The notes under the pieces: model-generated | What the model was told of the DNA's origin: nothing | Database searches by the model: none | Seen by the model: the letters and a program-made list of their open reading frames with translations, nothing else | Shown: piece by piece, positions 1 to 64,000 of the stretch | How positions within the stretch are numbered: position 1 is the stretch's first letter | How the letters are laid out: the number at the start of each line of letters is the position of its first letter | Assembly (NCBI RefSeq): GCF_000559085.1 | Contig: NZ_JALN02000001.1 | Location: forward strand, 4,588,001-4,652,000 | Direction: 5' to 3' | DNA: 64,000 bases | Source: Mycolicibacterium aromaticivorans JS19b1 = JCM 16368 | GTDB taxonomy: Bacteria; Actinomycetota; Actinomycetes; Mycobacteriales; Mycobacteriaceae | Made by a program: the position numbers and the translations under genes

Positions 1-1
1 C

Positions 2-1795
2 GCCGGGATCAGCGGGCTCATGGTGGTGGTCAACTGCGCCTACGTCGGTGGGTTGGCCGGCATCATGAAGCGCCGGCGGCGTGGCACCCCGACGGTGATC
101 GCGGTGGGCCTGGTCGCGGGCGTGGTGTTCGGTTTCTTCATCATCGCCGCATTGACCGTGCTGGTTCGGCTGCGCACGCTGACGTTCGAGGCGATGACGG
201 CCAACTTCGACGGTGTGGTGTCGGTGATGTCGCGCTTCGAGCCGTTCCGGCCTGCCGCCGAGGACGCGCGGCACATGTTCGGCGTCGCCTTGCAGTATTG
301 GCCTGCGCTGCTGATGGTCTACGCGATGTTCTCGATCATGGTCGTCACCCTGGTGGGGTGGTGGGCGTTGTCGCGGGTGCTGGACCGCTTGCGCGGCATT
401 CCCGATGTGCACAAGCTCGAGACGCCCGACGAATCCGGCCCGGTCGCACCGGTTCCGGTGCGCCTGGTCGACGCCGGGTTCCGTTACCCCAACGCCGCGC
501 GCGACGCGCTGCGACCCGTGAGCTTGTCGGTCGACGTCGGCGAGCACGTGGCGATCACCGGTGCCAACGGCTCCGGCAAGACCACGCTGATGCTGCTCCT
601 GGCCGGACGGAGCCCTACCTCCGGCACGATCGAGCGGCCCGGTTCGATCGGACTGGGTAAGCCGGGCGGGACCGCGGTGATCCTGCAGCACCCCGAAAGC
701 CAGGTTCTGGGAACGCGAGTCGCCGACGACGTGGTGTTCGGACTGCCGCCAGGGACGCACACCGATATTCCGGCTCTGCTCGACGAAGTCGGCCTGGCGG
801 GCATGGAGGAGCGCGATACCGGCGGACTGTCCGGCGGTGAGCTGCAGCGACTCGCGGTGGCCGCCGCGCTGGCCCGCACGCCGTCGATGCTGATCGCCGA
901 CGAGGTCACCAGCATGGTGGACCAGCGCGGCCGTGAGGCATTGCTGACCGTGCTGTCCGGTCTGACCGAACGCCACCGGATGGCGTTGGTGGCGATCACC
1001 CACTACAACAACGAAGCCGATACCGCCGACCGGATCGTCGATCTCACCGAGTCGCTGGACAACACCGACATGGTCGAAAGCGCTGCCGCGCCGACGGCGA
1101 CGATCAGTGCTGCGCCGCGCGCCGCCGAACCGGTGTTGCAGCTCGGCCATGTCAGCCACGAATACGCCGCGGGTACACCGTGGGCCAAGCCCGCGCTGAC
1201 CGATGTCAACTTCACCGTCCACGAGGGCGACGGCCTTCTCATCCACGGCGGCAACGGTTCTGGCAAGTCGACCCTGGCCTGGATCATGGCGGGCCTGACC
1301 ACGCCGACATCCGGCGTGTGTTTGGTGCGCGGGCGCCCCGCACCGGAATGCGTCGGCGAGGTGGCCATTGCTTTTCAGGCCGCCCGGCTGCAGTTGATGC
1401 GCAGTCGCGTCGATCTGGAAGTTGCTTCCGCAGCCGGTTTTTCACCCCGCGACACAGCCCGGGTGCACGCCGCGCTGGCCAAGGTCGGCCTGGATGCCTC
1501 ACTGGCCGGGCGTCGCATCGACCAGCTCTCGGGCGGGCAGATGCGCCGGGTGGTGATTGCCGGCCTGCTGGCCCGCTCGCCGCAGGCACTGATTCTCGAC
1601 GAGCCGTTGGCCGGTCTCGACGCAGCCAGCCAGCGTGGGCTGCTGCGGCTACTGAGCGATCTGCGCCGCAACAGCGGGCTGACCGTCGTGGTGATCTCGC
1701 ATGATTTCGTCGGCCTCGAGGAGCTGTGCCCACGCACTCTGCATCTGCGCGACGGTGTGCTCACCACCGCACCGACCGCGGAGGAAGTGTCGTGA
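2..1795 (+). CDS. ECF-type ABC transporter: membrane region fused to two ATPase domains (5' truncated)
   Basis: The reading frame is open to the left edge, so the 5' end lies outside the window. The visible part starts with two or more hydrophobic segments (about the first 120 residues). Two ABC ATPase domains follow in tandem, with Walker A motifs GANGSGKTT and GGNGSGKST, signatures LSGGELQR and LSGGQMRR, and Walker B segments ending in ADE and LDE. A membrane part plus two EcfA-like domains in one chain resembles mycobacterial Rv2326c (about 700 aa). With the next gene (EcfT-like) it should form an ECF importer for a vitamin or metal; the substrate is not evident. It is translationally coupled to the next gene through a GTGA overlap. 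Confidence 0.85.
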
Positions 1796-2616
1796 CGACC
1801 GCCCGCCAGCCTCGCCCGGTGGTGCTGCTGCGTCCGGTGCCGGGCACGTCACCGATACACGAGCTGTGGGCCGGCACCAAACTGGTTGTGGTCCTTGGTT
1901 TCTCGGCCCTGTTGGCGTTTTATCCGGATTGGGTGCCGATCGCTCTGGTCGCGATCCTCATCGGCACCGCGATCCGCATGGCCCGCATCCCGCGCGGCGT
2001 GCTCCCGTCGGTACCCAAGTGGCTGTGGTTGCTGCTGCTGCTCGGTGCTGTGACCGCGGCGCTGGGCGGTGGAGCGCCGGTACTGCATCTGGCGTCCCAC
2101 GCCTTCGAACTCGGTGGCCTGCTGAAGTTCGTGCGCATCACCGTGGTGGCGATCGTGCTGCTGGCCCTGGGGATGATGGTGTCGTGGACGACGAACGTCG
2201 CCGACATCGCGCCCGCGGTGGCGCGGCTGGGCAGGCCGCTGAAGTTCTTCCGCATCCCGGTTGACGACTGGGCGGTTGCTCTTGCCTTGTCGCTGCGGGC
2301 TTTTCCGATGCTGCTCGACGAGTTCCGGTTGCTTTACGCCGCGCGACGGCTGCGGCCGCGGCCGGTACTGACCAGTCGCCGGGCCCGGCGCCGGCGGTGG
2401 GCCATCGAGATGGTGGACCTGATGTCGGCCGGCGTCACAGTGGCGCTTCGGCGCGCTGACGAGATGGGGGACGCGATCACCGCGCGCGGTGGGACCGGCA
2501 CGATCTCGGCGGCGCCGTCGGGGCCCAAGCGTGCCGACTGGGTGGTTCTGGCGATCTGCGCGCTGGTGGGCGTGGTGTCCGTCGGCCTGCAGGTGACGGT
2601 GCTCGCCGGTATCTAG
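1792..2616 (+). CDS. ECF transporter transmembrane (EcfT/CbiQ-type) protein
   Basis: A 274-aa membrane protein with hydrophobic segments in the first half and near the C-terminus and a basic, arginine-rich cytoplasmic stretch between them, as in CbiQ/EcfT coupling proteins. The GTG start at 1792 is preferred over upstream codons. It overlaps the ATPase stop (GTGA), sits behind a GAGGAAG ribosome-binding site, and starts the conserved part (VTTARQPRP). Corresponds in position and type to Rv2325c. It should couple the two ATPase domains of the preceding gene to substrate binding. Its stop codon interlocks with that of the convergent uspC (CTAG). Confidence 0.85.
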
Positions 2617-3887
2617 CGCGACGCCGCGGTATTGGCCGCCTGCTGGGCGGATGCCAACGCCTGGTCGACGGGTGTTCTGCCCAGGAACATTTCATCGAAG
2701 TACGGCTTGATCGCCTGATATCCGGCGGCGAAGCCCGGTCCGCCGGGCGCGGCGATGCGCGGGCCGTCGAGCACCCGGAAGAACGGCGTCACGTCGACGC
2801 CCTTCGCTGACCAGTAGTCGAAGTACTCCTGCTGGGCAGACAGCACTGCCGGGATCGCGGCGCCGTGGCGGCCGACGTAGGAGTTGCCACGGTCGCCACC
2901 CAGCCAGGCCAGCACCTCGCGCACCGCGTCGGGGTGAGGGCTGATGGGATTGCCTGCGGCGACAATGCCGTTGGTCACGCTGACCCGTCCCGCCGGTCCG
3001 GCCGGCAGCGGCGCCACGCCCCAGCGGAACGTCGCCTGCTCGGCGATCTGGGCCAGGTTGTAGGTGCCTGACTGGAACAGCGCCATCCGCCCGGACAGAA
3101 ACTGGTTGCGGGAGAAGTCGCCGTTGTCGTTGGTGTCCGAGGCGGGCGGGGCGACCCGGTCGGTGTTGATCAGGCCGATGACGTAGCGGAACGCGGTGGC
3201 GGCCTGCGGGTTGTCGAAGGCGAACCGGTCCCCGGCGGAGAACACCCCGCCCGCCGAGCCGATGTAGTTGAGGTAGATGGCCTGTAAGTCGTTGGCGGCG
3301 TTGTACGCCCACTGCCTGCCGTGGGTCAGGCGGGTGAGCAGGGGGCGCAGGGTGTCGATGCCCGGGTCGGGATCCCAGCGCAGCGAGTTCAGTGCGGCGG
3401 GGTCGACGCCGTCGGCGGCTAGCAGATCGGCGTTGTAGTACAGGGCGATTCCGGCATCGGTCAGTTGTGGCACGCCCCACAGCGCGCCGCCCCGGGTGAA
3501 TTGCGCGATCACCGACGGATCCCAGTCCAGGCTCGGCGCCACCGACATCAGCCGATGGTTGTCGGCGTATTCGGCGAAGTTCGCGTTGTTGAGCCAGAAG
3601 ATGTCGTCGGCGCCGCCGCCTGCGACATCGGTCCGCAGGGTGGTGAAGTAACTGGCGTAAGGGACGACGTTGGTGCGCACCTCGATGTCCGGATGCGTGC
3701 GGCTGAATTCGGTGAAGGACTCGGCGTAGGCTGCCGCCACCTGCGGGTCCCACAGTCGCACGGTGATCACGGTCGTGCCCGACGGTCCGCCTGTGCGGCC
3801 CAGCACCACGGCAGAGGAGAACAGGACCACAGCGACCGCGATCAGCCCGGCCAGCATCCGGGTGGAGAACCGTGGCGGCCAGCTCAT
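2613..3887 (-). CDS. uspC: UspC, extracytoplasmic sugar-binding protein of an amino-sugar ABC importer
   Basis: A 424-aa family 1 extracellular solute-binding protein (ITVRLWDPQ near the N-terminus, [10 protein letters not shown] further on). The ATG at 3887 lies in an ATGA overlap with uspB, so the long upstream extension of the frame is spurious. The N-terminus has one hydrophobic segment ([19 protein letters not shown]) but no lipobox cysteine. It therefore looks membrane-anchored or cleaved by signal peptidase I, rather than lipidated as often assumed for this family. Order uspA-uspB-uspC matches M. tuberculosis Rv2316-Rv2318, reported to bind amino-sugars. No ATPase gene is adjacent; MalK-type ATPases are often shared from elsewhere in the genome. 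Confidence 0.88.
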
Positions 3888-4696
3888 TTGAGCCCGGTGA
3901 CGACGATCGAGCGCACGATCTGACGCTGGAACACCAGGAACAGCGCGATCAGCGGGACGATCGCCACCGTCGTCGCCGCCATCACCAGCGTCCACTGGGC
4001 GTTGTACTGGGTCTGCAACCCCGCGGTCGCGACGGTGAGCACCCGCCAGGCGCCGCCGCTGGTGATGACCAGCGGCCACATGAACGAATTCCATTGACTT
4101 ACAACGGTGATCAGGGTCAGGGTCACCAGGATCGGCTTGCTGGCCGGCAACACCACGTGCACCAGCACGTCGAGGGTGTTGGCCCCGTCCAGCCGGGCGG
4201 CGTTGACCAGGTCGGCGGGGATTCCGCGAAAGTACTCGCGCAGCAGGAAGATCGCGTAGGGGGAGCCGAACACGAACGGCAACACCAACGCCCAGAACGT
4301 GTTCCGCAAGCCCAGCTCGGCCATCATCAGATACAGCGGCACCACGGTCACCGTGCCGGGGACCATCAGCGTCGCGATGTAGATCCAAAACATGGCGTCG
4401 CGGCCGGTGAACTCCAGGCGGGCGAACGCGTAAGCCGCCAGGACCGAGAACGTCAGCTGCGCCAGCGTGATGATCGCCGTCATCAGTGCTGTCACCGCCA
4501 ACGCCCGGCCGAATCCGGCATCGCCCAAGGCGCTGTAGTTGGCCAAGGTCGGCGGGCTCGGCAGCGACAGCGGAGTTCCGGTGGCGAACTGCTGCGCCGA
4601 GGTGAACGAGGTCAACAAACCCAGCCCGAACGGTGCCAGGGTGATCACTGCACCGGCCAGCAGACCCAGGTAGATCAGCGCATTACGTGAGGTCAT
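3884..4696 (-). CDS. uspB: UspB, sugar ABC transporter permease (MalG-like)
   Basis: A 270-aa inner-membrane permease with about six transmembrane segments. The binding-protein-dependent permease EAA loop (DLVNAARLDGANTLDVLVHVVLPASKPI) is in the usual position before the last helices. Start ATG 4696 (MTSRNALIY) sits just inside the 3' end of uspA (14-nt overlap). Its stop overlaps the uspC start (ATGA). The track frame that begins further upstream runs into uspA and is not the start. It should form the translocation pore with UspA. Confidence 0.9.
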   Translation of the reverse strand: MTSRNALIYLGLLAGAVITLAPFGLGLLTSFTSAQQFATGTPLSLPSPPTLANYSALGDAGFGRALAVTALMTAIITLAQLTFSVLAAYAFARLEFTGRDAMFWIYIATLMVPGTVTVVPLYLMMAELGLRNTFWALVLPFVFGSPYAIFLLREYFRGIPADLVNAARLDGANTLDVLVHVVLPASKPILVTLTLITVVSQWNSFMWPLVITSGGAWRVLTVATAGLQTQYNAQWTLVMAATTVAIVPLIALFLVFQRQIVRSIVVTGLK

Positions 4697-5564
4697 AGCT
4701 GATCCGGCGACGGAAGTAGAGGTGCTGGACGATCGTCGCGCCGACCAGGATGACGAACAGCACCAGTGCCATGACTGCTGCCCGCCCGATCGCGGCGGCG
4801 CCGAACGCCTCGGCATAGATCCGGTGCGCCACCAGATCGGTGCGCCCGGCGGGCCCGCCACCGGTCAGCGCGTACACGGTGTCGAACACCTGCGCCGCGC
4901 TGACGATGCCGGTGACCGAGACGAAGAACAGCGTGGGCCGCAGCATCGGCAGCGTGATGTGCCAGAACCGCTGCCGGCTCGTCGCGCCGTCGAGTCGGGC
5001 CGCGGCGTGGATCTGCGGCGGAATCGCCAGGATCCCGGCGAGGAAGAACAGCGTCACGTAGCCGACGTTCATCCACACCGTCACCGCCGAGACGACCGGC
5101 AACGCCAGCCCGGGATCGGTCAGCCACTCGACGCGACGCCCCAACACGGTGCTCACCGCGCCGTCGGTCGGCGCCAGGATCCAATGCCACAGCACCGCGA
5201 CCGCCAGCGGCGAGCACACCCACGGCACCACGTACACGGTGCGGAACACGCCGCTGCCCGGCAATTCGCGGGACAGCAATGCCGCGGCAAACAACCCCAG
5301 CAGGATCTGCACCGGAACAACGATCGCGATGAACGCCAGTGTCACCAGCAGGGAGTTGCCGAAGCCGGCGTCGGTGAGCACAGAACGCCAATTATCCAGT
5401 CCCACATAGCGGATGGGGCCCAGAAGATCCCACCGGTGCAGGCTCAGCCACAGCACCACCAGCATGGGCAGCAACAGGAAGCAGACGACCCCGAACAGGC
5501 TCGGTGCGAGCAGCGTGTACCCCAGCAGGGTCGAGCGCACACGCCGAGTCGTCACCTTGGCCAT
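4683..5564 (-). CDS. uspA: UspA, sugar ABC transporter permease (MalF-like)
   Basis: A 293-aa permease with six predicted membrane helices and the EAA-type loop HAAARLDGATSRQRFWHITLPMLRP. It is first in the uspABC operon, reading away from tldD across a 38-bp divergent spacer. ATG 5564 is the first in-frame start and gives a typical length. With UspB it should import the ligand delivered by UspC. A promoter must lie within or beside the short spacer or inside the tldD 5' end. Confidence 0.9.
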   Translation of the reverse strand: MAKVTTRRVRSTLLGYTLLAPSLFGVVCFLLLPMLVVLWLSLHRWDLLGPIRYVGLDNWRSVLTDAGFGNSLLVTLAFIAIVVPVQILLGLFAAALLSRELPGSGVFRTVYVVPWVCSPLAVAVLWHWILAPTDGAVSTVLGRRVEWLTDPGLALPVVSAVTVWMNVGYVTLFFLAGILAIPPQIHAAARLDGATSRQRFWHITLPMLRPTLFFVSVTGIVSAAQVFDTVYALTGGGPAGRTDLVAHRIYAEAFGAAAIGRAAVMALVLFVILVGATIVQHLYFRRRISYDLT

Positions 5565-5602
5565 TAAAGCGGGTCACCGAGCCGCCCGTTACCGTGTAGC
5601 AC

Positions 5603-7120
5603 GTGAGTCACCGTGACGTTGACGCCGACTTTCTGGCCCTGCCGCGCCATGCGCTCGCCGACGCTGCCCTGTCGGCGGCCCACGCGGCCGGCGCCAGCTA
5701 CGCAGATCTGCGGATCCACGCGATCACCAGCGAGGTGGTGCAACTACGCGACGGCGAGCTGCAGAGCGCGGTCACCGACCGGGAGATCGGGCTGGCAGTG
5801 CGGGTGATCGTCGACGGCACCTGGGGGTTCGCCTCGCACGCCGAGCTGGCCCCCGAGGTCGCCGCCGACACGGCGCGCCGTGCGGTCGGTGTCGCCACCA
5901 CGCTGGCGCTGCTGAACGCCGAGCGCATCGAGTTGGCGGCCGAACCGGTGTACAGCGACGTGACGTGGGTGTCGAACTACGGGATCGACCCGTTCACCGT
6001 GCCGACCGCCGACAAGATCGCTCTGCTCGGGGAATACTCCGGTCGCTTGATGGCCTCCGACGGGGTCGATCACGTCTCGGCGATGGTGATGACCGTCAAA
6101 GAGCAGACGTTCTACGCCGACACCTTCGGCTCGTCGATCACCCAGCAGAGAGTGCGGCTGCAGCCGGCGCTGGAGGCGGTGGCCGTCGACGCGACCGCCG
6201 GCAGCTTCGAGTCGATGCGCACGCTGGCCCCGCCGACCGCCCGCGGCTGGGAGGCGGTGGTAGGCGACGAGGTCTGGGACTGGAGTACCGAACTGGCTGA
6301 GCTGCCCAGCATGCTCGCCGAGAAGACCAAGGCGCCGACGGTGGTTGCCGGGCCGACCGATCTGGTGATCGATCCCACCAATCTGTGGCTGACCATTCAC
6401 GAATCCATCGGCCACGCCACGGAATACGACCGGGCGATCGGCTACGAAGCCGCCTACGCGGGTACCTCGTTCGCCACCCCGGACAAGCTGAACACGATGC
6501 GCTACGGCTCGCCGGTGATGACCGTGACCGCTGATCGGACCGTCGAATATGGTTTGGCCACAATCGGATACGACGACGAGGGGGTGGCAGCCCAGAGCTG
6601 GGATCTGGTGCGCGACGGCATCTTCGTCGGTTACCAACTCGACCGGGTGTTCGCGCCGCGGTTGGGCCACACCCGATCCAACGGCTGCAGCTATGCCGAC
6701 TCCCCACACCACGTCCCGATCCAGCGGATGGCCAACGTCTCGCTGCAGCCCGGCGCGGAGGATCTGAGCACCGATGACCTGATCTCCCGGGTCTCGGACG
6801 GCATCTACATCGTCGGCGACAAGTCCTGGTCGATCGACATGCAGCGCTACAACTTCCAGTTCACCGGCCAGCGGTTCTACCGGATCCGCGACGGACGGCT
6901 GGACGGTCAGTTGCGCGACGTGGCGTATCAGGCCACCACCACCGATTTCTGGAATTCGATGGAAGCCGTTGGCGGGCGCCAGACCTGGCGTCTCGGCGGG
7001 GCGTTCAACTGCGGCAAGGCCCAGCCCGGTCAGGTGGCCGCGGTCAGCCACGGCTGCCCGTCGGCGTTGTTCCGCGGGGTGAACGTGCTCAACACGCGCG
7101 AGGAAGCGGGCCACGCATGA
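5603..7120 (+). CDS. tldD: TldD-family metalloprotease
   Basis: A 505-aa protein, the same length as Rv2315c. It carries the TldD zinc-protease motif HESIGH at residues 266-271 within LWLTIHESIGHATEYDRA. TldD proteins act with the partner TldE/PmbA as a heterodimeric protease on unfolded or modified peptides. The metal site is in TldD only, and the partner gene follows immediately with an ATGA overlap. Start is GTG (VSHRDVDADF); the spacer to divergent uspA is only 38 bp. Cytoplasmic; no signal peptide. Confidence 0.9.
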   Translation: MSHRDVDADFLALPRHALADAALSAAHAAGASYADLRIHAITSEVVQLRDGELQSAVTDREIGLAVRVIVDGTWGFASHAELAPEVAADTARRAVGVATTLALLNAERIELAAEPVYSDVTWVSNYGIDPFTVPTADKIALLGEYSGRLMASDGVDHVSAMVMTVKEQTFYADTFGSSITQQRVRLQPALEAVAVDATAGSFESMRTLAPPTARGWEAVVGDEVWDWSTELAELPSMLAEKTKAPTVVAGPTDLVIDPTNLWLTIHESIGHATEYDRAIGYEAAYAGTSFATPDKLNTMRYGSPVMTVTADRTVEYGLATIGYDDEGVAAQSWDLVRDGIFVGYQLDRVFAPRLGHTRSNGCSYADSPHHVPIQRMANVSLQPGAEDLSTDDLISRVSDGIYIVGDKSWSIDMQRYNFQFTGQRFYRIRDGRLDGQLRDVAYQATTTDFWNSMEAVGGRQTWRLGGAFNCGKAQPGQVAAVSHGCPSALFRGVNVLNTREEAGHA

Positions 7121-8490
7121 TCCCCGCCCAGCAGGTCGTCGAGTTGGCATTGCAGGCCGCCGGCCAGTCAGGTCGGGCCGACGAGACGATCGTGATCGTC
7201 ACCGATCGGGCCGAGGCCTCGCTGCGGTGGGCCGGGAACTCGATGACCACCAACGGTGTTTCGACCACCCGGTCGACCACCGTCATTTCGATTGTACGCA
7301 AAGGCAATACGTCGCATACAGGTGCGGTCCGCAGCAGTGACGTGAACCCCGCTGCGATCGCGGTGTTGGTGGCCGCTGCCGAACACGCTGCCCAGGCCGC
7401 TCCCGACGCCCGCGACAATGCGCCGCTGCTGACCGGTAGCGGTACGCCCGACGACTGGAACGAGTCGATCCCGGAGACCGGGGCGGGCGTGTTCGCAGAT
7501 GTCGCCGAATCACTGTCCCGCGGCTTCGGGCGCACCGACCGGTTGTACGGGTATGCCCACCACGTCGTCGAGACCACGTTTCTGGCCACCTCGACCGGGA
7601 TCCGCCGCCGCTTCACCCAGCCGACCGGAACCGTCGAGATCAACGCCAAACGCGACGGTGCCAGCGCATGGGCGGGCATCAGCACGCCATGGTTCGCCGA
7701 CGTGCCCACCGACACGCTGCTCGACGATCTTGCGATGCGCCTCGGCTGGGCCAACCGGACCGTCGAGCTGCCGGCCGGCCGCTACGAAACCGTGATGCCG
7801 CCATCCGCGGTGGCCGACATGATGATCTACCTCGGCTGGTCGATGGACGGTCGCGGCGCCGAGGAGGGCCGGACGGCGTTGTCGGCGCCCGGCGGCGGCA
7901 CCAGGGTCGGGGAGAAACTCACCGAACTGCCGCTGACGATGTACTCCGATCCGTTCGCACCGGGCCTGGAGTGCGCGCCGTTCGTCGCGGCCACCAGCGG
8001 TTCGGAGACGGTCTCGGTGTTCGACAACGGGCTCGACATCGGGCGGGTGGACTGGATCCGCAACGGCGCCATCAACGCACTGGCCTACCCGCGCGGCGCG
8101 GCCGCCGAGTTCGGGACGACGGTCGCGGTACCCGCCGACAACCTGCTGATGACCGGCGGCAGCGCCGAGTTGGCCGACATGGTGGCGGCCACCGAGCGCG
8201 GGCTGCTGCTGACCACGCTGTGGTACATCCGCACCGTCGACCCGACCACCCTGCTGCTGACCGGGCTGACCCGCGACGGGGTCTACCTGATCGAAGACGG
8301 CGAAGTCACCCGGGCGGTCAACAATTTCCGCTTCAATGAGAGCCCGTTGGATCTGCTGCGCCGCGCCACCGAGGCGGGCGTGCCCGAGCAGACGTTGCCG
8401 CGTGAATGGGGCGACTGGGCGACCCGAGCGGTGATGCCGACGCTGCGAATCCCCGACTTCCACATGTCGTCGGTGAGCCAGGCGCAATAA
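7117..8490 (+). CDS. TldE/PmbA-like partner of TldD protease
   Basis: A 457-aa member of the PmbA/TldE group (Rv2314c-like, same length). It has the conserved glycine-rich and WI/VR-DG segments of the family but lacks the HExxxH zinc motif, as expected for the non-metal subunit. ATG 7117 overlaps the tldD stop. The partner is expected to be needed for complex activity, for example cleavage of ribosomally made peptides. No precursor peptide gene is seen next to it. Confidence 0.87.
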
Positions 8491-8497
8491 TCGGCAG

Positions 8498-9340
8498 ATG
8501 GCCGATGATCTCGACGCTGTCCTGACCCAGCTGGTGGTGCAATCACCGGCCGACCTGCAGCGGCTGGTGGGACTGATCCGCACCACCTGTGGCGACACCC
8601 TCTCGTTGACTCCGCTGCCTGCGCAAACGCCGGTGAGCGCGCCCGAGTCGGACGCCGAGAAGGTGGTGGCTGAGTTCGCCGAGCAGTTCAGCGTGGACGT
8701 GTCGGCGATCTCCGACCGTCAGCGGGAAGCGCTGACCGGTGCGCTGGGTGCGGCGAGCTTCGCCGCGGTGATCCAGATGTTCTTCGCCGACTTCCTGCCG
8801 CGGGTGCGCAATGGTCTGGAGGTACTCGGGTTGCCGGTCGGCTGGGTGCCGGAGGCGCCGATGTGGGATCCGGGCATCGATGCCGGTGACATGTTGTTCA
8901 ACCAGCTGCTGCCCGGGGTGGCGCGGCTGCGGTCTCTGGACCCGGTCACCACCGAGGTGGTGCGCCTGCGCGGAGCTGTCGCCCACAACTGCCGGCTCTG
9001 CAAATCGCTACGCGAGAGCAAGGCTTTGGACGCCGGCGGCAGCGAATCGATGTACGACGACATCGAGCACTTCGAGTCCTCCGAACTGCTGAGCGATGCG
9101 CACAAGGCGGCGCTGCGTTACGCCGATGCGCTGATCTGGTCACCGGCGCGGATCAGTCCGGCGGTGGCCTCCGGTGTACGCGAGCACTTCTCGCAGGAGC
9201 AGGCCCGCGAGCTGACCCTGGACGTGATGCGCAACGCCAGCAACAAGATCGCGGTGTCGTTGAAAGCCGATCAGGCCCGCGTCGCCGACGGCACCGAGCG
9301 CTACCTCATCGACGAGGACGGTCAGACCGTCTTCGCCTGA
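8498..9340 (+). CDS. AhpD-like / carboxymuconolactone decarboxylase family protein
   Basis: A 280-aa helical protein with the redox motif C165-R-L-C168 in the context [16 protein letters not shown], typical of AhpD-like (CMD family) proteins. Family members act as disulfide reductants or peroxidase partners; the actual substrate is unknown. It starts 7 nt after the PmbA-like gene and is probably cotranscribed with it. Its 3' end overlaps the convergent threonine aldolase gene by 19 nt. It is longer than single-domain AhpD, with an extra N-terminal region of about 90 residues that I do not recognise. Confidence 0.78.
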
Positions 9341-10362
9341 GCGAGCGCGGCCAGAGCGGCGTCGACGTCGGTGTCGGTGGTCGCCCACGAACAGACGAAC
9401 CGGGCGGCGGGCTTGTGCGGGTCGGGGACGTGCACGGCGAAGTGTTGTCGCACGGCGGCCAACGCGTCAGCGGGCAGGTCGACGAACACTTCGTTGGCGT
9501 CGGTGGCCGACGCCACGTGCAGGCCGAGTTCGGTCAAGCCTGAGCTGAGCTTGCGAGCCATGGCATTGGCGTGGGCGGCGGTCTCGAGCCAGGCGCCGTC
9601 GGTCAGCATGGCCTCGAATTGCGCTGCGACATAACGATGTTTGCTGGCCAGGTGGCCGATCTGCTTCTGGACGAACTCGATACCGGTGAAGCGCTCGGGG
9701 CGGCGCACCAAGATCGCGTCGCCGAACAGCATGCCGTTCTTGGTGCCGCCCACCGTCACGATGTCGGCGTCGCCGACGGCGTCCAGAGGCGAGGTGCCAA
9801 GGGCCGCAATGGCATTGGCAACGCGGGAGCCGTCAACATGGACCAGCAGGTCGAGCTCGTGCGCGTGGTCGACGAATGCCGCGATCGCCTCGGGCTGCCA
9901 GACGCGACCGTTTTCGGTGGACTGGGTGATGGTGACGATGCGTGGTTGAGAGTGGTGCACCTCGCCGCGGCGGGTGATGCGACGATCCAGCAGAGCCGGG
10001 TCGATGAGGCCGTCGTCGCTCGGCAGCGCGATGAGGCTGGCGCCGGAAACCCGGACGGGCCCGCCGGCCTCGTCGAGCAGGCTGTGGGCGACGTCGCTGC
10101 AGAGGATTTCGTGCCAGGGCCGTACGGCGGCGGTCAGCGCGATGATGTTCGCGCCGGTGCCGGTGAAGGCGAACAGAACATCGGCGCCGGGGGAGTCGAA
10201 GGCGTCCCGGATCCGGTCGGCCGCGCGGTGAGTGATGGGGTCACCGCCGTAGGACATGACAGCGCCGTCATTGGCGGCCTGGATCGCCTCGAGGGCCCGG
10301 GGGTGTGCGGGAGCGGCGTTGTCGGAGGCGAAAGCGCTGGAAGGGATCGGCACAGTCACCAT
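9322..10362 (-). CDS. Low-specificity L-threonine aldolase / aromatic-aminotransferase-fold beta-eliminating lyase
   Basis: A 346-aa PLP enzyme. The likely Schiff-base lysine is K208 in [11 protein letters not shown], and [10 protein letters not shown] lies upstream, as in threonine aldolases that split L-threonine or allo-threonine to glycine and acetaldehyde. Start ATG 10362 ([21 protein letters not shown]) is chosen because conserved sequence begins there; the longer frame upstream is out of character. Divergent from the GAF gene with about 60 bp between them. Confidence 0.87.
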
Positions 10363-10423
10363 CGTGCACCGCAGGGTGAGTGAAAGTGTTGCCGGCCGGT
10401 GCTCGCGCCGGGAGACTGGTGCG

Positions 10424-10921
10424 ATGTCTGAAGCCGAACCCCACAAGACGGACACCACCGCAGGGCTCTCACCGCTGGCCGGCCAGCTGGAGAAGGTCGC
10501 TGAACAGCTCGGGGTGAAGTCGGTTCTGGTGATGCGCTCGGAACCCGATTCGATGGTGGTAGCGGCGACTGCCGGTGAGGCCACTAAGCACTACACGGTG
10601 GGAGCGGCCGGCAAGAAGGCCCGTGACGACGGTTCTCGGGTGCCCCTCTACTGCGAGAAGGTGGTCGACGCTGACAGCCCGCTGTTCGTGCGGGATTCGC
10701 GCGAGGATGCGACATTCGCCGGCAATGAGGACGAGACAGAGTTCGGCCTGCACAACTATCTGGGCCTGCCGGTACACGACGCATCGGGAAACGTGGTGGG
10801 CACGGTCTGCGTGCTCGACGATTCCGCGCGCGAGTACACCGACGAGCAGCGCGAGCAGCTTTCGGCGCTCCGCGGTGATGTCGAAGCGGTACTGCGCAAT
10901 GACGGCACCGCCCTGGGCTGA
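10424..10921 (+). CDS. GAF-domain protein
   Basis: A 165-aa single-domain GAF protein. FVRDSREDATFAGNEDETEFGLHNYLGLPVHDASGNVVGTVCVLDDSAREYT is the typical core of free-standing GAF sensors; I quote only its character (a Y-L-G-L-P strand followed by a V-G-T-V-C strand). Start ATG 10424 (MSEAEPHKTD) gives a normal N-terminus. The longer frame would overlap the divergent aldolase gene. It may bind a small molecule or sense redox state; the ligand cannot be read from sequence. Confidence 0.75.
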   Translation: MSEAEPHKTDTTAGLSPLAGQLEKVAEQLGVKSVLVMRSEPDSMVVAATAGEATKHYTVGAAGKKARDDGSRVPLYCEKVVDADSPLFVRDSREDATFAGNEDETEFGLHNYLGLPVHDASGNVVGTVCVLDDSAREYTDEQREQLSALRGDVEAVLRNDGTALG

Positions 10922-10975
10922 GGCCGACCTTGTACCTCGGGGCGATGCGGACGTGCGACGATAGGGTCCGCACAA

Positions 10976-11049
10976 GGGGCGGTAGCTCAGTCGGTTAGAG
11001 CCGTGGACTCATAATCCATTGGTCGCGGGTTCGAGCCCCGCCCGCCCTA
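10976..11049 (+). tRNA. tRNA-Met (anticodon CAT)
   Basis: A full cloverleaf can be drawn. The 7-bp acceptor stem ends in a G.T pair, U8 and A9 are present, the D stem is GCTC/GAGC, and the anticodon loop is CTCATAA with CAT in the centre. The T arm is GCGGG/CCCGC around TTCGAGC, followed by discriminator A. No CCA is encoded. The lack of initiator features (no unpaired position 1:72, no three G-C pairs at the anticodon stem base) makes it an elongator Met tRNA rather than initiator. A lysidine-type tRNA-Ile(CAT) is less likely but not excluded. Confidence 0.93.
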
Positions 11050-11312
11050 CTTCAGAGGCTGTTTTTCAAGACCGATTCTTTATAGGGATCGTTCATGCAT
11101 CGTTTATGCCGGTCGGCTGGGGCCAACGGCTGGACTTGATGACCTGCGCCCAAGGGCCGCGTACAGCCGTCAGAGCATCCGTCGGTGAAAGGGTAAGACG
11201 GGATTGGCCTCCGAGCTGGTTCTGCCAGTCGGCCGTGTTGGCAAGGTCATGAAGTCGCGGAGAACCGGCGGGCTGTTGGTAGGCCCAAAAGCGACGCTAG
11301 AGACCCAGGCGA

Positions 11313-12758
11313 CTACTTCCCGGCGGCTTGTACGCTCGGCATTGCGACGGACGGGCCGGGTGGCGACGCTGCTTGTGGTGTCAGCCCAGGTAAGGGGACT
11401 CTTGGTACCCCGGGAGTGCCGAGCCGTCCGGCAAGCCACGGCAGTGCAGCGCCAAAGGCCTGTGCCGCGAAGGGCCAGTCGTGCCTGCCTGGCTGCGTCA
11501 CGACGGTGCATCGAATTCCGTGCGCGCTGCCCAGCCCGCAGAGCGTATTGGCGGCTAGGTCTTGGCCCTCGGGGTTGGCGGCGGGATCATGGACACCGTC
11601 GGTGGCAACGTCCATTCCGGCCTCGGTGAGAGAGCGGTGCTGCGGCTGGGGGTTACCTGGGATGTCGAACCAGCCGGTTACCGCGCTGTAATGGCCGTGG
11701 CTGGTGATGACTGCGCCCGGGTCGAACGCAGCGTATGCGTCGGCGTTGCCCCCGAACAGTGTGCCGATGGTCTGCGTCTTGTCTCCGACATTGGGGGCGA
11801 TGTCGCCAGCGATGTCGACAAACGCGCTGAACATGTCGGGATGCATCACGGTCAGGTCGACTGCGCAGGTACCACCCATCGACCAACCGAGAATACCCCA
11901 GTTCGCCCTGTCTGCGCTTACCCGGAAGTTCGAAATTAGGTACGGCACTACGTCTTTGGTCAGATGGTCGGCGGCATTCCCACGACTTCCGTTGACGCAT
12001 TCGGTGTCGTTGTCGAATGCACCGGTGGCATCGACGAATACCAGCACCGGAGCATTGCCGCCATGCACGGCAGCGAAGTCGTCGACGATGTGTATCGCAT
12101 GACCGGCCCGCAGCCAGTCGGCGGGGGTGTTGAGTGCTGAGCCGATCATCATCACCGTCGGCAACCGGGGTGCCGGGTTGCTGTCGAACCACGCCGGGGG
12201 CAGATATACCAACTCCCGGCGGTGATGGAATCCCGATGCATTGTCGGGGATCGCCACCGGGACGACGACGCCCTTGGCCGGCCGGACACCTTCCAGTTGC
12301 ATCATGGTCACCGTGGCCCGGTCGATCTGGTCCGGTAGTGGGCCCGCGGTGAGCTGGTTCCAGGCGGTGTGGGCGGTCGGGAAGTAGCCGACCCAAAGGT
12401 TGACCGCGAGCGCGGCGCTGAGCACACATAGCGGCACGGCCAGGACGGCCAGACCGCGCCGCCACCACCGCGTGCTTCGCCAGCCCAGCGCCAGCCCACC
12501 CACCGCCAGGCCGATGGCCGCGATCCAAACCCACAGCACCGGCGGGGCCGGGTCGCCGGCCACGCCCAACCCGTCGATGTACCAGTGTGCCCACGCCGCT
12601 AGCGCCACACCGCCGGCCATACTCACCGGAAGCCACAACCGCCGCCAGCGCCGAGACCGCCAATTGATCGCGCATCCCAGCACCACCGCGGTGATCGTTT
12701 GAACGGCTGTCGGCAGCCAGCCATGGATCAACGACAGGTGACCGATGAAGTGGCGCAC
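11313..12758 (-). CDS. Membrane-anchored esterase (alpha/beta hydrolase, esterase D / antigen-85-like fold)
   Basis: A 481-aa protein. The first ~140 residues hold four or so membrane helices. A PF00756-type esterase domain follows, with nucleophile elbow GWSMGG (Ser293) and a C-terminal histidine region GRHDWPFAAQAF. The fold is shared with mycolyltransferases and feruloyl-type esterases, so an extracytoplasmic cell-envelope substrate is plausible but unproven. GTG 12758 is the only reasonable start, 9 nt downstream of the broken MarR gene, which was probably its regulator. The C-terminal tail is Pro/Ser/Ala-rich. Confidence 0.8.
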   Translation of the reverse strand: MRHFIGHLSLIHGWLPTAVQTITAVVLGCAINWRSRRWRRLWLPVSMAGGVALAAWAHWYIDGLGVAGDPAPPVLWVWIAAIGLAVGGLALGWRSTRWWRRGLAVLAVPLCVLSAALAVNLWVGYFPTAHTAWNQLTAGPLPDQIDRATVTMMQLEGVRPAKGVVVPVAIPDNASGFHHRRELVYLPPAWFDSNPAPRLPTVMMIGSALNTPADWLRAGHAIHIVDDFAAVHGGNAPVLVFVDATGAFDNDTECVNGSRGNAADHLTKDVVPYLISNFRVSADRANWGILGWSMGGTCAVDLTVMHPDMFSAFVDIAGDIAPNVGDKTQTIGTLFGGNADAYAAFDPGAVITSHGHYSAVTGWFDIPGNPQPQHRSLTEAGMDVATDGVHDPAANPEGQDLAANTLCGLGSAHGIRCTVVTQPGRHDWPFAAQAFGAALPWLAGRLGTPGVPRVPLPGLTPQAASPPGPSVAMPSVQAAGK

Positions 12759-12767
12759 AGTCAGCCC

Positions 12768-13152
12768 TCAGTCCGCGTCGAGGTACACGGCCGGCTCACC
12801 ACTGGCAGCGGTAAATGCCGTGAGGGCGGCAACCAACCCGTGGCCTTGTCGCGCCGGCATCTTTTCGCCCATGCCGGCGATTTCGGCGCGTCGGCGCGCG
12901 GTGACCTCACGCAAGACCGCATCTCCGCGCCGGGTCAGCTTGACCACCAACTCCCGGCGGGAATTGGGATGTGGCTTCCCGGCCCGACCTCGACAGGATC
13001 TCCAGAGTGCGAAACTGCGGGATGGTAATGGTGTCCTCGACCGGAGCGATCGAACCGGCCGAAATAGCCACGAGAGATCGCGACGCCATCAGCAATGCAT
13101 CAGTGGTCGCACCCAGCGAGTCATCGGTCGCGATCGTTTGGGCGACAGCCAT
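12768..13152 (-). pseudogene. MarR-family regulator pseudogene with the winged-helix core deleted
   Basis: The N-terminal part starts at ATG 13152 (MAVAQTIATDD) and reads a normal MarR helix 1-2 up to IPQFRTLEILSRSG. The C-terminal part is in another frame, picks up at PNSRRELVVKLTRRGDAV and ends at the stop at 12768. In intact MarR proteins these two segments are separated by about 40 residues holding the recognition helix. Here they are joined almost directly (around 12960-12990) with a frame change. The gene has therefore lost its DNA-binding core. It sits directly upstream of the esterase gene on the same strand, so that operon may have lost its autoregulator. Confidence 0.75.
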
Positions 13153-13310
13153 GCCAGCTCCTTCCCGAACGCGCTTACCCGTAGCCGCAGCTGCGGACTC
13201 CCTCCTGACCGAGCCATATTACCCATGGCAATTATTTCATAGTGCTATTGTCTGACCGCCGTCGGCTCGCCGTCGGCGGTTGTCTAGGCGTAGCGGGGGC
13301 GCAAGCAGGG

Positions 13311-13424
13311 TCTGTGTACGACCGGATCGGTCGGGTCCGGAGCTGGCCATCCTACGAAGACCGCACCATCTTCGAATTCGGCTGCGGCACCGGCGGGTTG
13401 GCTGCCACGATGCGGAAGTTACGG
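13311..13424 (+). pseudogene. Remnant of a class I SAM-dependent methyltransferase
   Basis: A short plus-strand stretch reads SVYDRIGRV, then a few residues, then IFEFGCGTGGLAATM. These are the N-terminal YDR(I/V) segment and the SAM-binding motif I (E/D-x-G-C-G-T-G) of a class I methyltransferase, brought close together by an internal deletion. Nothing recognisable follows, so this is a decayed fragment and not a gene. Confidence 0.55.
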
Positions 13425-13428
13425 CGGA

Positions 13429-13701
13429 CTACTCCGCCGAGGTCAGTCCGACGCGGTGGTCGGCGTTGATTCGGTGTGTAGAGCCGATGCGTGTTCGGGC
13501 ATGTTCTCGGTCACGGCCCAGGATGCGGGGCAAGCTCAGCGCGTCCGCCGAAGCCGTGGCGGGCTCGGCGGTGTGCTCAGTCAGTGCCAGCCTGGGCCCA
13601 GCGACGACTTCCATTGATTCGTAGGTCAATTCGAGTGATCCCACGACAGAGTTCTTGAACCGCTTGACACCTCCGCGATGAGTGCGCACTTCGTGAGCGC
13701 C
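13429..13701 (-). pseudogene. C-terminal remnant of an MmyB-type XRE regulator
   Basis: The minus strand reads AHEVRTHRGGVKRF, then VVGSLELTYESMEV, then LTEHTAEPATASADAL. This is the hallmark end of the MmyB-like ligand-binding domain found C-terminal to an XRE helix-turn-helix in actinobacteria. An in-frame TGA lies immediately upstream at about 13702-13704. The helix-turn-helix is absent, and the frame runs on past the usual end. This is a remnant. Confidence 0.6.
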
Positions 13702-13731
13702 TCACCACTTCAGCAGGTCCCAGACGCAAAC

Positions 13732-13770
13732 GATGTCCCGAGACACCTGTCAAAGGTGTCTCGGGACATC
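13732..13770. repeat. Perfect 16-bp inverted repeat (hairpin, 7-nt loop)
   Basis: Arms GATGTCCCGAGACACC (13732-13747) and its exact reverse complement (13755-13770) flank the loop TGTCAAA. It lies about 55 bp past the stop of the minus-strand DUF6131 gene, so it could end that transcript, although no T-run follows. The sequence also recalls the inverted elements around some actinobacterial insertion sequences, so a mobile-element scar is an alternative. Confidence 0.7.
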
Positions 13771-13826
13771 AGAAGTCGTTCAGTGTTTCCGGATTACGGG
13801 CGGTTCGAAGGCGCCGCGATGCGGCG

Positions 13827-13982
13827 CTAGAACCAGACTTTTCGTCCCCCGACCGGGCGCCCGACTGCTCCGAGGATCCACAGCACGAGGCCGACTACGA
13901 CGAGGATGCCACCGATGGTGTAAAGGATCGATAGGCCGGTGAAGTAGCCGATCAGAAGGAGGATGATGCCGAGGACAATCAT
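13827..13982 (-). CDS. Small two-helix membrane protein (DUF6131-like)
   Basis: A 51-aa ORF, MIVLGIILLLIGYFTGLS at the start, a second helix rich in V/L/I, and a basic end GGRKVWF. Two transmembrane segments with a G-x-x-x-G-like middle match the actinobacterial DUF6131 family as I remember it. Its function is unknown; relatives are often stress-induced. It lies beside csbD with a SigF-like promoter candidate upstream. Too short for an automatic ORF cut-off but clearly coding-like. Confidence 0.78.
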   Translation of the reverse strand: MIVLGIILLLIGYFTGLSILYTIGGILVVVGLVLWILGAVGRPVGGRKVWF

Positions 13983-14033
13983 GTTTCATCCGTTCGTAGA
14001 GCGTGTGTAGCGATGTAGTACTGCGCCTAGGGA

Positions 14034-14058
14034 ATTGCCGGATCTGTCATTTTCAAAC
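14034..14058 (-). promoter_or_regulatory. Possible SigF/SigB-type promoter of the DUF6131 gene
   Basis: On the minus strand GTTTGA (14058-14053) is followed after 13 nt by GGCAAT (14039-14034). This resembles the general-stress sigma consensus GTTT-N-GGGTAT. It lies about 50 nt upstream of the small membrane protein start. The -10 match is imperfect. Confidence 0.35.
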
Positions 14059-14135
14059 CGGCTCCCAAACAGCCGTCGAGGATGCGTCGTGCGGCAAACC
14101 TCGGCCGCGCAACGCATCCCCGCGTCACAGCTGAA

Positions 14136-14366
14136 TTACTCGGCGGCCTTCTGGCGCGCCTCGGCGGCCTGCTCCGCGGTGCGGGCGGCCTCGGCTTCGG
14201 CTTCCTTCTTGGCTACATCGCGCGCGGCCTCAGCCTTGTCCTGCTGAGCGCGACCTTCTTCACGCAGATCGTCCTTGTCGGTGACGATGCCGATAACTTC
14301 CTTCGCCTTGCCCTTGACGTCTTCGACGACGCCTTTGACGGCTTCTTCGGGTCCGCTGTCGCCCAT
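14136..14366 (-). CDS. CsbD-family stress protein
   Basis: A 76-aa, very charged Lys/Glu/Ala-rich helical protein. It starts MGDSGPEEAVKGVVEDVKGKAKE, the CsbD signature, then has a long Ala/Glu heptad-like tail. CsbD proteins are abundant general-stress proteins of unknown mechanism; mycobacterial relatives have been described as microaggregate-binding proteins. ATG 14366 is preceded by GGAAGGAA at good spacing. A SigF-like -10 lies 39 nt upstream, which fits stress control. Confidence 0.85.
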   Translation of the reverse strand: MGDSGPEEAVKGVVEDVKGKAKEVIGIVTDKDDLREEGRAQQDKAEAARDVAKKEAEAEAARTAEQAAEARQKAAE

Positions 14367-14404
14367 GATCGTTCCTTCCGTTCAGGTCAGGTGTACAGCG
14401 CTAT

Positions 14405-14431
14405 ATACCCGCCATCAGCGAAGGTTCAATC
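14405..14431 (-). promoter_or_regulatory. SigF/SigB-type promoter of csbD
   Basis: On the minus strand GATTGA (14431-14426), 15 nt spacer, then a perfect GGGTAT (14410-14405), 39 nt before the csbD ATG. GGGTAT is the -10 core of mycobacterial SigF and Bacillus SigB promoters. Confidence 0.55.
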
Positions 14432-14548
14432 GTCAACTTCTGTGATGCCGCGCACCGTCGTAATCGTGAATCGGCGGAAGGTTCCGGCCGGCGTTGGACG
14501 TTCCTATGATCTGAACCGTTGAATGTCATCAGAAACGAGGCACCCCTA

Positions 14549-15691
14549 ATGGTCGAAAACCTTCCTGACAAAGCTCTTGAGCTGCGTTCGCTGGTGACGT
14601 CCGACGGCAAACTCGAACTCTCGTTGCAGGAGGTCGACGTTCCGTCGCCCGGCGACAACCAAGTAGTGGTGCGGGTCGAGGCCGCGCCGATCAACCCGTC
14701 AGACCTGGGCCTGCTGATCGCGACCGCGGACATGAGCACCGCGACCGTGACCGGCACACCGGAACGTCCCGTCGTCACGGCCTCCGTACCGGAGCGCTCC
14801 CTTGCCGGCCTGGCCGCGCGACTCGACAAGTCTCTCCCGGTGGGCAACGAGGGGGCCGGCACCGTGGTGGCCGCGGGGTCATCCGAAGCGGCCCAAGCCC
14901 TTATCGGCAAAACCGTCGGGATCGCGGCCGGGGCGATGTACTCCCAATACCGCGTGGTCGACGCGCCGATGTGTCTGGTCCTGCCTGACGGAGCCACGCC
15001 CCGCGACGGGGCGTCGTCGTTCGTCAATCCGCTGACGGCGCTGGGCATGACGGAAACCATGCGCCGCGAAGGACATTCGGCGCTGGTGCATACCGCTGCC
15101 GCATCGAATCTCGGGCAGATGCTGGTCAAGATCTGCAAGAAGGACGGCATCCCGCTGGTCAACATCGTCCGCAAGCCCGAACAGGGACAGCTGCTCACCT
15201 CGCTCGGCGCCGAGTACGTCCTGAACTCGACGTCACCGTCGTTCACCGCCGATCTGGTGGAGGCACTCAAGGCAACGTCGGCCACTCTCGCGTTCGACGC
15301 GACCGGCGGCGGCACCTTGGCGAGCGACATCCTCAATGCCATGGAGGTAGCGGCCAGCGCGAAAGCAGGGGAGTACTCGCGCTACGGGTCGGATGTCCAC
15401 AAGCAGGTCTATATCTACGGCGCACTCGACACCAGCCCGACCGTGCTGACCCGGAACTTCGGAATGTCCTGGGGGATCGGCGGTTGGCTGTTGACCCCGT
15501 TCCTCAAGACCGCCGGTGCCGAGACGATCGGCCGGCTGCGCGCCCGCGTGGCCGCGGAGCTGACCACGACGTTCGCCAGCAACTACACCCGTGAGGTGTC
15601 GCTGGCCGGCATGCTCAAGCCCGACGCGTTCACCGAATACGTCAAGCGCGCGACGGGCGAGAAGTTTCTCGTGACCCCGCACGACGCCTGA
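14549..15691 (+). CDS. Medium-chain dehydrogenase/reductase (quinone-oxidoreductase-like)
   Basis: A 380-aa MDR-superfamily protein. The N-terminal GroES-like half contains VVVRVEAAPINPSDLGLL, and the Rossmann half contains a nucleotide-binding stretch (ALVHTAAASNLGQMLVKI). No zinc-ligand cysteine pattern is evident, so it is probably an NAD(P)H-dependent quinone or enoyl reductase; the substrate is unknown. ATG 14549 is preferred over the upstream TTG (14519) because it follows CGAGG and starts the conserved part. It reads divergently from csbD with 182 bp between. Confidence 0.8.
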   Translation: MVENLPDKALELRSLVTSDGKLELSLQEVDVPSPGDNQVVVRVEAAPINPSDLGLLIATADMSTATVTGTPERPVVTASVPERSLAGLAARLDKSLPVGNEGAGTVVAAGSSEAAQALIGKTVGIAAGAMYSQYRVVDAPMCLVLPDGATPRDGASSFVNPLTALGMTETMRREGHSALVHTAAASNLGQMLVKICKKDGIPLVNIVRKPEQGQLLTSLGAEYVLNSTSPSFTADLVEALKATSATLAFDATGGGTLASDILNAMEVAASAKAGEYSRYGSDVHKQVYIYGALDTSPTVLTRNFGMSWGIGGWLLTPFLKTAGAETIGRLRARVAAELTTTFASNYTREVSLAGMLKPDAFTEYVKRATGEKFLVTPHDA

Positions 15692-15794
15692 TGTTCGTTA
15701 CGAATAAGTCAAATAACCGCAGGCTGGCGGCCTGCCTCGGTTAGGCTGCGCTCTGGCCCTCCGCCGGGGTGTGGCCGGAGGGGAGTTTGCTGTC

Positions 15795-16451
15795 ATGGAT
15801 CCTGTACGCACGCGAGCAATCGTCCGAGTGACGGCGGCCGCCGTCGCGCTCGGACTGGTAGTCGCCGGCTGCGGTAAGGATGAGGGGAAGTCGTCGTCGA
15901 CGACGAGCACCACGACATCCACGACGACGTCGACCACCACCGCTGCGGCCACGACAAGCGCTGAAGCCACCACGCCCGCGGGTACGCCGGACTACGCGAC
16001 GCTGCTGGTGAAGCCGGCTGACATCCCGCAGGTCGGCAATACGCCGTGGGCGGGCGACGCCCCGAAGACGACGCTGACCCCGCCGCCGCCGGACGTCTCG
16101 CAGACCTATACCTCCGGAACCGACGCCATCAACATCTCGGTGATCGTCAGCGACGACGCCTCCCAGGCTGCGACCGGCCTGACTGGCGCCGCGAACAGCG
16201 TGCCCAGCCAGGTGACCGGGTCCCCGGTACCGCTGCCCGCGGTCACCCCGGATGCCACCGTCACAATCGGTACGTCGGTGGACGGCAAGTCGGCGATGGC
16301 CGCCCTGCTGTTCACGGTTGAGCGCACCGTCGTGGTGGCGATCTTCAGCAGCGCACCGGGCGACCTCAACCCGGTGCCGCAGGACTTCGTCGAGGCCGTG
16401 GGCAAGGCTCAGGTTGCGGCGATCCAGCAGAACCTGCCCAACCTGAAGTAA
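15795..16451 (+). CDS. Mycobacterial secreted lipoprotein, unknown function
   Basis: A 218-aa protein with a signal peptide ending in the lipobox LVVAGC, so it should be lipidated on that cysteine. A Ser/Thr-only linker of about 30 residues follows (encoded by TCG/ACG/ACC repeats), then a compact 150-residue domain I do not recognise. ATG 15795 follows GGAGGGGAG at about 10 nt and is preferred over the GTG at 15771. A good terminator lies just downstream. Confidence 0.8.
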   Translation: MDPVRTRAIVRVTAAAVALGLVVAGCGKDEGKSSSTTSTTTSTTTSTTTAAATTSAEATTPAGTPDYATLLVKPADIPQVGNTPWAGDAPKTTLTPPPPDVSQTYTSGTDAINISVIVSDDASQAATGLTGAANSVPSQVTGSPVPLPAVTPDATVTIGTSVDGKSAMAALLFTVERTVVVAIFSSAPGDLNPVPQDFVEAVGKAQVAAIQQNLPNLK

Positions 16452-16464
16452 CTCAGCACCAACC

Positions 16465-16502
16465 GCAAAAGGTCAGAGGCGTTGTGCCCCTGACCTTTTT
16501 GC
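16465..16502. terminator. Bidirectional hairpin terminator
   Basis: GCAAAAGGTCAGAGGC and GCCCCTGACCTTTTTGC pair around the loop GTTGT with one mismatch and one bulge. T-rich on the plus strand and A-rich at the other arm, it can terminate both the lipoprotein gene and the convergent jetC operon. Confidence 0.85.
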
Positions 16503-16516
16503 GTTGCGCTGTGGCG

Positions 16517-19500
16517 CTACACCCCGGCCGGCACCCGGTCCCGTGCGGCCGAACTCCGCATCTCGGCACGCAAGGTCGTGAAGTCCGAAATCGTCTTGGA
16601 CACCACGGTCGCCACCGGGCGGGCGTTGCGGCTGCTGGCCTCGGTCTTGGACACCATGATCACGCTGTCGATGTATGGCTGAATCGTGGTGGCGTTCTGC
16701 ACCGTCGCTACGATGACGAGCTGGAAACCGAACTTGCGGAAGGCCTGCAGCGCCTGCTGAGCGAACTGCGGGTCCGACTTCGAGAAGGCCTCGTCGAGCA
16801 TCAACTGCGCGAAAACCGGCTTGTTGTCCGAACTCTCAGGACTTGCCAGGTTGAAGCTCAACGCCCCGGCGAGGCAGAACGCCATCAGCTTTTCCTGCTC
16901 GCCGCCGGAGTTGTCGCCGGCGTTGCTGTGCGTGCGGATCAGCTCCTCGGTGCGGACGTCCCACTCGGCGCAGTCGAAGGTGAACCGGTTACGGACGTCC
17001 AGCGCGTCACGGGTCCACGCCTTGTCCTCCGGCGCTGTCGATGCAAGCCGGTTGCGCAGCCGCAAAATGTCGGCGTACTGGTCCAAGATCGCCTGTTTGT
17101 CACCCAGGCCCACCTCGGCGATGCGCCGCGAGATGGCCCGCACGATCTCGGTGAGCTCCGCCACCGCGGTCAGGCTGCGTGGCGTGGCCCGCAGCGTCAG
17201 CCGGGTACCGCTGTTGAACTCGACCGCGCCCAGACCCGTGTTGACCCGGTCGATCTGCTCGCTGATCCGCCGCGCCTCCTGCTCGGCCACCCGGTGCAGC
17301 GTGAGGATCGCATCGGGCGCCTGCTCGGTGACCAAGCGCATCATCCGCTCGTAAGCATCGGGCAGTTCGCGCTCGTCGATGTGCCGGCACAGTGCCACGT
17401 AGTCATGCACCCGCTCGTCGAACACGTCGCTGTCGTTGGGAATCGCATCGGGGAACGCGGTGTCGAAGGTGTTCAGGATGCGAGCCAGCTCATCGTATGA
17501 GCGCCTGCGACTTTCGCGCAGCTGCTCGCGCTCACGGCGAATCGTGTTGAACACGGCCTCGCGGTGCGGCTCGGGATTGAGCACCTCCAACGCCACCGGC
17601 ACGAGGGCGGCGTAGCGGTTCAGCAACTCGGTCAGCGGTTCGGAGACGAACGCGGGCGCCAGCCGATCCTGCAGCTCCAGCAGCTGGGTACGCCGGGCGT
17701 CCAGGTCGTCGCGGCGGGTCTGAATGGCCCCGCGCCGCGTCATCAGCGTCTGGATCTCCTCCCAGCACTCGTCGGCGCGCGCGGTCAGCGCCTCGATGTC
17801 CGGGTTGTCGGCCAGCAGGAGCTCGAACTGCTCGCGCAGCCGGTCGGCGTGCCCGTCGGCGGTATCGCTGTCGACCTGGTTCCACTGCGGGAACTGCTCG
17901 CAGATCGCCTTGCACGCCGCTGCCCGATCCCGCCACTGCTGACGCTGCGCGGCGATATCGTCGGCCTTCCGACGCGCCTGCTGGTACAGCTCTTCGGCAT
18001 TGGCGAGGTCGACGGTCAGCGCGTCGATCTTCGCCCGAACGTCGCCCTGGTAGATGTAGTCGGCCTGTTTGAGCGGACGACGGTCATCCTTGATGGCGAG
18101 CCGATCGGAGTCCTTGTACAGGCCCGTATCAGTGACCGCGCGGCGAAACCGGGAGAACACATCCGGGGTGTCCACACAGATGTGGTCGCCCGCGGCGGCG
18201 ATGACGTCGGCGGCCTCGGCCGCGCACGGATGCGTCGGGTCGACGACAAAAAGCTTGCCGGCCAACGTGTTCGGTTCGGCGTCGACCGGTTCCGCGCCGA
18301 CCAGCGAGGCGCGGACGTGGTGCAGCTGCAGCCGTCCGCCCATGTTGGTCTCGTTGACGAATCGCAACACCGCCGAATAGCGGTCATCGGGCACCAGAAG
18401 TCGCAGGCCCACACCCCGCAGCACCTTCTCCACGGCCACCCGCCACCGGCTCTGGTCGGGCCGCAGGTCCATCAACTCGGCAATGTAGGGCAGCTCACCG
18501 GCGTCGACACCGACTGCCGCACAGATGTGTTCGCGCATGGTGATCGCGAACTCGGGCAGCGCCGACCCGACGTGCTCGACGCGCTTGAGCTCCTTGGCGG
18601 CGTCGTCGCGGGCGATCCGGGCGGCCTTCTGCGCGTACTCGGCATCGGTGGACGCCTCGCGGCCCCGATCCAGTTTGGCCAGCAGTTCGGTGACCTCGGT
18701 GGCGAGTTCCTCACGCAGATTCCAGAACTCGTCGGCGGTGTCGGGGATGTCGATGTCCTGGGCGGCCAGCATCGTCTCGTAGGCCGCCCGGCGCCGCGAC
18801 ACCTGTTCGGCCTGCGCCTCCGCGCCGGCCACCTGGGACTGCAACGGCCCAAGGCTGGCACTGGATCCGCTGATCTGCGCGTTGAGCGAATCACCCTCGG
18901 CCTTGGCCAGATTCAGCTGCCGGGTGACGTCTTCGTACTCGTTGCCGAGCTGATCGATGGTGGCGTCCAGCGACTGGATCTGCGGCCCGCACTGCGTGAG
19001 CCGGACATGGTCGGTGTAGGCGCGGACCATCGGCTGATCCACCAGATCGATGATGCCCAGATCGGACGACTCGGAGGCGTAGCGCTGCTGGATCTTCTCG
19101 ATGTCGCCGAGGATCTTGCGCTTCTTCTGGGCGACGGCCAGCAACTCGCGGGCCTCCACCAGCGGATCGATCTGCTTGAGCGCCTCGGGCAGGCGGGTCA
19201 GGCTACTTGGTTCGTCGAGCATGAATTCGCGCACGAACTGTTCCAGCCCGCCAACGCTTTTCAGCGACTTCGCCTTGCCGAGCAGCTGCTGGGCGGCATC
19301 GGAGGCGCGGATGCCGATGGTGGCGTACAGCTGGGCGAGGTACTGCGACTCCACCTTGGTGGAGAACCGCCACTCGTCGTCCTTGAACACCCCGGAGTCG
19401 AATCGCCCTGCCGCCCAGCGGTTGCAGACGTCCTCGATGTCTCGGTCACCGTCGGCGAGCACGAACCGGCTCGATGAGTCCGAGCGGGACTCGCCGGTCA

Positions 19501-19888
19501 GCCATTTCAGGACCAGGCCGGTGACCGTGCGTCCGGTGTTGCTGCGGTAGCTGACCGCGATGGCCGACCACGCCGTGCCGTCGCCGCGCAGATACATCAC
19601 CTTGCTGGCGCCGCCGTCGCTGCGCTGACCCCAGGCCCCGCGCACGTACTTGTCGACCGTGCGCCGGCCCGCGCTGGATCCGGCCGCGGTGTTGTCGCCG
19701 GAGGCGTTGAAATTGCGCCGGTTGAATGGCAGGAAGCCCAGCGAAATCGCGTCCAGCAGTGAGGACTTCCCACTTCCGGACGCTCCGGCGATCAGGGCGC
19801 CGCCTTCGCTGAACGGGATGTCGTGGTAGCCGTCGAACACACCCCAGTTGATGACCTGCAGCCGCGACAAGTGGAACTGTTCAGCCAT
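16517..19888 (-). CDS. jetC: SMC/MukB-like ATPase of a JetABC (Wadjet) / MksBEF-type complex
   Basis: A 1123-aa SMC-like protein. Walker A is GASGSGKS at residues 35-42. Long coiled-coil arms are rich in Glu/Arg/Ala, with a central hinge-like region, then the signature SGGEQEK (994-1000) and Walker B LMLDEAF (D1032, E1033). It fits JetC/MksB (EptC in M. smegmatis), the motor that extrudes DNA loops in plasmid-restricting condensins. ATG 19888 overlaps the jetB stop by 8 nt and begins [11 protein letters not shown] just before the first strand; the 14-residue upstream extension is unlikely. No JetD nuclease gene follows; a terminator and a convergent gene do. Confidence 0.88.
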
Positions 19889-20600
19889 CGAGTGCGGTCT
19901 CCTGTTCATTGCGATCCGGGGATGTGCCACCGGACAGCAGCATCTCGAACTGCTGCTGCAATTCGGCTATCACCGATGCGGTCATCACGGCGTTGATCAC
20001 CGGACTGACGGTGTAGCTGTCTTCGTCGTCGCGGGTCTTGCGCAGGATCTCCAGTCCGGCGAGTCGCGCGATGGCCGCGTCGATGCGGGCGGAGAAGGTC
20101 ACGGTGTCGCGGTCGACGTCGTTGAGTACACCGGAGAACAGCCCGTGCACTTCCTCGCGGCTGATCAACACGGCTTGGCCGCCGGCGGCGCGCGACATCT
20201 GCGCCAGGTGCAGCGCCAGGATCGAGTCGTAGGTGCCCAACGGCTCGCGACGCAAAAGCTTGGCGCCCCTGGCGGATTCGTAACGAGCCTGCTCGACGAA
20301 CGCGACTCCGCCCATTTCGTAGCCACCCTCGACCACGCGCAGCATCAGATCGAGTTCGGAGAGCCGCACCGACAGTAGCGCACGGTATTCCAGCACCCAG
20401 CTGTACAGATCGGCATCACCCTCGGCGCTGATGTAGCGGCGCGTCAGCAGTTGCTGCAGCGCCCAACAGGCCCGGTCGGGCAGCTCGCTCACGTCGCCGT
20501 CGAACCGCGGGCGCCGCTGATTCGGGGTGCGCGCGGTCTGGTCGACCTGAGGTAGTGAGCTGAACGCCGTGATATCGACGTCGGAGATGTCGTTCGTCAT
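19881..20600 (-). CDS. jetB: JetB / MksE-like subunit (DUF4194)
   Basis: A 239-aa protein between jetA and jetC, with ATGA overlap to jetA and 8-nt overlap to jetC. The winged-helix-like helical sequence ([16 protein letters not shown] and later [24 protein letters not shown]) matches the DUF4194/MksE KITE-type subunit. In JetABC it binds the kleisin JetA and helps gate DNA. The function here is inferred from the conserved three-gene order. Confidence 0.83.
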
Positions 20601-22078
20601 GCGCTGGCTCCCAACAAGCTGGAGATCGGTTCGGTGAAGACCAAGTGGGGGACCTCCATCTCACGGTCCCGTCCGTCGAGCGACTGGAACCGGACGGTGA
20701 CCGGTGTGTTCGAGGCGGGGTCCGTCTGTGATGGTTGTTTGAGCGCCCACGACCACAGCACGATGACGTGACCCAGGTACGCGGCATCGAGCATCTGCAC
20801 CGCGTCGGGCAGCGAGACCGAGCGCCCGGCGTCGAGCGCGGTGTTGATCATCTCCGACATCGCCGGGGCGTCGACCTGGGTGGTCAGCGCGGCGAAGCTG
20901 GTCAGGTCCAACTCGCCTTCGGAAGCCTGAGCCGGCCTGGGCGACGACAGGTCGCCGATCCGGAAGCTCAGTGCGCCAACCGAACTGATGGCGTGCCGGG
21001 CCAGGGGGAGTTCGATGTCGAGCCGCGAGTCGGTCAGCGAACTCTTGAGCAGGGCGCGGGCGGCGCCGATCGCGTCGCTGAGCTGACGGGCCACGCCGCG
21101 GCTCTGCTCCAGGGTCCCGAATGCGGTGAACCGCTTGACCCGCTGCGCGCAGCGCTGCTGGATCCGCTCCACCTCGTCGATCTGCTGGCCGACGAGCTCG
21201 AAGAATCCGGCCATCACCCTGCGCAACGCCGGGTCGAGGGCGGGCAGCGCGTGGGCGACGTCGGCGACGTCGGCCTCGAACTCCGCGCGCTGGTCCGGGT
21301 CGTTGATCATCCGGAGGAAGGCGCGGTGCGAATCGCGGCCCTGGGAGTCCCAGGCGGCCTGGTAGTCGGCGTACATCTGGCGCTGCCGGTCGCGGTAGGC
21401 CAGGTTGCTGTCGATGGGCTCGTCGAGCGCGGCGGTGGCCCGCTCGATCATCGTGCCGTACTGGCCAATGTCGGTGATCAGCCGTTCCATCTGCAACGCG
21501 ATGGCGTGGGCCTCGTCGTACATGTCGGTCATGTCGACGTCGGCAGAGCGGTCCAGCTCCTCGCCGCGTTCCAGCGCATCCAGTTCGGCGTGCAGGGCGG
21601 CGATCTCAGCCTGTATTCCGGCGCGGATGCGGATCGGGTCGTTGCCGACCCGCAGCGCGATCTGCTTGAGGCGCGCGGCGATGCCGTTGATCGACCCACC
21701 GGTGGCGATGGTGTCCTCGCGGCGCAGCCCGCGCAGGAAGTCCAGCGCCCTTCGGGCGTCCTGGGTGAGGTAGCAGAGGTTGCGCTCGACGCCGCTGCGC
21801 TGGTCGGCCACCCGGTGCAGCCAGCCCTGGCTGGCCCAGCTCTTGATCAGGCCCAGGCCGGACTGTTCGCCGCCGGGCCGGCCCAGTTCGTCGAGGTCGC
21901 GCTCAAGTCGCACCACCAACTCGGTCTCGCTGATCTCGCCTCCGCTGAGGTGGCGTTCCATCAGAGTGGCGTATCCGCCCAGGTTGAGCGTGGCCAGCAG
22001 CCGGATCGTGGGGGAGCCCTGGATCTCGCGGTTGATATCGAGGAGGTCGACGGCCGACAGGGTGCTGTCGTCGTCCAC
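20597..22078 (-). CDS. jetA: JetA / MksF-like kleisin subunit (DUF3375)
   Basis: A 493-aa protein of the DUF3375 type: N-terminal winged-helix-like part (SPTIRLLATLNLGGYATLME), long central helices, and a C-terminal region. It is the kleisin of JetABC/MksBEF condensins. GTG 22078 is chosen because AAGGAG lies 5 nt upstream and the resulting length is typical. Other in-frame starts up to 22150 lack such a site. First gene of the operon; about 1.3 kb of non-coding DNA lies upstream. Confidence 0.83.
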   Translation of the reverse strand: MDDDSTLSAVDLLDINREIQGSPTIRLLATLNLGGYATLMERHLSGGEISETELVVRLERDLDELGRPGGEQSGLGLIKSWASQGWLHRVADQRSGVERNLCYLTQDARRALDFLRGLRREDTIATGGSINGIAARLKQIALRVGNDPIRIRAGIQAEIAALHAELDALERGEELDRSADVDMTDMYDEAHAIALQMERLITDIGQYGTMIERATAALDEPIDSNLAYRDRQRQMYADYQAAWDSQGRDSHRAFLRMINDPDQRAEFEADVADVAHALPALDPALRRVMAGFFELVGQQIDEVERIQQRCAQRVKRFTAFGTLEQSRGVARQLSDAIGAARALLKSSLTDSRLDIELPLARHAISSVGALSFRIGDLSSPRPAQASEGELDLTSFAALTTQVDAPAMSEMINTALDAGRSVSLPDAVQMLDAAYLGHVIVLWSWALKQPSQTDPASNTPVTVRFQSLDGRDREMEVPHLVFTEPISSLLGASA

Positions 22079-23354
22079 TTCATCTCCTTCGCGGCGTAGG
22101 TGCTCGGACGGTCCAACATAGGGCACGGCGCGGACATCGCCGGGCCCCACGGGTGGGTGTCGGCCGGGTGTCGCAGAATGCCCGTCACAGCCGTCCCAGG
22201 AGTGCTCGCGAGCCTCGTTGGTAACAGCGTGGCCGCAATAATCAAGGGTCTACTGCCACCACAATCCGCCGCTTGCTGACCCCACGCCGTCGAGAAATGC
22301 AGGCAACGGCATCCGAGTCGGCCTCCGGCGTCCGCTCCGGCACCGACAATTGATCATGAAAGTGCTCTCACACCGGTCACTGGATGGGCCGATCGAACCG
22401 TCTGAAGTCGGCATTATTTCGGCGCACCGGAACGCTCATATTTTGCGACTTTTTGTGCTAAGACACGGATGTGTAGGCCGGTATCGCTCGCTGCTGTCGT
22501 CGTTATTACAGATTAATGACAATGGACTGTTTTGGCGATTGCTGGAAAACCGGCTCGAGATTATCGCGGTTTGCGGTCGGTCGGCTGCCGATCGTTCGGC
22601 GGTCCGGGCTCCTCAATCCAGTGCTGCGCGACCTCCCGGGCGAGTGTTCGGGACACTCGGATGGTCGCCGAAGCCAGCACACACCAGGTACATCAATCAG
22701 ACCAGTTCGCAGCGGTTCAGGTGACGCGGTGACCGGCATGGCAGCCGGCGCGGGTGTCACGCCGGCTGACACGGAGGGCGGATGCTCTCGACCAAGCGGC
22801 AGTCCTCAGAGTGTCAGCGGTCGGTCGCTCGACCCGTTTGCGGATCCGCGGGTGTCGGGGACGCATCCCGCAAAAGACAATTTGCTCCGGTGTGAATATG
22901 TGATTGTTGACACAGCGTTATAAGTCCTCTAATGTTGCATCTAGTCAGGTTTGTGAGGATCGATTCGATCTACTACCGCTCCGAAATTGTATAGCTCGCG
23001 AGGGAGCTTCCAAGGGCGGTCCATAAACCATCAAGCGAATCGATATCGACACCATTCGCCGCACGGCAATCGCTGTGCCGATGTTCTGACTTCCTATCGA
23101 ATTCGTCTTGTGCGGCGCTCGTGCCATCCGGCGTCGCTGTTCGCGGTGGATTCGCCACATTCTGCCGGTCGCCGATCGGCTCTCTAGCTTTGCGTTGTCA
23201 GTTCGATTGTCGAGCGCAAAGGCCATCGAATGATGCGGCCGTCTCCGTGGCGCGCTCAATGAGTCAACGAACGGAGCAACTCGGTCCACCACCCCTTCGA
23301 CGTCAATCGGCCCAGTGTGGCCACACCGCAAGAAATGTAAGTAGGAGCAAGAAA
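22079..23354. other. 1.28-kb intergenic region without convincing gene
   Basis: Several reading frames cross it, but none has conserved-looking sequence, a good start, or mycobacterial codon bias. Base composition is more AT-rich in places (about 22340-22550 and 22860-23100) than the surroundings. It holds a strong SigA-type promoter at 22907-22935 pointing right. The transcript would have a leader of about 410 nt before the PGRS gene, enough for a regulatory RNA. Confidence 0.6.
22907..22935 (+). promoter_or_regulatory. Strong SigA-type promoter upstream of the PGRS gene
   Basis: TTGACA (22907-22912), a 17-nt spacer, then TAATGT (22930-22935). A full-consensus -35 is rare in mycobacteria. 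Transcription would start near 22942. Confidence 0.6.
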
Positions 23355-25133
23355 ATGAGAAAATACGTCTTCCCCTGTGCAACCGGAATCGCCATGGCTG
23401 GAACGGGTTTCGCGCTCGCGTTCGGAGCCGGTGCCGCGCAGGCCGCGCCTGCGTATGTCGCTCCGTTGTCGCCGGCGAGCAGCTCGGCGTCCACAACGTC
23501 AGGGCTCAACTGCCTCATGATGGGATCGGGGTGTTCGGCCGCCAATGGGGTGCAGGCCAGTGCGTTCGCAATCACACCGAATTTACCGACCCCCAATTTC
23601 CTGGCGGCTTCGGTATTCAGCCCGGGCAGCGTTAATCAACCGTTCTACGGACTCATCGGGCTCGCTGGGCAGATTCCGATTGTCAATATCTTCATCGCGA
23701 ACGGTACGAATGGTGCCGCAGGCACCGGTGTAAACGGTGGGCGTGCCGGATTGTTGATCGGTTATGGCGGTATCGGTGGTTCCGGCTCGGCCGGATTGGC
23801 CGGTGGTAACGGCGGAGCTGGCGGGCTGTTCTTCGGCAACGGCGGCGGCGGGGGCGCGGGCGGAACCAGTGCCGCGGGCGGCAATGGCGGAAACGCCGGT
23901 TCCCTGGCGCTGTTCGGGCACGGTGGAAGCGGTGGCACGGGCGGCAACGGCACAGCGGGCAACGTCGGCGCCTCCGGTGGCGGCGCAGCCGCAGACGGTT
24001 CGACCGGCGCACCCGGCACAACAGTGGGCGGCACCGGCAACAACGGGGTGAACCCGACGCCTGGCGGCCCCGCGGGCTCTCCTGGTGACGCGGGCGGGAC
24101 AAGCACCGTCACCGGTGGGAACGGCACGGCCGGTGGAGTCGGTAATCCCGGTGGTGAGGGTGGCGCCGGTGGAGCAGTCGCCGGCGGCGCGCCGGTGGCG
24201 ACCGGTGGTAACGGAGCCGCAGGCGGCAACGGAACCGACGGCGCCAACGGCGGTGCAGGTGGCGCAGGCGGAGCCTCGTCCACCACAGCGGCCGGCGGAG
24301 TGGCCAACGGCGGCACCGGCGCCAACGGAGGCAACGGCGGAGCTGGCAATACGAACGGTGGGGTCGGCGGTGCCGGCGGCGCCGGGGTGAGCACGACCGG
24401 CGTCGGCACCGGCGGAACCGGCGGCAACGGTGGCAACGGTGGGACCGGCGCTGCCGGCCAGCAGGGCGGAACCGGAAGTGCGGGCGGAACCGGCACGAAT
24501 GGGACCGCAGGCACCACAGTCGGCGGCAATGGCACCGCGGGCGGACCCGCAGGGGTCGGCGGCAACGGCGGTCGTGGCGGGCTCTTGGGGACCGGCGGTG
24601 CGGCCGGTAACGGCGGCACTGGCGGGACCGGTGGAGCTGGCGGCACGGGCCAAGCAGGTGGCGCAGGTGGCACAGGCGGCACTGGCGCGGCAGGCGGTAC
24701 CGGAGGTAACGGTGCCGCAGGCGGCAACGGTGGCGCGGGCGGTGCCGGCGGTTCCGGCACGGGTGCCGGCGGCACCGGTATAGGCGGCGTCGGTGGTACC
24801 GGGGGATCCGGTGCTACTGGTGGAGCAGCCGGCGCGGGTGGATCCGGCGGCGCGGGTGGTGCAGGCGGCACGGGCGGCACGGGTGCGGCGGGTGGTACCG
24901 GCGGAACCGGCGGTAACGGCGCTGCAGCCGGCACCGCTGGTCGCGGCGGACTCTTCGGCCGCCCGGGCCATACCGGCACTGCGGGCAGCACTGGTGCGAA
25001 CGGCGCGACCGGCGGGACCGGGGCGACCGGGGCCACTGGTGGGACCGGCAACACCGGGCCGACCGGTGGGAGCGGCACTGCGGGTGCCAACGGCACCAAC
25101 GGCGCCCACGGCGCCCACGGTGCGTCGTCATAA
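23355..25133 (+). CDS. Secreted PGRS-repeat protein without a PE domain
   Basis: A 592-aa protein. It begins [18 protein letters not shown], a Sec signal peptide with a likely cut after GAAQAAP. A unique region of about 90 residues with two cysteines (NCLMMGSGC) follows. Some 450 residues of Gly-Gly-Ala and Gly-Gly-Asn repeats of PGRS type come next (motifs like [18 protein letters not shown]). The last ~55 residues are a strict G-x-T/A collagen-like tripeptide run. PE_PGRS proteins use a PE domain for ESX-5 export; here a classical signal peptide replaces it. ATG 23355 follows GGAG and is the only start giving a signal peptide. A surface or matrix role is inferred. Confidence 0.83.
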
Positions 25134-25177
25134 CCACGACGGCGGCTCCTCGCTGAGAGGTCGCTGCTGATCGGATG

Positions 25178-25209
25178 CTCGGGGCGTCGGCTGAAGCCGG
25201 CGCCCCGAG
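25178..25209 (+). terminator. GC-rich hairpin, probable terminator of the PGRS gene
   Basis: CTCGGGGCGTCGGCT pairs with AGCCGGCGCCCCGAG with one G.T pair and a minimal loop. It lies 45 nt past the PGRS stop. No T-tract follows, which is common for mycobacterial terminators. Confidence 0.6.
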
Positions 25210-25264
25210 TGCGTCCTGGCCTGTTCGCGCAGACCGAAACAGCCAACAAGGAAGGCGAAAAGTC

Positions 25265-26179
25265 ATGGCTCGCAATGGCTCAACCACATCCATCGGGGGT
25301 GTACATCCCCAGCCGGCAAGCGCGGCGTCAGCGAACACTGACGTCGGACGGCTACTTTTACGCTGCGCCGACCGCCCCGGCCTGGTGTCCGCCGTCAGCA
25401 CGTTCCTGGCCGGTGCCGGGGCCAACATCGTGTCGCTGGACCAGCATTCGACCCGCCACTCCGGCGGTACCTTCATGCAGCGCACGATCTTCCATCTTCC
25501 CGGGCTGTCGATCGCACGCGATGCGATGCGGCGCGACTTCGCCGCGGACATCGCCGCGCGGTTCGAGATGGACTTCAGCCTGACCGAGGCGTCGACACCC
25601 AAGCGGGTGGCCATCATGGCATCGACCGCGGACCACTGTCTGCTGGATCTCCTGTGGCGCAATCGTCGTGGCGAACTGGACATGTCGGTGCAAGCGGTGA
25701 TCTCCAACCACCTCGACCTGGCCGAGCAGGTACGACCGTTCGGGGTACCGTTCGTGCACGTGCCCGCGGGGCGGGCAGATACCGAAAACCGCCAACTCGA
25801 CCTACTCGGCGGCAACGTCGATCTGGTGATATTGGCGCGCTACATGCAGATTCTCACGCCCCGGTTCCTCGAGCAGGTCGGTTGCCCCCTGATCAACATC
25901 CACCACTCGTTCCTGCCCTCGTTCGTTGGGGCTGCACCCTATCGCCGGGCGAAGGAGCGTGGAGTCAAACTCGTCGGGGCCACTGCGCACTACGTGACCG
26001 CAACTCTCGACGAGGGACCGATCATCGAACAAGACGTTGTGCGAGTAGACCACCGCCATGATGTCAGCGACCTGACCCGCCTGGGTGCTGACGTCGAACG
26101 CGCGGTTCTCTCGCGAGCAGTGCTGTGGCACTGCGAAGACCGCATCATCCGCGACGGAAACCAGACGATCGTCTTCTGA
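25265..26179 (+). CDS. purU: Formyltetrahydrofolate deformylase
   Basis: A 304-aa enzyme that hydrolyses 10-formyl-THF to THF and formate, balancing one-carbon pools and feeding formate for purine synthesis. An N-terminal ACT domain (RPGLVSAVSTFLAGAGANIVSLDQHS) precedes a formyltransferase domain with the catalytic INIHHSFLPSF and TATLDEGPIIEQD segments. ATG 25265 (MARNGSTTS) follows AAGGAAGG; the longer frame starting at 25175 would run through the upstream hairpin. Standalone gene between PGRS and mmpL. Confidence 0.92.
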   Translation: MARNGSTTSIGGVHPQPASAASANTDVGRLLLRCADRPGLVSAVSTFLAGAGANIVSLDQHSTRHSGGTFMQRTIFHLPGLSIARDAMRRDFAADIAARFEMDFSLTEASTPKRVAIMASTADHCLLDLLWRNRRGELDMSVQAVISNHLDLAEQVRPFGVPFVHVPAGRADTENRQLDLLGGNVDLVILARYMQILTPRFLEQVGCPLINIHHSFLPSFVGAAPYRRAKERGVKLVGATAHYVTATLDEGPIIEQDVVRVDHRHDVSDLTRLGADVERAVLSRAVLWHCEDRIIRDGNQTIVF

Positions 26180-26260
26180 TCCTGGGGCAGCACCAGTCGT
26201 CGGCGTCGATGCCCACACTGACGGAGTCGGGGCGTCGAGTCACAGCAGAGCGAGCGCCGG

Positions 26261-29122
26261 CTAGCGTAGCAATTGACCGTGCGGCCGAGTGGACAGCGGC
26301 CGTGATCGCACGACGCGCGGCCACCAGAACCATGGACCCATCAGCGCCGCGATCGCCGGCGTCATGAATGCCCTCACGACCAGAGTGTCGAACAGCAGCC
26401 CGAGCCCGATCGTCGTGCCCACCTGAGCCACCACCACCATGGCGCTCACTGACATCGAGATCATGGTGAAGGCAAACACCAGGCCTGCCGCGGTCACCAC
26501 CGATCCGCTGCCGCCCATCGCGCGAATGATGCCCGTGTTGATGCCGGCCGGTATCTCTTCTTTCATCCGGGCGACCAGCAGCAGGTTGTAGTCGGCGCCG
26601 ACCGCCAACAAGATGATCACGGCCATCGCCATGACCATGAACTGCAGCTCGATACCCAGGATGTGCTGCCACAGCAGCACCGAAAGCCCGAACGACGCTC
26701 CGAGCGACAGCACGACGGTGCCGACGATCACCGCCGCGGCCACGATGGCTCGGGTGATCAGCAGCATGATGATGAAAATCAGCGACAGTGCGGCCACGCC
26801 GGCGATCAACAGGTCGTACTTGTTGCCCTCCTGCATGTCCTTGAAGGCCGATGCGGTGCCACCGAGGTAGACCTTGGAACCTTCCAGGGGGGTGCCTTTG
26901 ATGGCTTCGAAGACGGCGTTCTTGATGGCGTCGATGCGGTTGATGCCGTCAGCGGACAGCGGGTCGTCCTCGTGCGAGATGATGAACCGGACGGCGTGGC
27001 CGTTCGGGGAGATGAAATTCTTTATGCCGCGCTTGAATTCGTCGTTGTTGAAGATCTCCGGCGGCAGGTAGAACGTGTCGTCATTCAGTGAATCATTGAA
27101 CGCAGCACCCATCGCCGCCTGGTTCTGGCTCAAGGCGGCCTGCTGATCCTGCTGGCCGGCCTGGGTGGCCTGCTGGGTCAGCATCATGATGCGCATCCGC
27201 TTCATCGACTCGATGGACGAGTTCATCAGCGGAATCATCTGCGGCATAACGGCATCGAGCGCGTGCATGTCCGGCAACAGCTGCTGGATGTCGTCGCTCA
27301 TCTTGTCCACGCCGTCGAGAGTGTCGAAGACCGACCGGGTCGACCAGCACAGCGGGATGTCGTAGCAGTGCGGCTCCCAGTACAGGTAGCTGCGGATCGG
27401 GCGCAAGAAGTCGTCGAAGTCGGAGATGTGGTCACGCAGTTCGGCGATATCCTGGGCAGTCTTGTCGGTCTTGCCCACCATGTCGTGCGTGACGCCGCTC
27501 AATTCCTGCATCAAACCGATCATCTGCGTCATCGTGTTGATGGTTTTCTGCATGTCCTGACCCTGCACCAGCATGTCGGCCATCCGGTCCTGCATGTATG
27601 ACCGGTTCATCGTCTGACTGGTGCTGCCCATGCTCATCTGGGACGGAATCGTGCTGTATTTCAACGGTTTACCGGCAGGACGGGTGATCGACTGAACCCG
27701 GCCGATTCCGGGCACCTTGGCGATCGCCTTGCTGATCTTCTCGATCACCAGGAAGTCGGCCGAGTTGCGGACGTCCTTGTCGGTTTCCAGGAGCAGCATC
27801 TCGGGGTTCATCCGCGCGATGGGGAAGTGCCGCTCGGCGGCGGCGAAGCCTTCGTTGGCGGGCAGGTCGGCAGGCAGATACTTCCGGTCGTTGTAGTTCG
27901 GCTGATAGCCCGGCAGAGTGATCAGTCCGATCAGGGCGATCATCACCGTCGAGAACAGGATGGCGGCGGGCCAGCGCACCACAGCCGCACCGAGGCGCCG
28001 CCAGAACCGAATCCGCATGGCCCGCTTGGGCTCGAGCAGCCCGAAGCGGCTGGCCACCGTGACGATCGCCGCGCCCAGCGTCAACGCCGACACCACCGCG
28101 ACCACCATGCCGACGGCCAGTGGAACACCCAGCGACTTGAAGTACGGCAGTCGGGTGAAGGACAAGCAGAACGTCGCGCCGGCGATCGTCATGCCTGAGC
28201 CCAGCACCACGTGCGCGGTGCCGTGGTACATCGTGTAGTAGGCGTCTTCGCGGCTCTCGCCGACCGATCTGGCCTCTTGATATCGCCCGATCAGGAAGAT
28301 CGCATAGTCCGTTGTCGCCGCTATCGCCAATGTCACCAATAGCTGGGTTGCGAACGGCGATAGACCTATGAGGTTGTGATAACCCAGGAAGGCGACGGCG
28401 CCACGGGTCACCGTCAGACCCAGGATCAGCATCACCAGCACCAGCCCGACGGTGATGAATGATCGGTAGAAGAACAACAGCATGATGACGATCACGCCGA
28501 TGGTGGTCATCTCGATGATCCGGATGCTCTTGTCACCGGCGTGCTGCTGGTCGGCCTGCAGCGCGGGGCCACCGGTGACGAAGACCTTGACGCCCGGCGG
28601 GGGTGACAGGCCCTTGACGATCTTCTGGACCGCCTCCACCGAATCGTTGCCCAGTGTCTCGCCCATGTTGCCGGCGAGCGCCACCTGCACGTAGACGGCC
28701 TTCGAGTCGGCACTCAGCGCCCCGGCCTCAGTGAGTGGATCGCCCCAGAAGTCCTGGATGTGCTGCACGTGCGTGGTGTCGGCCCGCAGCGCGGCGATCA
28801 TCTGGTTGTAGAAGTGGTGCGCGTCGTCGCCGAGGGGCTGGTCGCCTTCCAGCACGATCATCGCCGAACTGTCGGAGTCGGACTCCTGGAAGACCTTGCC
28901 GGAGCGCATCATCGCGATGACCGACGGCGCTTCCTTCGGCGACATCGACACCGCTCGCAGCTTGCCGACTTCTTCCAGCTGTGGAACAGAAACGTTCAGC
29001 ACCACGATCAGCCCGAGCCAGCCAAGGATGATGGGCACCGCCAAGCGGCGGATCCACTTGGCCAGCGCCGCTCGCTGCGGTGGCTCGGTGTGGACCACGC
29101 GTTCTTCGATAGGGGTGCTCAC
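26261..29122 (-). CDS. mmpL: MmpL-family RND transporter (no adjacent MmpS)
   Basis: A 953-aa RND permease with two periplasmic loop domains and about 12 helices. The paired Asp-Tyr motifs of the proton relay are visible ([16 protein letters not shown] in the first half, [16 protein letters not shown] in the second). The first loop has the [12 protein letters not shown] motif, and the second is long and Met/Gln-rich with the [12 protein letters not shown] segment of MmpL4/5-like proteins. It should export a lipid or siderophore-type substrate; which one is not evident. No mmpS gene is adjacent, unlike the paralogue at 37316-40204, with which it shares long identical blocks. Confidence 0.92.
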
Positions 29123-29289
29123 CAGGCCCCCTTCGGCTCAACGCCCCAGCTGAGCACCTCGGCGCTAATCCTCCCGTGCGGTAAAAATACTTAGATAGTC
29201 ATACCAGACTGCGGGCTTCCTGTGTGAGGTCGGTAACGGCGTTCCAGGCGCGCTGGGAGTGACCCGCCGGCATACACGGCGCATGCGCG

Positions 29290-29676
29290 CTACAGCGCAC
29301 CCAGATCGTCGGGCACGTCGACGGCGTACTCCTGCAGAGTCTCCAGCGGCACCACATCCAGGGTTCGCTCGTGAGTGCAGGCGAGCACGACCGGCGCGGC
29401 GTGCCCGTCGGTGTGGGCGCGCAGCCAGTTCAGCGCTGTGACACACCACCGGTCGCCGGGCGTCAGGCCGGGAAATCGATATTGCGGCATCGGGGTGGAC
29501 AGATCGTTGCCTATGGAGCGCTGGTGGGCGAGGAATTCGGCGGTCACCACCGCGCAGATGGTGTGCCGGCCGGCGTCCTCGAGGCCAGTCGAACAACAGC
29601 CGTCGCGATAAAAACCGGTCATCGGATCGGTTCCGCACGGTTCGAGGGGGCCGCCCAGGACGTTGCGATCAGCCAT
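29290..29676 (-). CDS. DUF2237-family protein
   Basis: A 128-aa protein beginning NVLGGPLEPCGTDPMTGFYRDGCC and containing FPGLTPGDRWCVTALNW, the diagnostic pattern of DUF2237, conserved across bacteria with several cysteines. Its function is unknown. Upstream of mmpL on the same strand with 167 bp between. That gap holds an AT-rich patch (29180-29215) that may carry the mmpL promoter. Confidence 0.82.
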   Translation of the reverse strand: MADRNVLGGPLEPCGTDPMTGFYRDGCCSTGLEDAGRHTICAVVTAEFLAHQRSIGNDLSTPMPQYRFPGLTPGDRWCVTALNWLRAHTDGHAAPVVLACTHERTLDVVPLETLQEYAVDVPDDLGAL

Positions 29677-29764
29677 GTGAGCCAGTATTCCGTGGCGCGG
29701 GATGCGATGGGGCTTGTCGGGGGTTGTTACCAGAAATGACTAGTTGCACCGGGTCGGGCCGTCG

Positions 29765-31021
29765 ATGGCGCGACCCGTCCTGAGAGGCCGAAACGCCGAA
29801 CTTGCTGCCGTGGCGACGTTGCTGCGGCGGACCGCTGACGTGCGGCAAGGCTGTGTGATCCGGCTGCGCGGCGAGCCCGGCATCGGCAAGAGCGCGATGC
29901 TGCACGCGGTCGCGCGGCACGCGGCCGCGGCCGGTTTCGCCGTCGGTTTCGGCAAGGCCGAGGAACTGGATCAAATCTCGGCATGCGCCCCGCTGCTGGT
30001 CGCGTTGCGGTCCGGCTCGAAGCCGTTGCTGGACGCCGACACTTTCGCGGGTCTCGCACCGCTTCATCACCAGCCGGTGTGGCTCGTCGACCGCATCGCT
30101 TCGCTGCTCGACGAGATCTCGGCCCGCAGTCCCGTTCTGATCGTCGTCGATGACGCTCAGTGGGCGGACCCGGTAACCCGATTCGCCCTCGAGACGTTGC
30201 CTACCCGTCTCGCCGAGGCGCCGGTGGTCTGGCTGACTGCCAGCCGTGACGTCGGTACCGAGTCCACCGGTGCTCTCGACGACATCGACCGGCACGAGGT
30301 GGTGCTGGGGCCGCTGACCGGCGCCGAGCTGGATGCACTGGCGCGCGACTACCTGGGTGGCCCTGCCGAGGGGCTTACACATCGACGCCTACATGCGTTG
30401 GGCGGCAACCCTTTTCTGGCGGTGCAACTGTTGTCGGGAGTGGCCGCGGCACCCAGCGCGGGGTCGGAGACCGAGGACATCCCGCCGGCGTTCGCCGATG
30501 CGATCGACCACCGCTTGCGCTCGCTCCGTCCAGGCACCGCCGAGCTGGTCGAACTCGCGGCCGTCTGGGGCAGGCCGCTCGACCTTTCCGACGCCGCCGA
30601 GTTACTCGGCGGCCTGTCCGTTGTGGCGATCACGGCGCAGCGGCGCGAAGCTCACGGGCGCGGCCTGCTGGCCGAGGATCGCGACCACGTCGCGTTCGCC
30701 CACGACCTGATCCGGGAAGCGGTTTACGAGACCGTGCCCGCAGCGGTTCGCCGCGCTCTGCACATGCGGTGCGCCAGATATCTGGTGGCGTCGGGCAAGG
30801 GCGTGGTCGCGGCAGCGCCGCACGCCCGCGCCGCCGCCCGCCCGGGCGATTACGAGGTGGTGGAGATCCTTCGTGGTGCTGCCTGCGGTATCGGCCGACA
30901 AGCCGACCGCCGAGGCGCCGGCCAAGGCCGAGGAATCGGCAACGCACGCCGCGCCCCAGGCCGCGGCAAAACCGGTGCGGCACAGGGCGGTGGCGTCGAG
31001 TTCTGCGGGTACGAGCGGTGA
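29765..31021 (+). pseudogene. Truncated LuxR-type ATPase regulator (AAA part only)
   Basis: The 418-aa frame begins MARPVLRGRNAELAAV. It has Walker A GEPGIGKS, Walker B PVLIVVDDAQWAD, and then the FAHDLIREAVYETV segment of large ATP-dependent LuxR regulators (MalT/LAL type). These are normally about 900 aa with TPR repeats and a C-terminal LuxR helix-turn-helix. Here the family-like sequence stops near 30870 (DYEVVEILRG), and the rest of the frame is arginine-rich shadow over another coding frame. The DNA-binding domain is missing. ATG 29765 is preferred over the TTG at 29744. Confidence 0.7.
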
Positions 31022-31094
31022 CGGTAAGTCCAACTCGGCCGCCGGGGCCAAAGGGCCGCACACGTCGGGTGGTCGCGGACACAGCGGCCGCTAA
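30873..31094 (+). pseudogene. Orphan 3' end of an Ala/Pro/Ser-rich secreted-type protein
   Basis: From about 30873 a different plus frame takes on strong GC3 coding character: AVSADKPTAEAPAKAEES, then a Ser/Gly/His tail GGRGHSGR and stop. It looks like the low-complexity C-terminus of a mycobacterial surface protein. It has no own start or N-terminus and joins the truncated LuxR gene out of frame. It is read as the other side of a deletion or recombination breakpoint. Confidence 0.5.
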
Positions 31095-31819
31095 CCGGGA
31101 GTGGGTCTGTCCTCACCCCCGGGGAGGGGCCCACCCTCGCGCCGCCCACGCCAGCCGCGATAACCGCGATGGGCGGCGAACGCCCCGATGATCGCGGTGA
31201 TACACCACACCGCGATCGCGGTATAGCCCAGTGGCGATGACAGGTCCGAAATCGACGCGCCCAGCGCGGTATAGACGAACGCGCGCGGCGCAGATCCGAC
31301 GAACGCTCCAACCGCCATCTGCCACAACGGCATTCCGAACGCGCCGAATGCGTAGGACGCCAGCGCATCGGAGATACCCGGCACGAACCGCTGACCGACC
31401 ACCGCCCACAGGCCGCGGCGCTGGATCTGCGAGTCGATGCGGGCCGACCAGTCGGGGCCGAGCAGAACTCGGGCGCTGTCGCGGCCGGCTCGCCTGCCCA
31501 GCAGGGCGGCGATGACCGCCGTCAAGACCGTCGAACCGAGAGTGACGAACGTGCCCAGCAGCGGCCCGAACAACACGCCACTGCCGGCGGCCAGCAGCGG
31601 GCCCGGAACGAACACGGCGGCCAATCCCGCCGACACCACGACGTAGACCAGGGGAGCGGCGGGACCCGTCGCCGATACCGCGGCGCGCACACCCGCCGGG
31701 TCGATGACCTTGGATACGGCAACGAGATAGAACAGCGTCAGTAGGGCCGCGACGAACAGCACGAGCCGCAGCATGTGCGGCCACCGTCGGGTTGCGGGCA
31801 GTTCGGGATCGTCGGCCAT
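31091..31819 (-). CDS. TVP38/TMEM64 (VTT-domain) membrane protein
   Basis: A 242-aa integral membrane protein. It has the VTT/SNARE-associated signature FVPGPLLAAGSGVLFGPLLGTF and a second GQRFVPGISDALASYAFGAFGMPLW block, the two re-entrant-loop motifs of DedA/TVP38 proteins. These are thought to scramble or flip lipids. It lies end to end with the thioesterase gene upstream. The C-terminal tail is basic and cytoplasmic. Its stop interlocks with the orphan 3' end (CTAA). Confidence 0.83.
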   Translation of the reverse strand: MADDPELPATRRWPHMLRLVLFVAALLTLFYLVAVSKVIDPAGVRAAVSATGPAAPLVYVVVSAGLAAVFVPGPLLAAGSGVLFGPLLGTFVTLGSTVLTAVIAALLGRRAGRDSARVLLGPDWSARIDSQIQRRGLWAVVGQRFVPGISDALASYAFGAFGMPLWQMAVGAFVGSAPRAFVYTALGASISDLSSPLGYTAIAVWCITAIIGAFAAHRGYRGWRGRREGGPLPGGEDRPTPG

Positions 31820-32629
31820 TCAGTCTTTGTAGTAGACGATCTGGTGACTGGTGGCCAGCAGGGTCCCTGTGCGGCCCCAGATCTGCGCGGTCTGATCGAA
31901 GTATCCGCGGGCGAACCGCTGGGCGTGCGCAGTGGCCAGGACGTAGTCGGAACCCTGCTCGGCGAGTTCGGTGCCGTCGACGTGGAAGTAGGTCGTCAGC
32001 GAGATGGTGCCGGCCGGCAGCATCCGACCCCGGCGCAGGAACACTCGCGGGTAGAAGACGTCGGTGAGCGCGCTCAGCGCGGCGAAGTCCAGCGCGCGGG
32101 CCGGGCGTTGTCGCACCCACAGCGTCGTCGTCGATGACGAACTTTCCGCCGCGTCGGTCGGCACCCCACCCTCGATGTAGTGCATGTCGTAGTTGCGCAT
32201 CCACGGCACGGGGCCGGGAACCGTTGTGTGCGCGATGCTTTCGGGATCGGGCGCATCGGGCATCGTGAGTTCGGTGTCGGACCAGGCATCCCGGCGGATC
32301 CCGAAGACTGCCGTGGCCGTGGTCGTGACTCCGTGGTCCTGAGAAACCTCGGCGATCCAGTGCTGATTGGTCCGGTTGGTGCGGGCGGCGCGCACGGCGA
32401 TGTCGAATGTGCCGTCGGTCACCGGCGCCAGATAGTTGACGGTCAGGGCGACGGGTTCGCCGATCCGGTCCGGGTGCTCGGCGATCGCACGCACAATCGC
32501 GGCAGCCGTCACCCCGCCGAACGGACCCACCATGTTCGCGTACTCCGGCGTGGTGCGACCGGTGGAGGTCCCGATGCCCTTGTCGGACAAGCTGATTGCG
32601 GTGTCGAAAGGGTGAGTGGTCGTGGTCAT
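31820..32629 (-). CDS. Acyl-CoA thioesterase (hot-dog fold, 4HBT_3 type)
   Basis: A 269-aa double hot-dog protein: NMVGPFGGVTAAAIVRAI in the first half, and LTTYFHVDGTELAEQGSDYVLATAHAQRFARGYFDQTAQIW in the second (described by its DxxAxxW-type end, not its full length). It probably hydrolyses acyl-CoA; chain length is unknown. Start ATG 32629 overlaps the HxlR gene stop (ATGA), showing that the two are one operon. The long upstream frame is in the HxlR gene. Confidence 0.78.
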   Translation of the reverse strand: MTTTTHPFDTAISLSDKGIGTSTGRTTPEYANMVGPFGGVTAAAIVRAIAEHPDRIGEPVALTVNYLAPVTDGTFDIAVRAARTNRTNQHWIAEVSQDHGVTTTATAVFGIRRDAWSDTELTMPDAPDPESIAHTTVPGPVPWMRNYDMHYIEGGVPTDAAESSSSTTTLWVRQRPARALDFAALSALTDVFYPRVFLRRGRMLPAGTISLTTYFHVDGTELAEQGSDYVLATAHAQRFARGYFDQTAQIWGRTGTLLATSHQIVYYKD

Positions 32630-33117
32630 CGACTCGTCTTTCCGGTCTCGGCCGGGCGGGCACCGGGGCCCGGCCGCGGCTCGGTGTCGTGGGCGGTCAG
32701 TAGGGTGTGGTCGTCGGGGCATCGCAGAACCAGTTCGACGGGATGGCCGCAGTCCCGATGCACGACCTCGACCGGTGGACCGGCCGCGTCGGCCTCCCAC
32801 TTGTCGCCCCAGTGCATCAGCGCGATCACGGCCGGCAGCAGCTCGCGGCCCTTCTCGGTCAGCCGATACTCGTGACGCTCCCGCTGGCCGGGCTCCTGAT
32901 AGGGCACCTTCCGCAATACGCCCGCTGCGACGAGGGTGTTCAGGCGGTCGGTGAGAACCTGGCGGGGACAGCCGATGCGGTTCTGGAACCGCTCGAAGCG
33001 CCGGGCGCCGTACAACGCCTCGCGTAGTACCAACAGGGTCCACTTCTCGCCGACGATGTCCAGTGCTCGCTTGACCGAACAGTTTTCGGTACTGATCAGG
33101 TCGCGGTCGACGGGCAC
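32626..33117 (-). CDS. HxlR-family transcriptional regulator with two N-half cysteines
   Basis: A 163-aa winged-helix regulator: CSVKRALDIVGEKWTLLVLREAL then FQNRIGCPRQVLTDRLNTLV. Cysteines lie at residues 13 and 50, almost the positions of the redox pair Cys14/Cys49 in B. subtilis HypR. An oxidative or electrophile switch is therefore plausible (inference). The C-terminal extension has more cysteines. GTG 33117 is the only usable start. A palindrome overlapping a perfect -10 lies just upstream, suggesting autorepression of this gene and the thioesterase. Confidence 0.85.
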   Translation of the reverse strand: MPVDRDLISTENCSVKRALDIVGEKWTLLVLREALYGARRFERFQNRIGCPRQVLTDRLNTLVAAGVLRKVPYQEPGQRERHEYRLTEKGRELLPAVIALMHWGDKWEADAAGPPVEVVHRDCGHPVELVLRCPDDHTLLTAHDTEPRPGPGARPAETGKTSR

Positions 33118-33133
33118 AGCGGTAAGAGTAGCA

Positions 33134-33152
33134 GAGTCTGAATTATAGACTC
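33134..33152 (-). promoter_or_regulatory. Operator palindrome overlapping the -10 of the hxlR-thioesterase operon
   Basis: GAGTCT-N7-AGACTC encloses a perfect TATAAT (33147-33142, minus strand), 25 nt upstream of the GTG. A dimeric HxlR protein bound here would block RNA polymerase. Confidence 0.6.
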
Positions 33153-33203
33153 AGCACGTGACGCCGAACGCCACACCCGAGTGACATTCGCAGGCGAGTG
33201 GCC

Positions 33204-34862
33204 TCAGACCAGCGTGGCCTTCAGCGACGACAGGTCGGTCTTCATCAGCACGACGTTGTAGTTGCCCCACAGCGACATGTTCCAGTACAGCGTGCTGTCG
33301 TCCGGATTTCCATTGCTGTCGACCAGCTTTCCGGTGCCCGACCACGGATGGATCATCGGCGCGTACAGGCCGGGGTAGGTCGCCGAGGTCGCCACTGTGA
33401 TCGGAGCCGACCACTGACCATTGGGCTCGTCGGCGTACCGGAGCTCGACGTTGTTCTGGCCGTTGGCATACATCATCACGTACTTGCCGAGATAGTCGTT
33501 GTACTGAACCGACATCTCGCTGACGTTGCCACCCGTCTTGGCGCCGAACAGGCCGCCGAGCATCCCGCCCAGCACATTTGGGTTGTTGGCCCAGTCGATG
33601 ACGGGTCCGAAAAGCCCTGCGGAATGAGTGGAATCGCCGATGACCGGCGTGGCCGCGACGGGCTTGCCGGTCACCCAGGTGCTCGTGGTCGCGTTCCAGT
33701 ACTGGTACTTGGCCAGGTTGTTCACGTCGTCGACGGAGACCCGCGAGAGGTAGGCCGAACCGGCGCGGCCGGACGGAGTGCCGAAGGCGTAGAGGTACTG
33801 GGTGTCGCCGGGTGCAACCTGGTCGGCGGGCTCCAGCACGTACGCCGCCTGCTGGAAATTCTGGTTGCCGGGGACGTAGGGGTGAGTGGAACCGAACCAG
33901 CTCGCCGAGCGGATGGTCGACCCCTGCAGCACCCACTTGTCGGTGGCTTGGTCGTACATCGAGATGGCCGAGTAATTGGTGGTCCAGCGCCCTGGGGTAT
34001 CCCATGACTTGACCGACATGTAGTTGACGTACTGCTGGTTGTTGACCGAGACGGCCGATGTCGGGATGACGGTCACCTCGGAACCCAGGAACGGAAATAG
34101 CACGCCGGAGTTGCGCGGGATGAACTGGTAGGCGTAGCCGGTCTGTAACAGCGAAAGGCCGTTGCTCAGGTTGTGGTCCTGGCTGAGGAGCAGGACGTTG
34201 GAACGCCAGTCGCCGGTCTGGCCCGGACCGCTGAAGGTGTCCCCGAACGCCAGTTGGATATTGCCGGTCAGCCCGTTCTCCCACATGATGCCGAGGTCGG
34301 TTCCATAGATTCCGAAGCCGGCGGTGTTGTTCGTCTGCGGCCATCCGATGCCGGGGTAGGCGTTGTTGGCCTGTCCGGTCACCCAGCCGACCGGATACGA
34401 CGGGATGGTGGTCGGCGGCGAGGTCACCACCGCGGCGGTCGATACGGCCGCGCTGGCAGCAGCCTCGCGTTTGGAGTTGCCCATTCCAGTCGAACTGGTC
34501 GTCAGGCTGACCGCCGACAGCAGCCCGGTGACGACCTTGGGTGCGGTCGGCTTCGCAGCGGCGCTGACCGCGCTGGCCGTCGGGGCGGCGGCATCAAAGG
34601 CCTTGCTCGTGCTGCGTGCGGTCAGCTTGTTCGAGGTGCGGGCCGACGATGCGGTGGCCTTGGGCTTCGACGGTCCGGACGAGCCGGCGCCGGACGAACC
34701 AGTGCTGGACGAACTGTGCGACGACGAGCCCGAGTCGCCCGAGCCGGACCCCTCCGCCCACGCCGCGCCGGCGCCGGCGAGGATCGCCACCCCGACACCC
34801 AATCCCACTGCCAGGCCGCCGATGCGGCCCACATATGCCGAGGCATTATTCGTCGAACCCAT
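33204..34862 (-). CDS. Secreted DUF4185 (GH183-type) five-bladed propeller protein, candidate endo-D-arabinanase
   Basis: A 552-aa protein. The N-terminus has a hydrophobic signal-like segment (GGLAVGLGVGVAILAGAGAAWA). A ~120-residue Ser/Ala/Thr linker follows, then a DUF4185 domain with GIYGTDLGIMWENG, LAFGDTFSG, MYANGQNNVELRYADEPNGQW and a C-terminal WGNYNVVLMKTDL strand. DUF4185 was recently shown to include endo-D-arabinanases (GH183) acting on arabinogalactan. Catalytic acids cannot be assigned by eye; the Asp of GTDLG and FGDTF are candidates. ATG 34862 follows AGGGGAA; a GTG one codon earlier is possible. Confidence 0.8.
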   Translation of the reverse strand: MGSTNNASAYVGRIGGLAVGLGVGVAILAGAGAAWAEGSGSGDSGSSSHSSSSTGSSGAGSSGPSKPKATASSARTSNKLTARSTSKAFDAAAPTASAVSAAAKPTAPKVVTGLLSAVSLTTSSTGMGNSKREAAASAAVSTAAVVTSPPTTIPSYPVGWVTGQANNAYPGIGWPQTNNTAGFGIYGTDLGIMWENGLTGNIQLAFGDTFSGPGQTGDWRSNVLLLSQDHNLSNGLSLLQTGYAYQFIPRNSGVLFPFLGSEVTVIPTSAVSVNNQQYVNYMSVKSWDTPGRWTTNYSAISMYDQATDKWVLQGSTIRSASWFGSTHPYVPGNQNFQQAAYVLEPADQVAPGDTQYLYAFGTPSGRAGSAYLSRVSVDDVNNLAKYQYWNATTSTWVTGKPVAATPVIGDSTHSAGLFGPVIDWANNPNVLGGMLGGLFGAKTGGNVSEMSVQYNDYLGKYVMMYANGQNNVELRYADEPNGQWSAPITVATSATYPGLYAPMIHPWSGTGKLVDSNGNPDDSTLYWNMSLWGNYNVVLMKTDLSSLKATLV

Positions 34863-35183
34863 CACTGCTTCCCCTTAGAAAACGCTGAGAAGACGGTACC
34901 GCACCCGGCAAACCTCGTGGCGGACTCGGAGTCACAAGTCTGCAAACAAATTCACTGGGCATGCAATGACGAGAAGCCGGTCGGCTCGGGTGATCACGGC
35001 ATACAGCCGAACGTCGCGGCGAACCCGCCGGCCTACGTCGCGGAGCCACGAGGAAACACCACGCTCGGAACGAATGTTTGCCAATTCCGCCAGTCCATGG
35101 CAAAATCTCCGCCTGAACAGGCATTCAGGCCTATCTAAGGCCCCCGGCGAGGGCGAGATCGCCGCCTTCGGTAAAGGATTTTC
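34863..35183. other. 321-bp divergent intergenic region
   Basis: Separates the DUF4185 gene from the small lipoprotein gene. No gene is seen. It contains a GGCCT/AGGCC inverted repeat (35128-35142) around a TATCTA -10-like hexamer, and a ribosome-binding site AAAGGA before the lipoprotein ATG. Confidence 0.45.
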
Positions 35184-35468
35184 ATGAATTCGCCCTCTGT
35201 TTCTGCACGTTTCGCTGCGGTCATCGGCGGTGCTGCACTCGTTGGCATGGCGTCGTTTGTCGCGTCCTGCAGCAAGAACGAGAACCCGGCTCCGTCGCCG
35301 TCGGTCTCGACCACGACGCCCTCGACTTCACCGAGCCCGTCGGCGACACCCACCGAGAAGGGGCTCAACCCCTCGAACCCCAACAAGTTCAGCCCGACGG
35401 TGATCGCTCCGCCGGCGCCGACCGACTCGGGCGGCAATCACCACCACGGACTCAACGGGATTGGCTGA
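35184..35468 (+). CDS. Small mycobacterial lipoprotein
   Basis: A 94-aa protein with signal peptide and lipobox ending ASFVASC. The rest is a Pro/Ser/Thr-rich extended chain ending NHHHGLNGIG. The length and the FSPTVIAPPAPT segment look like a mycobacterial small-lipoprotein family; its function is unknown, and the His-rich end might bind metal. ATG 35184 follows AAAGGA. Its 3' end overlaps the convergent SRPBCC gene by 17 nt. Confidence 0.75.
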   Translation: MNSPSVSARFAAVIGGAALVGMASFVASCSKNENPAPSPSVSTTTPSTSPSPSATPTEKGLNPSNPNKFSPTVIAPPAPTDSGGNHHHGLNGIG

Positions 35469-35925
35469 GTTCGCGCGCGATAGCGGCGTGGTACCGGTCG
35501 ATATTGGCCAGGTTGACGATTCGGAAGAATCCGTCGGGCATCGGCGCGTCCTTGGGTGCCTCGATGGTCATCGTGCGGGTGAACAGCGTGATGTCCGGGC
35601 CTGGCGTGGTGAAGTGGTACTCGACGGTGATCCGTCCTTCCATACCGCCATTGCCCTCTCGGTCGTGGCCCAGCCGGCCCACCGACGTGAACACCCACAG
35701 TTTCGGCCGCACGGCTATCGCCAAGTGCCACGTGAAGATCCGGTCCCAGTCGGGCCCGCCCTCTTCCCACGTGTCGCCGACGGCCAGCGGGAGCGTGTCC
35801 AGCTTTCCGACGTAGTTGCTGCCGGGGTAGGTCTTGGTCCAGTTGGCGGGATTGGTGACGAAGTCGTAGATCGTCTCCGGTGATTGGCTGAAGGCCGTCT
35901 CCGAGCTGGTGGTCACGATGCCCAA
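35452..35925 (-). CDS. SRPBCC (START/polyketide-cyclase-fold) protein
   Basis: A 157-aa single-domain protein with SPETIYDFVTNPANWTKTYPG at the start, the usual first strand and helix of the SRPBCC fold, and a C-terminal amphipathic helix. It binds a hydrophobic ligand in a deep cavity; the ligand is unknown. The start is uncertain: TTG 35925 gives the full first strand, and GTG 35916 is the alternative. The upstream AAAGG favours the TTG. Confidence 0.7.
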   Translation of the reverse strand: MGIVTTSSETAFSQSPETIYDFVTNPANWTKTYPGSNYVGKLDTLPLAVGDTWEEGGPDWDRIFTWHLAIAVRPKLWVFTSVGRLGHDREGNGGMEGRITVEYHFTTPGPDITLFTRTMTIEAPKDAPMPDGFFRIVNLANIDRYHAAIARELSQSR

Positions 35926-36016
35926 TTGCCTTGCCTTTCATGTCGGCTGTGCGCGCAGTTTACACTTCCTCTCGAATTTGTAACTACGCGCGCCGCGGTG
36001 GCGGTATGGTCCAGCA

Positions 36017-37141
36017 GTGCGATCAGCTGCACGCTTCGGCGTTCATCTCGGCCGCGGCGTGCGGCGTCTTGCTCTCGACGGTGCCCTCGGCGGCACGCGG
36101 TCGTTTCCGCGCCGGATCGTCGACCTGACGCCGACCGCGCTGTCCGCGATCATCGGCCGCCCCGTCGACTCGGTGGCCGTCCTGGACGGCGCAGCCGGCA
36201 CGTCGAGTCGTGCCCGCCTCGGCCTCACCGGCGCCGACGTGCCGCCATCGGTGTTCGTGAAGATGACCGCCGCGACCGCCGCAATCAGAATGCTGGGGGA
36301 GCTGGCCGGACTCGGGGAGACCGAGGCTCGGTTCTACCGTGAGCTGGCACCTGAACTCGGAGCGGGGCTTCCGCGGTCGTACGGCTCGACATTCGACGCA
36401 TTGACGGGCCGCTACGTGATCGTGCTGGAGGACATGTCCCGCACGCCGTGCGAATTCCCCGACACCCTGCACCCGCTGTCCACCGACCAGATGGGTCAAG
36501 TCGTCGAAGCGCTGGCCCGACTGCACGCGACGTTCTGGGGTCGGTTACCGCAAAAGTCCGGTGGCGGTGGCCAATTCGGCTGGCTACTGGCCCCGTCCGG
36601 TGACCCGGCCAATCTCATCACACCCGCGGTGATGCGTGCCTCCGCGCACCGGCTGGCCGGTTCTACGACGATACCCGTGCAGACCGGCCGCTATATCTGG
36701 GAGAACTTTCCCGCCGTCGCCGAACTGATCGACAGCGGCCCGCACACCGTCTTGCACGGCGACTCCCATCCCGGAAACACGTTCTTCCGCAACGGACATG
36801 CCGGATTGCTGGACTGGCAGGTGGTGCGCCGCGGTCATCCGTCGCGCGACCTCGCCTACGCGATCGTCCTCGGCACCCCCGTCGCCGACCGCGGGACTGT
36901 CGAGCGTGACCTACTTGATCGATATCGCAATGCACTGGCGGACCGGGGAGGCCCGCACTTCGACCGTGATGAACTGTGGACGCGATACCGGCAAGCCGTT
37001 GTGCACCCGTATCTTTCGGCGCTTGGCACTGCGGGCCTCGGTGGCATGCAGTCCGAAGGCGTTGCCATGGAGGGTCTGCGGCGCGCGGTGACGGCACTCG
37101 GTGAGCTCGAGACCGTCGACGCGCTTCAACGCGGGCGGTGA
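36017..37141 (+). CDS. Phosphotransferase of the aminoglycoside/ecdysteroid-kinase-like family
   Basis: A 374-aa kinase-fold protein with VLHGDSHPGNTFF (catalytic loop) and GLLDWQVV (metal-binding D), plus an N-lobe lysine in SVFVKM. Such mycobacterial proteins are usually annotated as phosphotransferases; the substrate is unknown, and antibiotic resistance should not be assumed. GTG 36017 is the likely start. An inverted TTACA/TGTAA pair lies about 55 bp upstream, possibly an operator. Confidence 0.78.
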   Translation: MRSAARFGVHLGRGVRRLALDGALGGTRSFPRRIVDLTPTALSAIIGRPVDSVAVLDGAAGTSSRARLGLTGADVPPSVFVKMTAATAAIRMLGELAGLGETEARFYRELAPELGAGLPRSYGSTFDALTGRYVIVLEDMSRTPCEFPDTLHPLSTDQMGQVVEALARLHATFWGRLPQKSGGGGQFGWLLAPSGDPANLITPAVMRASAHRLAGSTTIPVQTGRYIWENFPAVAELIDSGPHTVLHGDSHPGNTFFRNGHAGLLDWQVVRRGHPSRDLAYAIVLGTPVADRGTVERDLLDRYRNALADRGGPHFDRDELWTRYRQAVVHPYLSALGTAGLGGMQSEGVAMEGLRRAVTALGELETVDALQRGR

Positions 37142-37315
37142 GCTTTCTTGAGGCAGTTCATGGTGACGGAGGCGAGGCCCTGACTGACCCGCCGACCCCG
37201 TCGTGTTGATGTCGGTCCACGGTCCTTCAGGGCTGCTGCCAAGGATGACAGCGACGTCATGGCCGGACTTGCCGATGTGCCAACGACGACTCGCCAGGTG
37301 AAATCGCTGCGCTGA

Positions 37316-40204
37316 TCAGGGCGAGCTGCCGGGCGCGTTCGCGTCCGCGGGCCGCCGTTCCGCCGCCTCCTGCGGCGTCGGCCACGACTCCGGCAGAGGG
37401 CGCTGACGCACCCGCTGCGGCCACCAGAACCACCGGCCCAGCAGAGCCGCGATCGACGGCGTCATGAACGACCGAATCACCAGGGTGTCGAACAGCAGGC
37501 CCAAGGCGATCGTCGTGCCCACCTGGCCGCCGACCCGAAGGGGACTGACCGCCATCGAGGCCATCGTGAAGGCGAAGACCAGGCCGGCCGACGTCACCAC
37601 CGATCCACTGCCGCCCATCGCCCGGATGATGCCGGTGTTGAGCCCGGCGTGGATCTCTTCCTTGAACCGGGCGACCAGGAGCAGGTTGTAGTCCGATCCG
37701 ACCGCCAACAGGATGATCACCGCCATCGCGATGACCAGCCAGTGCAACGGCTGGCCCAGAATGTGTTGCCACAGTAGGACTGACAGCCCGAACGACGCAC
37801 CGAGCGACAGCACCACCGTGCCGACGATCACCGCCGCCGCCACGACGCTTCGGGTGATCACCAACATGATGATGAAGATCAGACACAGCGCCGCGATACC
37901 GGCGATCATGAGGTCGTAGTTCGCGCCCTCCTGCATGTCCTTGTAAACCGACGCCGTGCCGCCGAGATAGACCCTTGAGCCCTCCAGCGGGGTGCCCTTT
38001 ATTGCTTCGAAAGCGGCGTTCTTGATCTTGTCGATGTGTGAGATGCCTTCCGGCGTCGCGGGATCTCCTTCGTGGGAGATGATGAACCGCACCGCTTTTC
38101 CGTCCGGCGAGACGAACATCTTCAGGCCGCGCTTGAACTCCGGGTTGTCGAACACCTCGGGCGGCAGATAGAAGGAGTCGTCGTTCTTCGATGCGTCGTA
38201 CGCCTGCCCCAATGCCGTGGCATTCTGCTGCATGGCGTCCATCTGATCCTGCAGCCCACCCATTGTCGACTGCATGGTCAGCATCGTGGTCTTCATGGTC
38301 TTCATGGTCGCGATCATCGGCGGCATGACCTCGAGCATCTTGGGCATCAAGACGTCGAGCTTGTCCATGTCGACCACCAGTGCCCCGAGATCGTCACTGA
38401 GCGTGTCGATTCCGTCGAGCGAGTCGAAAATCGATCGCATCGACCAGCACAGCGGGATGTCGAAGCAGTGCGGCTCCCAATAGAGGTAATTGCGGATGGG
38501 CCGGAAGAAGTCGTCGAAATCGGAGATGTTGTCCCGGATCTCGTTGGTGTCGGCCACCATCTGCTTGGTCTTGCCCACCATGCTGTGGGTGATCCCGACC
38601 ATCTCCTTGGTCAGCGCCAGCATGCGCTCCATGGTGTCGATGGTGACCTGTAGCTCGTCACCCATCTTCAGCATGTCCTTCATGCGGTCCTGCAGATAGG
38701 ACATGTTCATCGTCTGGTTGGTGCCCTGCATGCTGATGATGAACGGGATCGAGGTGTGCTCGATCGGGGTGCCGAGCGGACGCGTGATCGTCTGCACCCG
38801 ACCGATGCCCGGAATGTGGAAGACGGTCTTGGCAATTCGGTCGATGACGAGCATGTCGGCCGGGTTGCGCACATCGTGGTCGGTTTCGATCAGCAGGAGC
38901 TCGGGATTCATTCGGGCCTGCGGGAAGTGCCGGTCGGCGGCTGCGTAACCCTGGTTGGCGGGGATGCTGCCGGGCAGGTAGTAGCGATCGTTGTAATTGG
39001 TCTTGTATGACGGAAGTGCCAGCAGCCCGATCAGCGACAGCGCGATCGAGGCGACCAGGATCGGTCCGGGCCAGCGGACCACCGCGGCGCCGACTCGTCG
39101 CCAGGTGCGGGTGTTCATCTTCCGCTTGGGCTCGAACAGGCCGAACCGGCCGCCGATCGAGATGACGGCCGCGCCGAGGGTCAGCGCCGCGATGACGACG
39201 ACGAGCATGCCGATGGCCAGCGGGAAGCCCAGCGATTGAAAGTACGGAAGCCGGGTGAAGTGCAGGCAGAATGTCGCGCCGGCGATGGTCAAGCCCGAGC
39301 CCAGGATCACGTGCGACGTGCCGTGATACATGGAGTAGAAGGCCGTCTCGCGGTCCTCACCGGCCAGTCTCGCCTCGTGATAACGGCCGATCAGGAATAT
39401 CGCGTAGTCGGTCGCGGCGGCGATGGCCAGGGTGGCGAGCAGGTTCACCGCGAACGTCGACAGGCCGATGAGTTCGTGGTGGCCGAGGAAGGCGATGACC
39501 CCCCTGGCCGCGGTGAGCTCGGTGAACACCATGACGAGCACGAGGATCACCGTCGTGATAGATCGGTAGACCAACAGCAGCATCACGAAGATGACGCCGA
39601 TCGTGATGGCCTCGATCAGCTTGACCGCCGAGTCGCCCGCGTTGTGTTGGTCGTGGCTCAGCGCGGTCGGTCCGGTGACGTAGACCTTTATCCCAGCGGG
39701 CGGGGGATTGTCGTTGACGATCTTGGTGACCGCGTCGATCGACTCGTTGGCCAGGGCCTCGCCTTGGTTGCCGGCCAGGTAAAGCTGGACGTAGGCGGCT
39801 TTGCCGTCCGCGCTCTGGGATCCGGCAGCGGTCAGCGGATCGCCCCAGAAGTCCTGGATGTGCTCGACGTGCTTGGTGTCCGCGCGCAGCTTCTGCATCA
39901 AGCCGTCGTAGTAGTGGTGCGCCTCGGGGCCCAGCTGGTGATCGCTTTCGAGCAGCACCATCGCACTGCTGTTGGAGTCGAACTCCTGAAAGTCCTTGCC
40001 GACCTTCTTCATCGCCTTCATGGACGGCGCGTCGTCGGGAGCCAGCGAGACCGTGTGCTCCTGGCTCACCTGTTCCAGCGACGGAACCGCGACACTGAGG
40101 ACGACGACCAGGCCCAGCCACAGCAGGACGATCGGCACCGAGAACGCCCGGACGAACCGGGGGATCAATGGATTCTTCTTGGGCGGGGTCTGCAGGTCGA
40201 TCAT
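37316..40204 (-). CDS. mmpL: MmpL-family RND transporter paired with MmpS
   Basis: A 962-aa RND permease. Proton-relay Asp-Tyr pairs appear in [16 protein letters not shown] and [16 protein letters not shown]. The second loop is Met-rich with [12 protein letters not shown] as in MmpL4/MmpL5. ATG 40204 ([10 protein letters not shown]) overlaps the mmpS stop (ATGA), so the longer frame is not used. With MmpS it probably exports siderophores or lipids (known for MmpL4/5 with MmpS4/5); the substrate here is inferred only. Close paralogue of the gene at 26261-29122. Confidence 0.92.
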
Positions 40205-40632
40205 GCGGACTTCACCAGGCAGAAGGTCTGGGCATTGACACCGGTCGAGGTCTTCTCGTCCTTGAGCACGCCGTCGACGAGGATGCGGCACCCGATCGTG
40301 TCGGTGTCGCCCTGGGCGACGATGTTGGCGCTGGCAGCCGGGGCGGTCGTGGTGAGCGTCAATGACCAGGGCAGCGCGATGTCACGGGCGATCTGCGGTT
40401 GCGCGTCCAGGTCGAGATAGTTGATGGTTGCCACAGCGCCTTCGGGGCCAAAGATCTGATAGGTCACTTGCTTGGGGTTGAACGGCTTGGTGTCGTTGGC
40501 CAGGCCGCTGCCGGGACGGGTGAGCTCGGTCTTTCCGAAGACACCGTGCAAGCGGAAGACGCCGAACGTGGCGATGGCGACCACAACCACGATGAGCAGC
40601 GGTATCCACGCCCGCCTCAGTGCCTTGACCAT
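40201..40632 (-). CDS. mmpS: MmpS-family membrane partner protein
   Basis: A 143-aa protein with one N-terminal transmembrane helix ([19 protein letters not shown]) and an extracytoplasmic domain. That domain contains [30 protein letters not shown] and a final cysteine, the MmpS beta-sandwich with a conserved disulfide. It acts with MmpL in export. The ATG at 40632 is about 120 bp downstream of twin 13-bp direct repeats that look like an operator. Confidence 0.9.
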
Positions 40633-40750
40633 AGGATTTCCCGACGAAACTACGACGCCGGCACGGACAGCGCGGTGACTCCTTCGGCGCCGTTCGTGAG
40701 CGCGGCCGTCCGTCCCATCTCAACCCCGTTTTCTTGTATGTCGCGACAGC

Positions 40751-40785
40751 TTAGCTGACTTAACGTAAGAGATTAGCTCACTTAA
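40751..40785 (-). promoter_or_regulatory. Candidate operator: two 13-bp direct repeats, 22-bp period
   Basis: Repeat units TTAGCTGACTTAA and TTAGCTCACTTAA differ at one base. Such spacing puts both on the same DNA face, suiting a regulator of mmpS-mmpL such as a TetR/MarR-type repressor. No regulator gene is adjacent. Confidence 0.5.
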
Positions 40786-40931
40786 TTGATCGGACGATAC
40801 CCCCCGGTAACGGCTGCAATCGATTCTCCCTCGGCCTTCGTGCCCGAGGTCACATCGCCGGCCAAGGTCCGCTGTGGTCACACTTGCCGAGAGCCGATTT
40901 CACCGTCGCGGCCAATTGTGCGGGATGGCTC

Positions 40932-40959
40932 TTGCGACGGTGTTTAGCTGCCCTACAAT
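40932..40959 (+). promoter_or_regulatory. Promoter giving a leaderless DUF732 mRNA
   Basis: TTGCGA (40932-40937), 16-nt spacer, TACAAT (40954-40959). The ATG begins 7 nt after the -10, where transcription would start, so the mRNA should lack a leader. Confidence 0.5.
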
Positions 40960-40966
40960 CTTGCCC

Positions 40967-41305
40967 ATGAACGTTACGAGGCTTGCCATGGTCGCCGCTG
41001 CGGCCGTCGCGGCGCCGATTGTGCTGGCCGCGCCGTCGCACGCCGACCCCGACACCGATTTTGCCAATCAGTTGCACACGTTCGGGATCTACGGGCCTCG
41101 TGACTACAACGCGTGGATCGGCAAGATCACCTGCAAGCGTCTGGCCACCGGCCTGGACAAGGACGCCTACGCCTCGGCGAAGTTCCTGGTGACCAACCTG
41201 CCGCTGGGGACCAACCAGGGCCAGGCTCTGCAGTTCCTCGGCGCTGCGATCGGCACCTACTGCCCGGACCAGGTCGGCGTTCTGCAGAGGGCGTCCGCCG
41301 GCTAG
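40967..41305 (+). CDS. DUF732 small secreted protein
   Basis: A 112-aa protein with a signal peptide (MVAAAAVAAPIVLAAPSHAD) and a short mature domain. It has HTFGIYGPRDYNAWIGKITCKRL and ends with a TYCPDQ cysteine, so two cysteines can form a disulfide as in mycobacterial DUF732 proteins. Function unknown. ATG 40967 is chosen because it starts the signal peptide and sits exactly at the predicted transcription start; longer frames are not supported. Confidence 0.85.
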   Translation: MNVTRLAMVAAAAVAAPIVLAAPSHADPDTDFANQLHTFGIYGPRDYNAWIGKITCKRLATGLDKDAYASAKFLVTNLPLGTNQGQALQFLGAAIGTYCPDQVGVLQRASAG

Positions 41306-41315
41306 CAGTCGCGCG

Positions 41316-41771
41316 ATGGCAGGCCCCGTCGACCGGGTCGTCGCACAGGACGTGCCCGGCGCACCCGACGCGGTGCGCGCCCACTACGTCGATCTGAACA
41401 ACGTCAAAGACGTGCACCCCCTGGTGGTATCGGTCGAAACGCTGTCGCACACGGTCACCGACGACGGCTACGTCCACGTCTATCGGGTTCGTGACCGCAT
41501 CCCGCTCGGCATCGCGACCCTTCCGATCACCTACACGGCCCGACTCGAGGTGCCCGAGTCCGGTCCGGTTCGCACCGAGGCCCGCCAGTTCCCGGCCGTT
41601 CGGCTGGACTCGGTGGTGTCCTTCGATCCGATACCCATCGGCACCCGGCTGACCGAACGCATCCGGTTCACCGCGCCGTGGCCGCTGCTCGGTATCACCG
41701 TGCGGCAGGCAGTTGACGCCCACGAGGAGATGCTGGCCGGCATTCGCCGCCACTTCGAGGCCTCGGGTTAG
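41316..41771 (+). CDS. SRPBCC-family protein
   Basis: A 151-aa protein with the polyketide-cyclase/START-like pattern: PDAVRAHYVDLNNVKDVHPLVV at the first helix, beta strands, and a C-terminal helix AVDAHEEMLAGIRRHFEA. It may bind a lipid or polyketide; nothing more specific is seen. It starts 10 nt after the DUF732 gene and is probably cotranscribed. Its stop interlocks with that of the convergent SDR gene (TTAG). Confidence 0.7.
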   Translation: MAGPVDRVVAQDVPGAPDAVRAHYVDLNNVKDVHPLVVSVETLSHTVTDDGYVHVYRVRDRIPLGIATLPITYTARLEVPESGPVRTEARQFPAVRLDSVVSFDPIPIGTRLTERIRFTAPWPLLGITVRQAVDAHEEMLAGIRRHFEASG

Positions 41772-42508
41772 CCCGCCGTCTTGCCGTTGTCGACGTTGTA
41801 GACCGCGCCGTGGATGGTCGTCGCATCGTCGCTCGCCAGGAACGCGATCACCTTCGCCACATCGGCGGGCGCCATCATCCCGCGGGGCGCGGCGATGCGC
41901 ATGATCAGATCCCAGTCCGCATCCTCGGGGGTCTTGAACTCGGTCACCTGAGGGGTGAGCATGCCGCCCGGGCAGATGACGTTCACCCGCAGCTGTTCTT
42001 TGGTGTATTCGATCGCCAAGGCCTTCGTCATTCCGACCAGCCCGTGCTTGGCTGCGCAGTAGGCGGCTGAATACACCTCACCCTCGATGCCGGCGATCGA
42101 GGCGACGTTGACGATGTTGCCGCCCACCTCCAGCAGCTTCGGCAGCGCCGCGCGGGTCAGATAGAACGGGCCGTTCAGGTTGACGGCGAGGTCGTAATCC
42201 CAGTCCTCGTCGGTGACCGACGTGGTGCGCCGCATCTGGTGAAAGCCCGCCGCGTTCACCAGCACGTCGAGCCTGCCGAAGCGGTCGACGCACTGCGCCA
42301 CCGCGTCCTGACAGGCCTGTGCGCTGGTGATGTCGACCGACGAATATGCGCCGCCGGGAACGGATTCGAACACCGTCGCCATCCGCTCGGCGTCGCGGGC
42401 GATGCCGAATACCGACGCTCCTCGCTCAGCGAATACCTGCGCCGTCGCGGCCCCGAGGCCCGACGACGCCCCGGTCACCAGAGCGACCTTCCCGTCCAGC
42501 TGTGTCAT
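41768..42508 (-). CDS. Short-chain dehydrogenase/reductase
   Basis: A 246-aa classical SDR: cofactor motif TGASSGLG near residue 14, catalytic Y-x-x-x-K in AYCAAKHG, NAAG, and a glycine-rich C-terminus. It probably oxidises or reduces a small alcohol or ketone with NAD(P); the substrate is unknown. It starts 15 nt after the Cys-X-X repeat gene and may be the last gene of that ABC transporter operon. Confidence 0.87.
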   Translation of the reverse strand: MTQLDGKVALVTGASSGLGAATAQVFAERGASVFGIARDAERMATVFESVPGGAYSSVDITSAQACQDAVAQCVDRFGRLDVLVNAAGFHQMRRTTSVTDEDWDYDLAVNLNGPFYLTRAALPKLLEVGGNIVNVASIAGIEGEVYSAAYCAAKHGLVGMTKALAIEYTKEQLRVNVICPGGMLTPQVTEFKTPEDADWDLIMRIAAPRGMMAPADVAKVIAFLASDDATTIHGAVYNVDNGKTAG

Positions 42509-42523
42509 AACCCGACCCTTCGC

Positions 42524-42937
42524 TCAAGCGTGTACGTCGCGAAGTCCCTTCGCGTTGCGTAGTCCCGAGCAGTTGTAGCACCCAACGCAGCCAACGCAGT
42601 CGGTGCATCTCACACAGCCGACGCAGGCGGTGCAACCACGGCATGCCACGCAGGCCAGGCACGCCACGCAGGTGCGCAGCCGCACCGAGAAAACAGAGAG
42701 CACGCTGCCGGCGATGAGCGCGCTACCGGAGGTGGCCACCGAGCCGACAACGAGGGCGCTCCCTGCGGTGGCGATGGATCCGACGACGGCGGCGCTGCCC
42801 GCGGTCGCCATCGAGGCGTTGATCGCCGCACTGCCCACGGTGGCGATGGACCCGGCGACGACCGCGCTGCTGATGGTGCTGACCGAGCCGGCCACGGTGG
42901 CCGCCTCGGAGGGTTCTGTGACGGCAAGTGTTTTCAC
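42524..42937 (-). CDS. Hexad-repeat and Cys-X-X-ladder protein, unknown function
   Basis: 137 aa with two repeat zones and no recognised family. Residues 17-82 form eleven six-residue repeats, mostly G-S-x-x-x-x (GSIATA, GSALVV, GSVATS, GSALIA), giving a 12-residue superperiod. Residues 90-125 are twelve consecutive Cys-X-X triplets (Cys 90, 93, 96 ... 123) without a break. The C-terminus then reads LRNAKGLRDVHA. The start is probably GTG 42937 (VKTLAVTEP). It lies 12 bp after the ABC ATPase gene and 15 bp before the SDR, so it is an operon member. A beta-solenoid with a cysteine ladder, a metal store, or a modified peptide are all conceivable. Confidence 0.72.
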   Translation of the reverse strand: MKTLAVTEPSEAATVAGSVSTISSAVVAGSIATVGSAAINASMATAGSAAVVGSIATAGSALVVGSVATSGSALIAGSVLSVFSVRLRTCVACLACVACRGCTACVGCVRCTDCVGCVGCYNCSGLRNAKGLRDVHA

Positions 42938-42949
42938 GCCGCGAGCATG

Positions 42950-44542
42950 TCAGCCCGCGCGCGGTCGTGCTGGCGGTACGGCCGCCAGCAGCGCCCGGGT
43001 GTACTCCTGCTCGGGCGCAGCGAGCAGGTCGGCGGCGGGTCGGTATTCGACGGTGGAGCCACCACGCAGCACCAGCACGTCGTGGCTCATCCGTTCCACG
43101 ACCGCCAGGTCGTGAGAGATGAAAAGGTAGGTCAGGCCGAGGTCGCGCTGCAGGTCGGCGAGCAGATCCAGCACCCGGGACTGGACCGAGACGTCGAGGG
43201 ATGCCGTCGCCTCGTCGAGGATGACCAGTTCCGGTTCGGCCGCGAGCGCCCGGGCGATACTGACCCGCTGCCGCTGGCCCCCGGATAGCTCATGCGGATA
43301 GCGCGACGCGAACTCTCCCGGTAGGCCGACCAGCTCCAGCAGTTCGGCCACCCGCTCGGCGCGGGCGTGTTTGCCGCGCCGAATGCCATGCACGGCAAGG
43401 GGTTCGGCGATCGCCGAGCCGATGCGGGCGCGTCCGTCGAGCGCCGCGAACGGGTCCTGCAGCACCAGGCTGATCCGGCGGCGGAGCGACTTCTCGTCGG
43501 TCCCGCGCACCCTGAGAATGTCTACTCCGTCCAGCGTCGCCGTGCCCGAGGTGGGGGTGACCAGTCCGGTCAACGCCCCGGCCACCGTCGACTTGCCGGA
43601 CCCGGATTCGCCGACCAGGCCCAGGGTGGTGCCGCGCCGGATCTGGAACGAGACGTCCTCGACGGCCGTGATCTCGCCGAATCCCACGTGGAGTTTGTCG
43701 ACGTCCAGCAGGACGGCGGCATCGGCGGGCGCCGGCGGCGGCCCACCGGCACCGATCACCGGTCGCGCGTCGAGCAGTTCACGGGTGTAGGCATGGCTTG
43801 GTGAGTCGAAGATGCCCAGGATCGGCGCCTGTTCCACCGACACCCCGTCCTGCAGCACCGCGACGGTATCGGCGACCTGCCCGACGAGGCCCAGATCGTG
43901 GCTGATCCATACCACCGCGGCGCCGAAATCGCGTTGCAAATCCTTGATCAGGGTGACGATCTGCGCCTGTGTAGTCACGTCCAGGGCGGTGGTTGGCTCG
44001 TCGGCGACCAGGAGTTCGGGGTCGCAGGCCAGCGCGATCGCCACCATGACTCGCTGCCGCTGACCGCCCGAGAGCTGATGCGGGTAACTGTCCAGGCGAC
44101 GGTCCGCCTCGGGAAGCCCGACGGCTTCCAGCAGCTCGAGCGCACGCTGCCGGGCGCTGCGCCGGGTCAGGTTCTTGTGTGCTTGAAGGGATTCGGTGAT
44201 CTGACGCTCCAGCGTCAGCAGCGGATTGAGTGACGTTCCGGGGTCCTGGAACACGAAGCCGATACGGCCGCCGTGCACGCTGCGCAGAACTCGAGGTTTC
44301 GCACCCACCAGCTGGGTCGCGTGCGAATCATCGCTGGCCGCAAGCTGACTCGAGCCGGTCGTAACCGCGCCCGGGGTGTCGAGCAAACCGGTGGCCGCCA
44401 GTGCGGTCATCGTTTTACCGGAGCCGGATTCGCCGACAATCCCCAACGTCTGCTCGGGCTCGACGTCGAATGAGATGCCCCGCACGATCTCCCGGCGGCC
44501 GAGTCGCACCCGCAGATCGCGCACACTGAGCACGGGAGTCAT
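42950..44542 (-). CDS. Oligopeptide-type ABC transporter, fused double ATPase
   Basis: A 530-aa protein joining DppD-like and DppF-like ATPases. Walker A motifs are GESGSGKTM and GESGSGKST; LSGGQRQR occurs twice, followed by VADEPTTALD and ILDEATASLD. It powers the import system with the two permeases and binding protein upstream. ATG 44542 overlaps the upstream permease stop (ATGA); the longer frame is not coding. The substrate may be peptides, nickel or other metal chelates. Confidence 0.92.
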   Translation of the reverse strand: MTPVLSVRDLRVRLGRREIVRGISFDVEPEQTLGIVGESGSGKTMTALAATGLLDTPGAVTTGSSQLAASDDSHATQLVGAKPRVLRSVHGGRIGFVFQDPGTSLNPLLTLERQITESLQAHKNLTRRSARQRALELLEAVGLPEADRRLDSYPHQLSGGQRQRVMVAIALACDPELLVADEPTTALDVTTQAQIVTLIKDLQRDFGAAVVWISHDLGLVGQVADTVAVLQDGVSVEQAPILGIFDSPSHAYTRELLDARPVIGAGGPPPAPADAAVLLDVDKLHVGFGEITAVEDVSFQIRRGTTLGLVGESGSGKSTVAGALTGLVTPTSGTATLDGVDILRVRGTDEKSLRRRISLVLQDPFAALDGRARIGSAIAEPLAVHGIRRGKHARAERVAELLELVGLPGEFASRYPHELSGGQRQRVSIARALAAEPELVILDEATASLDVSVQSRVLDLLADLQRDLGLTYLFISHDLAVVERMSHDVLVLRGGSTVEYRPAADLLAAPEQEYTRALLAAVPPARPRAG

Positions 44543-45396
44543 GAGCCCCGCCCGGCTTCGGTTGACGTGCGCTGCTTGGGATCCAGGACATCGCGGAGCC
44601 CGTCGCCCAGCAGGTTGAACGCCAGCACGATCACGAAGATCGCCGCGCCGGGGAACACCGCCACCCACCATGCCAGCGTGACGAACCCCTGCGAGTCGAA
44701 GATCATCCGGCCCAGGCATGGCTGCGGCGGTTGCAGTCCGAGCCCGAGAAACGACAGGGCAGCCTCGGAGAGGATCGCGAACGCCAGCGACAGCGACGTC
44801 TGCACGATCAGCGGCCCGGCGATGTTGGGAAGTATGTGGCGAGCCAGGATGTAGCGGTGCGGGCTGCCCATCGAACGTGACACCGCCACATACGGTTCGA
44901 CTCGCACGCCCAGGGTGCTGGCCCGGGCAACCCGGGCGAAGATCGGCGTATAGACAACGCCGATGGCCAGCACGGTCGTGGTCAGCCCCGGACCGAGGAC
45001 GGCGACGATGGCCAAGGCCAGCAACAGAACCGGGAACGCGAACATCACGTCGACGCATCTCATCAACACCGTGTCCGCCCAGCCGCCCCGGTAGCCGGCG
45101 AGCAAGCCGACACCCACGCCGACGACGAGAGCGAATGCGACGCTGACGACCGCGACCTCCAGTGACGCCCGGGTCGCGACCAGCACCCGGGAGGCGATGT
45201 CGCGGCCGAGTTCGTCGGTGCCGAACCAGTGTGCGCCGCCAGGAGCCTGCAGAGCATTCGGCACATCGACATCGTTGACACCCGACGGAGCAAGCCACGG
45301 TGCACCGAGTGCCGCGACCATGATGGCCAGCAGCAGTATCGCACTGACCAAGGCAACCGGATTGCCAAGCAGCAAGCGCCAATTCGATACTCTCAT
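44539..45396 (-). CDS. Peptide/nickel-type ABC permease (DppC-like)
   Basis: A 285-aa membrane protein: HWFGTDELGRDIASRVLVATR near the N-terminus, the DppC hallmark, and an EAA loop AVSRSMGSPHRYILARHILPN. ATG 45396 overlaps the upstream permease stop. It forms the pore with the neighbouring DppB-like permease. Confidence 0.92.
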   Translation of the reverse strand: MRVSNWRLLLGNPVALVSAILLLAIMVAALGAPWLAPSGVNDVDVPNALQAPGGAHWFGTDELGRDIASRVLVATRASLEVAVVSVAFALVVGVGVGLLAGYRGGWADTVLMRCVDVMFAFPVLLLALAIVAVLGPGLTTTVLAIGVVYTPIFARVARASTLGVRVEPYVAVSRSMGSPHRYILARHILPNIAGPLIVQTSLSLAFAILSEAALSFLGLGLQPPQPCLGRMIFDSQGFVTLAWWVAVFPGAAIFVIVLAFNLLGDGLRDVLDPKQRTSTEAGRGS

Positions 45397-46337
45397 GACA
45401 GCCGGATCCGTGGATCGACCACCGCGTACAGCACGTCGACGATCAGGTTGATCAGCAGGAACAGCGCGGCGATCAGCAGCACCGCACCCTGGATCACCGG
45501 ATAGTCGCGGGCGGCTACCGCGTTGAAGGTCAGCCGCCCCAACCCCGGCCACGCGAAGACCACCTCGACGACGATCACCCCGCCGAGGATGGTCGCCAGC
45601 TGGATACCGGTGATGGTCAGCACCGGAACCAGCGCGTTGCGCACGATGTGCCGTGACGTGATCACCATAGGTGCAAGTCCCTTGGACCGGGCGGTGCGCA
45701 CGTAGCCGGCCTCGGCGACTTCCAGCACCGCGGACCGGACATATCGGGTCATGATCGCTCCGGCCACCAATCCGACCGTGAGGCCGGGCAATACGATGTG
45801 TCGCAGCCACCCGCCAGGGTCCTGCAACAGCGGCCGGTACCCGGATGTGGGCAACCAGCCCAGTGTCGAGGCGAATAGGCCGATCAGCAGGATCGCCATC
45901 CAGAAGTCTGGGATCGAGACACCGAATTGGCTTGCCACGCGGACGATTCCGTCACCTGGTCGGCCGCGGTGCAGAGCCGAATAGATGCCCGCGGGCAGCG
46001 CGATCAGGAGAGCGATCACGATGCCGACCAGCGCAAGGGACATTGTGGCGGGCAGCCGCTCGAGCAGTGTTGCGGTCACCGGTTCGCCGTTGCGGAAGCT
46101 GACCCCGAGATCACCTGTCAGCGCCGCGCCGGCGTAGGAGAAGAACTGTGCGACCAGCGGGCGATCGAGACCGCTGGCCGACCGCAGGGCTTGGTAGGCC
46201 TCCGGTGTGTACCGGGTGCCCAATGCGATGCGCACCGGGTCGCCGGGCACCAGGTGCAGCAGCGCGAACACCACGACAAGCACACCGAACATCACCACAG
46301 CCGAATACAGCAGCCGGCGCAGAAGGAACGCGATCAC
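45393..46337 (-). CDS. Peptide/nickel-type ABC permease (DppB-like)
   Basis: A 314-aa permease of the DppB type: LLRRLLYSAVVMFGVLVVVFALLHLVPGDPV at its N-terminus (described by its HLVPGDP motif) and the EAA loop YVRTARSKGLAPMVITSRHIVRNA. Start GTG 46337 overlaps the binding-protein stop. It has six helices. Confidence 0.92.
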   Translation of the reverse strand: MIAFLLRRLLYSAVVMFGVLVVVFALLHLVPGDPVRIALGTRYTPEAYQALRSASGLDRPLVAQFFSYAGAALTGDLGVSFRNGEPVTATLLERLPATMSLALVGIVIALLIALPAGIYSALHRGRPGDGIVRVASQFGVSIPDFWMAILLIGLFASTLGWLPTSGYRPLLQDPGGWLRHIVLPGLTVGLVAGAIMTRYVRSAVLEVAEAGYVRTARSKGLAPMVITSRHIVRNALVPVLTITGIQLATILGGVIVVEVVFAWPGLGRLTFNAVAARDYPVIQGAVLLIAALFLLINLIVDVLYAVVDPRIRLS

Positions 46338-47860
46338 GCCGCACCACCTCTCGTCAGGTGGGCTGAGCGAAACCTCACGGCCCCGTCGCGTCGGGCGTCA
46401 TATCCGGCCAGGCTGGTCGACCACGCCTGAATGACCGAGGGGTTGTAGAGGTAGATATAACTGGCCTTGTCGGCGATGATCGTCGCGGCCCGGGCGTACT
46501 CGTCGTGGCGACGCGCACGGTCGGTCTCCTCGCGCGCGGCGTCCAGCAGTCGGTCGACAACCGGGTCGGAGAATTTCTGCGCGTTGCTCGAGCCGCCGGT
46601 GTGGTGCTGGGCGTAGTAGAAGTCGTCGGGATCGATGTTGCCGAGCCACCCCATCATCAGCATGTCGAAGTGGCCGCTGTTCTGTTCGTCGAGCCAGGTC
46701 GCGAAGTCGACGGTGCGAATGCTGACGTCGATGCCTATCCCGGCAAGGTTGTCGGCGATGATCTGCGCCGCGGTGACCGTCTCCGGGTACTCGCTGGTCA
46801 CCAGCATGTCCAACTTCTGGTTGCCGACCCCGGCCTGCCGGAGAAGATCGCGGGCGCGGCCCTCGTCGTGGCGGTAGCGGTCGTACGGGGTGTACCACGG
46901 GTTACCTTGGGGAATAGCAAGCTGATTCGCGGTCGCGGTCCCGTAGCTGGTGGCTTGCACGATCGACGCCCGGTCGATGCCGTAGGCGATGGCTTGCCGT
47001 ACCCGTTCGTCATTCCACGGTGCGCGTGCCTCGTTGAGCGCCAGGTACCAGTAGTCGTTGGACGGGGTGACGGCCAGGTGGATCGAGTCGTCGCCCTTCA
47101 ACTGCTCGACACGCTGCGGCGGAATGGCGTCGGTCCAGTCGATCTCACCGGCTTGGAGTGCCGATAACGCCGTCGACGGTTCGGAGATGAACCGGAACGT
47201 CACACCCGGAACTTTCGGGGCGCCTCCCCAGTAGCTTTTGTTCGCGGTCAGGGTGATCGAGTCGCCGCTCTTGCGTCCGGTGAAGGCGAACGGTCCGGTG
47301 CCCACCGGATGCGTTGCGATCTGGCCGCTTTCGACGTTGCGACGCTGCACGATCGCCATCCCTTTGAAGCCGCCGAGATTCGTCAGCAGGTTCGGGGTGG
47401 GGTGTCGTACGTCGATGACGACGGTCTGCGGATCCGGTGCGCGCACGTCGCGAACGGCGCTGAGTTTGTCGACGTTGGCGAGTTTCCCGTCGATGATCCG
47501 CCGGTAGGAGTAGACGACGTCGGTGGCACTGAACGGCGAGCCGTCGTGCCAGCTCACTCCCGGGCGGAGGTGAAAGGTCCAGGTGAGTTGGTCGGGGGAG
47601 ACCTGCCAGGATTCCGCGAGCGCCGGTCGCATCTCGAGGTTCTCGTCGGGCTCGACGAGGGTGTCGAACACGTTCTCCAGCACCTCGAAGGAGAAGTACG
47701 CGGTGCTGCGCTGGGGGTCGAGCTGGTCTGGCTCGCCGGCGATCGCCGCGGTGATGTTGCCCGCCGACGCTCCGCCCAGATCAACCCGCGAACCCGTCGA
47801 ACACGCCGCCAGCAGCCCGATCATTACGAGGGCAGCGGTCAGCACCGCTGGTCTTCTCAT
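46334..47860 (-). CDS. Family 5 extracellular solute-binding lipoprotein
   Basis: A 508-aa binding protein with signal peptide and lipobox LLAAC. The SBP_bac_5 features WTFHLRPGVSWHDGSPFSATDVVYSY, VRQAIAYGIDRASI and a C-terminal LYNPSVI region are clear. It should capture peptides or a metal complex for the permeases downstream in the operon. First gene; ATG 47860. Confidence 0.92.
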   Translation of the reverse strand: MRRPAVLTAALVMIGLLAACSTGSRVDLGGASAGNITAAIAGEPDQLDPQRSTAYFSFEVLENVFDTLVEPDENLEMRPALAESWQVSPDQLTWTFHLRPGVSWHDGSPFSATDVVYSYRRIIDGKLANVDKLSAVRDVRAPDPQTVVIDVRHPTPNLLTNLGGFKGMAIVQRRNVESGQIATHPVGTGPFAFTGRKSGDSITLTANKSYWGGAPKVPGVTFRFISEPSTALSALQAGEIDWTDAIPPQRVEQLKGDDSIHLAVTPSNDYWYLALNEARAPWNDERVRQAIAYGIDRASIVQATSYGTATANQLAIPQGNPWYTPYDRYRHDEGRARDLLRQAGVGNQKLDMLVTSEYPETVTAAQIIADNLAGIGIDVSIRTVDFATWLDEQNSGHFDMLMMGWLGNIDPDDFYYAQHHTGGSSNAQKFSDPVVDRLLDAAREETDRARRHDEYARAATIIADKASYIYLYNPSVIQAWSTSLAGYDARRDGAVRFRSAHLTRGGAA

Positions 47861-48187
47861 GATGGGTGCGAGTTTCCCGAACCATTGATGGGTAAACGCC
47901 GTCGCTGCGATAATCGACCGGGGTGGGGAACCGTAACCGGATTACCCCGGCCACCTGGACTTTCTCGCCGACGTGCGTGCCGGTCTGCCCGGGCGGGACC
48001 CGCCGCCGGAGACCCGGCAGGAAAATTACGCGTGCGTGACAAACGCCCGCGACCGCAGCGAGGAGCCCGTTACTCGCATTGAATGGAGGCCAGACCGAAG
48101 CCAGTTGATTGCATGTGCATCCGGCGGGGTATCGCTTGGGGGCTCGGCCGGGGCGAACCCAGCCCTCGGCGTGGAGAGGAGCGTTTG
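47861..48187. other. 327-bp divergent intergenic region, ABC operon / carotenoid operon
   Basis: No gene is seen. It contains the SigF-like promoter of crtI at 48104-48132 and a GGAGAGGAG ribosome-binding site before the crtI ATG. No clear promoter for the leftward ABC operon was identified. Confidence 0.5.
48104..48132 (+). promoter_or_regulatory. SigF-type promoter of the carotenoid operon
   Basis: GTTGAT (48104-48109), 17-nt spacer, perfect GGGTAT (48127-48132), about 55 nt before the crtI ATG. Carotenoid synthesis under SigF is established in M. smegmatis. Confidence 0.55.
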
Positions 48188-49711
48188 ATGCGTACCGTCC
48201 CGGGCGCCACTGATCATGTCGTGGTCGTGGGTGCGGGCCTGTCAGGGCTGTCGGCTGCTATGCAATTGGCCGGTCGCGGGCGATCGGTCACCGTCGTCGA
48301 GCGTTACCGGTTCCCCGGCGGTCGGATGGGGCAGGCCGACATCGCCGGCTACCGCATCGACACCGGGCCGACCGTGCTGACGATGCCGGACATCATCGAG
48401 GACGCGTTCGCCGCCGTCGGTGCATCGATGACCGACCATCTGGACCTCGTGCAGGTCGCCCCCGCCTACCGGGCCACCTTCGCCGATGGCCGCTCGCTGG
48501 ACGTGCACCCCGACGCCGCAGCGATGGCGGCCGCCATCGAGGAGTTCGCCGGCCCGGATCAGGCCGCCGGCTACCAACGCCTCCGTGCCTGGCTCACCGA
48601 GCTCTACCGGTTGGAGTTCGACGGCTTCATCGCGTCCAACTTCTCCTCCCCGCTGTCGCTGCTGACCCCGCAGTTGGCCCGGCTGGCCGCGATCGGCGGA
48701 TTCCGCGGCTGGGAACGCATGGTCGGCCGGTTCATCACCGACGAGCGCGTCCAGCGGCTGTTCACCTTCCAGGCGCTCTACGCCGGTGTCCCGCCGCAGC
48801 AGGCGCTGGCCGCCTATGCGGTGATCGCGTACATGGATACCGTTGCGGGCGTGCACTTCCCGCGTGGTGGCATGCGTGCGGTTCCCGAGGCGATGGCCGC
48901 CGCGGCCGAAGCGGCCGGTGTGCAGTTCCGTTACGGGTCGACCGTGGACGCGCTCGAACGCAGCGGCTCACGAGTGACTGCGGTGCGTACCGGCGACGGT
49001 GAGCGGATCGCTTGTGACGCCGTGGTACTCACCACCGAGCTACCGCTGACCTATCAGCTTCTCGGCCGTAGACCGCGGCGTCCGATCAAGGTGCGGCCCG
49101 CGCCGTCCGCAGTCGTCGTGCACGTCGGAGTGCCTGCGGTCGGTGAGCGCCTGCTGCACCACAACATCAGCTTCGGGCATCAATGGTCTCGCACGTTCGA
49201 CGAGATCATCCGGGATGGCGCTCTGATGAGCGACCCGTCGCTGCTGGTGACCAGGCCCACCGCGGGCGACCCGAGTCTCGCGCCGCCCGGTCGTGATCTG
49301 CTCTATGTTCTGGCCCCCGCGCCGAATCTCCAAGTGGGCAAGGTTGATTGGGCTTCGGCCGGGGACAGCTACGCGCGCCAGGTGGTGGCCACCGCCGCCG
49401 ACCGGTTGATGCCCGGGCTCGCCGACGATGCCGAGATCCTGGACGTCGTCACCCCCGCCGACTGGGCCGCGCAGGGCATGGCCGCCGGCTCGCCGTTCGC
49501 GCTGGCACACACCTTCGCCCAGACCGGACCGTTCCGGCCGGCCAACATGGTCCGCGGCATCGACAACGCCGTGCTGGCCGGCGGGTCGACCGTGCCCGGT
49601 GTCGGCATCCCCACCGCGATGATCTCCGGGCGGCTGGCCGCCGACCGCGTCACCGGGGCCGTCGACGACCCGTCCGCCAAACGCACCATCGTCGGGTCGG
49701 GAAGCAGGTAG
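48188..49711 (+). CDS. crtI: Phytoene desaturase CrtI
   Basis: A 507-aa FAD enzyme with the N-terminal dinucleotide fold VVVGAGLSGLSAAMQL, ERYRFPGGRMGQ and a C-terminal GGSTVPGVGIPTAMISGR, the bacterial CrtI signature. It desaturates phytoene toward lycopene. ATG 48188 follows GGAGAGGAG and begins the conserved part; the longer frame from 48083 has no such site. First gene of a six-gene carotenoid operon with crtB 2 nt downstream. Confidence 0.92.
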   Translation: MRTVPGATDHVVVVGAGLSGLSAAMQLAGRGRSVTVVERYRFPGGRMGQADIAGYRIDTGPTVLTMPDIIEDAFAAVGASMTDHLDLVQVAPAYRATFADGRSLDVHPDAAAMAAAIEEFAGPDQAAGYQRLRAWLTELYRLEFDGFIASNFSSPLSLLTPQLARLAAIGGFRGWERMVGRFITDERVQRLFTFQALYAGVPPQQALAAYAVIAYMDTVAGVHFPRGGMRAVPEAMAAAAEAAGVQFRYGSTVDALERSGSRVTAVRTGDGERIACDAVVLTTELPLTYQLLGRRPRRPIKVRPAPSAVVVHVGVPAVGERLLHHNISFGHQWSRTFDEIIRDGALMSDPSLLVTRPTAGDPSLAPPGRDLLYVLAPAPNLQVGKVDWASAGDSYARQVVATAADRLMPGLADDAEILDVVTPADWAAQGMAAGSPFALAHTFAQTGPFRPANMVRGIDNAVLAGGSTVPGVGIPTAMISGRLAADRVTGAVDDPSAKRTIVGSGSR

Positions 49712-49713
49712 CG

Positions 49714-50634
49714 ATGATCCACACCGAGTTGCATGCCGCGGGCATCGACGATTCGCGACTGGTCGAGTCCTACCGCTACTGCCGGCGCCTCAACGCCCAG
49801 CACGGCCGGACCTACTTCCTGGCCACCCGGCTGCTGGCCCCGTCGCAGCGCCCGCCGGTGCACGCCCTCTACGGGTTCGCCCGCTATGCCGACGACATCC
49901 TCGACGACATGGACGTCGACGCCAGCACCGCCGACCGTGAGCGGCGCCTCGACGAGCTGTCGGACAAGTTCTTCAGCGGTGACGAGACGGAGCCGGTGCT
50001 GGCCGCGGTGCTGCACACCGCCCGGACCTATCAGATTCCGCGCGATCTGTTCGACGACTTCCTGACCTCGATGCGGATGGATCTCACCGTCACCGACTAT
50101 CCGGATCGTGCCGCGCTGAACCACTACATGCGTGGCTCTGCGGCGGTGATCGGTCTGCAGATGCTGCCCATCCTCGGCACCGTCGGGCCTGCCGAGGAAG
50201 CTGCGCCGTACGCCGAGGCGCTGGGCAATGCCTTCCAGCTGACCAACTTTCTGCGCGACGTCGACGAGGACCTCGCGCGCGACCGCATCTATCTACCCGC
50301 AGACGAGCTCGCCGCCTTCGGCGTGGACCGCGACGTGCTGACCTGGTGCCACCAGAACCGCCGCACCGATCCGAAGGTGCGTCGCGCGTTGGCCGCCCAG
50401 CACGACATCGCCCGCGGTGTGTACCGGCAGGCGCGCAAGGGGATCGCCCTGCTCGCCCCGCAGTCGAGGCCGTGCGTGACGACCGCGTTCACGTTGTACT
50501 CCGAGATCCTCGATCGCATCGAAGCCATCGACTTCGCGGTGTTCAGCCGACGGGCCTCGGTGTCCATCGGACGACGCCTGCAGGTGTTCGCGTCCGGATT
50601 GGTCCGGGCCCACCATGCCCGCGGCGCCGCCTGA
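49714..50634 (+). CDS. crtB: Phytoene synthase CrtB
   Basis: A 306-aa squalene/phytoene synthase with Asp-rich motifs DDILDD at residues 60-65 and DVDED at 182-186, each binding Mg-diphosphate. It condenses two geranylgeranyl-PP to phytoene. ATG 49714 lies 2 nt after the crtI stop. Its end overlaps a small membrane ORF (50615-50767). No geranylgeranyl-PP synthase (crtE) is in the window, so it must be encoded elsewhere. Confidence 0.92.
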   Translation: MIHTELHAAGIDDSRLVESYRYCRRLNAQHGRTYFLATRLLAPSQRPPVHALYGFARYADDILDDMDVDASTADRERRLDELSDKFFSGDETEPVLAAVLHTARTYQIPRDLFDDFLTSMRMDLTVTDYPDRAALNHYMRGSAAVIGLQMLPILGTVGPAEEAAPYAEALGNAFQLTNFLRDVDEDLARDRIYLPADELAAFGVDRDVLTWCHQNRRTDPKVRRALAAQHDIARGVYRQARKGIALLAPQSRPCVTTAFTLYSEILDRIEAIDFAVFSRRASVSIGRRLQVFASGLVRAHHARGAA

Positions 50635-50767
50635 TGGATGGCAGTACCTGCTCCCGTGGGACATCTCGATGAAAGACGTCGTGTGGGGTTGGGCGATGGT
50701 CGCCGTTGTGCTGTTGTTGTGGGTACAGCAGCGGCCCCTTAGCGATGATCCAGGAGATCTGTCATGA
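50615..50767 (+). CDS. Hidden 50-aa single-helix membrane protein in the carotenoid operon
   Basis: A short ORF starting MPAAPPDGWQYLLPWDISM, then one transmembrane helix (VWGWAMVAVVLLLWV) and a polar end. It overlaps the 3' end of crtB by 20 nt, and its stop shares ATGA with the methyltransferase start, so it fits the coupled operon exactly. Internal Met codons (at MKDVVW) are an alternative start. I do not recognise a family. It may be a membrane anchor or assembly factor for the pigment enzymes. Confidence 0.6.
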   Translation: MPAAPPDGWQYLLPWDISMKDVVWGWAMVAVVLLLWVQQRPLSDDPGDLS

Positions 50768-51489
50768 CCGTAACCAACCGCGGCCTGGATCGCGCCGAGG
50801 TGCCCGGCGCCTTCGACATCGGCGCGCACGCCTACGACAAGCTGGTCGGCGCCAATCCGGGATACCACGACCACCTGCGGATCTCCGCGCGACGGATGCG
50901 GATTCCGGGCGGCGGGCGCGGCTTGCGGTTGCTGGACGCCGGCTGCGGCACGGGTGCCTCGACGGCCGCACTGCTGGACGCTGCCCCGCATGCCGAGATC
51001 GTCGCCGTCGACGCCTCGGCGGGCATGCTCGCCGAGGCGAGTGCGAAGTCGTGGCCGGATTCGGTCCGCTTTGTGCACAGCCCGATCGAGAGGATCGCCG
51101 ACGCCGGCGTCGAAGGTCCCTTCGACGGCATCCTCGCGGCATACCTGTTGCGCAACCTTGCCGATCCGGACGCGCAGTTACGGACCTTCCGGGAGATGCT
51201 GCGACCCGGCGGAACACTGGCCGTGCACGAGTATTCGGTGCGTGATTCCCGCGCCGCCTCCGCCATCTGGAACGCGGTGTGCTGGGGCATCATCATCCCG
51301 TCCGGCTGGCGGCAGACCCGCAATGCCACCCTGTATCGGCACCTGTGGCGCAGCGTGAACACGTTCGACGGCGCGGCCGCCTTCCAGCGCCGCTTGACGG
51401 CAGCGGGTTTCGCCGGCGTGCACAGCGAGACGATGCCCGGCTGGCAGCGTGATATCGTGCACACCTTCCTGGCGGACGCTCCGCGATGA
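50764..51489 (+). CDS. Class I SAM methyltransferase (CrtT-like)
   Basis: A 241-aa UbiE-type methyltransferase: DAGCGTGASTAALL (SAM motif I), a D-A-S acidic motif II, and LRPGGTLAVHEY near motif III. The order methyltransferase, CrtU-like desaturase resembles crtT-crtU of Streptomyces griseus. Its role in this pathway (carotenoid or quinone-like substrate) is inferred. ATG 50764 follows AGGAG and overlaps the small ORF upstream; crtU overlaps its end (ATGA). Confidence 0.82.
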   Translation: MTVTNRGLDRAEVPGAFDIGAHAYDKLVGANPGYHDHLRISARRMRIPGGGRGLRLLDAGCGTGASTAALLDAAPHAEIVAVDASAGMLAEASAKSWPDSVRFVHSPIERIADAGVEGPFDGILAAYLLRNLADPDAQLRTFREMLRPGGTLAVHEYSVRDSRAASAIWNAVCWGIIIPSGWRQTRNATLYRHLWRSVNTFDGAAAFQRRLTAAGFAGVHSETMPGWQRDIVHTFLADAPR

Positions 51490-53021
51490 TCGACCCTCGT
51501 CGCGTCGCCCACCCGGCAATCGCCGGTGTGCCGCACGCCCACGCGCTGCCCGCCACACCTCACGTCGTCGTGGTCGGTGGTGGAATCGCCGGCCTGTCGG
51601 CGGCCACCGGGCTGGCCGAACGCGGTGTCTCCGTTGACCTTCTGGAGTCGCAGCACTACCTGGGCGGGCGGGTCGGCGGCTGGACCGAGCAGCTGCCCGA
51701 CGGCTCCCAGGTGGCGAACAACCGCGGCTTCCACGCGTTCTTCCGGCAGTACTACAACCTGCGATGGTTGTTGCGCCGAACCGATCCGGAGCTCGAGCGG
51801 CTGCAAGCGGTCGAAGACTATCCGCTGGTCGACGGCGAAGGCCGGCGCGATACCTTCCGCGGCCTGCCGAAGGCCCCGCCGTGGAACGCACTGGCCTTCG
51901 CGCTGCGCAGCCCCACTTTCCGGATGCGGGACCTGATGCGGCTCAACGCCGTTGCCGCGGCCCCGCTGGCCGCGGTGTCCGTACCGGACATCTATGAACA
52001 GCTCGACGGACTCGACGCGGGCACCTTCCTGACCGACATCAACTTTCCCGTCGCCGCCCGCCACCTCGCCTTCGAGGTGTTCGCCCGCAGCTTTTTCGCC
52101 AGGCCGGAGCGGCTCTCGGCGGCCGAACTGGCGACGATGTTCCACATCTACTTCCTGGGCTCCAGTGAGGGATTGGTCTTCGACGTCGCCGCGTCGAATT
52201 TCGACACCGCGCTGTGGGCACCGTTGGGCCGGTATCTGATCGAACACGGTGTTCGGGTACGTCGGGGAGTGGCGGTGGAATCGGTGACCCGCGGCAGCGC
52301 CAAGGCGCTGCAGGTACGCGATTCCACCGGCGCGACGACCGACGCCGACGGCGTGGTGCTGGCCACCGACGTCGCTGCCCTGCAACGAATCGTGGCCGCC
52401 TCGCCGGGCCTCGGCGACGAGGGCTGGCGTCACAACGTGGCACAGATGCAGACCGCGCCGCCGTTCATGGTGCAGCGACTCTGGCTGGACCGTCCGGTGA
52501 ACTCCGACCGGCCGGCCTTCCTGGGTACCGGCGGTCTCGACCCTGTCGACAACATCAGCGTGGTCAGCAGCTACGAAAGTCAGGCCGCCGAATGGGCTCG
52601 CGCACATCATGGTTCGGTCGTGGAAGTGCATTCGTACTCGGTGGGTGAGGAGCCTGACGTCGACGGCCTCCGTGAGCGCATGCTGGCCCGGCTGCACCAG
52701 CTCTACCCGGAGACCGCGGCGGCCGGCATCGTCAAGGAGACACTGCTGGTCCGCGACGACTGCCCGTTGTTCTCCCCGGGTTCCTTCGCCAACCGGCCGA
52801 CGGTCAACACCCCGGTCCCCGGCCTGACGCTGGCCGGCGACGGCATTCGCATCGATCTGCCGGTCGCGCTGATGGAGCGTGCCGCCACCACCGGATGGAC
52901 GGCCGCCAACCAACTGCTGGCCGGCTGGGGGATCTCCGGGCACACCCTGCACACCGTGCCGGTGCACGGACGCTCTCCGCTACTTCGGCGGCTGGCCGGC
53001 CGGGAAAGGCGCGCGTCATGA
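51486..53021 (+). CDS. crtU: CrtU-like FAD carotene desaturase/methyltransferase (aromatic-ring forming type)
   Basis: A 511-aa FAD oxidoreductase: VVVGGGIAGLSAATGLAERG, ESQHYLGGRVGGW, and a GLTLAGDGIRIDLPVALMERA C-terminal FAD motif. It resembles CrtU, which desaturates and shifts a methyl group on beta-rings to give aromatic carotenoids such as isorenieratene (leprotene), pigments known in mycobacteria. ATG 51486 overlaps the methyltransferase stop. No lycopene cyclase is seen in the operon, so the substrate ring must be made elsewhere or the product is different. Confidence 0.78.
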   Translation: MIDPRRVAHPAIAGVPHAHALPATPHVVVVGGGIAGLSAATGLAERGVSVDLLESQHYLGGRVGGWTEQLPDGSQVANNRGFHAFFRQYYNLRWLLRRTDPELERLQAVEDYPLVDGEGRRDTFRGLPKAPPWNALAFALRSPTFRMRDLMRLNAVAAAPLAAVSVPDIYEQLDGLDAGTFLTDINFPVAARHLAFEVFARSFFARPERLSAAELATMFHIYFLGSSEGLVFDVAASNFDTALWAPLGRYLIEHGVRVRRGVAVESVTRGSAKALQVRDSTGATTDADGVVLATDVAALQRIVAASPGLGDEGWRHNVAQMQTAPPFMVQRLWLDRPVNSDRPAFLGTGGLDPVDNISVVSSYESQAAEWARAHHGSVVEVHSYSVGEEPDVDGLRERMLARLHQLYPETAAAGIVKETLLVRDDCPLFSPGSFANRPTVNTPVPGLTLAGDGIRIDLPVALMERAATTGWTAANQLLAGWGISGHTLHTVPVHGRSPLLRRLAGRERRAS

Positions 53022-54013
53022 GCTTCCGGTCGCGGATGAAATCGATTCCGCTGCACGTCATCCCGAAAGCGAACTGGGCGGGGCAGCGACCCACCTATCA
53101 GGACGCCCAGCCGGCGCTGATCGCCGCCGCGCTGCGCCGCGCCGAGGGCCGGCCCAGCGGCAACTGGTATGTCTTCGGCGCCAGCACCGACATTCGGGCC
53201 AACCGACCGTTCGGTACCCGAGTCGGTGGACTCGACATCGTGGCGTGGCGGGATCAGCAGCGCCGCTTGCACGTCGGGCCGGCAGCCTGCCCCCACCTGG
53301 GCGCCGACCTTGCGACCGGAAAAGTGGAGTGTGGCGGCCTGATCTGCCCATGGCACGGACTGCGGCTCGAGGGTGGCCGCGAATTCGGCTGGAAGCCGCT
53401 GCCCGCCTACGACGACGGAGTCCTGGTCTGGGTCCGGCTGGACCGGGTGGGCGGCGAAGCGCCGCTCGACGCCCCGGTGATCCCGGTCCGTCCCCGCGGG
53501 CCGCGGCTGGCCGCGGTCACCCGCCTGGACGGCGTGTGCGAACCGTCGGACATCATCGCCAACCGGCTCGACCCCTGGCACGGCGCCTGGTTCCATCCGT
53601 ACTCGTTCACTCAATTGGAGGTGCTGAGCGCCCCGGCGGTCGACGCCGACGAGGACGCCGACCGATTCCTGGTGGCCGTGACATTCCGGATGGGACGTCT
53701 CGGTGTCCCGGTGATCGCGGAATTCACCGCCCCGGAGCCGCGCACCATCGTCATGCGGATCGTGGACGGCGAGGGTACGGGCAGCGTCGTCGAAACCCAC
53801 GCAACACCGATGGGGCCGGGGCGCGACGGGCGCCCACGCACAGCGGTGATCGAAGCCGTTGTCGCACAATCTGATCGCACCGGATTCCATCACTCGCTGC
53901 GCGTGGCACCGCTCATCACCCCGTTCATGCGCCTGGCGGCCACCCGGCTGTGGCGTGACGACCTCGCCTATGCCGAGCGGCTCTACGCCCTGCGCGACAA
54001 CACCTCCGGCTAG
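53018..54013 (+). CDS. Rieske [2Fe-2S] protein of the carotenoid operon (DUF5914-like)
   Basis: A 331-aa protein. Rieske ligands are C91-x-H93 in ACPHLGADL and C110-x-x-H113 in ICPWHGL. The C-terminal part (VCEPSDIIANRLDPWHGAWFHPYSF) follows the pattern of actinobacterial Rieske/DUF5914 proteins in carotenoid clusters. It should oxygenate the pigment or act in electron transfer to CrtU. ATG 53018 overlaps the crtU stop. It is the last gene; its stop interlocks with the convergent reductase (CTAG). Confidence 0.8.
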   Translation: MSFRSRMKSIPLHVIPKANWAGQRPTYQDAQPALIAAALRRAEGRPSGNWYVFGASTDIRANRPFGTRVGGLDIVAWRDQQRRLHVGPAACPHLGADLATGKVECGGLICPWHGLRLEGGREFGWKPLPAYDDGVLVWVRLDRVGGEAPLDAPVIPVRPRGPRLAAVTRLDGVCEPSDIIANRLDPWHGAWFHPYSFTQLEVLSAPAVDADEDADRFLVAVTFRMGRLGVPVIAEFTAPEPRTIVMRIVDGEGTGSVVETHATPMGPGRDGRPRTAVIEAVVAQSDRTGFHHSLRVAPLITPFMRLAATRLWRDDLAYAERLYALRDNTSG

Positions 54014-54945
54014 GCAGGCGTCAGGATCGTCTTGCCGGGCAGCCGGCCGGCGTCGGCGTCGGCGTGCACCGCGGCGATCTCGGCCAATGGTCGGCGATCG
54101 GCGACGTCGATCGTCAGTTGTCCGGCATCGACGCGGCCGACCAGATCGGCGAGTTGGGCGGCGTCGCTGCGGACGAACACCCGTTGGCTGCGCAACCCAC
54201 GCCGCGGAGTCTCCGGCCCCGAGGTCATGGTGCCGACGTAATGCCCGCCGCCGGCCACCAGGCCCGCCAGTGCCTCGGTCTCCTCGACCGTCGTGCCGAT
54301 CAGATTGAGCACCACGTCGAACGGCGCTCCGTCGGCGACCGGGGTGGCCGTGTAGTCGAGGTAGCCGATCAGATGGTCGGCTCCATAGCCGCGGAGCCGT
54401 TCGGCTGCAGCCACTTTCGCGGTCGCGGTGACCACGGCACCGGCCTGCTTGGCGAGCTGGACCGCGTAGCCGCCGACCGCTCCGCCCGCGCCGTTGATCA
54501 GGATCGTCTGCCCGGCCGTCATGCCGGCCACCTCGAACAAGGCCTGCCAGGCGGTGAGAGCGACGGTCGGCAGGGCGGCGGCATCGGCCAGCGGCACCGA
54601 CTCCGGCGCGGCGGCCAGTGCCTCGGCCGGGGCGACCACGTACTCGGCGGCCGCGCCGCGGGCAATCATGGGCAGCAAGCCCACGACTGCGTCGCCGACC
54701 TGCCACCCGCTGACCCCGGCGCCGAGTTCGGCGATCGTGCCCGCCACGTCGATACCCGGCACGTGCGGGAAGGTGATCGGAAAGACGTCCGACAGGTAGC
54801 CGCCGCGGATCCCGGCATCGACCGGGTTGAACGAGGTCCCGGCGACCCTCACCAGGACCTCGCCGGGGCCGGGTGCCGGCCGCTCGATGTCCCCGTACTG
54901 CAGAACGTCGCTGTCGCCGTACCGGTGGTAAAACGCTGCCTTCAT
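54010..54945 (-). CDS. Zinc-independent quinone oxidoreductase (MDR family)
   Basis: A 311-aa MDR protein: GroES-like N-half (VRVAGTSFNPVDAGIRGG), nucleotide fold ILINGAGGAVGGYAVQLAKQ and GADHLIGY. It lacks the zinc cysteines, so it is a quinone or enone reductase of the Qor/TP53I3 type. ATG 54945 follows GAGGAG; the longer frame would run into the operator region. Divergent from a MarR gene with twin palindromes between, so it is the likely target of that regulator. Confidence 0.86.
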   Translation of the reverse strand: MKAAFYHRYGDSDVLQYGDIERPAPGPGEVLVRVAGTSFNPVDAGIRGGYLSDVFPITFPHVPGIDVAGTIAELGAGVSGWQVGDAVVGLLPMIARGAAAEYVVAPAEALAAAPESVPLADAAALPTVALTAWQALFEVAGMTAGQTILINGAGGAVGGYAVQLAKQAGAVVTATAKVAAAERLRGYGADHLIGYLDYTATPVADGAPFDVVLNLIGTTVEETEALAGLVAGGGHYVGTMTSGPETPRRGLRSQRVFVRSDAAQLADLVGRVDAGQLTIDVADRRPLAEIAAVHADADAGRLPGKTILTPA

Positions 54946-54964
54946 GGTGGTCTCCTCGGTTAGT

Positions 54965-55018
54965 TGCTTCGAACTCGAAGCAGTTACACATGCGGTAACT
55001 TGCTTCGAGTTCGAAACA
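54965..55018. promoter_or_regulatory. Twin palindromic MarR operators
   Basis: Site 1 TGCTTCGAACTCGAAGCA (54965-54982) is a perfect 18-bp palindrome. Site 2 TGCTTCGAGTTCGAAACA (55001-55018) matches it with a single broken base pair. Centres are 36 bp apart, in the spacer between the reductase and marR. GTTAC/GTAAC forms an inverted pair between them. Confidence 0.75.
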
Positions 55019-55037
55019 TTCCCGGTAGGATCGGTCA

Positions 55038-55532
55038 ATGGCCGAGGCGCTCCACCCGTCGCAGATGCGCACCTACTTCGCGCTCACCGAAGCGGCGAGC
55101 CTGCTGCAGTACGCCGTGCAGCAGCAGCTACAGGCCGAGGGCGGATTGAGCTACGTCCAGTTCGAGATCCTGGCCAAGCTCGTCGACGCCGGCCGGCCGC
55201 TGACGATGACCGAACTGGCCGACGGCGTGGTTTACAGCCGCAGCGGGCTGACTCATCAGGCCGGAGTTCTCGAGGCCGACGGGCTGATCACCCGTGCGCC
55301 CAGCACCGTCGATCAGCGCGCGACCGTCGTGACGATCACCAAGGCGGGCCGCCGCCGACTCGACAAGGTCCTTCCCGGCCACATCGACGTCGTGCGCGGA
55401 CTGCTGTTCGACACCCTGTCGGCGCAGGACGTCCGCACCCTGGGCAACCTCATGACGCGCGTCCGCGACCACATGCGGGAGCAGCCGCCCCGGTCCGCCG
55501 CGCCGCGCAAGAGCCGCGGGTCCGCGCACTGA
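55038..55532 (+). CDS. MarR-family transcriptional regulator
   Basis: A 164-aa winged-helix regulator: MTELADGVVYSRSGLTHQAGVLEADGLITRAPSTVDQRATVVTITKAG spans the recognition helix and wing (described by its SRSGLTHQ helix and DQRA wing). It is intact, unlike the MarR gene at 12768. ATG 55038 begins 6 nt after a TAGGAT -10 (55026-55031), so the mRNA is probably leaderless. It likely represses itself and the divergent reductase through the twin palindromes. Confidence 0.88.
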   Translation: MAEALHPSQMRTYFALTEAASLLQYAVQQQLQAEGGLSYVQFEILAKLVDAGRPLTMTELADGVVYSRSGLTHQAGVLEADGLITRAPSTVDQRATVVTITKAGRRRLDKVLPGHIDVVRGLLFDTLSAQDVRTLGNLMTRVRDHMREQPPRSAAPRKSRGSAH

Positions 55533-55576
55533 GACAACGGCCCTGACGCCGGCGACAACCGGGCTAGCCTCCGTGC

Positions 55577-56647
55577 ATGGCCAAGCGTGTGGTGATCTGG
55601 GGTACGGGTTTCGTCGGCCGGATGGTCATTCCTGAAGTGCTGGAGCATCCCGACTTCGAACTGGTCGGCGTGGGCGTCAGCAACCCGGCCAAGGTGGGTG
55701 TCGACGTGGGGGAGATCTGCGGCATCCCCCCCGTGGGCATCGCGGCCACCGACGACGTCGACGCGCTGATCGCACTCAAGCCGGACGCGCTGGTGCATTA
55801 CGGCCCGACCGCGGCGCAGGCCGATGCCAACATCGACCTGATCGGCCGCTTCCTGCAGGCCGGCATCGACGTCTGCTCGACCGCGATGACGCCGTGGGTG
55901 TGGCCGAAGATGCACCTCAATCCGCCCAACTGGATCGACCCCATCACCCGGGCGTGCGAAGAGGGCCAGTCGTCATGCTTCACCACGGGCATCGACCCCG
56001 GCTTCGCCAACGATCTGTTCCCGATGACGCTGATGGGCCTGACCTCCCAGATCACGTTGGTCCGCGCCTCCGAGTTGCTGGACTACACCAACTACGAGGG
56101 CGACTACGAGTTCGAGATGGGCATCGGCCGCGAACCGGAGTTCACGCCGCTGCTGCAGAACTCCGACATCCTGGTGTTCGCCTGGGGCGCGACGGTGCCG
56201 ATGATCGCCTACGCCGCCGGCATCGAGCTCGACGAGATCACCACCACCTGGGACAAGTGGGTCACCCCCACCGAGCGCAAGACCGTCAAGGGCGTCATCC
56301 CGGCCGGCCACGTCGCGGCGGTCCGCTTCACGATCAACGGCGTCTACAAGGGCGAGACCCGCATCCAACTCGAGCACGTCAACCGCATCGGTCAGGATGC
56401 CGCCCCGGATTGGCCGTCGGGCACCCAGGACGACGTCTACCGCGTCGACATCCAGGGCACTCCCAGCATCTTCCAGGAGACTGCGTTCAGGTTCACCGAC
56501 GGTTCCGGGCGCGACGCTGCGACCGCGGGCTGCCTGTCCACCGGGCTGCGCGCGCTCAACGCCGTACCGGCCGTCAATGACCTGCCCCCGGGCTGGGTCA
56601 CCCCGCTGGACCTGCCCCTGATTCCGGGCCGCGGCACTATTCGCTGA
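55577..56647 (+). CDS. DapB-like NAD(P)-dependent reductase/dehydrogenase
   Basis: A 356-aa protein starting KRVVIWGTGFVGRMVIPEVLEHPDFELVG, a Rossmann fold of the dihydrodipicolinate-reductase superfamily. Mycobacterial copies are usually annotated as dihydrodipicolinate reductase-like or amine dehydrogenase-like. True DapB is about 245 aa, so this longer form is probably not lysine biosynthesis. Substrate unknown. It sits 44 nt downstream of marR and may be cotranscribed. Confidence 0.8.
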   Translation: MAKRVVIWGTGFVGRMVIPEVLEHPDFELVGVGVSNPAKVGVDVGEICGIPPVGIAATDDVDALIALKPDALVHYGPTAAQADANIDLIGRFLQAGIDVCSTAMTPWVWPKMHLNPPNWIDPITRACEEGQSSCFTTGIDPGFANDLFPMTLMGLTSQITLVRASELLDYTNYEGDYEFEMGIGREPEFTPLLQNSDILVFAWGATVPMIAYAAGIELDEITTTWDKWVTPTERKTVKGVIPAGHVAAVRFTINGVYKGETRIQLEHVNRIGQDAAPDWPSGTQDDVYRVDIQGTPSIFQETAFRFTDGSGRDAATAGCLSTGLRALNAVPAVNDLPPGWVTPLDLPLIPGRGTIR

Positions 56648-56744
56648 GTAACGTCCGGCGGCTTCGGATCGACATCTTTGGTGAATCCGAAGACTGGGGC
56701 TACCCGCCTGCTCACGTTGCAGGCTGGTGCCCGGATTGGACGAC

Positions 56745-58472
56745 ATGACAGACCCAACACGGCCGGCGGTCGGACTGTCGGTCGGCGCCACCACACTGGC
56801 CGCTGTCACCCCGGATAACGCCGTCACCGGTCCTGCCGTTGTGACGCTGCCCAATGGCGCCGTGATCACCGACTTCGTCGACCGCGTCGGCGACCCGGTC
56901 GGGATCGTGGCGCCCGACGGCTCGATGCATCATGCAGAGACTTTGCTGGCCGATGCGCTGAGGTCGCTGGCTTACGCCGCCACGAGTGGCCGACCGCTGC
57001 CGCCGACCGCCGCGATCACGTACCCCGCGCACTGGCGGCCGGCCGCCGTGGACGGGCTGCGGCGCGCGATCCGGCAGGTTCCCGAGTGGTCGGGCGAGGA
57101 GCCGCTGTTCATCCCCGACACCACTGCCGCGCTGACCGCGCTGGCCGCCAATCCCGGGCTGCCGACCCGCGGTGTGATCGCGCTGTGCGATTTCGGCGGC
57201 ACCGGCACGTCGATCACCCTCATCGACGGCGCCACCTCTGCACCGATCGCCCCGACCGTGCGGCACCTCGACTTCTCCGGCGACCTGATCGACCAGGGCC
57301 TGCTGGCGCACGTGATCGCGGAACTGTCGGTAGGCGGAACGCTCGACGTGACCGGCACATCGGCGATCGGATCGCTGACCAGGCTGCGGGCCCAGTGCCG
57401 AGCGGCGAAGGAGCGGTTGTCGACCGTCACGGTCACCGCGCTGCCCGCGGAGCTGCCCAACTTCCGCGGCGACGTCCGGCTCACCCGCACCGAGCTCGAC
57501 GGAGCGATGGGCCACGCGCTGAACGACTTCGTCGCGGTCGTGCAAGATACCCTGGCCCGGAACGGGGTGCGGCCGAGCCACCTGGCCGCGGTGGCCTCGA
57601 CCGGCGGCGGCGCGGCGATCCCGGTGATCACCACGACCCTGTCCGAGCATCTGCGTGTTCCGGTGATCACCACTGCCCGCCCCTCCCTCACCGGCGCCAT
57701 CGGCGGAGCGCTGCGGGCCGCCCGCGGGCCGGCCGACGACAGCGCCACGGCGTTGGCCCCGGCGGCCCCGTTCGTCCCGGTGGCGCCGTTCGAACCGGCG
57801 CCCGGCCCGGCCACCGGTGCCGCGCTGGCCTGGTCGCAGGCGCCCGACGTGCCGGACCTCGAGTCGGCGGTGGATCCGCTTCCGGTGGCTGCCGCCCGCC
57901 CGCTACTGGATTTCGAGCCGGACCAAGAGCCGGAGGGGGCCGCTGCCGCCGCGCCCGCGTGGTACCGGCGACCGATGCCGGTGGTCGCCGCCGCACTGCT
58001 GGTGATCCTGATGGCCGGTGCGGGAACGGCGGTCGCGCTGAGCGCCGACAGCAGTCCCGACCCGGTGACCCCCACCCCGAGCGTTACCACCACTCCGCAA
58101 GCCGCGCCCGCCCCGGCCGCGCCGACCGGCGAGCCGTCGTCGGCGCCGGTGCAGAACCAGGCGGTGCAGCAGGCGCCTGCGCCACAGACGGCGGTGCAGC
58201 AGGCACCCGCACCGGTGACCGTGGTGCAACAGGCGCCAACACCGCCGCCGGTCACCACCGAGGCGCCCCCACCGCCGCCTGTCACCGAGACGCAGACGAC
58301 CACGGTCGTCACCACCGAGGTGTCCACGCCACCGCCGGTGACGCAGACCGAGACGCAGACGGTCCCGCCCCCGACGCAGCAGCCTCAACAGCCGCCGCGG
58401 TTCATCCCGACCATTCCGCCGATCCCGACGATTCCCGGTCTGCCGCAGATATTCGTGCAGCCGCCGGCCTAG
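56745..58472 (+). CDS. Membrane Hsp70-like protein with Pro/Thr-rich extracytoplasmic tail
   Basis: 575 aa. The N-terminal half is an Hsp70/actin-type ATPase-like domain (VGLSVGATTLAAVTPDN, LCDFGGTGTSITLI, ASTGGGAAIPVITTTL). A single helix (VVAAALLVILMAGAGTAVAL) follows, then a ~150-residue tail of Pro, Thr, Gln and Val with VQQAPAP repeats. This is the architecture of Rv2264c and Rv0312, conserved mycobacterial proteins of unknown role. The substrate-binding domain of a true DnaK is absent. ATG 56745 starts the conserved part. Confidence 0.8.
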   Translation: MTDPTRPAVGLSVGATTLAAVTPDNAVTGPAVVTLPNGAVITDFVDRVGDPVGIVAPDGSMHHAETLLADALRSLAYAATSGRPLPPTAAITYPAHWRPAAVDGLRRAIRQVPEWSGEEPLFIPDTTAALTALAANPGLPTRGVIALCDFGGTGTSITLIDGATSAPIAPTVRHLDFSGDLIDQGLLAHVIAELSVGGTLDVTGTSAIGSLTRLRAQCRAAKERLSTVTVTALPAELPNFRGDVRLTRTELDGAMGHALNDFVAVVQDTLARNGVRPSHLAAVASTGGGAAIPVITTTLSEHLRVPVITTARPSLTGAIGGALRAARGPADDSATALAPAAPFVPVAPFEPAPGPATGAALAWSQAPDVPDLESAVDPLPVAAARPLLDFEPDQEPEGAAAAAPAWYRRPMPVVAAALLVILMAGAGTAVALSADSSPDPVTPTPSVTTTPQAAPAPAAPTGEPSSAPVQNQAVQQAPAPQTAVQQAPAPVTVVQQAPTPPPVTTEAPPPPPVTETQTTTVVTTEVSTPPPVTQTETQTVPPPTQQPQQPPRFIPTIPPIPTIPGLPQIFVQPPA

Positions 58473-59575
58473 GCGGTGCGACGCCGCTTCTCCAGCACGA
58501 CAAGCCCCAGCGGGATGGACATCCGCGCCGGTGCCGCCGCCAGCTGAGCGGCCAGGGCGGCGTGAAGTTGGTCGACGAATTCGCGCCGGCGCGTGCTGCG
58601 CCGGTCGCGACCCGCCCCCGCCTCGGCGTCCACTGCGGCGGCGAGTGTCGGAAACATCGAACCGCGAAGGAAGTCAGCCCAATTCGCGCCGAGGGCGTCG
58701 GCGTCCTTGTCGCTCTGGAACTGCGACCAGAATCGGTCCTCGCCGTCGAACAGTTCCACGTCCTCGATCGAGAGACCCTCGAATCGCCCGGACGGGTGAA
58801 ACGGCGCCCGAAAGTCCTTCTCGTCGCGGCCCGTCGACGGGATCGACATCCGACGCATTTCCTCGGCCGTGATCAGGCCATCGCGGACGAACTGGTGCAG
58901 GGCCGTCATGATGGCCTCGAAGGCGGCTTCGAATCCGGACGTGCCATCCGGCTTGAGGCCGACGGTCAGCACCAGCAGCCGACCCCCTGGCGCCAGCTCC
59001 CGACCGCGGAAGGCGACGAAGTCGCGCCAGTCCTCCGCGGCTTGGCGGGCGTATGCGCGGCGGGCTTCCCCGTCGGCGCTGTAGGAGATCTCGACGTGAT
59101 CGGGGATGGGCATCGGCACCCGGCGCAGCCACTGGACCGCCCAGGAACTCCAGCCCAGCGCGATGCTGTCCGACGGCAGGATCTGGCTGTAGAACGAGCG
59201 GCCCACCACCGAGGCGTAGGTGGCCGAGTCCTTTTTCAGATAGCTGTCCTGATCGTCGGCCAGCGTGCTGAACAACGTGGTGAAGTCGTTTCCGGGCACG
59301 TCGGTGTGAGCCACCAGGATGGCGTGGTCGGAGCGGGTGCGCTTGCGGATGACGGTGATGGCCGCGCCGATCGGAAGCAGCGAGTTGTACCCCGTTGCCG
59401 CGCCGTAGTCGACGATCGCGATGGGCTGCGGTGCCCGGGGAATCGCGACGATGCGCGCGGCTTCTTCGAAACGTGCTGTCGCGGTGCGTAATCCGGCTGC
59501 CTGCAGGCGTGACGACTCGGTATAGGTGTGGCTGCCCATCGGCTGAGGGCGCACCACGATGCTCGATTCGCGCAC
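58469..59575 (-). CDS. SABATH-type SAM carboxyl methyltransferase (FAMT-like)
   Basis: A 368-aa methyltransferase of the plant-like SABATH family: VDYGAATGYNSLLPI, AHTDVPGNDFTTLFSTL, FYSQILPSDSIALGWSSWAVQWL and a long C-terminal cap. Mycobacterium has such enzymes (fatty acid O-methyltransferase, FAMT), which methylate free fatty-acid carboxylates, so this is the first guess. GTG 59575 comes 1 nt after the lapA stop; ATG 59539 is the alternative. Its stop interlocks with the Hsp70-like gene (CTAG). Confidence 0.8.
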   Translation of the reverse strand: MRESSIVVRPQPMGSHTYTESSRLQAAGLRTATARFEEAARIVAIPRAPQPIAIVDYGAATGYNSLLPIGAAITVIRKRTRSDHAILVAHTDVPGNDFTTLFSTLADDQDSYLKKDSATYASVVGRSFYSQILPSDSIALGWSSWAVQWLRRVPMPIPDHVEISYSADGEARRAYARQAAEDWRDFVAFRGRELAPGGRLLVLTVGLKPDGTSGFEAAFEAIMTALHQFVRDGLITAEEMRRMSIPSTGRDEKDFRAPFHPSGRFEGLSIEDVELFDGEDRFWSQFQSDKDADALGANWADFLRGSMFPTLAAAVDAEAGAGRDRRSTRRREFVDQLHAALAAQLAAAPARMSIPLGLVVLEKRRRTA

Positions 59576-59576
59576 G

Positions 59577-59816
59577 TCAGTTCCTGCGGCGGCGGTGCAA
59601 CAGCAACCCGACCAGCAGACCCACGACCGCCATCGCGGTCAGCAGCAGCCACATCGGCGATTCGACGGTGATCCACAGGACGTGCACCCGTTGGCGGTCG
59701 CGATTCTGGGTGATGAAGACTGCCGCCAGGACCACCAGGATGATGGCCAGCCAGTAGCGCAGAGCGAACCGCCGCACCGCACCTCCGGTGGGCTTATCGT
59801 CGTCCTCCCTGGACAT
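59577..59816 (-). CDS. LapA-family membrane protein
   Basis: A 79-aa protein with two transmembrane helices (WLAIILVVLAAVFITQN and MWLLLTAMAVVGLLVGLLL) and a basic C-terminus HRRRRN, matching LapA (lipopolysaccharide assembly A, DUF1049). Mycobacteria lack LPS; the role is unknown. It directly precedes the methyltransferase gene and is translationally coupled to it. Confidence 0.8.
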   Translation of the reverse strand: MSREDDDKPTGGAVRRFALRYWLAIILVVLAAVFITQNRDRQRVHVLWITVESPMWLLLTAMAVVGLLVGLLLHRRRRN

Positions 59817-59917
59817 CGCAACCTCCCCGTTGGGTCAGAGGCTTGACGTTAGTCGCTGGCCGCGGATTCGGCGGAGAAGTCCGGCCGCGGCGCTTGCGGC
59901 GTGACACACTTTCCGCC

Positions 59918-60640
59918 ATGGCCGGCACCAAGACTGTGTCCCGCATCCTGATGGCCTCGGGGATCCTGATGATGGTGGTGGGCGCCGTCGGCTTCTTCGT
60001 CGTGATGATGCTCAACGCTTTCGTGCTCGACGAATTCGATGCCTATGGTGAGGTGCCCGTCCCGGGATCGGGTGAGGTGCAGCTGCCGGCCGGGCAGGCG
60101 CAGATCAGCTTTCACACCTCGGTGACCGGTTCGCCGTCGAGCGGATTCCCGCTGCCCACCTTGCGGCTGAACATCGTGCCGCCGGACGGTGTTGCCGACC
60201 CGGTGCTGACCGAAGATCACGGCACCTTGACGACGGTCAACAGCGACACCCACATCCGGATCTGGACGGCCGAGATTCCCGCCGCAGGCACCTACCGGAT
60301 CCGCACCGAGGGCCAGGTGAACGGCTACATCAACCCGCGACTGGCCTTCGGCAAGGAAAGCGGCTCCGGCTACCTGCCGTGGGTCTTTGCCGGCGTGTTC
60401 GGGCTGGGCCTGGTGGATCTGATCGTGTCGCTGGTCCTGCGTCGACGCCGGGTCACCGACCCGCCGTTCGCCTTCGTCGCCGACGCGCCGCCGCAGCCCT
60501 TCAATGCGACCGTTACCTACCCTCCGTCAGACCAGGGGGTGCGCCTCGAGCAGCTGAAAACGCTCGCGGCACTGCGGGATTCCGGTGCGCTGACTCAAGC
60601 TGAGTTTGACGCAGAGAAGCGCCGGATTCTCGGCGAGTAG
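59918..60640 (+). CDS. Membrane protein with C-terminal SHOCT domain
   Basis: A 240-aa protein: N-terminal helix (RILMASGILMMVVGAVGFFVVMML), a ~130-residue extracytoplasmic beta-rich part, a second helix (WVFAGVFGLGLVDLIVSLVL), then a cytoplasmic SHOCT motif LEQLKTLAALRDSGALTQAEFDAEKRRILG (given for its L-x-G-x-L-T-x-x-E-F core). SHOCT motifs mark oligomerising membrane proteins; function unknown. ATG 59918 is preferred over the upstream in-frame starts. Confidence 0.8.
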   Translation: MAGTKTVSRILMASGILMMVVGAVGFFVVMMLNAFVLDEFDAYGEVPVPGSGEVQLPAGQAQISFHTSVTGSPSSGFPLPTLRLNIVPPDGVADPVLTEDHGTLTTVNSDTHIRIWTAEIPAAGTYRIRTEGQVNGYINPRLAFGKESGSGYLPWVFAGVFGLGLVDLIVSLVLRRRRVTDPPFAFVADAPPQPFNATVTYPPSDQGVRLEQLKTLAALRDSGALTQAEFDAEKRRILGE

Positions 60641-60651
60641 GCTCGGACGCC

Positions 60652-61806
60652 GTGAAGGCTGTCAGCTGCGTGCACGGAAACTTGTCGGTGGTCGATCTGC
60701 CCGCACCCGAACCGGCCCACGGCCAACTGGTGCTCGATGTCGCCAGCTGTGGCATCTGCGGATCGGACCTGCACGCCAAGGGCGATGCCGACGAGGTGAG
60801 TCGCACTACGGCGGAGATGGGCTACCACCACTTCATGCGCAGCGATACCCCGGTGGTGATGGGCCACGAGTTCGCCGGGGAGGTCGCCGAGCGCGGGCGT
60901 AAGACGCCGAAGGCGTTCAAAATCGGAACGCGCGTGGTGTCCTTCCCGCTGGTCCGCGCCCACGGCGGCGTGCACCTGACCGGGCTGTCCCCGCTCGCGC
61001 CCGGCGGATACGCCGAGCAGGTTCTGGTGCAGGCGGCGATGACGTTCGCGGTGCCCAACGGGCTGTCCCTGGACATCGCGTCGCTGACCGAGCCGATGGC
61101 GGTCGCACTGCACGCGGTTCGGCGAAGCGAGATCACAAAGCGCGACACCGCTATCGTGATCGGTTGCGGGCCAGTCGGTTTGGGCATCATCTGCCAGCTC
61201 AAGACGTTGGGGGTGAGCACCATCGTCGCCAGCGACTTCTCGGCAGGCCGCCGGGAGCTGGCCGCCCGCTGCGGTGCGCACATTGTGGTCGACCCGAAGG
61301 TGGACTCGCCTTACGAGCAGGCCGGATCGGCGGGCCTGACCGATGCCACGGCGCTCTACGAGATGGGTATGAGCGCCATGGAGAAGCTGCGGAAGCTACC
61401 GGGCTGGCAGCACGTCTACCGCGTTGCCGACGTATTGGGCGCTGCCACGCCCAAGCGGCCGGTGATCTTTGAATGCGTTGGTGTGCCCGGCGTGCTCGAC
61501 GGGATCGTCGGCGCGGCCCCGCTGAACTCGCGGGTGGTCGTGGCCGGGGTGTGCATGGGCACCGACCAGCTGCGGCCGTCCATGGCCAACGCCAAAGAGA
61601 TCGACCTGCGATTCGTATTCGCCTACACGCCATTGGAATTCCGCGACACCCTGCACATGCTGGCCGACGGCAAACTCGACGCGTCTGCTTTGGTCACCGG
61701 CAAGGTCGGGCTCGGGGGTGTCGCGGCGGCCTTCGATGCGCTGAGCGACCCGGAGGTACACGCGAAGATCCTCGTCGATCCCCGCAGCACCGCTACGGTG
61801 CCCTAA
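60652..61806 (+). CDS. Zinc-dependent alcohol dehydrogenase
   Basis: A 384-aa MDR protein with catalytic zinc ligands in SCGICGSDLHA and MGHEFAG. The nucleotide fold is VIGCGPVGLGIICQLKTLG. The structural-zinc four-cysteine loop of classical ADH is absent (the segment after GHEF reads RGRKTPKAF). An unusual insert of about 20 residues (DADEVSRTTAEMGYHHFMRS) lies between the two ligands. GTG 60652, 11 nt after the SHOCT gene. Substrate unknown. Its stop interlocks with the metallo-hydrolase gene (CTAA). Confidence 0.83.
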   Translation: MKAVSCVHGNLSVVDLPAPEPAHGQLVLDVASCGICGSDLHAKGDADEVSRTTAEMGYHHFMRSDTPVVMGHEFAGEVAERGRKTPKAFKIGTRVVSFPLVRAHGGVHLTGLSPLAPGGYAEQVLVQAAMTFAVPNGLSLDIASLTEPMAVALHAVRRSEITKRDTAIVIGCGPVGLGIICQLKTLGVSTIVASDFSAGRRELAARCGAHIVVDPKVDSPYEQAGSAGLTDATALYEMGMSAMEKLRKLPGWQHVYRVADVLGAATPKRPVIFECVGVPGVLDGIVGAAPLNSRVVVAGVCMGTDQLRPSMANAKEIDLRFVFAYTPLEFRDTLHMLADGKLDASALVTGKVGLGGVAAAFDALSDPEVHAKILVDPRSTATVP

Positions 61807-62426
61807 GACCCGTTCTTGACCCAGTCGTCGTAGTTCACCAGTTCGTCGCCGATCCGCGTGGTGTCGCCGTGGCCGGTGTAGACCACGGTGTCGGCGGGCA
61901 GCTTGCCGAGCTTGTCCTTGATCGACCCCAGGATGGTCGGGAAGTCGGAGAACGAGCGACCGGTCGCGCCGGGACCGCCCTGGAAGAGGGTGTCGCCGGA
62001 GAACACCGCGCCCAGGGCCGGGGCGTAGAGGCAGGTGGAGCCGGGGGAGTGTCCCGGGGTCGCGATCGCGTGCAGCTCGATGCCGTCGGCCTTGAGTACC
62101 TGGCCGTCCGCTAAGGTGCCGAACTGCTTGTCGCCGTGCGTCATCCGCCACAGCATGTCGTCGGCCGGATTCAGCAGAATCGGCGCGTCGAGGTCGGCCG
62201 ACAGTTGCGGCGCGACGGTGATGTGATCGTTGTGGCCGTGAGTGCACACCACCGCGACGACGTGGCGGTTGCCGACGGCGTCTTCGATGGCCTTGGCGTT
62301 GTGGGCGGCGTCGATGACGATGACCTCGGAGGAGTCACCGACGATCCAGATGTTGTTGTCGACTTCCCAACTGCCGCCGTCGAGTTCGAAGCTGCCGTGG
62401 GTGACCACCCGCTCGATGCCGCTCAC
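61803..62426 (-). CDS. MBL-fold metallo-hydrolase (Rv2260-like)
   Basis: A 207-aa metallo-beta-lactamase-fold hydrolase with the zinc motif THGHNDH at residues 62-68 (H63, H65, D67, H68), GHSPGST and SGDTLF. GTG 62426 overlaps the mscR stop (GTGA), so the two are cotranscribed. In this context it may hydrolyse the thioester product of MscR (S-formyl-mycothiol type), like a glyoxalase II; that is inference from gene pairing. Confidence 0.85.
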
Positions 62427-63508
62427 AGGATCACCACCGAACGCAGGACTTCGCCGGCGTGCATTTTGTGGAAGGCGTCTTCGATGGCATCGAGGCCGAT
62501 GCGTTCGGACACGAATTTGTCCAGCGGCAGGCGGCCCTCGCGGTAGAGGCTGATCAGGGTGGGGAAGTCCCGTTCGGGCAGGCAGTCGCCGTACCAGGAC
62601 GACTTGAGCGATCCGCCCCGGGAGAAGAAGTCCACCAGGGGCATGTCGAGGCGCATATCCGGGGTCGGAACACCCACCAACACAACGGTTCCCGCGAGAT
62701 CGCGGGCGTAGAAGGCCTGCTTCCAGGTTTCCGGGCGCCCGACGGCGTCGATGACCACGTCGGCGCCGAAGCCGTCGGTCAGGTCCTGGATGGTCTCGAC
62801 CGGGTCGAGATCCTTGGCGTTGATGGTGTGGGTGGCGCCGAACTCGCGCGCCCACTCCAGCTTCTTGTTGTCGGTGTCGACGGCGATGATCTTCTTCGCG
62901 CCGACCAGAGCGGCGCCTGCGATCGCGGCATCACCGACACCGCCGCACCCGATGACCGCGACGGTGTCGTCGCGGCCGACGTTGCCGGTGTTGACCGCCG
63001 CGCCGAGTCCGGCCATCACGCCGCAGCCGAGCAGGCCCGCCACGGCGGGGTCGGCCTCGGGATCGACTTTGGTGCACTGTCCTTCGTGGACCAGCGTTTT
63101 GTCGGCGAAGGCGCCGATACCGAGCGCGGGGGTCAGTTCGGTGCCGTCGGTCAGCGTCATCTTCTGGGCGGCGTTGTGGGTGTTGAAGCAGTACCAGGGG
63201 CGGCCGCGCTTGCAGGCGCGGCACTGCCCGCACACCGCGCGCCAGTTCAGGATCACGAAGTCGCCGGGCTCGACGTTGGTCACTCCGGCGCCGACCGACT
63301 CCACGGTGCCGGCGGCCTCATGGCCGAGCAGGAACGGGTACTCGTCGTTGATCCCGCCTTCGCGGTAGGTCAGATCGGTGTGGCAGACGCCGCAGGCGAT
63401 GACATCGACGACCACCTCGCCGGGACCCGGGTCGGGGATCACGATGTCCACCAACTCGACGGGCTGCTTCTTCGACCGGGAGATCACCCCGCGCACTGTC
63501 TGACTCAT
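62423..63508 (-). CDS. mscR: S-nitrosomycothiol reductase / mycothiol-dependent formaldehyde dehydrogenase
   Basis: A 361-aa class III-type ADH, the same length as M. tuberculosis MscR (Rv2259). It has [10 protein letters not shown] with GHEAAG (catalytic zinc), the structural zinc cluster [15 protein letters not shown], and [11 protein letters not shown]. It detoxifies formaldehyde and nitrosative stress through mycothiol adducts. ATG 63508 is the first conserved start; the frame continues upstream without similarity. Confidence 0.92.
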
Positions 63509-63544
63509 GGGCCAAACACTAGCGCGGCGGATGCCGAATGTGCC

Positions 63545-64000
63545 GTGCGTGTCCCGTTGGGGAGCTACGGTGAAGGCTTGTTCACCGCGATCCGTCAAAC
63601 CCGGTCCGACCTGCTGGTCACCGCCCGCGCCGCGTACCGCGGCGGCGATTTCGAGACCAGTTATGCGAGCTTTTCCCGGGCCGGTGCGGTCGGCCCGCTG
63701 ACCCTGGACGATCTCGATGCGATGGCGACGTCGGCGGGGCGGCTCGGGCACGGCCGCGAGGCGATGCGGATGGGCGAACTCGTCTTCCTGCGGCTTGTGC
63801 GGACCGACCCTAATGCGGCGGCGGGCAAGGCGGTCGAGCTCGGCTCGGCGTGGTTGTCGAACGGTGAGGTGGCCGTCGGTGAGGCATGGATCCGCCGGGC
63901 ACGCGGACTGCTCGCCGATGCGTCGCAGGTTGCCGTGTCTGCCCGGCTGGCCCATCTGGAAGCCGTGCTGACGGCGCTCGGTGACGATGCCGATCTTGCC
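63545..64000 (+). CDS. Start of a helical-repeat (TPR/LuxR-like) protein, truncated by the window
   Basis: An open plus frame runs off the right edge. It starts GTG 63545 ([40 protein letters not shown], here described by its [10 protein letters not shown] repeat), followed by further Ala-rich paired helices ([42 protein letters not shown]). These look like TPR-type repeats at the N-terminus of a LuxR-type regulator, but the rest is outside, so the class is uncertain. It is divergent from mscR with 36 bp between. Confidence 0.6.

What the first reader, a model, noticed from the sequence alone, without database searches (positions are those of the whole stretch)
42524..42937. A protein made of hexad repeats followed by twelve unbroken Cys-X-X triplets, inside a peptide/nickel ABC operon
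Seen: eleven six-residue repeats of the G-S-x-x-x-x type (residues 17-82), then cysteine at every third residue from 90 to 123, then a short basic end. Both zones share a six-residue rhythm. The frame is the only one with this order; the opposite strand reads a proline/threonine shadow. The gene is locked between an ABC ATPase gene (12 bp away) and an SDR (15 bp away). I know of no described family with this architecture. Inferred possibilities: a small beta-solenoid with a cysteine ladder, a metal or persulfide store loaded by the importer, a redox buffer, or a ribosomally made, modified peptide.
Basis: partly seen in the sequence, partly recalled or inferred. Interest (0 to 1): 0.82.

Follow-up and report, generated by a model that had tools for sequence, protein, structure and literature searches.

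The report
Solenoid-like bacterial protein with cysteine core
A small, uncharacterised protein kept by many mycobacteria appears to wind like a tiny spring, one turn per twelve amino acids, with a core that changes from serines to twelve stacked cysteines, which suggests an undescribed thiol-lined structural, metal-binding or redox protein.

Summary
It belongs to an undescribed actinobacterial family found in 180 of 396 genomes of the genus and in Pseudonocardia and Actinomycetospora. The window protein matches no Pfam or NCBIfam model. dN/dS is about 0.18, and 0.06 in the Cys zone. Beetle antifreeze protein has the same inward spacing, but this is not a member of that family. AlphaFold shows a triplet solenoid over the Cys zone only, at moderate confidence. 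Bare Cys-X-X proteins occur in many phage contigs. An ABC ATPase adjoins 8 of 80 named loci, the SDR 27, so the importer is no general partner. A modified-peptide role is disfavoured (no YcaO). Most likely the last three coils form a 12-thiol core that binds soft metal or caps the fold; that chemistry is inferred.

The parts
42524..42937 (-). gene for the 137-aa Ser/Cys-core solenoid-like protein (GTG start at 42937, stop 42526-42524)
   Evidence: homologues; dN/dS
42692..42889 (-). residues 17-82: eleven hexads, which form 12-residue units with every third residue Ser-Val-Ser-Thr
42671..42691 (-). residues 83-89: junction to the Cys run; in other members Ser positions around this boundary are often Cys in the same register
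42569..42670 (-). residues 90-123: twelve Cys-X-X triplets, read as three coils of four Cys
   Evidence: AlphaFold block pLDDT 70-77 over residues 91-130
42527..42568 (-). residues 124-137: conserved tail SGLRNAKGLRDVHA, whose register residues are Leu-Ala-Leu-Val (one more coil, probable cap)
41768..42508 (-). short-chain dehydrogenase/reductase; adjoins the family gene in 27 of 80 named loci
42950..44542 (-). two-domain dipeptide/nickel-type ABC ATPase; adjacent in only 8 of 80 named loci
45393..46337 (-). dipeptide/nickel-type ABC permease
46334..47860 (-). family 5 solute-binding protein

Best explanation
The gene encodes a member of an undescribed actinobacterial protein family that folds as a narrow beta-solenoid of about 12 residues per coil, built from triplets. 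The first residue of each triplet points into the core, the second makes the beta-bridge to the next coil, and the third (Gly, Ala, Asn, Asp) makes the turn. A variable number of coils (about 2-9, most often 7) have a Ser-Val-Ser-Thr core. Then come three coils whose whole core is Cys, twelve inward thiols in four stacks. A Leu-Ala-Leu-Val coil ends the protein. Shown: a coding gene under purifying selection, one three-residue register with a 12-residue phase through the protein, near-invariance of the twelve Cys, and Ser/Cys exchange at the boundary. Supported at moderate confidence: triplet solenoid geometry in the Cys zone. Inferred: the 12-residue coil, the geometry of the hexad zone, cytosolic location (no export signal by eye; no predictor run), and function. 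I commit to this mechanism: in the reducing cytosol the twelve thiols hold a soft metal (Cu(I) or Zn(II)) in the lumen, and the loaded Cys coils form the constant, redox- or metal-sensitive end of a stalk of variable length.
For: Register: in 99 of 99 anchored members (of 101) no Cys after the start of the run is out of register, and 886 of 902 GS-serines share that register. Ser of VAGS lies at 0 mod 12 from the tail anchor in 340 of 367 cases and Ser of TAGS at 6 mod 12 in 244 of 256 (100 anchored members). Register residues run S-V-S-T, then C x12, then L-A-L-V. Twelve is the commonest gap length among close pairs (113 of 334 gaps; pairs are not independent). Cys fills 1188 of 1200 cells, the others being S 4, T 3, L 3, M 1, I 1. 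Cys replaces Ser near the boundary: 42 of 99 at triplet 14, 20 of 99 at triplet 16. Beetle antifreeze protein has the out-in-out spacing with inner C2, S5, C8, A11 in a right-handed 12-residue coil (passages of PMC8038014); its register string, read after a one-residue shift near its N-terminus, is CCCACSCACSCAC.... AlphaFold: ten-residue blocks over residues 91-130 have mean pLDDT 70-77, and the residue after the Cys register is in a bridge or strand for 12 of 13 triplets of residues 96-135, against 2 of 14 and 1 of 13 for the other two registers; a viral Cys-run protein gives 19 of 19 over residues 21-78. Median dN/dS from the Cys run onward is 0.058 (116 pairs).
Against: Mean pLDDT is only 60.0 and pTM 0.45; the hexad zone (blocks 53-58) shows no register pattern in the model (residues 42-60: strand in 3 of 7, 3 of 6, 3 of 6). 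The viral model has mean pLDDT 52.8 from six sequences. Foldseek against PDB: best E 0.81, none at or below 0.001; the shown hits are by name mostly beta-helices, but neither 1EZG nor 1L1I is among the 50 shown of 88. The viral model's hit to 1L1I has E 4.3. The sequence hit of a viral relative to 1EZG (E 0.0016) carries a 38-bit composition bias, and the window protein has no such hit. PF02420 does not match the gene. Some members reach E 9e-5 with collagen models, another triplet repeat (13 of 61). No metal-handling gene was seen to recur beside the family, and nothing here tests metal binding. Rare replacement of single Cys by S, T, M, L or I suits a packing role.
Confidence: 0.45

Rival explanations
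1. Same solenoid, but the Cys are structural only: a small, non-polar core residue that packs a very narrow coil, or a disulfide/thiol end cap that stops the solenoid fraying, with no metal or redox function.
For: Cys exchanges with Ser near the boundary in the same register and rarely with S, T, L, M, I inside the run. The Cys coils are constant in number and sit at the C-terminal end while upstream coils vary from about 2 to 9, as expected of a cap. Cys-rich disulfide caps at solenoid ends are described for fungal ice-nucleating proteins (passages of PMC13288671). Long Cys runs in phage proteins, which by eye lack export signals (no predictor run), also suit packing.
Against: Cys (1188 of 1200 cells) is kept more strictly than the upstream core positions (the commonest residue has 78 to 95 of up to 99 at triplets 18-32). 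Disulfides are not expected in a reducing cytosol.
Confidence: 0.32
2. Precursor of a ribosomally made, modified peptide, with the hexads as leader and the Cys-X-X run as core, as in heterocycloanthracin.
For: Repeated Cys-Xaa-Xaa is the hallmark of the B. anthracis/B. cereus precursor family, whose maturation genes can lie far away (PMC2674419, part 1 of 2 read). Five of 23 bearer genomes of the genus have a YcaO, against 0 of 14 non-bearers.
Against: No YcaO found in the window's genome or in 18 of 23 bearers. TIGR03601 matches only at E 2.6 or worse (19 of 61 members). The inter-Cys residues and the tail are strongly conserved, and the register continues through the 'leader'. Other maturase types were not searched for by family.
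Confidence: 0.04
3. A metal or persulfide store loaded by the adjacent ABC importer, working with the SDR.
For: In the window and its close relatives the gene lies within 12-15 bp of both. SDR and family gene are adjacent in 27 of 80 named loci, and both gene orders occur.
Against: The ABC ATPase adjoins only 8 of 80 loci. 21 of 80 sit at SdhB2, 5 at RNase Z, 2 at an acyl-CoA dehydrogenase and 25 at none of the tested genes. Context is clade-specific, with 6 changes on a weakly resolved tree.
Confidence: 0.07
4. A zinc-finger-like or ferredoxin-like protein: the CxxC pairs or CxxCxxC sets bind Zn or Fe-S clusters in a globular fold rather than a solenoid lumen.
For: CxxCxxC is a ferredoxin-type spacing (recalled). 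Weak hits to CXXC zinc fingers (E 0.61 with the profile) and to Fer4_3 (1 of 61 members, E 3.9).
Against: These hits are non-significant. An unbroken 12-Cys run without a spacer or proline is not the Fer4 pattern (recalled). Register residues continue on both sides without Cys.
Confidence: 0.07
5. A low-complexity or non-coding artefact.
For: Repetitive, GC-rich, with long shadow ORFs on the other strand.
Against: Median dN/dS 0.175 over 120 pairs; no stops in the listed full-length matches; 1188 of 1200 Cys cells kept.
Confidence: 0.01

Closest known systems
Tenebrio/Dorcus beetle antifreeze protein (TmAFP, PDB 1EZG/1L1I, Pfam PF02420)
   Same: 12-residue period; every third residue in one register of small residues (C, S, A there; S, V, T, C here); coil number varies (PMC8038014 passages).
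   Different: Core is C-S-C-A per coil with one disulfide, not S-V-S-T and C-C-C-C. The ice-binding TxT face is absent here: the two other positions of hexad triplets are mostly Ala, Val, Ile, Gly (a count with four mis-anchored members). PF02420 does not match. The beetle protein is secreted (passages); no export signal is evident here by eye.
Phage Cys-X-X run proteins (phrog_15341, unknown function; some annotated 'insect antifreeze protein')
   Same: Unbroken Cys-X-X runs, often with Asp, Gly or Asn at the third place. phrog_15341 matches window residues 88-133 at E 2.9e-7. A viral model shows the same one-bridge-per-triplet pattern.
   Different: No Ser-Val-Ser-Thr coils or GLRxxxGLRxVH tail seen in the frames printed; different N-termini.
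Heterocycloanthracin-type precursors (TIGR03601)
   Same: Repeated Cys-Xaa-Xaa.
   Different: Other leader, Gly-rich core, maturation genes in the same genome (PMC2674419, part 1 of 2); not met here.
Fungal ice-nucleating proteins with disulfide-capped solenoid ends
   Same: Repetitive solenoid with Cys concentrated near the ends (passages of PMC13288671).
   Different: Ice nucleators related to bacterial proteins with 16-residue repeats; Cys only near the ends, not a 12-Cys run.
MfpA and pentapeptide-repeat proteins of mycobacteria
   Same: Mycobacterial beta-solenoids (recalled); 2bm5 appears in the Foldseek list (E 1.2, not significant).
   Different: Five-residue repeat; no Cys run (recalled); no pentapeptide Pfam match here.

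Membership tests
Insect antifreeze protein family (PF02420) | 12-residue repeat with small residues at every third position, taken as inward | tested here: met
   against passages; inward direction itself is inferred
Insect antifreeze protein family (PF02420) | match to the Pfam model | tested here: not met
   not among hits of 61 members at E<=10; the two weak G000 places are elsewhere; 0 of 31 genomes over the cut-off
Insect antifreeze protein family (PF02420) | C2/S5/C8/A11 core and outward TxT ice-binding face | tested here: not met
   core S-V-S-T and C-C-C-C; other positions rarely Thr
Phage Cys-X-X proteins (phrog_15341) | profile match | tested here: met
   E 2.9e-7, residues 88-133 only; the low complexity of the Cys run makes this weaker than the number suggests
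Phage Cys-X-X proteins (phrog_15341) | same N-terminal region | tested here: not met
   profile positions 95-140 of 276 only; N-termini differ
Heterocycloanthracin/TOMM precursor | Cys-Xaa-Xaa repeats | tested here: met
Heterocycloanthracin/TOMM precursor | TIGR03601 leader model | tested here: not met
   best E 2.6 in 19 of 61 members
Heterocycloanthracin/TOMM precursor | YcaO-type maturation enzyme in the genome | tested here: not met
   0 in the window genome; 5 of 23 bearers of the genus
Beta-solenoid proteins (as a fold class) | stacked coils with parallel bridges and inward core ladder | tested here: inconclusive
   supported in residues 96-135; hexad zone low confidence; no significant PDB match
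Metallothionein-like metal stores | metal bound through Cys thiolates | not testable with these tools
   needs purified protein

The most novel reading that the evidence does not exclude
Actinobacteria and many phages share an undescribed class of 'thiol-core solenoids', in which Cys at every third residue lines the inside of a 12-residue beta-coil and forms continuous stacks of thiols. The mycobacterial family is a hybrid with a Ser/Val/Thr-core stalk and a constant 12-thiol metal or redox core at its end.
Probability: 0.25. Interest if true: 0.85.

Novelty: new variant of a known kind. Interest (0 to 1): 0.62.

Why it matters
About 45% of sampled genomes of the genus (180 of 396) keep a gene that matches no model in Pfam or NCBIfam for the window protein, has no assigned function and has a very unusual composition. 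If the inward-thiol reading is right, it would be a natural protein whose solenoid core changes from Ser/Val/Thr to all-Cys within one continuous coil. It would then be a natural scaffold for metal-thiolate or redox-gated solenoids, and would give a structural reading of Cys-X-X proteins now filed as unknown or 'insect antifreeze protein' in phages. One structure plus a metal analysis would settle most of it.

Tried and rejected
Pfam, NCBIfam and PDB sequence searches: nothing significant for the window protein. Scanned one by one, other members give weak hits to collagen (13 of 61, best E 9e-5), collagen-like adhesins (10, 5 and 3 of 61, best E 8.5e-5), HxsA4 (19 of 61, E 0.01), FapA, LpxD and MinC; I ascribe these to the repetitive make-up and did not use them. 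PHROGs also lists phrog_5070 (E 0.0045) and phrog_7964 (E 0.011) on the hexads, not followed. One search was a first register count with about four mis-anchored members; replace it (rows without anchor: L119 and L164, one row; members were made distinct by their last 60 residues, 101 in all). Gap lengths include the variable N-terminus and non-independent pairs. dN/dS uses only pairs with dS 0.05-1.5 (4 of 120 pairs dropped for the Cys zone of the first group). Periodicity of viral runs at 12 residues: z 3.6 for 41 runs from 22 loci (15 residues gives z 2.0), modest and inflated by relatedness; the same test on 100 mycobacterial runs is not independent. hhalign of A2 against A3 gave a one-column alignment and was discarded. 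Outside-genus hits (4 genomes) lack the architecture when read. Of 23 genomes hit, 15 have weak matches (E 7e-8 to 8e-4) that by their ranges lie mainly on the hexads or on bare Cys frames; they were not counted and, L174 apart, not read. tblastn of the window protein: phages none; plasmids 2 weak hits, 36-38% identity, not followed. Ice binding was put aside for lack of a Thr face; a membrane-spanning tube, considered because the other triplet positions are apolar, because coil number varies. BFVD: one match with E<=0.001, a giant-virus 'TNFR-Cys' protein (E 7.9e-4, TM 0.42), not followed further. Some of the 48 viral frames (for example in L201, L219, L220, L236) look like other or wrong frames. 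Literature searches (two searches returned nothing) showed no description of this family in the listings of the held open-access library; five papers were opened (PMC2674419 part 1 of 2; passages of PMC8038014, PMC13123833, PMC13288671, PMC3196904).

Full report
What is there. The gene lies on the minus strand, 42937 to 42524, with a GTG start and 137 codons. A DNA pattern of twelve Cys codons in this spacing occurs once in the window and in 0 of 100 shuffles.

It is a conserved protein family. Among the 37 genomes of the same genus (the window's own included), 23 have a match; in the larger sample 180 of 396 do. A scan of genome contigs found 206 relatives in 320 candidate stretches and kept the best 80, mostly titled Mycobacterium or Mycolicibacterium or actinobacterial MAGs, plus four Pseudonocardia and two Actinomycetospora. 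Two distant members lie in another family of the phylum (E 3.5e-27 and 5.3e-27, L163 and L164). The window protein matches no Pfam or NCBIfam model; some other members reach E 9e-5 with collagen-type models (13 of 61). Median dN/dS is 0.175 in the window's clade (120 pairs of 16 sequences), 0.248 upstream of the Cys run and 0.058 from the Cys run onward (116 pairs); two other groups give 0.227 (15 pairs) and 0.249 (6 pairs) overall. The window protein lacks one 12-residue unit present in its nearest relatives (137 against 149 aa).

One register, one phase. Counting back from the Leu of the GLR tail, no Cys after the start of the run is out of register in the 99 anchored members of 101, and 886 of 902 GS-serines fall in the same register. 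The register residues alternate S-V-S-T over 12 residues through the hexads; Ser of VAGS lies at 0 mod 12 in 340 of 367 cases and Ser of TAGS at 6 mod 12 in 244 of 256 (100 members). The window string ends SVSTSISTSVSTSVSTSISSSL, then twelve C, then LALV. Twelve is also the commonest gap length between close relatives, 113 of 334 gaps in 424 pairs (pairs are not independent). Near the boundary Ser and Cys replace one another: triplet 14 is Ser in 54 and Cys in 42 of 99, triplet 16 is Ser in 75 and Cys in 20. The number of upstream coils, counted permissively, varies from 2 to 9 with a mode of 7 (43 of 100), while the Cys coils stay at three; Cys fills 1188 of 1200 cells, the rest being S, T, L, M, I. 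The third residue of the last Cys triplets is almost always Gly, Asn or Asp (triplets 5 to 1), residues that favour tight turns (general knowledge).

Structure. [quoted passage not shown] Read every third residue from its fourth Cys, the 1EZG sequence printed gives CCCACSCACSCAC..., the same spacing as here; its first three Cys lie one residue out of that register. An internal serine ladder is described for TmAFP and modelled for an ice-nucleation protein (passages of PMC3196904). AlphaFold on 61 sequences gave mean pLDDT 60.0 and pTM 0.45, but block means of 70-77 over residues 91-130. Over residues 96-135 the residue after the Cys register is in a bridge or strand in 12 of 13 triplets, against 2 of 14 and 1 of 13 for the other two positions; in a model of a viral Cys-run protein (mean pLDDT 52.8, blocks 67-80 over residues 21-70) it is so in 19 of 19, and that model has two four-residue strands 12 residues apart (35-38, 47-50). 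The hexad zone was not resolved and shows no register pattern. Foldseek found nothing significant in the PDB (best E 0.81 and 0.23); by name the shown lists are mostly beta-helices and solenoids, and the viral model lists TmAFP (1L1I) at E 4.3. In the viral-protein library one match passes E 0.001, a giant-virus 'TNFR-Cys' protein of 138 aa. So a triplet solenoid is likely in the Cys zone, 12 residues per coil is inferred mainly from sequence, and the hexad half is inferred only.

Relatives among phages. In loci L181-L264, 48 of 78 frames passed a filter for variety and length, some of them doubtful. In 41 runs from 22 of these loci the third positions are mainly Asp, Gly, Asn. phrog_15341, of unknown function, matches the four viral examples tested and the window protein over residues 88-133 (E 2.9e-7). 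tblastn with one viral example finds 23 phage records, 17 of Campylobacter phages; three records of two Vibrio phages are annotated 'insect antifreeze protein', and Campylobacter phage CPt10 (two records) carries weak PF02420 annotations. So others met the same resemblance independently. The mycobacterial protein is not a member of PF02420.

What it probably does. The constant part is the Cys coils and the tail; the variable part is the number of Ser coils. That is the anatomy of a stalk with a conserved end. I consider a 12-thiol lumen that binds a soft metal most likely, with a purely structural or capping role of the Cys close behind. Against the metal reading: no metal gene was seen to recur nearby and nothing here measures metal. 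Against pure packing: Cys is kept more strictly than the other core residues. A modified-peptide role is unlikely, because no YcaO was found in the window's genome, only 5 of 23 bearers of the genus have one (though 0 of 14 non-bearers do), and TIGR03601 does not match. Disulfide-capped solenoid ends are known in fungal ice-nucleating proteins (passages of PMC13288671).

Novelty. The fold type has a precedent and Cys-X-X phage proteins are in the databases as unknowns. I saw no description of this family in the searches listed under Tried and rejected. I rate it a new variant of a known kind.

Noticed in passing
viral loci L181-L264: A large, apparently undescribed set of phage proteins with unbroken Cys-X-X runs (11 to over 50 triplets), several with a shared N-terminus of the form RWYDENNNSW...EEAT.YSPTLTNC, sometimes several in one contig (for example L182, L195, L223).
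   Followed up: partly
H4-H6, Vibrio phage 1.238 records; L305:1429-1803: A phage Cys-run protein is annotated 'insect antifreeze protein' with an InterPro reference; probably a misannotation by repeat similarity.
   Followed up: partly
L115 and L132: Two MAGs titled Bifidobacterium breve carry mycobacterium-like loci with the SDR and this gene; probably misbinned or mislabelled.
   Followed up: no
L046, L047, L048, L050 against the window: The order of SDR and Cys-run gene is swapped between lineages although both stay behind the same kind of ABC operon.
   Followed up: partly
L091-L105 and similar: In one subfamily the gene follows a second succinate dehydrogenase/fumarate reductase operon (SdhA2, SdhB2); its open frame (not necessarily the gene) overlaps the end of SdhB2 in some loci.
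   Followed up: partly
window 37316-40632: An MmpL-family RND transporter with a 143-aa MmpS-sized gene before it lies downstream of the SDR and stays near it in several relatives.
   Followed up: no
genus genomes: All five YcaO-bearing genomes of the genus sample also carry this family (5 of 23 bearers, 0 of 14 non-bearers); the sample is too small to conclude.
   Followed up: no
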